A stretch of DNA of 40,903 bases, taken from Lachnospiraceae bacterium (lineage in GTDB: Bacteria; Bacillota; Clostridia; Lachnospirales; Lachnospiraceae). Made by a program: the position numbers and the translations under genes. Below the pieces are notes generated by a model. It was not told the origin of the DNA and made no database searches. It worked only from the letters and a program-made list of their open reading frames with translations. Each line of letters starts with the position of its first letter. Position 1 is the stretch's first letter. The DNA is taken from the NCBI GenBank assembly GCA_017548765.1, contig JAFYZH010000071.1, positions 1 to 40,903 of the forward strand, written 5' to 3'. Of this stretch, positions 1 to 40,903 are shown piece after piece.

Positions 1-631
1 CCAACGGGTAGGCCGAAAACGAGCAGTACAGGCAGATCGTCGGGCAGAACGGAATGCCGATATACAGGCTGTAACCGTTTTTATAGTCGATCTCATTCAG
101 GAGTTTCAGTTCGCGGCGGGCGATGTCCGTCGCCGTCGCCGCCTTCTCCGGGGAGATCCTAAACTCCGTCTCGAGGCGTTCGCGGATGGCCGCGTCCTCC
201 ATACCGTCACGCAGCATGGCCATAGGAAGCTTTGTAGGCCTCACACCGGTGAGTATCCCCCAGGGCAGGGAAATATGCGTCGCACGCCCTAAAACCTCAA
301 ATACGGCCCTCTCAAGCGCACGACAGTCCTCTATCGGGATCTTCTCTGTCATCTGCGGCGCTTCGGCCGCCTCATCAGACTCCAGGCCGGCGCTATCAAC
401 CTTTCCGCCGGCCTCGCTCGGGCGCACGTAGTCCGCGGAGTATTCCTTTCCCTCCGCATCGTAATAGGTGACCCGGTTATGCTCGACCTGCAGGCGCTCC
501 TTCTTCTGCTCCACGGTAAGCTCCCCCGCGGGCGTTAAGTCCACGCCGAACTCCTGGTGCGGGAAAAACGACATCACCAGTCCGCGTACCATGTATTCAC
601 TTTCTTCCCGATCCAGACCGATGATCAACAT
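1..631 (-). CDS. hemZ: Coproporphyrinogen dehydrogenase HemZ (oxygen-independent), C-terminus beyond window
   Basis: This is the N-terminal 210 residues of a radical-SAM protein that runs off the low-coordinate edge. I read it from the sequence: an N-terminal region of about 185 residues, then GIPFCPTICLYC with the radical-SAM cysteines C196, C200 and C203, followed by FSAYP. That combination and the long N-terminal extension are typical of HemZ, the Firmicute HemN relative thought to convert coproporphyrinogen III to protoporphyrinogen in anaerobic haem synthesis; for many Clostridia the real substrate is uncertain. The ATG at 629-631 has AGGAG only two bases upstream, which is tight, so the true start could be slightly further in. 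It follows the MBL hydrolase by 13 bases and is probably the third gene of the rel transcription unit. The motif TGVRPTK (residues 128-134) also fits the family. Confidence 0.85.
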   Translation of the reverse strand, partial: MLIIGLDREESEYMVRGLVMSFFPHQEFGVDLTPAGELTVEQKKERLQVEHNRVTYYDAEGKEYSADYVRPSEAGGKVDSAGLESDEAAEAPQMTEKIPIEDCRALERAVFEVLGRATHISLPWGILTGVRPTKLPMAMLRDGMEDAAIRERLETEFRISPEKAATATDIARRELKLLNEIDYKNGYSLYIGIPFCPTICLYCSFSAYPL

Positions 632-644
632 CTCTCCTGCTTTC

Positions 645-1334
645 TCATTCCTTCGTATACCGCGCCAAGTACGGTGCGGTCGGATTGTATTTCTTTTCGT
701 GTTCGATGGTCGTCTGTTCGTTGTGTCCCGGGTATACGACCGTGTCCTCGGGCAATGCGAGCAGCAGCTTCTTGCAGATGCTCGCCACGATGTCTTTTAC
801 ATTGCCCCCGGGGAAATCCGTGCGCCCCAGCGACTCACAAAACAGAGTGTCGCCGGAGAAGCAGATCCCCAGTTCTTCCTGATAGAAACAAACGCTGCCG
901 CGCGTATGGCCGGGCGTGTGGATGACCTTGAAATCATAGCCACACAGGGACAGTATGTCCCCCTCGGTGAATGTCTTATCCGCCTTCAAAGTCGCGCGGA
1001 TCCCGAAAAACGGCAGCGACAGGTTGTCGTTCGGATCCTGCAGCAGGGAAGCATCCTCCTCGTGGATATAGACGGGGATCTCGTAGCGTTTCGCGAGCTC
1101 ATCCGCCGCCAGAAAATGATCAAAATGTCCGTGCGTCAAAAGGATAGCCGTCGGCTTCATCTGCTCGTGACCCACGCGCACACTGATGCGCGAAGCCTCA
1201 TCACCCGGGTCCACGATGAACCCTTCCTTCGTCTGCGCATTGATAAACAGATAGCAGTTCTCAGCCAGTTCTCCGACCGTCATCTGGACGATCTTAAACT
1301 TCGGCTCTGTGTTGTTCTGTACATTCGGCTCCAT
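645..1334 (-). CDS. MBL-fold metallo-hydrolase (glyoxalase II-like)
   Basis: A 229-residue metallo-beta-lactamase-fold hydrolase. The metal ligands are visible: H68-x-H70-x-D72-H73 in THGHFDHF, H143 in HTPGH, D162 in SGDTLF and H204 in PGHNEQ. The compact length and lack of a long C-terminal domain place it with the YcbL/GloB-like small hydrolases, which hydrolyse thioesters such as S-lactoylglutathione analogues; the natural substrate here is unknown, since Clostridia seldom make glutathione. The ATG at 1332-1334 is preceded by GAGGAGATG with good spacing. It lies between rel and hemZ, an order common in Clostridia, and is probably co-transcribed with them. No signal peptide, so cytosolic. 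Confidence 0.88.
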   Translation of the reverse strand: MEPNVQNNTEPKFKIVQMTVGELAENCYLFINAQTKEGFIVDPGDEASRISVRVGHEQMKPTAILLTHGHFDHFLAADELAKRYEIPVYIHEEDASLLQDPNDNLSLPFFGIRATLKADKTFTEGDILSLCGYDFKVIHTPGHTRGSVCFYQEELGICFSGDTLFCESLGRTDFPGGNVKDIVASICKKLLLALPEDTVVYPGHNEQTTIEHEKKYNPTAPYLARYTKE

Positions 1335-1360
1335 AACGCATCTCCTCTCTATACAAAGCG

Positions 1361-1382
1361 GAGGGTATCCTCGGATACCCTC
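1361..1382 (-). terminator. Perfect hairpin overlapping the rel stop codon
   Basis: GAGGGTATCC and GGATACCCTC form a perfect 22-base palindrome whose last base lies in the rel stop codon. The sequence that follows on the minus strand (CGCTTTGTATAG) has no uninterrupted T run, so it is at best a weak terminator or an mRNA 3'-end/processing hairpin between rel and the MBL gene. Confidence 0.5.
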
Positions 1383-3805
1383 TAGCCCTTGGTACGTTCT
1401 ACATCGATAACGCCTGTGACGTTATGCAATTTGTCAAACAAGTGTTTGAGTTCCGCCTTTCCGCGGATCTCGAAGGACATGACGATGGTCACGATGCCCT
1501 GTTTATTCACACGGGAGATCATCGACAGGATGTCGATCTCCTCCTCGGTAAATACCTTAGAGATATCCACCATCAGTCCCAACCGGTTATACATATAGAT
1601 CACGATCTCGGTGACATATGTCTCGCCGGATTTTTCCTCGCCGGCCTGCCAGGTCGCCTCGATCAGGCGGCTTTTTTCTGCCTCAGGCAGGTTGACGATA
1701 TTGACACAGTCCACGCGGTGGACGGAAATGCCTCGGCCGCGGGTCACGAAGCCGACGATGTCATCCCCGGGCACCGGAGAACAGCACTTCGAAAAGCGGA
1801 CTGCCAGGTCCTCCATGCCTTTGACGACGATGCCGCCTTTGTGGCGGGTCGACTGCGGGATCACGCGCTCCTTTGCGGTCTCCGAGATGCTCTCCAGCAC
1901 CTGCGCGTCCGTCATCTCGCGCTTCTTCTTTTTCTCAAGTTCTTCCGCCAGACGGTTTACCACCTGGCCTTCCTTCAGTCCGCCGTGGCCGATAGCCGCC
2001 AGTACCGAATCCCAGTCACGGAAACCATATTTCGCGATGACCTTATCGATGAATTCGGGACGGACCAGGTCCGAGATCACCCAGCCCTTGGACTTGATAT
2101 ATTGCTGCACCAGTTCACGGCCGCGAGTGATGTTCTCCTCCTTGAACTGCTGCTTGAACCACATATTGATCTTATTTTTCGCCTGTGTGCTCTTTACGAT
2201 GGAGAGCCAGTCACGGGACGGCCCGTGCGAGTTCGGCGAACAGATGATCTCGACGCGGTCGCCGTTCTGCAGCTCCGTGTCGATGGGCATGATCTTCTCG
2301 TTGATACGACAGCCGACCATGGTATTTCCCACGTTCGAATGGACAGCATAGGCGAAATCGATGGGCGTGGAACCCTTTCGCAGGTTCTTCACGTCACCGG
2401 TCGGGGTGAAGCAGAAAACGGTGTCCGAGAACAGGTCCAGGTCGCTCTTAACGAGGTTCATGAACTGTTTGTTGTCGGTCTCTTCCTTCTGCCACTCCAG
2501 GATCTCACGCAGCCAGCCCAGCTTTGCTTCCTCGCCGGCTTCGGTCTTCACACCGGACTGCTCCTCTTTATACTTCCAGTGCGCCGCGATACCGTATTCC
2601 GCGGTACGATGCATATCGTAAGTGCGGATCTGGATCTCGAACGGACGGCCCGTATTGCTGATCAGCGTGGTGTGTAACGACTGATACATATTGGGCTTCG
2701 GCATGGCGATGTAATCCTTTATCCGGGAAGGGATGGGATTATACAAACCGTGGATAACGCCGAGCGCCGCGTAACAGTCCTTTACACTGTCCACGAGGAT
2801 GCGCACCGCGAAGAGATCGTAGATCTCATCCAGCGATTTGTTCTGGTTTTTCATCTTTTTGTAAATGCTGAAGAAGTGCTTTACACGTCCGTCGACGGTC
2901 GCCTTGATGCCGGCGTCGGCGATGTGCTTCGCCACCTCTTCCACGATGCCCTTGACATAGTCTTCGCGCTCGTTGCGGCGCAGGGCGATCTTCTCCACGA
3001 GGTCGTAGTAGACCTCGGGCTCCAGGTACTTCAGGGACAGGTCGTCGAGTTCGATCTTTATCTTGGAGATACCGAGCCTGTGGGCAATGGGTGAATAGAT
3101 CTCCATCGTCTCGCGGGCGATCTCCTTCTGCTTCGTCTCGGACATGTACTGAAGCGTACGCATGTTGTTCAGACGGTCGGCGAGTTTGATCAGGATGACA
3201 CGGATATCCTTCGCCATCGCGAGGAACATCTTACGCAGGTTCTCCGCCTGACGTTCCACCTTATCATTGCCGATGCTGACCTTATCCAGTTTTGTGACTC
3301 CGTCTACCAGGAGGGCGACTTCCTCGCCGAACTCGCGGCGCATGTCTTCGTCCGTAAACGGTGTATCTTCCACGACATCATGTAAAAGTCCCGCCGCGAT
3401 GGTCTCCTTATCCAACTGGAGGCTGGCCAGGATGATCGCCACGCTTAAGGGGTGAATGATGTACGGGTCGCCGGAGCGACGTTTCTGATCCGCATGCATC
3501 TGCGCTGCGGTGTTGTATGCTTTTTCGATCAGGCTCAGGTCATCCGAGGGATGGTACGCGCGGATGATCTGCATTAAAAGTTCCCGAAGTTCTTCCGGCG
3601 ATTTGTTATCCATGGCATGGCGGCTCATGGAATTCGCCAAAAAGTCTTCGAGGCTCTGCGTGGTTTGGGACGGATGCTCTCCGCCCGCCGGCTGCAACTC
3701 ACGGCCGGCCTGTTGTACATGATCCTCCAGAAGGGAGATCCGCTCTACCGGTGCCAAAACATTTTCGGGATCCGGTTCAGTTGTAAATTTCTTCTCGTCC
3801 GACAT
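1382..3805 (-). CDS. relA: Bifunctional (p)ppGpp synthetase/hydrolase Rel
   Basis: An 807-residue long RSH enzyme making and degrading (p)ppGpp in the stringent response. In order: an N-terminal tail of about 65 residues beyond the usual start; the HD hydrolase domain with intact HDVVEDT (H142, D143) and IIHPLSVA; the synthetase domain (KHFFSIYKKM, YDLFAVRI, RIKDYIAMPKPNMYQSLHT); a TGS domain (VFCFTPTGDVKNLRKGSTPIDFAYAVHS, cut here into its usual strands); a zinc-finger-like RFSKCCSPVPGD; and a C-terminal ACT domain (TYVTEIVIYMYNRLGLMVD). Both catalytic halves look intact. The ATG has AAGGAG eight bases upstream, and a strong promoter sits 80-108 bases upstream, overlapping the recJ stop codon. 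The N-terminal tail is rich in Glu, Gln and Pro and is probably disordered. Confidence 0.96.
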   Translation of the reverse strand: MSDEKKFTTEPDPENVLAPVERISLLEDHVQQAGRELQPAGGEHPSQTTQSLEDFLANSMSRHAMDNKSPEELRELLMQIIRAYHPSDDLSLIEKAYNTAAQMHADQKRRSGDPYIIHPLSVAIILASLQLDKETIAAGLLHDVVEDTPFTDEDMRREFGEEVALLVDGVTKLDKVSIGNDKVERQAENLRKMFLAMAKDIRVILIKLADRLNNMRTLQYMSETKQKEIARETMEIYSPIAHRLGISKIKIELDDLSLKYLEPEVYYDLVEKIALRRNEREDYVKGIVEEVAKHIADAGIKATVDGRVKHFFSIYKKMKNQNKSLDEIYDLFAVRILVDSVKDCYAALGVIHGLYNPIPSRIKDYIAMPKPNMYQSLHTTLISNTGRPFEIQIRTYDMHRTAEYGIAAHWKYKEEQSGVKTEAGEEAKLGWLREILEWQKEETDNKQFMNLVKSDLDLFSDTVFCFTPTGDVKNLRKGSTPIDFAYAVHSNVGNTMVGCRINEKIMPIDTELQNGDRVEIICSPNSHGPSRDWLSIVKSTQAKNKINMWFKQQFKEENITRGRELVQQYIKSKGWVISDLVRPEFIDKVIAKYGFRDWDSVLAAIGHGGLKEGQVVNRLAEELEKKKKREMTDAQVLESISETAKERVIPQSTRHKGGIVVKGMEDLAVRFSKCCSPVPGDDIVGFVTRGRGISVHRVDCVNIVNLPEAEKSRLIEATWQAGEEKSGETYVTEIVIYMYNRLGLMVDISKVFTEEEIDILSMISRVNKQGIVTIVMSFEIRGKAELKHLFDKLHNVTGVIDVERTKG

Positions 3806-3884
3806 GGCACCTGCTCCTTTCTGATATGATCATGGTGTGCTACGCAGCAAGTTGCTTCACACTTTGTAAACTGTATAATAAATC

Positions 3885-3913
3885 AGTATAATATGATATC
3901 TGGAATTTTTCAA
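3885..3913 (-). promoter_or_regulatory. Sigma-A promoter of rel
   Basis: On the minus strand TTGAAA (3908-3913), a 17-base spacer and TATACT (3885-3890) match the housekeeping consensus closely. The -35 box overlaps the TGA stop of recJ (3910-3912). Transcription would start near 3878, giving a leader of about 70 bases that contains a weak GTGTG/CACAC inverted repeat (about 3835-3862). Confidence 0.75.
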
Positions 3914-5709
3914 GATTTTTTTACAAATTGATAGTGTTTCAAACGGTAAGTGATCTGGGTTTCACCGCGGAATGTATTGAAGGCCGGCGTGTAGATGATC
4001 TGGAGGCGGATCGCATTTTCCAGGCCCATCGTGGCGCGGTTCCAGGCTTCTTCTCCGCAGGCGCGGATCGCGTCGTTCTGCATCGTGTTCGCGTCGCCGA
4101 AATACGGGATGCTGAAGCGGAAACCGTTCTCGTTGATCACCTCGAGACGCAGGTACTGGCGTTCCTTTCCCATGCGGGAGATACGCAGGATGCGGAGGTT
4201 TTTCTCTGCGAGCGTCGGGGATTCATTGCCCTTACCGAGAGGCTCCAGGAGAGCCAGCTCCGAAACGAAAGATGCCGTTACGAAGGATGCGGGCATCGGG
4301 ATGTCGATCCACACCTTCTCGCAAAGCAAGTCCTCGGTCAATGTACAAGCCGCGTTGATGGCGCGGCGGAAGGGCTCCAGGTTCTCCTCTGTGAGCGACA
4401 GGCCGGCCGCCATTTCGTGACCGCCGAACTTCGTGAGGTAGCTGCCCACCTGCTCCATCGAGTGGAACATGTCGTAGCCGGGGATGGAACGGCCGGAGCC
4501 TTTCAGCCCCTCTTTCGCCTTCGTGATGACGAAGGTCGGCCGGTAGTACAGCTCGCGGATGCGCCCGGCGACGATGCCGGCAACACTTTCGTGGCAGTCC
4601 GGCAGATACACCACCAGCACCCTGTCCGCATCTGCCGTAAGATCCGCCGGCTGGCCGATCTGCTCTACGGCCTTCTGCACCGCCGCTTCCGTCATCTGCT
4701 TGCGTTTGCTGTTCAGTTCATGCAGTTCCTCAGAAAGTTTCAATGCCTCTTTTGTGTCATCGGTGATGAAGAGGCGCACCGATTTTTCCGCCGTCTCCAG
4801 GCGGCCTCCGGCGTTCAGCGTCGGCCCCAGGATGAAGCCGATGTGGTAACTGCTGAAGATCTCCGGCGCGAGTTCGCAGGCCTCCATGAGCGCCTGCAGG
4901 CCCAAATACTGCGAGCCGTGATTCTCGCGGATGCGCATAAGGCCGAGCTGGACGATGGTCCGGTTCTCATCCATCAGATCCATGACATCGCCCACGGTCG
5001 CGATCGCGGCAAATTCGATCAGCGGCCAGAGTTCCCGCGAGGTATGGCCCTCGGTGTGGTCATAAAGCACCTGCATCAGCTTCCACGCCACGACAGCGCC
5101 GCAGATGCCGGTAAACGGGTATGCATTGTCCGCACGCTTCGGGTCCACCACTGCATTTGCATGGCCCAGACTACCGCCGTCCTGCGGAACCTCGTGGTGA
5201 TCCGTCACCACGACCGTGATCCCGAGGTCACGCGCCATCTGCACCTCCGCTCCCGCCGCGATACCGTTATCGCAGGTGATCAAAAGGTCGACGCCGTCCT
5301 CGTGCGCCTTCTCGATGATCTTCGGATTCAGACCGAAACCATCCTCGATGCGGTGCGGCACCTGCCAGTCGACCGTGCCCTCGCGGGCCAGGCCGCACAG
5401 TGCGCGGTACAGGATCGTGACCGAGCACACGCCGTCGATATCGTAGTCGCCCAGAATGCGGATCTTCTGTCCGCCCTTAAGGGCTTCCGAAAGCAAAAGG
5501 ACGGCCTGGATCGCATCCGGAAGCTGCGCGGGATCGTGCAGGCTCAAAGGATCCGCGTCCAGATAATGCCGCATCGCGTCGACCGTCGTCAGGCCGCGAT
5601 TCGCCATGATCCGAACCAGATAGGGGGAGACCCCCAGTTGCTTTGAAAAACCTTCAAAATCCACTTTATTTGCGCGTACTCTCCAGATCTTATCCAAACC
5701 GTCCTCCAT
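3910..5709 (-). CDS. recJ: Single-stranded-DNA-specific exonuclease RecJ
   Basis: A 599-residue DHH/DHHA1 nuclease that degrades single-stranded DNA 5' to 3' in recombination and mismatch/base-excision repair. The DHH domain shows LGDYDIDGVCS (D88, D90, D92) and VTDHHEVPQ. The DHHA1 part has VAGRIRELYYRPTFVI, GSGRSIPGYDMF and GGHEMAAGLSL. A C-terminal OB-like RecJ region follows. The frame is open further upstream to a TTG at 5760, but that would overlap the DUF1015 gene by 44 bases. I chose the ATG at 5707-5709, seven bases after the DUF1015 stop. It has no clear Shine-Dalgarno sequence, so translation is probably coupled to DUF1015. It is the last gene of the leuB-recJ unit. RecJ in amino-acid operons is probably a result of co-transcription rather than shared function. 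Confidence 0.93.
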   Translation of the reverse strand: MEDGLDKIWRVRANKVDFEGFSKQLGVSPYLVRIMANRGLTTVDAMRHYLDADPLSLHDPAQLPDAIQAVLLLSEALKGGQKIRILGDYDIDGVCSVTILYRALCGLAREGTVDWQVPHRIEDGFGLNPKIIEKAHEDGVDLLITCDNGIAAGAEVQMARDLGITVVVTDHHEVPQDGGSLGHANAVVDPKRADNAYPFTGICGAVVAWKLMQVLYDHTEGHTSRELWPLIEFAAIATVGDVMDLMDENRTIVQLGLMRIRENHGSQYLGLQALMEACELAPEIFSSYHIGFILGPTLNAGGRLETAEKSVRLFITDDTKEALKLSEELHELNSKRKQMTEAAVQKAVEQIGQPADLTADADRVLVVYLPDCHESVAGIVAGRIRELYYRPTFVITKAKEGLKGSGRSIPGYDMFHSMEQVGSYLTKFGGHEMAAGLSLTEENLEPFRRAINAACTLTEDLLCEKVWIDIPMPASFVTASFVSELALLEPLGKGNESPTLAEKNLRILRISRMGKERQYLRLEVINENGFRFSIPYFGDANTMQNDAIRACGEEAWNRATMGLENAIRLQIIYTPAFNTFRGETQITYRLKHYQFVKKS

Positions 5710-5716
5710 TGTAATC

Positions 5717-6952
5717 TTAAATCTTATGAATGAGCAGTCCGCTGCGGAGCTTCGGCTCAAACCACGTCGACTTCGGCGGCATCAGGAGTCCTGCATCTGC
5801 GACGTCGAACAACTGCGAGATCGTCGTTGCATACATGGAAAATGCTACCGTCATGTCGGTGTGAACGCGGCGCTCCAGTTCATTCAGGCCGCGGATGCCG
5901 CCGATGAAGTCGATGCGCTTATCCACACGCGGATCCTTGATCCCGAGGATCGGATCCAGCAGGTGGTCCTGCAGTACGGAAACGTCGAGACCCTTTACCG
6001 GGTCATCGCTGCCCATGGAAGGCGCTGCCTTGAGCACGTACCAGGTCTCATCCAGGAACATACCGAAGGTCATCGGCTTTGTGGGTGCAACCTGTACATC
6101 ACTCTTCTCATAGGTGAAGCCTGCGTCCGTGAGTGCCTTAAGGAACTCTTCCTTCGTGCGGCCGTTCAGGTCCGCAACGACACGGTTATACGGCAGGATC
6201 ATGAGCTCGTCCTCCGGGAACAGTACGGAAAGGAAGAAATTGAACTCCTCGCTTCCGGTGTAGCCGGGATTCTCGGCGCGGCGCTTCAGGCCTACCTTTA
6301 CCGCCGAAGCGGCACGGTGATGTCCATCGGCGATGTAAGTGTTCGGAACCGACTCGAACGCCTGCGACAGACGAGCTACGAGCACGGGATCCGCGATCTT
6401 CCAAATGGTGTGGGAGATGCCGTCATCGGCCGTGAAATCGTAGAGCGGCTCTTCCTTCATCACGTCCGCGGTGATCTGCGCGATCTGCGCATTGCTGCGG
6501 TATGCCAGGAAGATCGGACCGGTCTGCGCGCTGCACGTATCGACGTGGCGGATACGATCCTGCTCTTTATCTGCACGGGTATTCTCGTGCTTCTTAATGA
6601 CATTGTTCACATAGTCATCTACGCTGCTGCAGCCGACGATACCGGTCTGCGCGCGTCCGTCCATGATCAGGCGGTACACGTAGAAGCAAGGCGTCGCGTC
6701 GGTCACGTAGGTGCCGTCCGCGATCTGCGCGTTCAGCATCTCCTTCGCCTTCTCATATACGCAGTCCGCGTACGTGTCCACCGAAGCATCAAACTGCGTT
6801 TCCGCGCGGTCAATGTTCAAAAACGAGAGGGGGTGACCCTGCACCGCTGCTAAAGCTTCCTCCCGGTTGTATACGTCATAGGGAAGCGCAGCAACCTCTG
6901 CTACTACTTCCTTCGCGGGACGAACACCGCAAAATGGTCTAACGATAGCCAT
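5717..6952 (-). CDS. DUF1015 family protein, serine-pathway associated
   Basis: A 411-residue cytosolic protein of the DUF1015 family, of no proven function. Visible signatures are RPFCGVRPAKE at the N-terminus, KKHENTRADKEQDR (residues 120-133), GPIFLAYR (145-152) and YIADGHHRAASA (206-217). In many anaerobes this family lies next to serA and serC, as it does here (serC-serA-DUF1015), which suggests a role in serine or phosphoserine metabolism. The ADGHHR motif recalls the DGHHR-type motif of ParB-fold serine kinases, but I can see only the motif, not the fold. GGAGG lies just ahead of the ATG. A terminator-type hairpin with its T run directly abutting the ribosome-binding site separates it from serA, so expression is probably lower than that of serA. 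Confidence 0.85.
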   Translation of the reverse strand: MAIVRPFCGVRPAKEVVAEVAALPYDVYNREEALAAVQGHPLSFLNIDRAETQFDASVDTYADCVYEKAKEMLNAQIADGTYVTDATPCFYVYRLIMDGRAQTGIVGCSSVDDYVNNVIKKHENTRADKEQDRIRHVDTCSAQTGPIFLAYRSNAQIAQITADVMKEEPLYDFTADDGISHTIWKIADPVLVARLSQAFESVPNTYIADGHHRAASAVKVGLKRRAENPGYTGSEEFNFFLSVLFPEDELMILPYNRVVADLNGRTKEEFLKALTDAGFTYEKSDVQVAPTKPMTFGMFLDETWYVLKAAPSMGSDDPVKGLDVSVLQDHLLDPILGIKDPRVDKRIDFIGGIRGLNELERRVHTDMTVAFSMYATTISQLFDVADAGLLMPPKSTWFEPKLRSGLLIHKI

Positions 6953-6961
6953 GTTTCCTCC

Positions 6962-7001
6962 AAAAAAGGATTCTCCAATACATGAACCGCATTGGAGAAT
7001 C
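6962..7001 (-). terminator. Intrinsic terminator/attenuator between serA and DUF1015
   Basis: Minus-strand GATTCTCCAAT (6991-7001) pairs perfectly over 11 bases with ATTGGAGAATC (6969-6979) around an 11-base loop, followed by a T run (complement of 6962-6967). The T run runs straight into the GGAGG of the DUF1015 gene. It should end most serA transcripts and let a fraction read through to DUF1015 and recJ. Confidence 0.8.
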
Positions 7002-7026
7002 GCAATGATATAGTGTTTATTTAGCC

Positions 7027-8202
7027 TTATTTCTCAATAACTCTAACCTTAAGAACGCCATCGATCGCGGACAACTTGGTGATGAAGTCATCGCTTACCT
7101 TAGAGTTCACATCGTAGATCGCGTAGGAATACTCACCACGGCTTGCGGATACCATCTGCTCGATGTTGATGCCGCTCTCGCCTGCGCATGCGGTGAACTT
7201 GCTGATCACGTTCGGAATGTTCTTGTGAGCAACGGTCACACGTGCAGCGTGGGTCAGCTTACCGAGCGAACATGCAGGGTAGTTAACGGAGTTGCGGATG
7301 TTACCATTATCCAGGTAATCAACGATCTCGTCTACTGCCATGATCGCGCAGTTATCCTCGGACTCTTCGGTAGAAGCGCCCAGGTGCGGTGTGAGGATAA
7401 CGCCCTTCTTGCCAGCGGTGGTAGCGTTCGGGAAGTCGGAAACGTACTTGCGTACCTTACCTGCCTCGAGAGCTTCCAGCATAGCCGGCTCATCAACAAC
7501 GAGGTCACGTGCGCAGTTGATCACAACAACGCCGTCCTTCATCTTAGCGATAGCTTCTGCATTGATCAGGTTCTTCGTAGAATCCAAAAGCGGAACATGC
7601 AGGGTGATGAAATCACATACTTCGTAGATGTCCTCATAGCTCTTTACGACCTTAACGTCGCGGGACAGCTGCAGTGCGTTATTCAGGGACAGGTACGGAT
7701 CGCATCCGTAAACTTCCATGCCGAGATGTACAGCTGCGTTAGCAACCAATACACCGATAGCGCCCAGACCGATGATACCGAGCTTCTTACCCTTGATCTC
7801 GGTTCCTGCGAAGTTCTTCTTCTCTTTCTCTGCGGTCTTCGCGATGTCAGCGTCAGCTGCATCGGAAGCTACCCAGTTCAGACCGCCGTGGATATCTCTT
7901 GCCGCAAGCAGCATGCCTGCGATCACGAGTTCCTTAACACCGTTAGCGTTAGCGCCCGGAGTGTTGAATACGACGATACCCTTCTCGGCGCAAACGTCGA
8001 GCGGGATGTTATTGGTGCCGGCACCTGCTCTTGCGATCGCAAGAAGGTTCTCCGGAAGTTCCATGTCATGCATCTTTGCGCTGCGGACCAAGATGCCGTC
8101 TGCCTCAGCAACAACATCTGTCAGAGCGTAATTCTCAGGAAGATTGTTAAGACCGATCTTAGCAATAGGATTCAGGCAATGTATCCAATGTACCTTATTC
8201 AT
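7027..8202 (-). CDS. serA: D-3-phosphoglycerate dehydrogenase SerA
   Basis: A 391-residue NAD-dependent dehydrogenase catalysing the first step of serine synthesis, 3-phosphoglycerate to 3-phosphohydroxypyruvate. The Rossmann motif is GLGAIG (in KLGIIGLGAIGVLVANAA); substrate/catalytic signatures are RAGAGTNNIPLD, VINCARDLVVDEPAM and TPHLGASTEESEDNCA with the catalytic histidine. A C-terminal ACT domain (about residues 320-391, NIPNVISKFTACAGESGINIEQM) follows, so serine feedback is possible. This is the short clostridial form without the extra ASB domain. The start overlaps the serC stop by one base (TAATG), a sign of translational coupling. A terminator-like hairpin follows. Confidence 0.94.
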   Translation of the reverse strand: MNKVHWIHCLNPIAKIGLNNLPENYALTDVVAEADGILVRSAKMHDMELPENLLAIARAGAGTNNIPLDVCAEKGIVVFNTPGANANGVKELVIAGMLLAARDIHGGLNWVASDAADADIAKTAEKEKKNFAGTEIKGKKLGIIGLGAIGVLVANAAVHLGMEVYGCDPYLSLNNALQLSRDVKVVKSYEDIYEVCDFITLHVPLLDSTKNLINAEAIAKMKDGVVVINCARDLVVDEPAMLEALEAGKVRKYVSDFPNATTAGKKGVILTPHLGASTEESEDNCAIMAVDEIVDYLDNGNIRNSVNYPACSLGKLTHAARVTVAHKNIPNVISKFTACAGESGINIEQMVSASRGEYSYAIYDVNSKVSDDFITKLSAIDGVLKVRVIEK

Positions 8203-9284
8203 TATGCGTTCTCCTCCTCAAACTTCTTCATGAATGCAACCAGTGCCTCAACGCCTGCCTTCGGCATAGCGTTGTAAATGCTGGCGCGCATACCGCCTAC
8301 GCTTCTGTGACCCTTGAGGTTCTCGAAGCCGGCAGCCTTTGCCTCTTTTACGAACTTAGCGTCGAGTTCTTCATTGCCCGTTACGAACGGAACGTTCATA
8401 AGAGAACGGGAAGCGGGCTCAACGGTACCCTTGAAGAGCTTGCTCTGATCGAGGAAATCGTAAAGGACTTTTGCCTTCTCGATGTTCTTCTTCTGCATAG
8501 CCTCCAGGCCGCCGTTCTTAAGCAGCCACTTGAATACGAGACCGCAGATGTAGATAGCCCAGCAGTTCGGAGTATTGTACATAGAACCGTTCTCAACGTG
8601 GATCTTGTACTGCATCATGGTCGGAACGCTCTCATCTACGCTCTCAGGAATGAGATCCTCGCGGATGATGGCGATAACCAGACCTGCAGGTCCGATATTC
8701 TTCTGTACGCCGCCGTAGATCATGCCGTATTTCGTCACGTCAACCGGCTCAGACAGGAAACAGGAAGATACGTCGGAGATCAGATCCTTACCCTTTGTAT
8801 TGGGCAATGTGTGGAACTTGGTTCCGTAAATGGTGTTGTTTTCGCAAATGTATACGTAGTCAGCGTCCTCACGGATCGGCAGATCGGAGCAATCCGGAAT
8901 GTAGGAGAAGGTCTTGTCAGCGCTGGATGCAACTGCAACTACATCGCCGTACTTCTTCGCTTCCTGATATGCTTTCTTAGCCCACTGACCGGTTACGATA
9001 TAATCAGCCTTCTTGTTCTTCATCAGGTTGAGCGGGATCATAGCGAACTGAAGAGAAGCGCCGCCCTGCAGGAACAGAACCTTATAGTTATCCGGGATGT
9101 TCATCAGTGTGCGGAGATCCTTCTCTGCCTCATCGATGATATCCTGGAACATCTTGGAACGATGGCTCATCTCCATTACGGACATTCCGCAACCGTGGTA
9201 ATCCATCATGTCTGCTGCTGCCTGCTGTAAAACTTCCTCCGGTAAAACCGCCGGACCGGCTGAAAAATTGTAAATTCTACCCAT
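8202..9284 (-). CDS. serC: Phosphoserine aminotransferase SerC
   Basis: A 360-residue PLP enzyme of aminotransferase class V that converts 3-phosphohydroxypyruvate to O-phosphoserine with glutamate. It opens with the typical YNFSAGPAVLPEEVL; MSVMEMSHRSKMF and the PLP-lysine context YGGVQKNIGPAG are present, as is GHRSVGGMRASIYNAM near the C-terminus. Length is normal. AGGAGG precedes the ATG, 21 bases after ilvB. It overlaps serA by one base. No serB (phosphoserine phosphatase) is in the window, so the last step must come from elsewhere. Confidence 0.96.
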   Translation of the reverse strand: MGRIYNFSAGPAVLPEEVLQQAAADMMDYHGCGMSVMEMSHRSKMFQDIIDEAEKDLRTLMNIPDNYKVLFLQGGASLQFAMIPLNLMKNKKADYIVTGQWAKKAYQEAKKYGDVVAVASSADKTFSYIPDCSDLPIREDADYVYICENNTIYGTKFHTLPNTKGKDLISDVSSCFLSEPVDVTKYGMIYGGVQKNIGPAGLVIAIIREDLIPESVDESVPTMMQYKIHVENGSMYNTPNCWAIYICGLVFKWLLKNGGLEAMQKKNIEKAKVLYDFLDQSKLFKGTVEPASRSLMNVPFVTGNEELDAKFVKEAKAAGFENLKGHRSVGGMRASIYNAMPKAGVEALVAFMKKFEEENA

Positions 9285-9305
9285 GGTATCCTCCAGAAAT
9301 ACTTT

Positions 9306-10991
9306 TTAATTATTTTTCTTTTTTAAATCTTCGTTATCGAAGCAGTCGGCAATGGCGCCGCCCGGTGCTACCATCGGGAATACTTTGTCATCACTGTCGA
9401 TCACACATTCGATCACTACCGGAATGTTGAGCGCGATCGCCTCGCGGAGCGCGGGCTCGAACTCTTCCTTCTTCGTTACGCGGTACGCCTTCGCGCCCAT
9501 GCCTTCGGAGATCTTAACGAAATCCACCTGATCATTAAGGACGGTGTTGGAATAACGCTGTCCGTAGAACAGGGTCTGCCACTGGCGAACCATACCCAGC
9601 ACGTGATTGTTCATAACGATCTGAATGATGGGGATGTTGTAACGTGTCGCGGTCGCGATCTCATTCATATTCATACGGAAACAGCCATCGCCGGCGATAT
9701 TGCAGACGATCTTATCCTTGCGGCCCATCTTCGCTCCGATGGATGCGCCCAGGCCGAAGCCCATGGTTCCGCAGCCGCCGGAGGACAGGAAGGTTCTCGG
9801 GGAGCGGTACTTCGCATACTGTGCGGCCCACATCTGATGCTGGCCTACGTCGGTCGTGATGATCGCATTGCCCTCGGTCACCTTATAGATGGTCTCCATG
9901 ATATAAGGTCCGGAAAGTACGGATGTATCGTATGAAAGCGGATGTTCTTCTTTAATGGCCTGGATCTCATCGATCCACTCCTTATGCTCCATGGGGGAGA
10001 GTTTTGCAAGAAGACGAACGAGCGCCTCCTTCAGATCTCCTACCACAGCAACATCCGTCTGAATGTTCTTGTTGATCTCTGCTGCATCGACATCGATCTG
10101 CAGGATCTTCGCGTTGCGGGCGAATGTCTTGGTGTTTCCGGTGATACGATCGCTGAAGCGAACGCCCAGAGAGATCAAGAGATCGCACTTCGAAACGCCC
10201 AGGTTGGAAGCCTTCGTTCCGTGCATGCCGAGCATACCGGTGTACAGAGGATCCTCGCCGTCAAATGCGCCCTTACCCATGAGGGTGTCGCAAACCGGAG
10301 CATTTACAAGCTTCGCCAGCTTACGAACCTCCTCGGAAGCGCCGGATGCGATCGCACCACCGCCTACGAAGATGAAGGGCTTCTTAGATGCCATGATGGC
10401 CTTTGCTGCTTCCTCGAGAGCCTCCTCGCGGATCTCGGCAGTCTTCGGCAGGATGGGCTTCGGAGCGACCGGAGTGTACTCGACAGTCGCAGCGGTAACA
10501 TCCTTCGTGATGTCGACGAGGACAGGACCGGGACGACCGGTCTGGGCGATGCGGAATGCAGCGCGTAAGGTATCTGCAAGCAGATTGATATCCTTTACGA
10601 TGTAGTTGTGTTTTGTGATCGGCATCGTCACGCCGGCGATATCGATCTCCTGGAACGTATCACGGCCCAGAAGGTTAACGGCAACATTTGCCGTGATGGC
10701 AACGACCGGAATGGAATCCATGTAAGCCGTCGCGATACCGGTAACGAGGTTCGTCGCACCGGGGCCGGAAGTAGCGAAGCAAACGCCTACCTTACCGGTC
10801 GCGCGGGCATAACCGTCCGCTGCGTGTGCGGCACCCTGCTCGTGGGATGTCAGAATATGGGTGATTTCGTCGGAATGCTTGTAAAGAGCATCGTAGATGT
10901 TCAGGATCGTGCCGCCCGGATAACCGAATACGGTATCAACGCCCTGCTCTTTCAGGCACTCTACTACGATTTCGGAACCTGATAATAACAT
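9306..10991 (-). CDS. ilvB: Acetolactate synthase large (catalytic) subunit IlvB
   Basis: A 561-residue ThDP enzyme that condenses pyruvate to acetolactate, or pyruvate and 2-oxobutyrate to acetohydroxybutyrate, the first common step for Val, Leu and Ile. It has GYPGGTILNIYDALY, the ThDP-activating glutamate in TSHEQGAAHAADGYARA, FAD-region motifs such as GSVRFSDR-like SLGVRFSDRITGNT, and the ThDP/Mg site GDGCFRMNMNE...MNN. The ilvN regulatory subunit normally found next to it is missing from this operon. The ATG has AAGGAG at good spacing. It lies between ilvD and serC. Confidence 0.95.
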   Translation of the reverse strand: MLLSGSEIVVECLKEQGVDTVFGYPGGTILNIYDALYKHSDEITHILTSHEQGAAHAADGYARATGKVGVCFATSGPGATNLVTGIATAYMDSIPVVAITANVAVNLLGRDTFQEIDIAGVTMPITKHNYIVKDINLLADTLRAAFRIAQTGRPGPVLVDITKDVTAATVEYTPVAPKPILPKTAEIREEALEEAAKAIMASKKPFIFVGGGAIASGASEEVRKLAKLVNAPVCDTLMGKGAFDGEDPLYTGMLGMHGTKASNLGVSKCDLLISLGVRFSDRITGNTKTFARNAKILQIDVDAAEINKNIQTDVAVVGDLKEALVRLLAKLSPMEHKEWIDEIQAIKEEHPLSYDTSVLSGPYIMETIYKVTEGNAIITTDVGQHQMWAAQYAKYRSPRTFLSSGGCGTMGFGLGASIGAKMGRKDKIVCNIAGDGCFRMNMNEIATATRYNIPIIQIVMNNHVLGMVRQWQTLFYGQRYSNTVLNDQVDFVKISEGMGAKAYRVTKKEEFEPALREAIALNIPVVIECVIDSDDKVFPMVAPGGAIADCFDNEDLKKKNN

Positions 10992-11016
10992 GATTGTCTC
11001 CTTCTCTTTATGTACA

Positions 11017-11035
11017 CGGTCTGCTATGCGGACCG
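11017..11035 (-). other. CGGTC/GACCG hairpin in the ilvD-ilvB spacer
   Basis: CGGTC (11017-11021) and GACCG (11031-11035) form a 5-bp stem with a 9-base loop in the 55-base gap. The leuB-ilvD gap has a hairpin with the same stem. There is no T run, so these look like mRNA processing or stability elements rather than terminators. Confidence 0.4.
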
Positions 11036-11046
11036 GGATACTTCTC

Positions 11047-12705
11047 TTAGATCAAAACCGCGCCGAGATTTGCGGAGGTCACCATCTTCTCGTAACGAGC
11101 CAGATAGCCTTCCTTTACCTTCGGCTCACGCGGCTTCCACTCCTTACGGCGTGCTTCCAGCTCTTCGTCGGAAACCAGCACATCGAGCTTGTTAGCCGGG
11201 ATGTCGATGCGGATGATATCACCTTCGTGGATCAGGGCGATCGGTCCGCCGACCGCTGCTTCCGGACTCACATGGCCGATGCTTGCGCCACGGCTCGCGC
11301 CGGAGAAACGTCCGTCGGTGATCAGGGCTACACTGGAGCCGAGGCCCATGCCCGCGATCGCGGATGTGGGGTTCAGCATCTCACGCATGCCGGGGCCGCC
11401 CTTCGGGCCCTCATAGCGGATGACGACGACGTCGCCTGCAACGATCTTGCCGCCCTTGATGGCAGCGATCGCATCCTCTTCGCAGTCAAACACACGTGCG
11501 GGACCTTCGTGTACCATCATCTCCGGAACGACTGCGGAGCGCTTAACTACGCCGCTATCCGGGGCAATGTTACCCTTCAGGACGGCGATGCCGCCTGTCT
11601 CGCTGTACGGATTGTCGATCGGACGGATGACTTCCGGATCCCGATTGACGCGTCCTGCGATATTCTCTCCCACCGTCTTACCGGTCACGGTGATCAGATC
11701 GGTGTAGAGGAGGTTCTTCTTATTCAATTCATTCATGACTGCATAGACGCCGCCTGCTTCGTTCAGGTCTTCCATGTAGGTGTGGCCTGCCGGTGCCAGA
11801 TGGCACAGGTTCGGTGTCTTCGCGGAGATCGCGTTTGCGATATCCACATTCAGTGTAACGCCTGCTTCACGTGCGATAGCCGGCAGATGCAGCATCGTGT
11901 TCGTGGAGCATCCGAGTGCCATATCCACGGTCAATGCGTTGTGGAATGCCTTCTCGGTCATGATGTCGCGCGGGCGGATGTTCTTCTGCCACAGCTCGAC
12001 GATCTTCATACCTGCGTGCTTAGCGAGTTTGATACGCTCGGAATAAACTGCGGGGATGGTACCATTGCCCGAAAGGCCCATACCGATGGCCTCGGTCAGG
12101 CAGTTCATGCTGTTTGCGGTATACATACCGGAACAGGAACCGCAGGTCGGACAAGTCTTCTCTTCGTACTCGCGCACGTCTTCTTCGGTGATCTTACCTG
12201 CAGCATAAGCGCCGACAGCTTCGAACATGGAGGAAAGGCTGGTCTTGCAACCCTTCACGTGACCTGCGAGCATAGGGCCGCCGGACACGAAGATCGTGGG
12301 TACGTTTACACGTGCTGCTGCCATCAGAAGGCCGGGCACGTTTTTATCACAGTTCGGGACCATGACCAGAGCATCGAACTGGTGCGCTCTCGCCATACAC
12401 TCGGTGGAGTCCGCGATCAGGTCACGGGTCACGAGGGAGTACTTCATGCCGATGTGGCCCATAGCGATACCGTCGCAGACGGCGATCGCGGGGAAGACGA
12501 CCGGAACACCGCCGGCCATAGCCACGCCGAGCTTAACAGCCTCGACGATCTTATCCAGGTTCATGTGACCCGGAACGATCTCATTATAGGAACTGACGAT
12601 ACCGATCATGGGTTTCTTCATCTCTTCTTCGGTATGTCCCAATGCATTGAACAAAGAACGATGCGGGGCTTGCTGCATGCCCTGACGTACGGCATCACTT
12701 TTCAT
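11047..12705 (-). CDS. ilvD: Dihydroxy-acid dehydratase IlvD
   Basis: A 552-residue Fe-S dehydratase that converts dihydroxy-acids to 2-keto acids in valine, isoleucine and leucine synthesis. Cluster ligands are in [17 protein letters not shown] and [49 protein letters not shown] and [22 protein letters not shown] are the usual family blocks. Full length. GGAGG lies seven bases before the ATG. It follows leuB by 66 bases and precedes ilvB by 55. Confidence 0.97.
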
Positions 12706-12725
12706 CTTCGTACCTCCGTAGTTTT

Positions 12726-12740
12726 CGGTCTCACCGACCG
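12726..12740 (-). other. CGGTC/GACCG hairpin in the leuB-ilvD spacer
   Basis: CGGTC (12726-12730) and GACCG (12736-12740) flank a 5-base loop. The stem is the same as in the ilvD-ilvB spacer. No T run follows on the minus strand. Confidence 0.4.
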
Positions 12741-12771
12741 TCTATTCTTTCGTCTTTCGACTGTGAAACGA

Positions 12772-13854
12772 TCAAATTCTCTCTGCCACCAGGTCGCCCA
12801 TCTGTGTGGTGGAAACCTGAGTGCATCCTTCGGACATGATGTCCACGGTACGATATCCTTCGGACAATACCTTCTGGACGGCAGCTTCCACTGCATCCGC
12901 CTCGCGGTCCAGATCGAAGGAGTAGCGAAGCATCATCGCTGCGGACAGGATGGTCGCGATCGGGTTTGCGATGTTCTTTCCTGCGATATCCGGAGCGGAA
13001 CCGTGGCTGGGCTCATACATGCCGAGCTTCGTCTCGCTTAAGGATGCGCTGGAGAGCATACCGATGGAACCCGTTACCATGCTGGCTTCGTCAGACAGGA
13101 TGTCGCCGAACATGTTCTCGGTCAGGATGACGTCGAACTGGCCCGGATCACGGACGAGCTGCATCGCACAGTTATCTACGAGCATGTGGGAATAGGTAAC
13201 TTCGGGATAATCCTTAGCGACCTCTTCCACGACCTTACGCCACAGACGGGATGTATCGAGGACATTTGCCTTATCGACGCTGATCACGTTCTTGCGACGC
13301 TTCATCGCGATCTCAAAGCCCTTCACCGCTATGCGGCGGATCTCATTTTCATCATATGTACAGATATCGGTGGCCTTCTTCACGCCGTTCACCTCTTCGG
13401 TGTGGCGCTCGCCGAAATAAATGCCGCCGGTGAGCTCACGCATGATCACCATGTCGAAACCGTCGCCGATGATCTCATCACGCAACGGGCAGGCTGCCTT
13501 AAGCTCTTTATAAAGGTAAGCAGGGCGAATGTTTGCAAACAGCCCCAGCTCTTTACGGATCTTCAGAAGTCCCGCCTCCGGACGCAGGTTCGGGGGCAAT
13601 TGATACCAGGAACTCTCGCCGACCTTACCGCCGACTGCTCCCAGAAGTACGCTGTCAGATGCTTTCGCTTCAGCAACGGCTTCGTCCGTAAGCGGCACGC
13701 CGTATGCGTCGATGGAGCATCCTCCCATCAGAAGTTTCTTATATAAAAACGTATGTCCGTAAACCTCGCCGACGCGGTCCAAAACTTTACACGCCTCGGT
13801 CACGATCTCCGGACCGATCCCGTCACCCGGAATCAAAGCTACCTTAAACTCCAT
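12772..13854 (-). CDS. leuB: 3-isopropylmalate dehydrogenase LeuB
   Basis: A 360-residue NAD-dependent beta-decarboxylating dehydrogenase of leucine synthesis. It has [14 protein letters not shown] at the N-terminus, the substrate arginines in [36 protein letters not shown], the Lys-Asp catalytic region ([52 protein letters not shown]) and [18 protein letters not shown]. It is the first gene of the long leuB-recJ unit, about 25 bases downstream of the probable transcription start, so no attenuator, T-box or leader peptide fits ahead of it. leuA, leuC and leuD are not in the window. GGAGG precedes the ATG. Confidence 0.96.
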
Positions 13855-13885
13855 AACAGAGCCTCCTGTAAAAGATATCCATTCT

Positions 13886-13914
13886 ATGATACCTTGTTTC
13901 TACTCGGTTTTCAA
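13886..13914 (-). promoter_or_regulatory. Sigma-A promoter of the leuB-ilv-ser operon
   Basis: Minus-strand TTGAAA (13909-13914), 17-base spacer, TATCAT (13886-13891). The predicted start is near 13879, leaving only a short leader before leuB, which argues for promoter-level rather than attenuation control. I see no convincing operator motif. Confidence 0.72.
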
Positions 13915-13932
13915 GTATTTTTTTAAAAAACT

Positions 13933-14898
13933 TTACGGCCACTGGCCCCTTCTGGGCTTGATACGGCGGAGCACACCCGAACTTTCCAGATTTGTGTAAA
14001 GCAGGATGCGTGCCTTCCCCTGATATTCGGGTTTGATCAGGTAGTACACGTAGGTTTCAACGAGGTTGTAGAGATTTCCCGTGCGGCCCTCGATCTTGAA
14101 ATTCGAAAAGCCCATCGGAACGTAAACATTCCAGATGTCATCGGGGGAAATGACCGTCGGATAGTCCAAAACATCGTAGAGTGTATTCTTCTCACCGTAA
14201 TCACAATACCACGTTTTCAGCGGTGTCTGTTTCTCGGGCGGAAGCTTCCGGTTTTTCAGCACCTGACGATGCAACTCGCCGATGTGAGCATAGTGCGCTT
14301 TACGACGCGGACAGTCCGGCTGGCAACAAGGGTTCACCAGGATCTCGATGCGATCTTTATCCGTGATCTTCGAGATGGTATCCAATTCATGATTCAGGTT
14401 GTAGTCCAGGACCACGAGACCGTAGTCCTTCGCAAGCTCCGCTTCCACCTCTTCCAGCGTCCGCAGGCATTTGCAAGTCGAACTGTTGATGGTGTACTTC
14501 GGATAGTTTTTACGGATGTATTCTTCCAGAATGTCGGAGGTGACGAGCACCTCGTTCATACCGTTATCTCCCGCCTTCAGGCAGAAGTTACAATAAGGAT
14601 CGGACAGTTCTTCCTTCGTGATGGTCGGGTTTGTGTAAGTGAAACGGACCGGGATGCCCAGATCATTGATCGATTTGATCGCCAGACGAACGAAATCCGC
14701 ATCACACTGGTCCTCAAACGTGAACCGGCCGCTCGCCCACAGGGACGTGGGGAACTCACCGAAAAAAGAAGCAAAGGCAACGCCTTCGCGGAAATAATCC
14801 GGATACTGCTCCAAAAGGCTGACCATCATCATGTTCAGCGGAAGGTTCCCCCGAAGTCCGGGCATATGAAACTTGACTTTTTTATTCTCGGATGCCAT
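13933..14898 (-). CDS. Conserved protein of unknown function, cysteine-rich, possibly peptidase U32-like
   Basis: A 321-residue soluble protein with no signal peptide. It contains clustered cysteines: YCNFC (about residues 99-103), STCKC (about 140-145) and NPCCQPDCPRRKAHY (about 195-209). The last block, inside EILVNPCCQPDCPRRKAHYAHI, resembles the E-x-x-V-N-x-x-C...CP-R-x-x-HY region of U32-type TIM-barrel proteins, some of which hold a 4Fe-4S cluster; the overall match is loose. I do not recognise a specific function. It is the last gene of the scfA-secDF-tgt-yajC unit. GGGAGG precedes the ATG by seven bases. Its end is directly followed by the leuB promoter. Confidence 0.7.
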   Translation of the reverse strand: MASENKKVKFHMPGLRGNLPLNMMMVSLLEQYPDYFREGVAFASFFGEFPTSLWASGRFTFEDQCDADFVRLAIKSINDLGIPVRFTYTNPTITKEELSDPYCNFCLKAGDNGMNEVLVTSDILEEYIRKNYPKYTINSSTCKCLRTLEEVEAELAKDYGLVVLDYNLNHELDTISKITDKDRIEILVNPCCQPDCPRRKAHYAHIGELHRQVLKNRKLPPEKQTPLKTWYCDYGEKNTLYDVLDYPTVISPDDIWNVYVPMGFSNFKIEGRTGNLYNLVETYVYYLIKPEYQGKARILLYTNLESSGVLRRIKPRRGQWP

Positions 14899-14923
14899 GA
14901 AAATTCCTCCCGTAAAGCGGAAT

Positions 14924-14951
14924 CAGGCACAGCATATGACTGCTGTGCCTG
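14924..14951 (-). other. Strong 11-bp hairpin between two unknown genes
   Basis: CAGGCACAGCA (14924-14934) pairs perfectly with TGCTGTGCCTG (14941-14951) around a 6-base loop, in the 75-base gap. No T run follows on the minus strand, so it is probably a transcript-stabilising or processing hairpin rather than a terminator. Confidence 0.5.
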
Positions 14952-14973
14952 CTGCGCAAAATTCTATAAGATC

Positions 14974-15384
14974 TTAATCATTATCCAGTGTGACAACTTC
15001 GCAAAGTCCGTCGCTTACGCTGACGCAAGGATAATATTTCGCCAGAAGGTCGGTGCAGAGCTTTAAGATGATCGCTCCGCCTCCGGCGTACAGATCCATG
15101 CTTCGGTACTGACGACGATACTGCTTTAAAGTCTCACCCATCTCTTCCATCATGTCCGCAGCTGTAGGATCGCTGTTTCTGAACTCTTCCATGTCCAGAA
15201 TGCGGAACGAGAAGGTTACATACAAAGAGATCGTCCGGCCATCGGTTCCCGCTGCGTTAATGATCGGGAAATATACCTTATCACGAGAGAACGTAAACAT
15301 CGTTACATAGTTGCGCTTACGCTCAGCCGGTTTATTCTCCTCATACGTTTTTTTCTTAGGCTTGCCTCCAAATAAAAAGAACAT
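14974..15384 (-). CDS. Conserved hypothetical protein (possibly DUF6145)
   Basis: A 136-residue protein beginning MFFLFGGKPKKK. The frame is open to a GTG at 15393, but that GTG lies within the GGGGAGG ribosome-binding site. The ATG at 15382-15384, eight bases after GGAGG, is the natural start. After a short lysine-rich stretch the sequence is soluble alpha/beta (TFSRDKVYFPIINAAGTD, AGGGAIILKLCTDLLAKYYP). It looks like a lineage-specific Lachnospiraceae family; the DUF number is from memory and uncertain. It lies between yajC and the cysteine-rich unknown gene. Confidence 0.65.
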   Translation of the reverse strand: MFFLFGGKPKKKTYEENKPAERKRNYVTMFTFSRDKVYFPIINAAGTDGRTISLYVTFSFRILDMEEFRNSDPTAADMMEEMGETLKQYRRQYRSMDLYAGGGAIILKLCTDLLAKYYPCVSVSDGLCEVVTLDND

Positions 15385-15434
15385 ACTCAGCACCTCCCCT
15401 TCATAGAATGCTAATACGATATGTTACCAGAGAA

Positions 15435-15782
15435 CTACTTGCTTTCCGTTTGGTTTCCGCTATCTTGCTTCTCACAATCCACGATCGCTGTTTTCTGCAT
15501 CGGGATGCGGCAGTTTTTGTTGTTTCCAAACTCGACGATGACTGTGTCGTCTGCTATGTCAATTATTGTACCATAAAATCCCGAACTCGTCAATACAACA
15601 TCGCCAATCTCTAGCTGAGAAAGTAATTCTTTTAGCGCTTTTTGCTGTTTTTTCTGTGGACGTAACATTAAAAGGTAAAGTGCAACGAAAATTAGTACGT
15701 AAAATACGATGATTATAAGCCAATTTCCGCCTCCAGCCTGTCCGTCTGGAGTTGCTTCCAACGCCAACAACTTGTCAAACAT
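15435..15782 (-). CDS. yajC: Preprotein translocase subunit YajC
   Basis: A 115-residue membrane protein with one transmembrane helix (about residues 22-43, NWLIIIVFYVLIFVALYLLML), the conserved RPQKKQQKALKELLSQLEIGDVVLTSSGFYGTI and a charged tail. It associates with SecDF and the Sec channel. The frame is open to 15833, overlapping tgt, but the ATG at 15780-15782 has GGAGG eight bases upstream and lies 34 bases after the tgt stop. The order secDF-tgt-yajC supports the call. Confidence 0.93.
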   Translation of the reverse strand: MFDKLLALEATPDGQAGGGNWLIIIVFYVLIFVALYLLMLRPQKKQQKALKELLSQLEIGDVVLTSSGFYGTIIDIADDTVIVEFGNNKNCRIPMQKTAIVDCEKQDSGNQTESK

Positions 15783-15816
15783 GTAATAATCCTCCGATAC
15801 GTTCATACCCGATGGG

Positions 15817-16953
15817 TCAATCATCCTCGCCACTCGCGAGACTTTCCAATTTTTCCTTACGGAAAGTTTCGAACCGATGCTCTGCGATCGCGTCGCGGAT
15901 CTGCTCCATCAGGGTGTTGTAATAATGTAGGTTGTGCATAACGCAAAACCGTAAGCCCAACATCTCACCGGCCTTCAGCAGGTGACGGATATAGGCACGC
16001 GAATAGGTCCGGCAGACCGGGCAGTCGCAGTCCTCTGCGATGGGCCGGTCATCGAGCTCATATTTCGCATTTTTCAAATTCAGTCGGCCGCGGTCCGTGT
16101 ATACGTGACCATGGCGTCCGTTTCGCGACGGGTAAACGCAGTCGAAGAAATCGACACCGCGGTATACCGCCTCGATGATATTTGCCGGAGTTCCCACACC
16201 CATCAGATAACGGGGCTTCTCCTTCGGCAGATGCGGTAACGTCACGTCCAGGATGTGATACATCTCTTCATGACTCTCGCCGACCGCCAGGCCGCCGACC
16301 GCATAACCATCCAGATCCAACTCTGCGATCTCTTTCGCGTGCGCGATCCGGATGTCATCCAGAATGCCGCCCTGGTTGATGCCGAACAGCATCTGGGCGG
16401 GGTTGATCGTATCCGGCAACTGCGACAAGCGATGCATCTCATCCTTACAGCGCTTCAGCCAACGTGTGGTGCGCGCCACAGACTCTTCGATGTATTTGCG
16501 CTCCGCTTTCGAAGGCGGGCACTCATCGAACGCCATCGCTATGGTCGATGCCAGATTCGACTGGATCCGCATGCTCTCTTCCGGCCCCATGAAGATGAGA
16601 CGTCCGTCGACATGCGAATGAAAGGTCACGCCCTCTTCGCGGATCTTACGAAGGCCTGCCAGAGAAAACACCTGGAAGCCGCCGGAGTCCGTCAGGATGG
16701 GCCGGTCCCAAACCATGAACTTGTGCAAGCCGCCGAGTTTTTTGATCACCTCGTCACCCGGCCGCACATGCAGATGGTATGTATTGGACAGCTGCACCTG
16801 TGTGTGGATGGTCTTCAGATCCTCCGTAGACAGGGCGCCTTTGATGGCAGCAGCTGTTCCTACATTCATAAATACAGGGGTCTCGATCACGCCGTGCACG
16901 GTAGCGAAACTACCGCGCCGCGCCGCGCCGTCTTCGGTCCGTATTGTAAACAT
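15817..16953 (-). CDS. tgt: Queuine tRNA-ribosyltransferase Tgt
   Basis: A 378-residue tRNA-guanine transglycosylase that swaps G34 for preQ1 in GUN-anticodon tRNAs. It shows TDSGGFQVFSL, FHSHVDG, GINQGG, GGLAVGES, YLMGVGTP, the nucleophile region DFFDCVYPSRNGRHG and the zinc site CDCPVCRTYSRAYIRHL with downstream H (MHNLHYY). The frame could begin at a GTG at 16959, but AGGAG sits five bases before the ATG at 16951-16953, so I use that. The AGGAG overlaps the secDF stop (TAG), suggesting translational coupling. Confidence 0.96.
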   Translation of the reverse strand: MFTIRTEDGAARRGSFATVHGVIETPVFMNVGTAAAIKGALSTEDLKTIHTQVQLSNTYHLHVRPGDEVIKKLGGLHKFMVWDRPILTDSGGFQVFSLAGLRKIREEGVTFHSHVDGRLIFMGPEESMRIQSNLASTIAMAFDECPPSKAERKYIEESVARTTRWLKRCKDEMHRLSQLPDTINPAQMLFGINQGGILDDIRIAHAKEIAELDLDGYAVGGLAVGESHEEMYHILDVTLPHLPKEKPRYLMGVGTPANIIEAVYRGVDFFDCVYPSRNGRHGHVYTDRGRLNLKNAKYELDDRPIAEDCDCPVCRTYSRAYIRHLLKAGEMLGLRFCVMHNLHYYNTLMEQIRDAIAEHRFETFRKEKLESLASGEDD

Positions 16954-16961
16954 GGACACTC

Positions 16962-19136
16962 CTAATTCTGGGCTGTTGTATCCGCAGGCTTCTTACGCAT
17001 CATCAGGTGAGCCAGGCCGCCCGCGATGCATACTGACGAGAAACCGCCGCAAAGCACGCCAACGATCAGAGGCAGAGCGAATTCACGAATAGCCGAAACA
17101 CCGACGATCGCCAATACGATGACCATGATCAATGTCGTCAAGGACGTGTAGATGCTTCGTGTCATCGTCTGGTTGATACTCAGGTTGAAGATCTCCTTCA
17201 GAGTATATCTCTTATGGGAATCCAGCGAAAGGTTCTCACGTACGCGGTCGAAGATAACGATGGTCGCGTTGATCGAATAACCGACGATGGTCAGCATACA
17301 AGCGATAAACGTGGTACCTACGGTCCAGTTGAACAGCAGGTAAGCCAGGATAACTACAAATACATCATGCAGCAACGTAAATACGGAAGCTGCGGCAAAT
17401 GTCAGGTTACGGAAACGGAACCAGATATAAAGCAACATGCAGAGGGTCGCAACTGCAACGGAAACCAGTGCATCCCGACGCATCTCTTGGCCGATCGCCG
17501 CAGAGATGTTCTGCATCTGGATACCATCCTCAGCAACATCGAACTTCTCTTTCAGCATTTGCGTCAGTTTGGTACGCTCATCAGGGTTCAACGTCTTCGT
17601 GCGGACGATGATCTGGGTACTGTCGACAACTTTGTTGGACACGATATTGCTGCTATTATTCTCGTCGATCACTTTTGCGATCTCAGGGTTGATCTTCGTC
17701 TGGATCTCTTCCAGTGACATATCGACCGGAAGATCGATCGTCGATGAAGTACCGCCTACGAAATCGATGCTGTAATTCATCATCTCGCCCTTAGAAGCGT
17801 TGAAGATGAGCAGGCCGATCGAAAGAGCGATGGCAACGCCGGAGATCGAGAAGAAGATCGGGCGCTTGCCGATGATGTTGAGTTTGGTCGTTTTCTTCGT
17901 CTCACCGTAGGCTCCCTTACCCTTAACGCCCAGATCGTAGAAACCGGTCAGGAACAGACGGGTGATACCCAGGGAACTTACCATGGAAAGAACGATACCA
18001 ACAGCCAGGGTCTGAGCGAAACCGCGAACGGTTCCGGAACCCAGGATATTCAAAATGATCGCAGAGATAAGGGTCGTAACGTTACCGTCGACGATCGCGG
18101 ACAATGCTTTCGAGAAACCATTGTTGATCGCGGTGCGTACAGTCGTTCCGGACCCGATCTCCTCGCGGATACGTGCGAAAATGATGACATTCGCATCCAC
18201 GGCCATACCGATGGACAGGATCATACCTGCGATACCGGGAAGTGTAAGTGTGATATCAAAGCCTGCAAGAACGACGATCATCATCGTAACATAGCAAAGC
18301 AATGCAAGCGATGCAGCGATACCGGGAACGCGATACAGAATGATCATGAGAAGGATCACGATAGCGAGTCCGATCGCACCTGCAAGAAGGGATGTATGGA
18401 TCGCCTTCTCACCGAGTTTCGCGCCGACCACATCGGAACGAACCTCTTCGAGTTCTACCGGAATGGCACCGATACGGATCGTAGTAGCGAGGTTCTCCGC
18501 GCTTTCCAAGGATTCAAGTCCGGTGATCTCGGCGTACAGGGATTCGATCTTCGAGTTAACTCTCGGTGCGCTTACGACCTCACCGTCAAACACGATCGCG
18601 ATCTGACGGCCGATATTTTTATCCGTGACATCTGCGAAAACCTTAGATCCTTCATCAGTCAGAGTAAGCAAAACGACATACTCGATCGAGTTGGAATTCA
18701 CTCCCTCCGAACGACGAGATCTGGCTTCCGCCGTCTTGATATGCTCAGGCAAAAGAACTTCTTGGTTTTTCTCATCGATAAACTTCAAAGCACCCGGTTT
18801 TCCGAGTTCTTCCAGAACTTTATTCGCATCCTTAACATTCGGGATATCAACGCAGATACGTTTGTCACCCTCCATGTAGACCGATGCTTCTGTCGAATAA
18901 GACTCCGCTCTCTTACGAAGCTTCTCTTTCGCATCAGACATCGCTTCGCCGGAAGCATCTCCGACTGCCTGATAGGTGATGGAAACACCGCCGGCCAGGT
19001 CGAGACCGAGGTCGACATCATAAAGACTTCCATACTGCTGTTCATCAAATCCCACAAATGCCACAAACGCCATGAAGCCCAATAAGATCATTCCGAAAAG
19101 CAGCTTCAAAGCGCCTGATCCCTTACGATCGCGCAT
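16962..19136 (-). CDS. secDF: Protein translocase SecDF (fused SecD-SecF)
   Basis: A 724-residue fusion of the two proton-driven RND subunits that help the Sec channel. The N-terminal SecD half (about 1-415) has one TM helix, DLGLDLAGGVSITYQ, the periplasmic P1 domain and five TM helices with AGMILSIGMAVDANVIIFARIREE. The SecF half (about 430-724) has NYSIDFVGGTSSTIDLP and MLTIVGYSINATIVIFDRVREN. The C-terminus ends MMRKKPADTTAQN. Its ribosome-binding site overlaps the scfB stop (CGGAGGTAA). Fusion of SecD and SecF is frequent in Bacilli and in some Clostridia. Confidence 0.96.
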   Translation of the reverse strand: MRDRKGSGALKLLFGMILLGFMAFVAFVGFDEQQYGSLYDVDLGLDLAGGVSITYQAVGDASGEAMSDAKEKLRKRAESYSTEASVYMEGDKRICVDIPNVKDANKVLEELGKPGALKFIDEKNQEVLLPEHIKTAEARSRRSEGVNSNSIEYVVLLTLTDEGSKVFADVTDKNIGRQIAIVFDGEVVSAPRVNSKIESLYAEITGLESLESAENLATTIRIGAIPVELEEVRSDVVGAKLGEKAIHTSLLAGAIGLAIVILLMIILYRVPGIAASLALLCYVTMMIVVLAGFDITLTLPGIAGMILSIGMAVDANVIIFARIREEIGSGTTVRTAINNGFSKALSAIVDGNVTTLISAIILNILGSGTVRGFAQTLAVGIVLSMVSSLGITRLFLTGFYDLGVKGKGAYGETKKTTKLNIIGKRPIFFSISGVAIALSIGLLIFNASKGEMMNYSIDFVGGTSSTIDLPVDMSLEEIQTKINPEIAKVIDENNSSNIVSNKVVDSTQIIVRTKTLNPDERTKLTQMLKEKFDVAEDGIQMQNISAAIGQEMRRDALVSVAVATLCMLLYIWFRFRNLTFAAASVFTLLHDVFVVILAYLLFNWTVGTTFIACMLTIVGYSINATIVIFDRVRENLSLDSHKRYTLKEIFNLSINQTMTRSIYTSLTTLIMVIVLAIVGVSAIREFALPLIVGVLCGGFSSVCIAGGLAHLMMRKKPADTTAQN

Positions 19137-19141
19137 TTTGT

Positions 19142-20560
19142 TTACCTCCGTAATTCCGGGATATCCCCGGTCATTTCTTCATTTTCATCCATTTCCGCAA
19201 GAGCGGCCTTGATCATGATTGCACACTCGATCCGCTTCTTTTGCATCACGCAACCGATATCGTACGCATCCGTCAGACTGTGATGGAAATTATACGAGTT
19301 CGCCGCGCAGCCGCCGCTGCAGTAGAAACGTGCAAAACAGTTTTTGCACTTTTCCTTTGCGTATACATTGCAAAGTTTGAACTGATCCCGCAGTTCGGTA
19401 TTCACAATGCCATCGTCCAGATTTCCGAGGCAGAATTCTTCCTGTCCCACAAACTGGTGACAGGGATAGAGATCTCCCCACGGAGTCACACCCAGGTATT
19501 CCGTACCCGAGCCGCAGCCGGCCAGGCACTTCGCAACACAAGGACCGTGATCCAGATCGATATTAAAGTGGAAAAAGTTGAAGCCTCTTCCCTCTTTACG
19601 CCGTTTGATGTATTCGACCGCCAGTCGGTCGTATTCTTCGAGGATCTTCGGAAGATCCTCCTCCGTGATCGCGTACGGGTCTCCCGGCTGCGCCACCACA
19701 GGTTCCATGGACAGTTTGTCGAACCCGAGATCCGCATAATGGATCACGTCGCTGGCAAAGTCCGTATTAAAGTGGGTAAAGGTACCCCGGATGAAGTAGC
19801 TCTTATCCCCGCGTCGTTTTGCGAATTCCTGAAACTTCGGAACGATGATGTCGTAACTGCTCTTTCCGTTCCGTGTCGGGCGCATGCGGTCATTGACCTC
19901 GCGGCGACCGTCGAGCGACATGACTACGTTCGCCATCTCGCGATCGCAGAACTCCATGACATCCTCATTCACCAGAACGCCGTTCGTCGTCAGCGTGAAG
20001 CGGAACTTCTTGTGGTACGGTTCCTCTAAGCTCCGACCGTATTCCACGATCTGCTTAACGACCTCCCAGTTCATGAGAGGCTCGCCGCCGAAGAAGTCGA
20101 CTTCCAGATTGATGCGGTGACCGGAATTAGCGACCAGGAAGTCCAGTGCTTTCTTACCGACCTCGAAGCTCATCAGCCCGCGGGAGCCGTGATAAGCGCC
20201 CTCGCCGGCGAAGCAATACTTACACCCCAGGTTACAGTCGTGGGAAACGTTCAGGCAGAGCGCCTTAACGACGGTCTTCCGCTTCTTGAAATCCATGACG
20301 AAATCGCGGTAAATGTCCTTCGCAAACAGAAGGTCTTCCTTCGCGAGTTCGTCGATCTCATCCAGTGCTTCCCGGATGTCCGAATAGGTGTAGGTCTTAC
20401 CGAGTTCTTTCGTGATCGCATCATGATCATAAGCAGCGCCCGCGCCGGACGCCTCGATCAATGCGACGGCGTCATAAGCGACATCCTCCATCACGTGGAC
20501 CGAGCCGGAATTCACATCCAAAACGATGTTGTATCCGTTGTTTTTATATTGATGTATCAA
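19142..20560 (-). CDS. scfB: SCIFF peptide maturase ScfB (thioether-forming radical SAM/SPASM)
   Basis: A 472-residue radical-SAM enzyme that installs thioether crosslinks in the SCIFF ranthipeptide. The canonical N-terminus LIHQYKNNGYNIVLDVNSG sits at a TTG (20558-20560) preceded by GGAGGAG, so I place the start there rather than at an upstream frame-open codon at 20611. The radical-SAM cysteines are C109, C113 and C116 (HDCNLGCKYCF). The C-terminal SPASM/auxiliary cluster cysteines appear in GPCVAKCLAGCGSG, LYPCHQF, CKNCFARFYCSGGC and DIGC. EVDFFGGEPLMNW is typical. It follows scfA by 150 bases and precedes secDF by 5. Confidence 0.96.
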   Translation of the reverse strand: MIHQYKNNGYNIVLDVNSGSVHVMEDVAYDAVALIEASGAGAAYDHDAITKELGKTYTYSDIREALDEIDELAKEDLLFAKDIYRDFVMDFKKRKTVVKALCLNVSHDCNLGCKYCFAGEGAYHGSRGLMSFEVGKKALDFLVANSGHRINLEVDFFGGEPLMNWEVVKQIVEYGRSLEEPYHKKFRFTLTTNGVLVNEDVMEFCDREMANVVMSLDGRREVNDRMRPTRNGKSSYDIIVPKFQEFAKRRGDKSYFIRGTFTHFNTDFASDVIHYADLGFDKLSMEPVVAQPGDPYAITEEDLPKILEEYDRLAVEYIKRRKEGRGFNFFHFNIDLDHGPCVAKCLAGCGSGTEYLGVTPWGDLYPCHQFVGQEEFCLGNLDDGIVNTELRDQFKLCNVYAKEKCKNCFARFYCSGGCAANSYNFHHSLTDAYDIGCVMQKKRIECAIMIKAALAEMDENEEMTGDIPELRR

Positions 20561-20601
20561 AACTCCTCCTAATCCGTACAGGGGTCGATTTCCGCATTCC
20601 C

Positions 20602-20651
20602 CTAAAAACAAGAATAAAGGGATGCCGCACGAAACACGCGCAGCAGCCCTT
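20602..20651 (-). terminator. Terminator-type hairpin (attenuator) between scfA and scfB
   Basis: Minus-strand AAGGG/CCCTT, TGC/GCA and GCGCG/CGTGC segments (20617-20651) stack with two single mismatches around a TGTTT loop. They are followed by TATTCTTGTTTTT (complement of 20602-20616). It would end most transcripts after the precursor gene and let a fraction reach scfB and the Sec genes, giving excess peptide over maturase. Confidence 0.6.
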
Positions 20652-20710
20652 ACACCTCATCTCAAAGAGGCTATGCGATACGGGGATCCCCTGTCGAAAC
20701 CGTCGAAAAA

Positions 20711-20857
20711 TTAGCGGTCCTTGTTCTCGCAGCTCTGATTTCCTACAGTACAGGAAGTCTTGCATGCGGACTGGCAAGATGTCTGGCACTCGCCGCAGCC
20801 GCCCTTTACCATAGATGCTTTCAAGCTCTTCTTTGTTAATGTCTTGATCTTTTTCAT
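20711..20857 (-). CDS. scfA: SCIFF (six-cysteine) ranthipeptide precursor
   Basis: A 48-residue peptide read directly from the sequence. It starts MKKIKTLTKKSLKASMVKGG and continues with cysteines at 21, 24, 28, 32, 36 and 43, ending ENKDR: the six-cysteines-in-forty-five pattern. The pair known to be crosslinked in the Clostridium thermocellum homologue, Cys32 and Thr37, is present at the same positions. GGAGG lies 11 bases ahead of the ATG at 20855-20857, and a consensus promoter is upstream. The mature peptide is presumably thioether-bridged by ScfB; its role is not settled, though signalling has been proposed in Clostridia. No dedicated protease or exporter is adjacent. Confidence 0.96.
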   Translation of the reverse strand: MKKIKTLTKKSLKASMVKGGCGECQTSCQSACKTSCTVGNQSCENKDR

Positions 20858-20928
20858 GAAACTTGTATCCTCCGTTTCTTACAAAAAGCATGCTCATCGC
20901 GCAATGACCCGATGATTATGCGACTATC

Positions 20929-20957
20929 ATCATATCGCAAATGTTTCGCTTTGTCAA
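20929..20957 (-). promoter_or_regulatory. Consensus sigma-A promoter of the scfA operon
   Basis: Minus-strand TTGACA (20952-20957), 17-base spacer, TATGAT (20929-20934): a perfect -35 and a near-perfect -10. The leader is about 65 bases with a small TCATCG/CGATGA hairpin. It predicts high, constitutive-type expression of SCIFF. Confidence 0.82.
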
Positions 20958-20974
20958 CCATTTTACCGCCTGTT

Positions 20975-22276
20975 TCAAGGATTTTCGGTGTTCGTTTCGT
21001 CGACGGTCTCCACCCGGACCCTCACTTTATCCACGCGGTTGCGGTTCATCTTCTCGACCACGTAGGTAATGCCATCGCGTTCGATGCACTCCCCTCCCTC
21101 GGGCAATGCATCCAGAAGCTCGATCATCAAGCCTCCGAGCGAGTCATAATCCTCCGATTTAAGCTCCAGTCCGAGCTGTTCGTTGATGTCGTCGAGCTTC
21201 ATCGCGCCGTCGATCAGGTATTCATTGTCCCCGATCTTACGGATGCTGTCTTTCTCTTCCTCATCATACTCGTCGCGGATCTCCCCGACGATCTCCTCCA
21301 GGAGGTCTTCCAGCGTGATCATGCCCACGGGCGCACCGTATTCATTCAGCACGATCGTGATGCTCACTCCGCCCTCACGCATCTGCGCGAGCATCTCGCC
21401 CAGCCTGCGGTTCTCAAACGTAAAGTGCGGCTTACGCAGGTATCTGCGCAGAGAAAACGTCCGGCCGGGCTTCATGAGAAGCAAGTCCTTCACGTTCAGG
21501 ATGCCGATGACATTGTCCTTCGAATCCTGGTAGACCGGGAAGCGCGTATACTGGTTTTCGCGGAAGCATTTCAGCACATCCGCGTAGGAACATTCGACAT
21601 CGAGCATGGTCATGTCGGCACGCGGCACCATGATGTCCTTCGCCTTTGCATCGCCGAAATCGACCACGTTGTTGATCATCTTCTTTTCTTCCGGCTCCAG
21701 GACGCCCTCTTCGTGGCTCACATCCACGATGGTACGCAGTTCCTCCTCCGTGATCACCTTCTCTTTATCATCCTTCGAAACGCCGAGCAGTTTCAACACG
21801 CCGCCCGCGAGCACGTTGGTTATGAAGATAAACGGGGTCAGGATCCACATCAGTCCGCTGATCGGCGTCACATAGAGAAGCGCGAGCTTCTCCGCCTTCA
21901 CCGTCGCCAGCGTCTTCGGGGTCAATTCACCGAAAACGAGCACCAAAAGCGTCAGCACGCCGGTCGCGATGCCGGCCGCGTAGACCGCGATGCCTGCGCC
22001 GAAGTTCTGCTCCAGCACCTTCGTCGTAAACAGGGTCGCCAAAGACGACGCCGAGAGGTTCACAACGTTATTTCCGATCAGGATCGCGCCCAACAGTTTG
22101 GAGGGTTCCTCCGTGATGGCGAGCAGCCGCTTCGCCTTTTTATTTCCTTCTTCGGCCAATGTACGCAACCGTATACGGTTCACTGTCATGATGGCTGTCT
22201 CCGCCGAAGAGAAAAAGCCCGATAAAACGATCAATGCGATCAGTACGATAAGCCGTACTATGTCACCGCTGTCCAA
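20975..22276 (-). CDS. CNNM/CorC-type (HlyC/DUF21) membrane protein, probable Mg2+ or Co2+ transport
   Basis: A 433-residue hemolysin-C-like protein. Residues 1-185 form the DUF21/CNNM membrane domain with helices at IVRLIVLIALIVLSGFF, LLGAILIGNNVVNLSASSLA, YAAGIATGVLTLLVLVFGE (containing the FGELTPKTLA motif) and LMWILTPFIFITNVLAG. Two CBS motifs follow (VVDFGDAKAKDIMVPRADM, GILNVKDLLL, MITLEDLLEEIVGEI) and a C-terminal CorC_HlyC domain (GDNEYLIDGAMKLDDINEQL). Family members handle Mg2+ efflux or homeostasis; the ion here is not known. The start is a TTG (22274-22276) with GGAGGAAAG upstream. It is the last gene of the gat unit. Confidence 0.92.
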   Translation of the reverse strand: MDSGDIVRLIVLIALIVLSGFFSSAETAIMTVNRIRLRTLAEEGNKKAKRLLAITEEPSKLLGAILIGNNVVNLSASSLATLFTTKVLEQNFGAGIAVYAAGIATGVLTLLVLVFGELTPKTLATVKAEKLALLYVTPISGLMWILTPFIFITNVLAGGVLKLLGVSKDDKEKVITEEELRTIVDVSHEEGVLEPEEKKMINNVVDFGDAKAKDIMVPRADMTMLDVECSYADVLKCFRENQYTRFPVYQDSKDNVIGILNVKDLLLMKPGRTFSLRRYLRKPHFTFENRRLGEMLAQMREGGVSITIVLNEYGAPVGMITLEDLLEEIVGEIRDEYDEEEKDSIRKIGDNEYLIDGAMKLDDINEQLGLELKSEDYDSLGGLMIELLDALPEGGECIERDGITYVVEKMNRNRVDKVRVRVETVDETNTENP

Positions 22277-22300
22277 ATTCTTTCCTCCTGAATCTTTGCT

Positions 22301-22320
22301 AGGCTCCCGTGTCGGGGCCT
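22301..22320 (-). other. GC-rich hairpin after gatB
   Basis: AGGC-CCCG / CGGG-GCCT stem with one bulged base and a 3-base loop, nine bases past the gatB stop and just ahead of the next gene's ribosome-binding site. Without a T run it is unlikely to be an efficient terminator. Confidence 0.35.
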
Positions 22321-22329
22321 GTCTCTATC

Positions 22330-23829
22330 CTACATGGTCCCGGCGGCTTTTCGCTCTGCCAGCTTCTTAAGCAGCAGTTTCCGCGCCGCCGCGGGATCCG
22401 CCTGCCCGTTCGTCTCTTTCATGACGCATCCGAGCAAATGTCCCGCCGCCTTCTCCTTCCCGGAGAGGTAGTCCGAAACCGATTTTTCCTGTGCCTTAAG
22501 GACCGCATCCACCGCGACCTCCAAAGCATCCTCATCCTTTGTTATCAAAAGATGACACTCATTTACATATACCATAGGTTCGATGTTTTTGTCAAACATG
22601 AGGGCGAAAACATCGCGCGCGGTCTTCGTCGTGATCACGCCGTCCTCCTGCATCCTAAGCAGTTCGGCAAATGCTTCGGGGGTGATCTTCCACTGGCCCG
22701 GATCCGCCTTCTTCTCGCGGCACAGGTACATCAGGTCGCCGCACATCCGCGCCGCGATCGTTTTCGCACGCCGCGTCTCGGAATCTTCGGGTCGTTCGTC
22801 CTCCGCCCCTTCCTGCCACAGCCGAAGGGTCTCCTCAAACAGCACCGCCGTCGCGGGATGCCGCGTCAGGATCTGCGCCTCCTCCTGCGTCAGGGACAGT
22901 TCGCGCATGTAACGCTCCGCCTTCTCTTCGCGAAACTCCGGCATCTGCTCTTCCATTTTCCGGATATACTCCTCCGGCAAATGTACGGGCAGCAGGTCGG
23001 GCTCCGGAAAATACCGGTAATCCATGACCTCTTCCTTCGTCCGCATGACCTTCGTCGTGCCGTCCGCTTCGTCAAACCGCCGTGTCTCAAACACGACCTT
23101 TCCGCCTGCGCCTAGCACCTGTGCCTGCCGCTCCGCCTCATAGGCTACGGCCCGCCGGATACTCGTGAAGGAGTTCAGGTTCTTCATCTCCGTCCGCACG
23201 CCGAGCGCCTCTTCTTCCACCTTACGTAGGGAAAGATTCACATCCGCGCGCATCGAGCCCTCGTGCAGTTTTCCGTCGGAGATCCCCAGATACATCGCGA
23301 ACATGCGGATCTTCTCCAGAAACGCGATCACCTCGTCCGCGTTGCGGAAATCCGGCTCCGTCACGATCTCCAGCAGGGGCACACCCTTGCGGTTGAAATC
23401 CACCAGGGAAACGCGCCGCTCCAAGTCGTGCGTCAGTTTCCCGGCGTCGTCCTCCATGTGCATCTCGTGGATGCGGATGACCTTCGTTTCGCCGGCCTCA
23501 GTCTGCACCTCGACCTGTCCGCCCTTCAGGATCGGCTCGTAGAACTGCGTGATCTGGTAGGCCGTCGCATTGTCCGGATAAAAGTAATTCTTGCGGTCGA
23601 ACCGGCTGTTGCGGTTGATCTGCCCCTGCAGGGCGAGTCCCATGCGCACGGCGCAGGACAGGGCCTCGGGGTTGAGTACCGGGAGCGCTCCCGGCAGGCC
23701 TAAGCAGACCGGACACACGTTCGTGTTCGCCGCCTCGGCAAATGTATTTTTGCAGCGGCAGAAGATCTTCCGCTGTGTTGCCAATTCGATGTGGACCTCG
23801 AGTCCCATCACGATCTCGTAATCATTCAT
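22330..23829 (-). CDS. gatB: Asp-tRNA(Asn)/Glu-tRNA(Gln) amidotransferase subunit GatB
   Basis: A 499-residue GatB, the tRNA-binding kinase/transamidase subunit that phosphorylates and amidates Glu-tRNA(Gln) or Asp-tRNA(Asn). Visible: YEIVMGLEVHIEL, the zinc-type site FCRCKN...NVCPVCLGLPGALP, RKNYFYPDNATAYQITQ, MRADVNLSLR, and the C-terminal YqeY-like helical domain ending KLAERKAAGTM. It overlaps gatA by 8 bases with GGGAGG upstream, indicating translational coupling. Confidence 0.97.
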   Translation of the reverse strand: MNDYEIVMGLEVHIELATQRKIFCRCKNTFAEAANTNVCPVCLGLPGALPVLNPEALSCAVRMGLALQGQINRNSRFDRKNYFYPDNATAYQITQFYEPILKGGQVEVQTEAGETKVIRIHEMHMEDDAGKLTHDLERRVSLVDFNRKGVPLLEIVTEPDFRNADEVIAFLEKIRMFAMYLGISDGKLHEGSMRADVNLSLRKVEEEALGVRTEMKNLNSFTSIRRAVAYEAERQAQVLGAGGKVVFETRRFDEADGTTKVMRTKEEVMDYRYFPEPDLLPVHLPEEYIRKMEEQMPEFREEKAERYMRELSLTQEEAQILTRHPATAVLFEETLRLWQEGAEDERPEDSETRRAKTIAARMCGDLMYLCREKKADPGQWKITPEAFAELLRMQEDGVITTKTARDVFALMFDKNIEPMVYVNECHLLITKDEDALEVAVDAVLKAQEKSVSDYLSGKEKAAGHLLGCVMKETNGQADPAAARKLLLKKLAERKAAGTM

Positions 23830-25237
23830 GGACAGGTCCTCCCTTCACACAGGGTGTAAACGGCGCGGCGAGCTGCTCCGCGACCTCGAACATCGCGGCC
23901 TCCCGGCCCGCATTGGCCGTGACCATGACGGCTGACGGTGCATCGTCTTCCATCGCTTCAACGGGCACGTTGATTGCAGGAAGGCCGCACAGGTTGGCGA
24001 GCACGGTCAGTTTATCCTGCTCGTAGCCGTTCAGAAAGGCTTCGCTGTCGCCCGCGAAATCCGCGCGCGGGTACGGCCGTGCCAGTGTCTCCGATACGAT
24101 CACGTCCACCTCGGCCAATGCTTCCTGCACCTGGTCGTAGATGCATCTGCGCACGCGCGCTGCCTGCTCGTACCAGTCGCGGTACGACTCCTGGCCCAGG
24201 ACGAACCGCCCCATGCGGATGCGGCGCTGCACCTCCGGCGAAAAGCCTTCCACGCGCGTCATCTCGTACATCTGGTCCAATGTCTCGTAGCCTTCCGCGC
24301 GGAAACCGTAGCGTACACCATCATAGCGCGCCAGGTTCGAAGCCGCCTGCGCGCACGCCAAAATATAATACGTCGCGACCGCATACTCGAGCATGGGAAG
24401 CTCGATATATCGGATCTCGTAGTTTTCACAGAATGTCGGATCCTTCCGAAGGATTGCTGCCGCCGCGGAATCCTCTCCGCCCAGCACACCCACACGAAGA
24501 CGGCCGTGGGGCCTCTCTATTTCTTCTGCCGAAGGCCGGAAGTATACTTTCTCACGCATGGATGCATCCTGCTCGTCCGGTCCTGCGATCACAGAGTAGA
24601 TCTTCTGTGCTTCATTGACCGAGCGCGTCAATGGTCCGATCACGTCGAACGCGGAAGCGTACGAGATCAGGCCGTAGCGCGATACCGCTCCGTAGGCCGG
24701 CTTCAGACCGACCACACCGCACAGCGCCGCCGGCTGGCGGATCGAGCCGCCGGTGTCCGAGCCCAGGGCGAAATCCACCAGCCCCAGTGCGACCGCAGCG
24801 GCGCTGCCGCCCGACGAACCGCCGGCTGAAAGCTCCGGATAGCGCGGGTTCTTCGTCGCCCCGAACGCTCCCGTCGTCGTAGTCTGCCCCATGGCAAATT
24901 CATCCATATTCGTCTTTCCGACGCAGATCGCGCCCGCCTCTTCGAGGCGCACGACCGCCGTCGCCGAATACGGCGATATATAGTTCTCCAAAATGTGCGA
25001 AGCCGCCGTGGTCTGCACGCCCTCCACACACAGATTATCCTTCACTGCAAACACAAGCCCCGCCAACGGATAACGTCTGCGCGCCTCCTCCTGCGTCAGC
25101 CCCTGAATCTCCCGCTCCAGTTTTTCCGCCGCCTGCGACGCCCGCTCCTCGCAGACCGTCACAAACGAATGGTACGCCGGATCGACCGCGCGGATCTTTT
25201 TAATGGCCTCGCTCACGCGATCCCTGATCTCACCCAT
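23822..25237 (-). CDS. gatA: Glutamyl/aspartyl-tRNA amidotransferase subunit GatA
   Basis: A 471-residue amidase-signature enzyme that releases ammonia from glutamine for GatB. The Ser-cisSer-Lys triad regions are present: the Lys in AGLVFAVKDNLC, and the serines in SAGGSSGGSAAAVALG and SDTGGSIRQPAALCGVVG. TNMDEFAMGQTT is the usual family block. The frame extends to 25276, but the ATG at 25235-25237 has GGGGAGG upstream and overlaps the gatC stop by 8 bases (ATGGGTGA), so I use it. Confidence 0.96.
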   Translation of the reverse strand: MGEIRDRVSEAIKKIRAVDPAYHSFVTVCEERASQAAEKLEREIQGLTQEEARRRYPLAGLVFAVKDNLCVEGVQTTAASHILENYISPYSATAVVRLEEAGAICVGKTNMDEFAMGQTTTTGAFGATKNPRYPELSAGGSSGGSAAAVALGLVDFALGSDTGGSIRQPAALCGVVGLKPAYGAVSRYGLISYASAFDVIGPLTRSVNEAQKIYSVIAGPDEQDASMREKVYFRPSAEEIERPHGRLRVGVLGGEDSAAAAILRKDPTFCENYEIRYIELPMLEYAVATYYILACAQAASNLARYDGVRYGFRAEGYETLDQMYEMTRVEGFSPEVQRRIRMGRFVLGQESYRDWYEQAARVRRCIYDQVQEALAEVDVIVSETLARPYPRADFAGDSEAFLNGYEQDKLTVLANLCGLPAINVPVEAMEDDAPSAVMVTANAGREAAMFEVAEQLAAPFTPCVKGGPVHE

Positions 25238-25514
25238 TCTTTCCGGCCTCCCCTTCCAGCGTATATGGCACCTCAAAAAGCGCTCCCCGCATCTGGGGCG
25301 CGTTGAGCCTCCTCACATCGACCGTCCTCTCAGGCACATCCGCTCCGTCCGCCGAAGCCTCCAACGAAGCTACCGCCGAAAACGCCCCCTCATACGGCAA
25401 CGTATGCATCGGCTCCACCCCGTCGGTATCCACCTCCCGGATCTTCTCAAACAAAGCCAGCATCCTCTCGATATCCGCCTGCATCAACTTATCCCTATCT
25501 CCAAAACGCTCCAT
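25230..25514 (-). CDS. gatC: Aspartyl/glutamyl-tRNA amidotransferase subunit GatC, unusual N-terminus
   Basis: A 94-residue GatC, the small clamp that stabilises the GatA-GatB pair. The signature LFEKIREVDTDGVEPMHTLP and the C-terminal ALFEVPYTLE are clear. The first helix of typical GatC (the block around REEVEHIANLARLEL) is absent. The frame upstream of the ATG at 25512-25514 hits TAG after seven codons, and I see no matching helix in other frames. The ribosome-binding site (AGCAGGG) is weak. Either the lineage has a shortened GatC, or the 5' end has been lost to rearrangement of the adjoining spacer with its tandem repeats and palindrome. Confidence 0.85.
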   Translation of the reverse strand: MERFGDRDKLMQADIERMLALFEKIREVDTDGVEPMHTLPYEGAFSAVASLEASADGADVPERTVDVRRLNAPQMRGALFEVPYTLEGEAGKNG

Positions 25515-25705
25515 ACCATCCCTGCTTTCACTCTACGGACAATTCTTCCAAGCCAAAACTCCTCGCCCCATCAAATCCATTTCTTGCCCTTCTCTAAGTG
25601 AGGCACTCCCTCAAATCCACTCTTCTCAAATCCACTCTCCTCAAATCTACTCTCCTCGCATCTCCGCGGGGCAGGCTGATCTGATGTTTCGCGCCGACAT
25701 ATAGG
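25515..25705. other. Non-coding spacer upstream of gatC
   Basis: No supportable gene. It holds the 15-base tandem repeats, and no promoter matching the consensus could be identified on the minus strand. The gat genes may therefore depend on readthrough from dapL or on an atypical promoter. Confidence 0.5.
25610..25654. repeat. Three tandem 15-base repeats
   Basis: CTCAAATCCACTCTT (25610-25624), CTCAAATCCACTCTC (25625-25639) and CTCAAATCTACTCTC (25640-25654) are head to tail, followed by a decayed fourth unit (CTCGCATCTCC) and preceded near 25571 by a looser related copy. On the minus strand each unit reads as Glu-Ser-Gly-Phe-Glu in one frame, but no start codon serves that frame, so I do not call it coding. 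Confidence 0.85.
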
Positions 25706-26063
25706 TAAATGGGGGCTGGCACACAAGCGCAGTCCCCAGCAGCGTCGGGTTAGAAATCGTGCAATTAATTAAGCTGCGATCGAAAGGCGGGCATTGATCG
25801 AGCTGTAGATGATCACCGCGAAAGAGAAGTCGGATAAGGGGCATAAAATCGGACCACAAGTCCGATTTTTGCGCTAGCAGAGTGCATTTTCATCAAGAAA
25901 ATGGACTCTGTCGAAGCGGGACCCCTTAAATCCGACTTCGAGAAAGCGGACTGATCATCACAGCGCAGTGAACCTGACCGCCGTCGATCGCACTTAATAA
26001 AACAGGCGCCGATTTCTAAACCGGCGCCTTACCGGGACTGTCTTGGTGCGCCAGCCCCTTTTA
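25706..26063. repeat. ~358-base giant imperfect palindrome with a three-way-junction centre (MITE-like or structured RNA)
   Basis: The two halves are complementary almost end to end. Matching blocks, left with right: 25712-25720/26050-26058, 25730-25736/26034-26040, 25746-25748/26021-26023, 25750-25759/26010-26019 (10 bp), 25768-25773/25993-25998, 25777-25782/25985-25990, 25786-25790/25978-25982, 25792-25796/25966-25970, 25803-25806/25960-25963, 25808-25815/25952-25959, 25816-25819/25946-25949, 25826-25835/25930-25939 (10 bp) and 25836-25841/25922-25927. The centre carries two further hairpins, 25845-25854/25860-25869 and 25878-25891/25897-25910. TA dinucleotides lie at both ends (25706-25707, 26062-26063). 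No gene inside is convincing. It could be a miniature inverted-repeat element, a large non-coding RNA or both. Confidence 0.85.
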
Positions 26064-26087
26064 GAACTTCATGTCGAGAAGCATTGA

Positions 26088-27305
26088 TCAGCCCATCTTC
26101 TTGATGCGGTCCAGTGCCTCAACGGTATTTTCGTAGCTGCCGAACGCGGTCAGTCGGAAGTATCCTTCACCGCTCGGTCCGAAACCGGAACCCGGTGTGC
26201 CGACCACCTGCGCGTTCGCAAGCAGATAATCAAAGAAATCCCAGCTCGTCATGCCCTTCGGAGTACGCAGCCAGATGTACGGTGCATTGACCCCGCCGAA
26301 AACCTCGTAACCGGCCGACGTAAGACTCTCACGAATGACCTTCGCGTTGTTCATATAGTACTCGATCTGTGCGCGTGTCTGAGCACGGCCGGCCTCGCTG
26401 TAAACCGCCTCACCGGCTCTCTGGATGATATACGGAGCGCCGTTGAACTTGGTTCCGCAACGTCTCGCCCAAAGGCTGTTTAAGGAAACGCCGCCGGCGG
26501 TCAGCTCCTTCGGGATCACGGTGAAACCGAGACGTGTGCCGGTGAAACCTGCGTTCTTCGAAAAACTGCGGATCTCGATCGCGCACTTCTTCGCGCCCTC
26601 GCACTCGTAGATCGAGTGGGGAATGTTATCTTCATGAATGTATGCTTCGTAAGCCGCGTCGAAAACGATGATCGACTGATGTGCCAGTGCGTAATCCACC
26701 CACTTCTGCAACTGCTCCTTCGTAGCTGCTGCGCCGGTCGGGTTGTTCGGGTAGCACAGGTAGATCACGTCCGCTGCCTCCTCGGGCAATGCGGGCACGA
26801 AGTTATTTTCCGCTACACAAGGCATGTAGGTCACGTTGCTCCAACGCTCGCTCTCCTTGATGTAGTCTCCGCAGCGTCCGGACATGGCGTTGGTGTCCAC
26901 ATATACCGGATATACGGGGTCGCAGACTGCGATGCGGTTGTCCTCGGAGAAGATATCGCCGATGTTTCCGCAGTCACTCTTTGCTCCGTCGCTGATGAAG
27001 ATCTCGTCCAGCGCGATCTCCACGCCGCGTGCCTTATAATCCTTATTCGCGATCTCGCTGCGCAGGAACTCGTAGCCGAGGTCCGGAGCGTAGCCGCGGA
27101 AGGTAGCCGCCTGGCCCATCTCATCAACCGCCGCATGCATCGCCTGGATGACTGCGGGTGCCAGAGGCTGGGTGACGTCACCGATACCGAGGCTGATCAC
27201 GTTCTTATCGGGATGCGCTGCCTTATACTCACGCGCCTTGCGGCCTACGGTAGAAAACAGGTAGCTGCCCGGAAGTTTCAGGTAATTCTCATTTATCTTA
27301 AACAT
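26088..27305 (-). CDS. dapL: LL-diaminopimelate aminotransferase DapL
   Basis: A 405-residue PLP aminotransferase that makes LL-diaminopimelate directly from tetrahydrodipicolinate, the short lysine/peptidoglycan route. It starts [23 protein letters not shown] cut here as [17 protein letters not shown], then [12 protein letters not shown], the substrate-binding [13 protein letters not shown] and FDAAYEAYI, and the PLP lysine in [16 protein letters not shown]. Length is normal. GGAGG precedes the ATG by seven bases. It has its own promoter and sits alone between a terminator and the palindromic element, whose right arm begins 24 bases after its stop. Confidence 0.96.
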
Positions 27306-27337
27306 AGTAGTACCTCCGTATTAAAAAATACGCATCC

Positions 27338-27366
27338 ATTCTACTATAAGTCCGCGGAAAATGCAA
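27338..27366 (-). promoter_or_regulatory. Sigma-A promoter of dapL
   Basis: Minus-strand TTGCAT (27361-27366), 17-base spacer, TAGAAT (27338-27343), directly after the upstream terminator. A small GTATT/AATAC hairpin precedes the GGAGG of dapL. Confidence 0.65.
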
Positions 27367-27402
27367 GAAACTCTTTGCGCTTTTTCTTCCGCAAAGAGTT
27401 TC
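27367..27402 (-). terminator. Terminator after the exporter-lipoprotein operon
   Basis: GAAACTCTTTGCG (27367-27379) and CGCAAAGAGTTTC (27390-27402) form a perfect 13-bp stem with a 10-base loop, eight bases past the lipoprotein stop. The tail TTGCATTTTCC is only moderately T-rich and doubles as the dapL -35 region. Confidence 0.75.
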
Positions 27403-27410
27403 CATCGATA

Positions 27411-29177
27411 TTACTTTCCGATCTCCGCCGTGCGGATGATGAACTTCACATCGCCATCCATACCGTCCGCGATACCGGAGAAGTTGTTGTATTCATTTGC
27501 GATCCGGACGAGTTCCTTAACGCGGTCTAGGATCGATGTGATCTCGCCGTTGAACACACCGACGATCTTCTTCACAGCCTGGTCGTCAAACTGGCCGATG
27601 CCGTCCGATAACTGCTTCGCGCCGTTCGTGAGTTTCCGCACGCCGATCGTCAGCAGCGGGATCTGCGCCTGCAGACTGGTCAGACCGTTGTAGAGTTCCG
27701 ATGCTCCCGCAGAGAGCGCATCATTGCCCGCCTTCAGAGCGTTTGCGCCATCCACCAGCGCGCCAACTCCTGCGGCCGCCTGCGAAACGCCCGACGTATA
27801 CGCGCCAATGCCATCATAAAACTGCTTGTATTCGTCCAGGGAAGCCTTCAGGCCCTTCACCTGTGCGGCCGCAGCGTCCTGGCCGGCCTGCGTTAACGTC
27901 GCTGCCACGCCATCCAGCACCGCGCCGTAGTTCTCTACGGTCAATGCGGGAACTGTCGCCCCGCTTGCAACCAGCTGCGAATGTGCCTGCTCCAACAGGG
28001 TCTCAAAGACCTTATGGGCTCCTTCGATAAGTGCAGCGGAATTCGCATCCAGGGTCGTGAGACCATCCTTCAGGGTGGTCGCGCCGGCAGCCACCTGACC
28101 CGCTCCTGCTGCCGCAGAAGCCGAGCCATCTCTCAAAGCCGAAGCGCCCTCCACGATTTTGTTGACACCATCACCCAGAGGACCTGCGCCCTCCAAAAGG
28201 GTGTTCAAGCCTTCGTAAAGTGCCTTAGAACCGTCTTCCAGTTTCGTCATCGCATCGGTCACCTGGCTGATCAGGCCCTCAACATCGCCGAGAGAGATCA
28301 GTTTATCGATATCCAAAGCACGAAATACTGCATTCGTTGCGATCGTCACCGTCATCTCCATTGAGAAATTCTTAACGTCCGCTGTGATCTCCACATATTC
28401 CGGGATCGGAAGCTTCTCGCTGTCGATACCCAGATCGCCAGCCAGGCCCGGGAGCGCCAGGCCTACGACCGCCATACGTGAGCCATCATTGACCATGCGT
28501 CCGTTCGTCACCGACACGTTGGAGAAGGTCTTACTATCCAGAATAGCGCCCGTGATCATCAGAAAAGGCACGTGAATCTTCGTTTCTTCACCCTCGATCG
28601 TGACCGTCTCTTCCTTCCGGTTTTCGTAGTCAAAACGGATCGTGACCTTACCGCTCTTTCCTGCCAGGGCCTCCGGTGCGATCTCCTCACCGTCGAGTTT
28701 ATATGTCACATGTACCGCAAACGGAAGCTCAGCGTCCGTATCGCCGCGGTAGTACACATCTCCCATGGATGCGTTCCATACCTTATCCGAGCCGTTCTCG
28801 GTGAGGGCGGGATTACCCTTCAAGGCTTCGATGTTCGTAAGTCTTGATACATCGGCAAATGCATTATCGCCCGCGGAACCGGATAACCAGTCGCTTACGA
28901 TCACCTGCTTAGCGGTGCCGTCCGCACCCGCCAAGACATAGACAGTCTCTTTTTTGGAAGGAGTATCCGCTGTAGCGATGTCCCCCTCGCCGATGGTCAG
29001 GACGGGGGTAGCGTCCGGAGCCTCCGCTCCGACTTTCTCCTCCGCCACCGTCGTCTCCGTCTCCGCCTTCACGTTTGTATTGACCGAGCCGCAACCGCAC
29101 AAGTTCGCCATCATGGCTGCGCTCAGTGCGATCGCCGCTCCTCTTTTACTTATTTTTCTATAAATTCCGGTTCTCAT
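27411..29177 (-). CDS. Coiled-coil lipoprotein partner of the MMPL exporter (YhgE/Pip-like repeats)
   Basis: A 588-residue exported protein. Residues 10-29 form a signal peptide ending LCGC, a likely lipobox with C29 (or C27) as the lipidated cysteine. An acidic linker and a beta-rich middle region (about 70-270) follow. Residues 280-560 are long helices full of small-residue repeats such as GAxxLxxG (LNTLLEGAGPLGDGVNKI, GASALRDGSASAAAGAG, VGALVDGANALKAG), as in YhgE/Pip and ESX-type accessory proteins. There is no C-terminal membrane helix. It overlaps the exporter gene by ATGA. It probably bridges the exporter to the envelope outside the cell; the cargo is unknown. Confidence 0.8.
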   Translation of the reverse strand: MRTGIYRKISKRGAAIALSAAMMANLCGCGSVNTNVKAETETTVAEEKVGAEAPDATPVLTIGEGDIATADTPSKKETVYVLAGADGTAKQVIVSDWLSGSAGDNAFADVSRLTNIEALKGNPALTENGSDKVWNASMGDVYYRGDTDAELPFAVHVTYKLDGEEIAPEALAGKSGKVTIRFDYENRKEETVTIEGEETKIHVPFLMITGAILDSKTFSNVSVTNGRMVNDGSRMAVVGLALPGLAGDLGIDSEKLPIPEYVEITADVKNFSMEMTVTIATNAVFRALDIDKLISLGDVEGLISQVTDAMTKLEDGSKALYEGLNTLLEGAGPLGDGVNKIVEGASALRDGSASAAAGAGQVAAGATTLKDGLTTLDANSAALIEGAHKVFETLLEQAHSQLVASGATVPALTVENYGAVLDGVAATLTQAGQDAAAAQVKGLKASLDEYKQFYDGIGAYTSGVSQAAAGVGALVDGANALKAGNDALSAGASELYNGLTSLQAQIPLLTIGVRKLTNGAKQLSDGIGQFDDQAVKKIVGVFNGEITSILDRVKELVRIANEYNNFSGIADGMDGDVKFIIRTAEIGK

Positions 29178-31279
29178 TCTGAACTCCTTTCACTCATTTC
29201 CCCTTTATTCTCCGTGATGTGCCGCATGCCCACCGTCGTTTTGCAGATCAGTTTATCGCAAAGCAACAGCAATGCGGGAAGGATGGCGATGACCATCACC
29301 ATACTGATCACGGCGCCGCGCGCCAGCAGTTTACACAACGAACTGATGATATCGATATCCGAGAACATCGCAACTCCGAAGGTCGCTGCAAACAGTCCCA
29401 CACCTGAAGTCAGGATGGACGGGATCGATGTCGCCAGCGAGGTCTGTACGGAAGCCTTTCTTCCGACGCCGCCGATCCTCTCTTTCTTGTATCGCGTGGT
29501 CATCAGGATCGCGTAGTCGACCGTCGCTCCGAGCTGGATCGTACTGATGCAGATCGGTGCGATAAATGGCAGCTGCTGTCCCAGGAAATGCGGCAGACCC
29601 AGGTTGATAAAGATGGCGACCTCGATGACCGCGATCAGGATAAAAGGTAAGGTGATGCTATTTTCCACGAGGGCAATGATCACAAAGATCGCTGCAACGG
29701 ACACGATGTTTACGACACGGAAATCCCGGTCCGTCGTCTCGATCATGTCCTTCATGCACGGCGCCTCGCCGATCAGCATGCCGCTCTCATCGTATTTTTT
29801 CAGGATCTCATTTAATTGGCCGACCTGTGCATTGACCTCGTCGGTCGCGCAGGCATATGCCGAACTAATCAGGAGGAGTTCCCATTTGTCACTCTTTAAG
29901 ATCGAGGTGACCGATTTCGGAAGCACCTCCTCGGGAACGCGTGAACCGAGGACGGACTCCAGTGACAAAACGAAACGGACTCCATCGACCGCCTCCATCT
30001 CCGCACTCATTTCCCGAACGGCCTTCGGGGAGAGCGACGCATCCAGAAGCACCATGTGCGTGGATGCGATATCGAACTCTTCCTCGAGTTTCGTGTTCGC
30101 GATCACGCTCTCTAAGTCTTTCGGAAGTTCTCCGAGCAGATCGTAATAAACTTCATCCGAAGTCTTCATATATCCGTAGAATGCTGGACCGGTGATCAAT
30201 GCGAACACGATCAGGAACACCGGGAATATCCGCACGAGGAAGCCCGCCGTTTTATTCATCTTCGGCAGCAGCGGCTTGTGCTTCGTCTTCTGCAGCGCCT
30301 TATCCAGGACCAGAATGAGCGACGGCAGGACCGTCACACAGCCGATCACGCCGAGAAGAACACCCTTTGCCATCACGATACCCAAGTCGCGGCCCATCGT
30401 AAAACTCATAAAGCAGAGGGCGATAAAGCCGGCGATCGTAGTGATCGAGCTTCCGAGAACGCTGGTAAATGTCTCACGGATCGCACACGCCATCGCCTCA
30501 TCGCGCTCCATGTTCTTCTCCAGCTGTTCATTGTAACTGTTCCACAAAAAGATCGAATAGTCCATGGTAACAGCCAGCTGCAAGACCGCGGACAATGCCT
30601 TCGTGATGTATGAGATCTCTCCGAAGAAATAGTTCGTTCCGAGGTTCAGCACGATCATCATCGCGATCGACGCCAGGAAAACGAGCGGAGCCAGGAAACT
30701 ATCGAGAAGCAAAAGCATCGCAGCCAATGCAAGCACTACGGCGATCGCGACATAGATCGGTTCCTCCCGCTCACACAGGTCCTTCAAATCCGTGACCATC
30801 GCCGACATACCGGTGACGAAGCATTGCTTTCCTGCCACATAGCGGACATCGCGGATCGCGTCCATGGTGACATCGGCCGATGTCGAAGAATCGAAAAATA
30901 CCGCCATCATCGTGGAATGCTCGGTATTGAATGCCCTGTATAATCTCTCGGGCAATATCTCCATCGGAATGGAAAGATCGACGATGCTGTCATACCATAC
31001 AACACTCTCAACATGATCGATCGTCTCGATCTGTTTTTTCACCGTCGCAACATCTTTCACGGGCATGTTTTCAAAGATCAAAAAAGAAAACGCTCCCTTA
31101 CCGAACTCCTCCATCAGTTCGTCCTGCCCGATAACGGTCTCCATGTCTTTCGGCAGATATGTGAGCAAGTCGTAATTGACACGTGTGAAAACAAAGCCGA
31201 AGACGGAAGGAACCATAAGCAGAAGCGTCACCAACAGGATCAGGATCCGATGTTTGACAACTGCATGTGCTAACTTCAT
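29174..31279 (-). CDS. MMPL/RND-family exporter
   Basis: A 701-residue membrane transporter with the duplicated RND plan: TM1, an extracytoplasmic domain (about 35-165), five TM helices, then the same again. Each half has the proton-relay-type sequence with Asp: TMDYSIFLWNSYNEQLEK and TVDYAILMTTRYKKER. The cytosolic C-terminus is short. MMPL proteins export lipids, peptides or drugs in Gram-positives. The stop overlaps the start of the lipoprotein (ATGA). A TetR-family gene and its terminator lie upstream. The 185-base leader has two GC-rich hairpins (31297-31325 and 31334-31352), and no strong promoter is obvious. Confidence 0.9.
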   Translation of the reverse strand: MKLAHAVVKHRILILLVTLLLMVPSVFGFVFTRVNYDLLTYLPKDMETVIGQDELMEEFGKGAFSFLIFENMPVKDVATVKKQIETIDHVESVVWYDSIVDLSIPMEILPERLYRAFNTEHSTMMAVFFDSSTSADVTMDAIRDVRYVAGKQCFVTGMSAMVTDLKDLCEREEPIYVAIAVVLALAAMLLLLDSFLAPLVFLASIAMMIVLNLGTNYFFGEISYITKALSAVLQLAVTMDYSIFLWNSYNEQLEKNMERDEAMACAIRETFTSVLGSSITTIAGFIALCFMSFTMGRDLGIVMAKGVLLGVIGCVTVLPSLILVLDKALQKTKHKPLLPKMNKTAGFLVRIFPVFLIVFALITGPAFYGYMKTSDEVYYDLLGELPKDLESVIANTKLEEEFDIASTHMVLLDASLSPKAVREMSAEMEAVDGVRFVLSLESVLGSRVPEEVLPKSVTSILKSDKWELLLISSAYACATDEVNAQVGQLNEILKKYDESGMLIGEAPCMKDMIETTDRDFRVVNIVSVAAIFVIIALVENSITLPFILIAVIEVAIFINLGLPHFLGQQLPFIAPICISTIQLGATVDYAILMTTRYKKERIGGVGRKASVQTSLATSIPSILTSGVGLFAATFGVAMFSDIDIISSLCKLLARGAVISMVMVIAILPALLLLCDKLICKTTVGMRHITENKGEMSERSSE

Positions 31280-31402
31280 AAACTAATCATCCTTTCTCCG
31301 GGTCTTTCGGAGTGCCCCTCCCGGACTCCTTGCGGGGATGATACATATCCCCCGACCCCTTGCGTATTTTATCCTGTATCCCGAAATTCGACCACGGGCA
31401 AC
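31280..31402 (-). promoter_or_regulatory. Structured leader of the exporter operon
   Basis: TCCGGG/CCCGGA (31297-31302 with 31320-31325) and GGGGAT/ATCCCC (31334-31352) hairpins precede the exporter. TAAAAT near 31364 could be a -10, but no acceptable -35 partner lies at normal spacing, which is compatible with activator or repressor control. Confidence 0.35.
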
Positions 31403-31433
31403 AAAAAACTCGTGTCCGAAATTCAGACACGAG
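31403..31433 (-). terminator. Intrinsic terminator of the TetR-ending operon
   Basis: Minus-strand CTCGTGTC/GACACGAG 8-bp stem (31409-31416 with 31426-31433), 9-base loop, then TTTTTTG (complement of 31403-31408). It separates tetR from the exporter. The core CCGAAATTC recurs just beyond, at about 31380-31389. Confidence 0.85.
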
Positions 31434-31464
31434 CCTATATTTGTCTAATTATCCTTGCTTCATT

Positions 31465-32052
31465 CTACTCAGGATCATCTTCCTCCTCCGGAGGATTCAA
31501 TGTGCTGCGCCGGATCATCTCCTCCGTCATGCCCAGAAACATCGAACAGAACCTATGGATATCCTTCGTCATATCGGAGTTCATCTGCTCCGACAGCCAT
31601 TCCATGGTAACTCCGAAGCATTCGCAGCGATAGAACCGCTCGATGATCTCCCGATCGACAGGACGGATCGATGTTCCTTCAAAGATCGTCTTTCCGTACT
31701 CGGAAACCACATAATCACAGACCTTCCACAAATGCCTCTCAAAAATATCGCGGTTTACGGAATTATACATGTGCAGGATGGCGCGGCGGTTTTTTGTGCA
31801 GAACTCGACCGCCACACGAAGCGCCATCTCGATGGAATCGATGGTCGGATATTCCGCGATGATCTGCGCCGTCTCCTCCTGAATGATCTCCTCGATGAGC
31901 GCCGGCAGATCCGGATAGTGGTAGTAGAACGAATTGCGGTTGATCCCGCACTCCGCGACCAGCCCTTTCACCGTGATCTGGGACAGCGGCTTTTCGTTAA
32001 GCATCATGATAAACGTACGTTTGATCTCTTTTTTCATCAGGTCAGCACCCAT
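31465..32052 (-). CDS. TetR/AcrR-family transcriptional regulator
   Basis: A 195-residue regulator. The N-terminal HTH is ITVKGLVAECGINRNSFYYHYPDLPALIEEI, and the helical ligand domain that follows ends in an acidic tail (PPEEEDDPE). GGAGA precedes the ATG at 32050-32052. It is the last gene of a five-gene unit and immediately precedes the MMPL exporter, the usual arrangement for local control of an export pump. The ligand is unknown. Confidence 0.85.
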   Translation of the reverse strand: MGADLMKKEIKRTFIMMLNEKPLSQITVKGLVAECGINRNSFYYHYPDLPALIEEIIQEETAQIIAEYPTIDSIEMALRVAVEFCTKNRRAILHMYNSVNRDIFERHLWKVCDYVVSEYGKTIFEGTSIRPVDREIIERFYRCECFGVTMEWLSEQMNSDMTKDIHRFCSMFLGMTEEMIRRSTLNPPEEEDDPE

Positions 32053-32073
32053 AGTGTCTCCTTCGTAATTCGA

Positions 32074-32586
32074 TCAGATCCCCAGTTCCCGGTAGATCTT
32101 CTCTATGCATGGTGACTTATACTCGATGTATTTGTCGATGTCTTCGGGATACAACGCGGCTCCCTCTTCCTTTACCCGGATGTACTCGCGTACCGCTTCG
32201 GGGTGCGAACGCAGATAGTCGCGAAACGCCAGGTGTCTCTTCAGTTCTTTCGACGTTTCCGTGCAGACATACAAATGATGCCTACGCAGATGCTCCTTTC
32301 CGGAGTATTTGAAGGCCTCCCGCCCCGGGATCCCGAGGTCTCCCTCGTGAATATATCCGATCTTCCCCAGTGCAGCCACCACCGCGTCAAAGCGGGAATA
32401 GTCCGGGATCACGATATCGATGTCAATGATCGGCTTCGCTGAGAGTCCCTTCACCGACGTGCTTCCGACGTGCTCGATCCGCAGCGCCAGATCTCCCAGG
32501 ACTTCCTTAAGTTCCTGCTCGATCTGCCGGAAATCCTGCGCCCAGGCCGCATCGTATTTCTCAACGATCACTTGTTTTTTAGCCAT
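32074..32586 (-). CDS. GrpB/UPF0157 family nucleotidyltransferase-like protein
   Basis: A 170-residue protein of the GrpB (UPF0157) family, a nucleotidyltransferase-fold group of unknown substrate. The key motif is EHVGSTSVKGLSAKPIIDIDIVIPDY (about residues 40-65, G-S and D-x-D for metal). HHLYVC and KHLAFRDYLRSHPEAVREYIRVKEE follow. The frame extends upstream to 32757, overlapping the previous gene, but the ATG at 32584-32586 has GGAGGAG and is clearly the start. Confidence 0.9.
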   Translation of the reverse strand: MAKKQVIVEKYDAAWAQDFRQIEQELKEVLGDLALRIEHVGSTSVKGLSAKPIIDIDIVIPDYSRFDAVVAALGKIGYIHEGDLGIPGREAFKYSGKEHLRRHHLYVCTETSKELKRHLAFRDYLRSHPEAVREYIRVKEEGAALYPEDIDKYIEYKSPCIEKIYRELGI

Positions 32587-32612
32587 TTTTCTCTCCTCCG
32601 ACCGAAATGGTC

Positions 32613-33389
32613 TCACACCAGACGGATCCCATTGGCCGCCAGATGCTCCAGCACCGCCTCCGGAATGTGCCCCTCGTGGGTAATGGTCTGGGACTTCCTG
32701 TAAAACTGCTCCAGCGTATAATCCAGTCCGTCCGAAACGCGGCGGAAGGTATAACAAAACCGCTCCGGGTTCATGATGCGGTCCGGAACCATTCGCCGGA
32801 CCAGATCCATCACCATGGGCATCGGGTGCGATTCAAACTTATCAAACTTCCAGGCGCGTGAAAGCACATCGCCGTCATACTCATAATACTCGCAATTGAC
32901 GAGGACACCTTCTTCGGGGATCCCTTTTCCGCGGTATTCTTCCGCTGCGATCAGTCTTCCGGCGTCATCGTACTCGTACCACTCGAAAAACGCAAGCCTG
33001 TGAGAAGTGACCTTCCCCTGGGACGACCGCACGAAATAGCCGATCGTCAGCTGCTTCGATACGTACAGGATCACCATTCCGTCACCGTCGTCGGAACCGG
33101 TCTTCGACCACCGTAACTCGCCGGCAGGATCAAACCGCAGGGTAACGTAATTATTCGGATCCGCATTCTTCGGGATCTTCGCCGAAGGTACCTTCGGATA
33201 GGTATTCTTTTTGTTCGTGAGGCGCGAGATCAGAAACCTATCGTACGGATTCAAAAACCGCCACGCATCATTAAACTTCACATAACGTGTCGTCCCCTCC
33301 GCAACCTCAAAGTCCGGCTCATACGAAGCTACGTGCTGCTTGTAGATGGAGATATATTTCTTCAGTATTTCTTCACGTGAAAAATCCAT
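32613..33389 (-). CDS. Hypothetical protein
   Basis: A 258-residue soluble protein I do not recognise. The ATG at 33387-33389 with AGGAG is preferred to an upstream frame-open codon at 33440 that would overlap the methyltransferase. The N-terminus is helical (SREEILKKYISIYKQHVASYEP). The middle has many aromatics (RFLNPYDRFLISRL, FFEWYEYDDAGRLIAAEEYRGKG, CEYYEYDG), giving WYEYD / YYEYD repeats that recall beta-sheet RHS-like or WG-type repeats. It has no membrane segment or signal peptide. Confidence 0.65.
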   Translation of the reverse strand: MDFSREEILKKYISIYKQHVASYEPDFEVAEGTTRYVKFNDAWRFLNPYDRFLISRLTNKKNTYPKVPSAKIPKNADPNNYVTLRFDPAGELRWSKTGSDDGDGMVILYVSKQLTIGYFVRSSQGKVTSHRLAFFEWYEYDDAGRLIAAEEYRGKGIPEEGVLVNCEYYEYDGDVLSRAWKFDKFESHPMPMVMDLVRRMVPDRIMNPERFCYTFRRVSDGLDYTLEQFYRKSQTITHEGHIPEAVLEHLAANGIRLV

Positions 33390-33436
33390 GTCTTCTCCTA
33401 ATGCATGTCTTGTAGTGTTTTCGGTGTCTCCCGAGA

Positions 33437-34240
33437 TCATTTCTTGGGTTTGCGTGCCAGTTGCAGGTCGAGCGTATCGAAGATCGATATCTTCCCACCG
33501 TGCCGTTTTATGGCCGCCTCGATCGCATCCTGGAACGGCTCCCTTATACTCTCCTCGAGGACAATGTGATCGGAATAGGTACTGAGCAGCGCGCGATATT
33601 CCGCCGCCGTAAGGACGCGAGTCCTATGAAACAGCATGTATTTCGTATCCGTAAAACCGTACTTTTCGGCGATCATTGCCCGATCGGCAGCCTCCTGCTC
33701 CGTGTACTCGCTGATCTTTTTGGGCTCTTTCTTATAAAACGGATAATAGTAATCGGCGTATGCGCGCTGGATCTCATCAAACAGTTCGGGATCGTCCTTC
33801 GCTATAAAGGGGTGATTTGCAAATCTGGCAAATGCGCCGCCAGGCTTCAGTTTCCGGAACACCTTCGTGTATCCGATCTCCTCCGGCACCCAGTGAAACG
33901 CGGACGCCGAATAGATCAGGTCGTAAGTGTCATCCGGAAGATCGACATCCTCGAATTTGCCGGTGATCGCGGAAAACCCGGGATAGTCTTTGAATTTCTC
34001 CCGACACAGCTGCGCCAGTTGATCGCCATACTCCACGGCCGTCACCTTACAGCCAGTTTCCAACACCGGCGGGGTCGCCTGACCTCCGCCGATCCCGACC
34101 TCCACTGCGCTACAGGAAGCATCCAGCGGAGCGTAAGCAAACACCGCTTGATACAACTCCTCCGGATAACCCGGGCGGATCTTTTCGTAGGTCTTTGCAA
34201 CCGTATTGAATGTCCATTCTTGTCCTTTGATTACAGGCAT
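33437..34240 (-). CDS. SAM-dependent methyltransferase (class I)
   Basis: A 267-residue methyltransferase. SAM-binding motif I is AVEVGIGGGQATPPVLETG; motif II/acidic loop KVTAVEYGDQLAQLC; motif IV region DDTYDLIYSASAFHWV; and KLKPGGAF. It matches the type that starts TVAKTYEKIRPGYPEELY, whose members are often annotated as trans-aconitate-like or small-molecule methyltransferases. The substrate is unknown. GGAGG precedes the ATG; it begins 13 bases after the GyrI-like gene. Confidence 0.85.
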   Translation of the reverse strand: MPVIKGQEWTFNTVAKTYEKIRPGYPEELYQAVFAYAPLDASCSAVEVGIGGGQATPPVLETGCKVTAVEYGDQLAQLCREKFKDYPGFSAITGKFEDVDLPDDTYDLIYSASAFHWVPEEIGYTKVFRKLKPGGAFARFANHPFIAKDDPELFDEIQRAYADYYYPFYKKEPKKISEYTEQEAADRAMIAEKYGFTDTKYMLFHRTRVLTAAEYRALLSTYSDHIVLEESIREPFQDAIEAAIKRHGGKISIFDTLDLQLARKPKK

Positions 34241-34253
34241 TTCTCCCTCCTTC

Positions 34254-34889
34254 TCATCCGTTCTTGCGGATCGGATGGCGTACCACAGTCTTCAGTTTCT
34301 CCGGCGCAACCTTGCGCGCATCACTCAGGTAGATCTCATGATGCAACCTCTGATCCGTAATATCCAAAACATAGCCCTGCTCCTTCGCGAAGCGATGCAT
34401 CGCCTCAACCGTGGCAGGCTCATCATCATAGGAACCTATGTGCATGCATTGCACGCACAGCCCCTCATCGTATGTAAAGAACTCCACTTTCGAGAAGTCC
34501 TGCTTTTTCTTCGCTATCGCTTCGCGGACTGCCCAGTCGAAATCCGCCTGCGTGACGAAATCCGGCAAACGGATGACCGAGATCCAGTGGAAATCCGCCT
34601 TGCGAGCATAGTCGATCCCAACGACTCCCTCCTGCCACCAGAAACCCTCCAGCGGCGGCACGACGTAATCGAAATACCCTTCGATTCGGTGATCGCCCAT
34701 CTTACTCATCTTGATCGTAAATGCGATGCCATACAACAGGCCGATCGCCTGCTTATACGCACCGTCCTCCTCATTCGGATCCCCGGTGCCCCGGACCGCT
34801 ATAAAGTTCATCTTCGGAACCGTCACGATCGACGGCTTCCCCTTCGGCATATAAAATTCCTTATACTCCTTCTTGAAATCAAACGCCAT
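34254..34889 (-). CDS. GyrI-like small-molecule-binding domain protein
   Basis: A 211-residue protein starting MAFDFKKEYKEFYMPKGKPSIVTVPKMNFIAVRGTGDPNE cut here to MAFDFKKEYKEFY. It holds a GyrI-like (SOUL/BmrR effector-binding type) domain, with GFWWQEG and LPDFVTQADFDWA signatures, as in stand-alone GyrI-like proteins that bind or hydrolyse electrophilic or drug-like molecules. The ATG at 34887-34889 has GGAGG eight bases upstream; the frame is open to 34928 but lacks a site there. It is the first gene of the five-gene unit ending in tetR. Confidence 0.85.
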   Translation of the reverse strand: MAFDFKKEYKEFYMPKGKPSIVTVPKMNFIAVRGTGDPNEEDGAYKQAIGLLYGIAFTIKMSKMGDHRIEGYFDYVVPPLEGFWWQEGVVGIDYARKADFHWISVIRLPDFVTQADFDWAVREAIAKKKQDFSKVEFFTYDEGLCVQCMHIGSYDDEPATVEAMHRFAKEQGYVLDITDQRLHHEIYLSDARKVAPEKLKTVVRHPIRKNG

Positions 34890-34945
34890 TCGTAAGTCCT
34901 CCCTTATGCTGTTGTGGCACTTTCTCACAGGGTTCTTTCCGGTCG

Positions 34946-35213
34946 TTTTATACCTAAACTACCGGATCTGCTTCACTTTAGTCACTTTTCCACTCTTACG
35001 TTTCACTGCCATCTCAGCCATTTTATGACTAAGAAACTGATTTTGCGCCGTTCTAGTTATTATATCATACTTTTAAGAAGAACACTAAGCCTTTTTTTCG
35101 GTTTCCGAGATGTTTCTTTCAGGCAGTTTCATACCTAAACCTTCACTCTAAGCTTGCTTTAGGCATAATTACAAGTTTCAGCCATGCGTCCGGCTCAAAA
35201 AATTATGCCTAAG
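34946..35213. repeat. Four interspersed copies of a short TTTAGGYATRA motif
   Basis: On the plus strand the copies read TTTTATACCTAAAC (34946-34959), TTTTATGACTAAG (35021-35033), TTTCATACCTAAAC (35127-35140) and AATTATGCCTAAG (35201-35213), with starts 75, 106 and 74 bases apart. Two inverted copies follow at 35156-35170 and 35230-35241. Several lie in small hairpins of the form GTTTAGGTATRAAAC. Confidence 0.6.
35059..35067 (-). promoter_or_regulatory. Extended -10 promoter of the GyrI-like to TetR operon
   Basis: Minus-strand TGATATAAT, a consensus TATAAT (35059-35064) with the extended TG. The -35 is poor (TTAGTG with an 18-base spacer), as is typical for extended -10 promoters. The transcript would have a leader of about 160 bases. 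Confidence 0.65.
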
Positions 35214-35241
35214 GCGTCGATCCATTCTCGCCTTAGGCATA
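35197..35241 (-). terminator. Terminator after the GNAT gene, with a competing third arm
   Basis: Minus-strand TATGCCTAAGGC (35230-35241) and GCCTTAGGCATA (35204-35215) form a 12-bp perfect stem with a 14-base loop, followed by AATTTTTTG (T run complement of 35197-35202). A third copy (35156-35170) can pair over 15 bases with the middle arm (35201-35215), an alternative structure. Confidence 0.8.
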
Positions 35242-35287
35242 TTCCTGCGGAAATCTTCCGCTCCGCTCATATCTACTCCCAAAAACC

Positions 35288-35761
35288 TCACAATTTCAAC
35301 CGCATGTTTATGTATTTCTGCGTTATCTCCGTAAACCCGAGTTTCTTGTAGAGTTTGTATCCTTCGTCGGTCGCCTTTAAGTCGAGCTGGCATAGGTGTT
35401 TCTCTTTCGCATACGCGATCATCTCATTCAACAGTCGTGTGCTGATCCCGTGGCCGCGGTATTCCTTCTCGGTGAACACGTTGAGAACTTCTCCTTCCAG
35501 GCCGTTCAGAAACGCCGGATTTGCAGGCTTCTCGATGATGAGCAGGTAGGCCGTCGCCACCAGGCGTTCCCCGTCCCGGGCCACAAAAGCGACCAAGTCT
35601 CTTCCGAGTTTTCTTTCAAAATATCCCGGCAACTGCTCTTCCATCGCCCGACGGTCCTCATCGCTGACCGAGCCATAATCATCGATCATGTACGCGATCC
35701 GAAGCCGGACTAATTCCGGAATATCCTCTATCCTCGCTGTATCAAAAACCAGCTCATCCAT
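35288..35761 (-). CDS. GNAT-family N-acetyltransferase
   Basis: A 157-residue acetyltransferase. The acetyl-CoA-binding motif A is NVFTEKEYRGHGISTRLLNEMIAYAKEK (about residues 98-125, with R-G-H-G-I), and motif B is LDLKATDEGYKLYKKLGF. Substrate unknown. The ATG at 35759-35761 with GGAGGAGG is preferred to an upstream in-frame codon at 35782 that overlaps the DUF3137 stop. It is the second gene after the 36706-36734 promoter. Confidence 0.9.
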   Translation of the reverse strand: MDELVFDTARIEDIPELVRLRIAYMIDDYGSVSDEDRRAMEEQLPGYFERKLGRDLVAFVARDGERLVATAYLLIIEKPANPAFLNGLEGEVLNVFTEKEYRGHGISTRLLNEMIAYAKEKHLCQLDLKATDEGYKLYKKLGFTEITQKYINMRLKL

Positions 35762-35778
35762 AATGCCTCCTCCACGGC

Positions 35779-36630
35779 TCATCCCAGGATCGTAGCAATG
35801 AACATCTTGATGTCGTCGATCTCCGACTGCACCTTCGCCATCTCCTGCTCGATATCCAACTTGCCGATCTCAACGTTCGCATCAAATACATTCTTACCCG
35901 GCTCGTTGAACGCGAGGACCACGCGATTCCCGTAAACGGTCATGGCAATGCTCTCGTATTTGCTTCCCAGAAACTCCAAACGTTCCATAAAATGCGGTGT
36001 GAGCAGGTAAAAAGCATCGTGCTCATAGGGCGAATACACGTCAAACTCTTTGTTAAATCTCGCCGACTCGAGTTCCACCTTCGTGTCTTTTTCTTCCCTG
36101 CGGCTCAGCGCCCTGTGTTTAAACTTCCGGCTGAACACCGACACGGAATTCACCAACTTATTCGGGAAATAAAACACCATCATCCGGCCTTCGAAATAGG
36201 TCGTTGAAGATGTATGGTCATCCCGCTCATCTACATCTCTCACATTGACTTCCGCGATCTGAAAATTCACGCCCGCATAAGTCGCATTGACAAAATCCTC
36301 CGACCAGTGGCGGTTTCCCATTTCACAGACGCGGAAACTCTCGATCGCATCGTAGGAATAGCCTCCGTTCGGTTCATAAAGTACATTTTCAAAGTTGTTC
36401 TCCAGCGGTTCCCGGACGAACGCATCCTTATACAGCGCCCGCATCTCTGCCCTGAGTTTATTCATCCTCGAGCACCCGTAAAAGATCATGATCAGTCCGA
36501 TCGGCGGGATCAAAATAAGCAGTGCGCCAAACAAAATAAACAGCATCGTTTTGCCGGCCGCATTTCTCTTCTCCTGCAGTTTGATCATTGCTTCGTTAGA
36601 ATTCCGGACCCCATAATACATTTCACTCAT
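35779..36630 (-). CDS. DUF3137-family membrane protein
   Basis: A 283-residue protein. After a short charged N-terminus there is a hydrophobic stretch (about residues 27-52, KTMLFILFGALLILIPPIGLIMIFYG), probably a single hairpin or TM helix, then a soluble domain with ALYKDAF, FENVLYEPNGGYS, YFEGRMMVFYFPNKL and YLLTPHFMERLEFL. This layout matches the DUF3137 family, whose function is unknown. GGGGAT precedes the ATG, and a strong promoter lies 76-104 bases upstream. Confidence 0.82.
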   Translation of the reverse strand: MSEMYYGVRNSNEAMIKLQEKRNAAGKTMLFILFGALLILIPPIGLIMIFYGCSRMNKLRAEMRALYKDAFVREPLENNFENVLYEPNGGYSYDAIESFRVCEMGNRHWSEDFVNATYAGVNFQIAEVNVRDVDERDDHTSSTTYFEGRMMVFYFPNKLVNSVSVFSRKFKHRALSRREEKDTKVELESARFNKEFDVYSPYEHDAFYLLTPHFMERLEFLGSKYESIAMTVYGNRVVLAFNEPGKNVFDANVEIGKLDIEQEMAKVQSEIDDIKMFIATILG

Positions 36631-36705
36631 TACGATCCCCCTATTTTCCTATTCTTGTTAAACCATGTCCATTCTCTCTCTGATCTTTACGATCTGTCTG
36701 TTTTG

Positions 36706-36734
36706 ATTATACACATCCTCTCGCTTAAATGCAA
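36706..36734 (-). promoter_or_regulatory. Sigma-A promoter of the DUF3137-GNAT operon
   Basis: Minus-strand TTGCAT (36729-36734), 17-base spacer, perfect TATAAT (36706-36711). The predicted start near 36699 gives a leader of about 70 bases. Confidence 0.8.
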
Positions 36735-36781
36735 GTTCCGGCTTTCGGTGACAGGGTATCCGCCTCCATTTTTCCGAAAGG

Positions 36782-36825
36782 CAGATACAACTTGAGCCGC
36801 CATAATGGCGGCCCAAGCGTATCTG
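36782..36825 (-). terminator. Terminator after the giant surface protein
   Basis: CAGATAC/GTATCTG outer stem (36782-36788 with 36819-36825), an internal loop, and GCCGCC/GGCGGC inner stem around ATAAT. The following minus-strand bases (CCTTTCGG) are only weakly T-rich. Confidence 0.6.
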
Positions 36826-36846
36826 TGTTTCTGTGTATTTTATTAC

Positions 36847-39800
36847 TTATCTGATGCGTTTTTTCCTGAACGAGATCAATCCGAGGATCGTCATTGCGAG
36901 GAGTACCATGCCGGCGAGAATAGCTGCGGTTAAAAGGATCCACAAATCGCTATCATCGTCATCCGGTGTTTCATCCGGGGCTGTGGTAGGCGCCTCTGTC
37001 GGTGCTTCCGTAGAAGGCTCGGTAGGAGTGATCGTTGTCTCAGGTTCTTCGGTAGTTGCCTCTGTAGGTGCCTCTGTGGGTGCCTCCGTAGGTTCTTCCG
37101 TTGTAGGCTCTTCTGTTGTAGGCTCTTCCGTTGTAGGCTCGGTAGGAGCTTCCGTAGGCGCCTCTGTCGGAGGTTCTGTCGGCGGTTCCGTAGGAGGAAC
37201 GGTAGGCACTTCCTCTTTGATCTTCTTAATGATCTTCAAGGTAACCGTGCACTCGCCATCCTTGAAAACTACTTTGATCGAGTGTTCGCCGATCGAGAGC
37301 GTCTCCAGATAAGACGGGGCAAATGTGAGAACTACACCACCCTTTGTAACAGTGTAATCGGTTCCCTTATTCGCGGTCTCGCCGTCAACAACGGCCTTTT
37401 CGAAGTTCGCGAAGCAGTCTGCATCATCATATCTCTTCTTGATGCGGATCGCAGCGGTATTTCCGCTTTCCTTCGTCCACTCTCTGTCGGATCCGTCATC
37501 GTAGTAGTCGCCACGGATGACAACCTTCAACGTATCTCCGTAGAAATCCTGATGCTCATCGTCCGCCTTAAACAGGACTTCAACCGTGTACTCGCCGGAC
37601 TTGGTTCCGACTGCATGTTCGCTCCATGTCTCTCCGCCATCAACACTATAAAGGATCGTGTATCCCTCCGGAAGACCTGCCGGATCCTGAACCAGGTTCT
37701 GTGCATTTCCGTTTTCTTTCAGACCATCCTTCGCCACAGGCTTCTGTCCGTCGGTCAGTTCCGGAATAGGCTGGATCGCTTTCTCCCATTTAGCGTATAC
37801 CGTTGTATTAACGGTAACCGGTTCTTCAAAGGTGTAAGGTACGCTAAGTTCTTCATCGGCAAACCAGCCTTTGAAAATATATCCTTTGCGTTCAGGCTCT
37901 CCGGGATCCGCTGCAGGGTCTCCATATTCGGCCTCCTCAGCCTCTATCTCTGAACCGCCATTGGTTTCAAACGAAACCGTATAGACATTCTTGGATTCGG
38001 TGAATACTGCCGTAAATGTTTCAGGGCCCTGCACCGGAGCGATCTCTGTATCCCAGCCGGCAAATGTATACGAGAATTCCGCTGTCGACGGCTTCTCAAC
38101 ATCCGCGTGTGTAGGAACTACACCATACTCTACGATCGTAACATCGATCACGCTGCCGTCATCCGACTTCCATGTGATCTCGTAACTGTTTTTGGTTTCT
38201 TCAAATACGGCGATATAGGTCTCCGGACCTGTAACTGCCTGCAGATCACGATCCCATCCCTTAAAGGTATAGGTGAATTCAGCCGTAGCTTCCTTCTCAG
38301 CATCCGCATGCTTAGGAACGTCGCCATACTCTACATACGTAACATCGATCACGCTGTCAGCGTCTAACTTCCATGTGATCTCGTAACTGTTTTTGGTTGC
38401 CTCAAATACGGCGATATAGGTCTCCGGACCTGTAACTACCTGCAGATCATGATCCCATCCCTCGAAGGTATAGGTGAATTCGGCCGTAGCCTTCTTCACA
38501 GGATCCGCATGCTCAGGCGCGGTGCCATACTCAACGGTCGTAACGTCGATCACGCTGCCGTCATCCGACTTCCATGTGATCTCGTAACTGTTTTTGGTTG
38601 CCTCAAATACGGCAACATAGGTCTCTGAACCGATCACTGCCTGCAGATCATGGTTCCAACCCTTAAAGGTGTAGGTATACTCAGCCGTAGCTTCCTTCAC
38701 AGGATCTGCGTGTGTAGGTACGAGGCCGTACTCTACCGTCGTGGTGTCGTAGACATTGCCCTCGTCATCCTTCCATGTGATCTGATAACTTCTCCTTAAC
38801 GGCTTGAATTTCGCCGTGTAGGTTGCCGGTCCATCGACAGCAACAACTTCCTGATCCCAACCGACGAATTCATACTCATATTCCGGAGTTGTCTCCATCT
38901 TAGGAGTTTCCCATTCAGGAACGGTGCCGTACTCCACGTTCTGGGTGCCGATCACGCGGCCATCCGGATACAGCCATGTAATTGCATAACTGCGACGGAT
39001 CGCTTTGAACTTCGCCTGGTATGACGCAGGGCCGGTAACCGCCTGGATCTCAGGAGTCCAGCCGTCAAACACAAACGTGAACTCTGCAGTCTCCTGCTTC
39101 GTCAGGTCTGCATGAACCGGCATGCTTCCGTACTCTACGGTCGTGGTATCGATCGTATTTCCGTCTTCATCCTTCCAAACGATCTCGTGACTGTTGACAG
39201 TCTTGGAGAACTGAGCGGTATACTCCGCATCTCCGGTAACCGCCTTAACGCTCGGTGACCAGCCGGAGAATGTGTACTCATACTGCGCATCCTCCTGCTT
39301 TGTCGGAGCTTCATGCTGAGGGATCGAGCCATGTTCAACTTTGGTGACATCGATCACTTTTCCGTCTTCGTCCTTCCAGGTGATCTCATATTTTCTTCTG
39401 GTCTTTTCAAATCTGGCAATATATGTTTCCGGACCGGCAACTTCCTTGAAAGCCCTATTCCAACCAATGAAGGTATATATGAATTCGTCCGTATCTTTCT
39501 TAACGGGATCTTCATGTGCAGGTACGCTTCCATACTCTACCACAGAGGTATCAAATACATTGCCCTCATCATCCTGCCATGTGATCACATAGCTTCTTCT
39601 GGAAGGTGTAAATATCGCCGTGTAGACTGCCGCCCCATCGACTTCCGTAACCATCGGATCCCAGCCGGCGAAGGCATACTCATATTCCGGCGTCGGCTCC
39701 ATCTCAGGATCATTACAGGACGGCACGGTGCCGTACTCCCAAGCGCCCGAATCGATCACGAGTCCGTTTTCATACTTCCATGTGATCTCATAACTCTTTG

Positions 39801-40903
39801 TGGTCTTCTGGAACTTTGCCAGATATTCTGCAGTTCCGGTAACCGCTTTTAGGTCCGGAGTCCAGCCATCGAACTCATAGTAGGCTTCCTTCGTTTCCTT
39901 GTTGTTCAGGTCCGAATGCACTGGCATACTTCCGTACTCTACCGTTGTGGTATCGATCAAGTTTCCGTTCTCATCTTTCCAGACGATCTCATAGCTGTTG
40001 ACGCTTTCGGAAAACTGCGCTTTATACTCTGCTGCTCCTGTAACCGCCTTTATGCTCGGAGACCAACCTTTAAATGTATACGAATACTGCGGATCCGCCT
40101 TTTTAACCGGGGTCTCATGCTGAGGGATCTCACCGTATTCTACTGTAGTAACATCGATTACTTCTCCGTTCTCATTCTTCCAGGTGATCTCATAGGAGTT
40201 CTTTGAAGGAGAGAAACGGGCGGTATATACAGCGGGTCCGTCAACAACCGAAAGCTCTCTGTCCCATCCGATGAAGGTATAGGAATATTCATCTGTAGCC
40301 TTCTTATTCGGATCTGCATGGGAAGGCATGGTCCCGTATCCTGCCTCCGTCACATCGATCAAACTGCCATCCTCGTACTGCCATGTAATCTCATAAGGTC
40401 TCGGAATCTCCCGGAACACGGCTTTATAGGTCGCATTTCCCGTAACCGCCACCGGAGTCTCCTCCCATCCTTCAAAAACATAGCAGCTTTCCTTTGTGGG
40501 CTGTTTCTCAGGAGGCTCGTGAGACGGCACTGTTCCGTATTCCACGCTTGTCACGTCAAACTGACTGCCATCCTCATCCAGCCAAGTGATTTCATAGCTT
40601 CTTCTGATCCCTTCAAATACTGCATTGAAGGTCGTATCTTCGGTGAGTTCTTTTAATTCCTTATCCCATCCGATAAAGGTGTAGTCATACTCAGCGCTGG
40701 GTTCCTTTTCCGGTTTTTCTCCCTTGTATTCCGGAATGTCGCCCTCATAATACGTGTCCGTTCCGATCAGATTTCCATCGGAATACCAGCTGACTTCGAT
40801 CTCCTTGCGCTTCTCCCAAACTCCGGCCAATGTTGCATTTCCGTACGTACCATAAATATTTGTATTCGCATCATATTTTTCGTTAAGCTTCCATGTACCG
40901 CCA
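36847..40903 (-). CDS. Giant repeat surface protein, N-terminus beyond window
   Basis: The frame is open to the window edge (the TTG at 40830 is not a real start), giving 1351 visible residues. The first visible residues (GGTWKLNEKYDANTN... ATLAGVWEK) look like another adhesin-type repeat. Then come fourteen ~67-residue units (about 40803-37990), each with EITW-DG-ID-T-VEYG-P-H-DP-K-YTF-GWD-AVTG-TYTA-F. A standard InlB B/Listeria-Bacteroides-type repeat (VYTVSFETNGG...VYAKWEK) follows, then a spacer, an X2-like Ig domain (GTDYTVTKGGVVLTFAPSYL, SIGEHSIKVVFKDG), a ~75-residue Pro/Thr/Glu stalk, and a C-terminal TM helix (LWILLTAAILAGMVLLAMTI) with KKRIR. There is no LPXTG motif before the helix, so it is probably held by the membrane helix or by a degenerate sorting signal. 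Likely an adhesin or cell-wall stalk. Confidence 0.9.
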   Translation of the reverse strand, partial: GGTWKLNEKYDANTNIYGTYGNATLAGVWEKRKEIEVSWYSDGNLIGTDTYYEGDIPEYKGEKPEKEPSAEYDYTFIGWDKELKELTEDTTFNAVFEGIRRSYEITWLDEDGSQFDVTSVEYGTVPSHEPPEKQPTKESCYVFEGWEETPVAVTGNATYKAVFREIPRPYEITWQYEDGSLIDVTEAGYGTMPSHADPNKKATDEYSYTFIGWDRELSVVDGPAVYTARFSPSKNSYEITWKNENGEVIDVTTVEYGEIPQHETPVKKADPQYSYTFKGWSPSIKAVTGAAEYKAQFSESVNSYEIVWKDENGNLIDTTTVEYGSMPVHSDLNNKETKEAYYEFDGWTPDLKAVTGTAEYLAKFQKTTKSYEITWKYENGLVIDSGAWEYGTVPSCNDPEMEPTPEYEYAFAGWDPMVTEVDGAAVYTAIFTPSRRSYVITWQDDEGNVFDTSVVEYGSVPAHEDPVKKDTDEFIYTFIGWNRAFKEVAGPETYIARFEKTRRKYEITWKDEDGKVIDVTKVEHGSIPQHEAPTKQEDAQYEYTFSGWSPSVKAVTGDAEYTAQFSKTVNSHEIVWKDEDGNTIDTTTVEYGSMPVHADLTKQETAEFTFVFDGWTPEIQAVTGPASYQAKFKAIRRSYAITWLYPDGRVIGTQNVEYGTVPEWETPKMETTPEYEYEFVGWDQEVVAVDGPATYTAKFKPLRRSYQITWKDDEGNVYDTTTVEYGLVPTHADPVKEATAEYTYTFKGWNHDLQAVIGSETYVAVFEATKNSYEITWKSDDGSVIDVTTVEYGTAPEHADPVKKATAEFTYTFEGWDHDLQVVTGPETYIAVFEATKNSYEITWKLDADSVIDVTYVEYGDVPKHADAEKEATAEFTYTFKGWDRDLQAVTGPETYIAVFEETKNSYEITWKSDDGSVIDVTIVEYGVVPTHADVEKPSTAEFSYTFAGWDTEIAPVQGPETFTAVFTESKNVYTVSFETNGGSEIEAEEAEYGDPAADPGEPERKGYIFKGWFADEELSVPYTFEEPVTVNTTVYAKWEKAIQPIPELTDGQKPVAKDGLKENGNAQNLVQDPAGLPEGYTILYSVDGGETWSEHAVGTKSGEYTVEVLFKADDEHQDFYGDTLKVVIRGDYYDDGSDREWTKESGNTAAIRIKKRYDDADCFANFEKAVVDGETANKGTDYTVTKGGVVLTFAPSYLETLSIGEHSIKVVFKDGECTVTLKIIKKIKEEVPTVPPTEPPTEPPTEAPTEAPTEPTTEEPTTEEPTTEEPTEAPTEAPTEATTEEPETTITPTEPSTEAPTEAPTTAPDETPDDDDSDLWILLTAAILAGMVLLAMTILGLISFRKKRIR
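37990..40803 (-). repeat. Fourteen in-frame ~201-bp repeats with a four-unit super-period
   Basis: Unit length is about 67 codons. The last units are nearly identical in DNA: the block beginning CTTCCATGTGATCTCGTAAC recurs at 38167, 38368 and 38569, exactly 201 bases apart. At the protein level, units 3-4-5-6 resemble 7-8-9-10 position by position, and unit 11 resembles 7 and 3. That indicates duplication of a ~268-residue (about 804-bp) block, followed by recent single-unit expansion of units 11-14. Confidence 0.88.

What the first reader, a model, noticed from the sequence alone, without database searches (positions are those of the whole stretch)
25706..26063. A 358-base giant imperfect palindrome with a built-in three-way junction lies between dapL and gatC
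Thirteen blocks on the left pair in order with thirteen on the right over some 350 bases, including two perfect 10-bp helices and a 16-bp helix with one 2-base bulge next to the centre. The centre is not a simple loop: it contains two more stable hairpins (25845-25869 and 25878-25910), so a transcript would fold into a long rod ending in a three-way junction. A symmetrical purine-rich 6x6 internal loop (25820-25825 with 25940-25945) interrupts the rod. Loops and bulges differ between the arms while the paired bases match, which suggests selection on structure. TA at both borders and GGGGCTGGC-type ends fit a miniature inverted-repeat element; the ordered centre fits a non-coding RNA. I know of no described RNA class with this shape.
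Basis: partly seen in the sequence, partly recalled or inferred. Interest (0 to 1): 0.8.

Follow-up and report, generated by a model that had tools for sequence, protein, structure and literature searches.

The report
Shape-conserved giant hairpins behind genes
The long hairpin next to dapL is one copy of a family of bacterial repeats that keep the same folded shape while their stem sequences change, apparently because DNA replication copies one arm of the hairpin from the other.

Summary
The palindrome is real (MFE -194 kcal/mol, z -15.6) and it is not single. A model of its core (rod plus three-way junction) gives 21 to 32 matches, some partial, in each of 6 genomes of the genus. A broader model finds relatives in 33 of 397 sampled genomes of the same family, 27 of 334 genera. 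In class and order samples it found only members of that family (1 of 291, 2 of 295). Junction and loops are conserved, helix sequences are not: in G031, 28 of 93 pairs show all four Watson-Crick types. The core's right end faces a stop codon in 99 of 116, 38 of 44 and 13 of 17 copies with a gene call. Four results point to arm-to-arm copying in DNA: no G.U strand bias in the genus; inverted copies of the neighbouring coding end beyond the distal arm; one copy of 46 turned into a perfect palindrome with inverted centre; matched changes between orthologues. No Rfam family matches. I read it as a non-autonomous mobile hairpin settled at gene 3' ends. Mobility and function are inferred, not shown.

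The parts
25711..25787 (+). left (distal) outer arm, an imperfect inverted copy of the dapL 3' region
   Evidence: fold; orthologues
25788..25980 (+). conserved core: rod, internal loops and three-way junction
   Evidence: R1 match G000:C82:25788-25980, 186.8 bits
25846..25868 (+). hairpin A of the three-way junction
25877..25911 (+). hairpin B, apical loop ATCAA between C and G, of a type seen in many genera
25981..26058 (+). right (gene-proximal) outer arm
26005..26028 (-). intrinsic-terminator-like hairpin behind dapL (T-rich tract at 25991-26004 read on -), contained in the right arm
   Evidence: sequence; a like hairpin in 5 of 6 genus genomes
25656..25709 (+). degenerate inverted copy of the dapL coding end and stop codon, beyond the left arm
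   Evidence: shuffles as good: G000 7 of 2000, G003 2 of 2000, G005 0 of 2000; by the stricter test the window copy is not among the 22 best rows shown, its G005 orthologue is (p 0.019)
   Evidence: ORF; matches in 6 of 6 genus genomes

Best explanation
The feature is one copy of a dispersed family of long-hairpin repeats of one bacterial family. A copy is a foldable core (rod with conserved internal loops, three-way junction, conserved apical loop of hairpin B) inside variable outer arms, set down just behind a gene with a preferred orientation. SHOWN: repetition, conservation of fold and loops, orientation, arm complementarity, inverted copies of neighbouring coding ends. WELL SUPPORTED: the helices stay Watson-Crick paired because one arm is copied from the other in DNA, by template switching at the hairpin; such events extend the palindrome into the flank and can erase loops and invert the centre. 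INFERRED: the shape is recognised by a mobilising enzyme supplied in trans, so the element spreads as a non-autonomous mobile hairpin that prefers stem-loops at gene 3' ends. The window copy sits at the dapL terminator and has the dapL 3' end inverted on its far side.
For: Copies: 23 R1 matches in the own genome, some partial; 7 of 61 genomes positive, all 6 of the genus among them; 53 matches in G031 and 17 in G020; 33 of 397 family genomes. Fold: 33 of 54 pairs doubly changed in 13 copies, 67 of 93 in 11 G031 copies; 52 of 93 pairs with three or more Watson-Crick types and 28 with four in 45 copies; unpaired columns more conserved than paired, 0.86 vs 0.70. Orientation: the right end faces a stop in 99 of 116, 38 of 44, 13 of 17 and, by a cruder caller, 16 of 17. 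Of those facing a stop, 26 of 38 G031 and 11 of 13 G020 outer arms end within 33 nt of it. Edges: GTCC right at the right arm edge in 36 of 46 G031 copies. DNA copying. At dapL 3 of 6 genomes hold the element, 2 remnants, 1 none.
Against: No transposase was found; Y1 transposases are no commoner in element-bearing genomes (9 of 15) than in element-free ones (15 of 22), and no other enzyme family was tested. No clean empty site or target duplication was seen. No match in plasmids (one G031 query) or phages (the window query) by blastn. 97 of 135 copies fall into groups with shared flanks between genomes, so many are old. 35 of 134 copies have arms no more alike than the control. The stop-codon rule could also mean a function. 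The models lean on structure, so weak matches may be other hairpins. Exchange between copies (gene conversion) could explain part of the stem changes.
Confidence: 0.5

Rival explanations
1. A host-useful 3'-end boundary element: the sense transcript of the upstream gene, or an antisense transcript running into it, folds into the rod and stops exonucleases or read-through.
For: Orientation to the stop codon and short distance to it. Neighbouring copies lie left end to left end in 21 pairs, with 1 tandem case (many of these loci were fetched because they were pairs). Copies kept at the same loci in several genomes. In G031 outer arms wobbles favour the sense strand, 38 vs 17.
Against: In the window's genus wobbles show no strand preference, 281 vs 264; G020 is close to even, 21 vs 15. 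Here a terminator-like hairpin lies before the core. Only 33 of 397 family genomes were positive (strict filters, so a lower bound).
Confidence: 0.28
2. A free structured non-coding RNA, probably read from the + strand of the core.
For: Ordered three-way junction and conserved loops across genera. The CTGA/GAAT internal loop would give G.A pairs on + and pyrimidine mismatches on - (inference). In core helices G.T exceeds A.C on +, 66 vs 50 in G031 and 20 vs 10 in G020, though on a structure predicted from +.
Against: No Rfam match. Core helices are 95 to 96 percent Watson-Crick with few G.U, whereas 6 tRNAs from the same loci had 113 Watson-Crick, 11 G.U and 0 A.C pairs (small control). Tens of matches per genome in the best-searched genomes.
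Confidence: 0.12
3. Ordinary palindromes that grew by template switching at terminators, without recognised function or mobility.
For: The marks of copying. The dapL arm includes the terminator.
Against: Loops, asymmetric internal loops and outer edges conserved between unrelated loci, several of them between genera, are not expected from growth alone; copying would erase the asymmetric loops, as in 1 copy of 46.
Confidence: 0.08
4. Assembly artefact or chance folding.
For: Some contigs of draft genomes end in or next to copies.
Against: Copies in genomes listed with 1 contig: G064, G075, G113, G260, G310, G351, G925; z-scores near -15; orthologous loci.
Confidence: 0.02

Closest known systems
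REP and BIME repeats with RAYT (TnpA-REP); features recalled, papers seen in the listing only
   Same: Many intergenic palindromes per genome, tied to recognition of folded DNA
   Different: About 350 nt instead of short; helix sequence not conserved; no association with Y1 transposases
MITEs and ERIC/RU-type repeats (recalled; RU papers seen in the listing)
   Same: Non-coding, dispersed, inverted arms, defined outer edges in G031
   Different: Arms are not terminal repeats shared by all copies
IS1272 stem-loop-replacing transposition (PMC5678879, passages read)
   Same: Insertion at stem-loops, often just behind genes
   Different: IS1272 carries a transposase gene and a fixed sequence; none seen here
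Template-switch mutations that create and maintain RNA hairpins (PMC8794818, passages read)
   Same: Predicted marks: several matched changes in a stem, stem extension, inverted loops
   Different: There in known RNA genes; here in long dispersed repeats of unknown transcription
Perfect inverted repeats up to 284 bp in nematomorph mitochondrial genes (PMC6649704, start of abstract seen in listings)
   Same: Long near-perfect palindromes
   Different: Inside genes of animal mitochondria; the paper was not opened

Membership tests
REP/BIME with RAYT | cognate Y1 transposase in the genome | tested here: not met
   PF01797 in 9 of 15 element-bearing and 15 of 22 element-free genomes; none in G000 itself
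REP/BIME with RAYT | short palindrome of conserved sequence | tested here: not met
   cores of about 183-197 nt without the 23-nt module (ends set by the models), stems variable
MITE | terminal inverted repeats shared by all copies | tested here: not met
   21 of 990 pairs of G031 arms and 15 of 120 pairs of G020 arms exceed the 99.9 percent shuffle level; a few groups of copies do share arms
MITE | target-site duplication and empty site | tested here: inconclusive
   one locus read in six genomes: G001 lacks the element but differs too much to define a junction
MITE | partner transposase with the same ends | not tested
   whole genomes were not given as files
Structured non-coding RNA | conserved secondary structure with covariation | tested here: met
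   33 of 54 pairs and 67 of 93 pairs with both sides changed
Structured non-coding RNA | G.U preferred over A.C on one strand, the same in all genomes | tested here: not met
   outer arms + vs -: genus 281 vs 264, G031 17 vs 38, G020 15 vs 21; core helices lean the other way, 66 vs 50 and 20 vs 10
Structured non-coding RNA | transcript | not testable with these tools
   no RNA data
Any Rfam family | match at the gathering score | tested here: not met
   0 in the window; in 4 loci one tRNA outside the element and three matches below gathering score
IS1272-like element | replacement of a target stem-loop | not tested
   needs pre-insertion sequences

The most novel reading that the evidence does not exclude
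A repeat defined by three-dimensional shape rather than by sequence: a bacterial family carries up to tens of copies per genome of a hairpin whose helices are free to take any sequence because template switching rewrites one arm from the other, while a dedicated factor reads only loops, junction and helix lengths.
Probability: 0.35. Interest if true: 0.9.

Novelty: new variant of a known kind. Interest (0 to 1): 0.77.

Why it matters
Covariation is normally taken as strong evidence of a functional RNA. Here strong covariation comes with signs of DNA arm copying and, in the window's genus, without the G.U bias of RNA selection. The family is thus a natural test of how far template switching can imitate RNA selection, and it holds readable single events (a loop-erased 57-bp rod, inverted copies of coding ends). 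If the shape is recognised by an enzyme, it is a new mobile or boundary element.

Tried and rejected
RAYT association: not found. Rfam: no relevant match. Plasmids: no match for one G031 query; phages: no match for the window query. TA-flanked element: borders not shared by other copies. Resemblances to attC sites and to the hammerhead core (CUGAUGA) were considered from memory and dropped, because those letters are not shared across genera. Literature: searches listed no paper that by title or start of abstract describes such a family; two papers were opened, by passages only.

Rows left out and weak points. A1 leaves out the truncated copy L009. One search used 123 of the 125 matches (left out: L130 1-110 and L127 2181-2244) and 12 of the own first loci (L006 is the same place as L081, L009 is truncated); some of the 135 are partial matches and 11 are from G031. 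One search used only matches of about 180 nt or more and positions with matching neighbours. Outer-arm counts leave out L265 and L274; its core counts use 46 rows of A4 and 16 of 17 rows of A5. One search leaves out L265. Counts on A4 and A5 lean to the model's structure, which was predicted from the + strand. Cross-genus alignment was poor for the window's genus, so R3 was built without it. The largest cluster (34 copies) is a chain through shared repeats, not one locus. The first G005 dapL test took a wrong position (1365 of 2000) and was repeated. One search includes orthologues, so its 23 of 78 are not independent. Searches over more than 40 genomes used strict filters and scored few candidates per genome (6 to 8), so absences are weak. 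Gene calls are from simple scripts of mine. The tRNA control holds 6 tRNAs.

Full report
WHAT IS THERE. The palindrome at 25711-26058 folds far better than shuffled sequence on both strands (z -15.55 and -14.99). Its right end is 29 nt from the dapL stop triplet.

IT IS A FAMILY. A blastn search of the own genome found 13 further loci; they match the core and at most about 20 nt of arm, at 67 to 80 percent identity. A covariance model of 13 copies (R1; 33 of 54 pairs changed on both sides) found 23 matches in the own genome, some partial. Among 61 genomes it found 21 to 32 matches in each of the 6 of the genus, 9 in G031 (another genus) and none in the other 54. A model of 11 G031 copies (R2) raised G031 to 53 matches and found 17 in G020, none in the other 39 of 41. 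R1 over 397 family genomes gave 11 positives. R3, from G031, G020, G176, G381 and G075, gave 33 of 397 (27 of 334 genera). It gave 1 of 291 in the class sample, the own genome only, and 2 of 295 in the order sample, the own genome and G925 of the same family. One pattern in named genomes hit 23 stretches, all titled Lachnospiraceae or uncultured Clostridiales, some from sheep or buffalo rumen; that the family is Lachnospiraceae is inferred from this.

ANATOMY. In most genera looked at the core is a rod of near-constant helix lengths with an asymmetric internal loop, often a CTTAG/CTTAG T.T mismatch, then a three-way junction with hairpins A and B; copies of G258, G325 and G396 depart in detail. 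Of 17 further copies from 15 genera, 16 hold a CTGA..GAAT-type pair of strands by a permissive pattern; 12 hold CATCA and one more TATCA, the usual apical loop of hairpin B (L292 of these was in R3). Helix sequences vary freely. Outer arms are unrelated between most copies (only 21 of 990 G031 pairs and 15 of 120 G020 pairs exceed the 99.9 percent shuffle level), yet complementary within a copy: 99 of 134 copies beat 95 percent of cross-copy controls, 35 do not. In G031 the arms are 39 to 116 nt at 92 to 100 percent identity in 45 of 46 copies (L249 has 10 nt), with GTCC right at the right edge in 36 of 46 and most often TGG at the left edge.

POSITION. In the genus plus the first 11 G031 copies the right end of the core faced a stop codon in 99 of 116 copies with a called gene within 400 nt; 17 faced a start, and 19 of the 135 had no gene that near. 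In G031 it was 38 of 44 (2 without a call), in G020 13 of 17, in 17 copies of 15 genera 16 of 17 by a cruder caller. Of those facing a stop, 26 of 38 in G031 and 11 of 13 in G020 have the outer arm end within 33 nt of it. Neighbouring copies lie left end to left end in 21 pairs, with 1 tandem case (many of these loci were fetched because the listing showed pairs).

HOW THE ARMS STAY PAIRED. (1) Mismatches in genus arms show no G.U preference for either strand (281 vs 264, with 656 transversions). G031 and G020 outer arms hold 2595 and 1592 matched positions, with 17 vs 38 and 15 vs 21 wobbles for + and -. The G031 excess on the sense strand speaks for an RNA rival; the core helices lean to + (66 vs 50, 20 vs 10), on a structure predicted from +. 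Six tRNAs in the same loci had 113 Watson-Crick, 11 G.U and 0 A.C pairs. (2) At dapL the distal flank of three species holds an inverted copy of the end of the dapL coding sequence (7, 2 and 0 of 2000 shuffles as good in G000, G003, G005). Over 78 genus copies, 23 reach p below 0.05 and 5 below 0.01 for an inverted copy of the neighbouring coding end on the far side; orthologues are among them, and the window copy is not among the 22 rows shown. RNA pairing hardly explains this; copying does. (3) Copy L265 of G031 is a perfect rod over 57 of 57 positions, where the median copy matches 42 of 50 and the next best 44, and its centre is inverted relative to its outer edges; it is the only such copy of 46. 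(4) Orthologues differ by matched multi-base changes in stems while blocks between them are identical (G002_L083 and G004_L153). These are the marks that Monttinen and Loytynoja list for template switching (PMC8794818, passages). Swaps of the inner core between orthologues (dapL, G000 vs G003) suggest that exchange between copies also occurs.

WHY NOT PALINDROME GROWTH ALONE. In 45 G031 copies unpaired columns are more conserved than paired ones (0.86 vs 0.70, 44 vs 186 columns, Mann-Whitney p 8e-7; that alignment is fitted to the model). Asymmetric loops persist although copying can erase them. I infer that something selects the shape.

HISTORY AT ONE LOCUS. The dapL element is present in G000, G003 and G005, reduced to what I read as remnants in G002 and G004, and absent in G001, which has another terminator. 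In G000_L097 most of the core is missing.

MECHANISM. I commit to a non-autonomous mobile hairpin at gene 3' ends (0.5), against a useful 3' boundary element (0.28). Nothing here shows mobility directly, and no enzyme was found; of enzyme families only Y1 transposases were tested, without association.

NOVELTY. No Rfam family matches, and six literature searches listed no paper that by title or start of abstract describes it. Dispersed palindromic repeats are a known kind; one conserved by geometry with freely changing helices is, as far as I know, a new variant of it.

Noticed in passing
L005, L009, L010, L011, L013, L014 flanks: Hairpins of the type GTGACA..GGGGACGGTTC..TGTCAC, REP-like, lie beside or around these genus copies and are shared between loci.
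   Followed up: no
L068, L069, L070 between the paired elements: Other large palindromic repeats (GTCAAGGC..GCCTTGAC units and TTGTAAGCCGGC units) fill the spacers.
   Followed up: no
G031 loci, left flanks, e.g. L084, L240, L250: Repeats of roughly 95 nt with a CGCGTGCC..GGCACG hairpin, sometimes in tandem, follow many elements.
   Followed up: no
L002, L003, L007, L011, L012 hairpin B: A 23-nt hairpin module sits at the same point of hairpin B in some copies only, and orthologues differ in having it.
   Followed up: partly
L230 92-389: A long element scores against a plant miRNA precursor model below its gathering score; not evidence of a miRNA.
   Followed up: no
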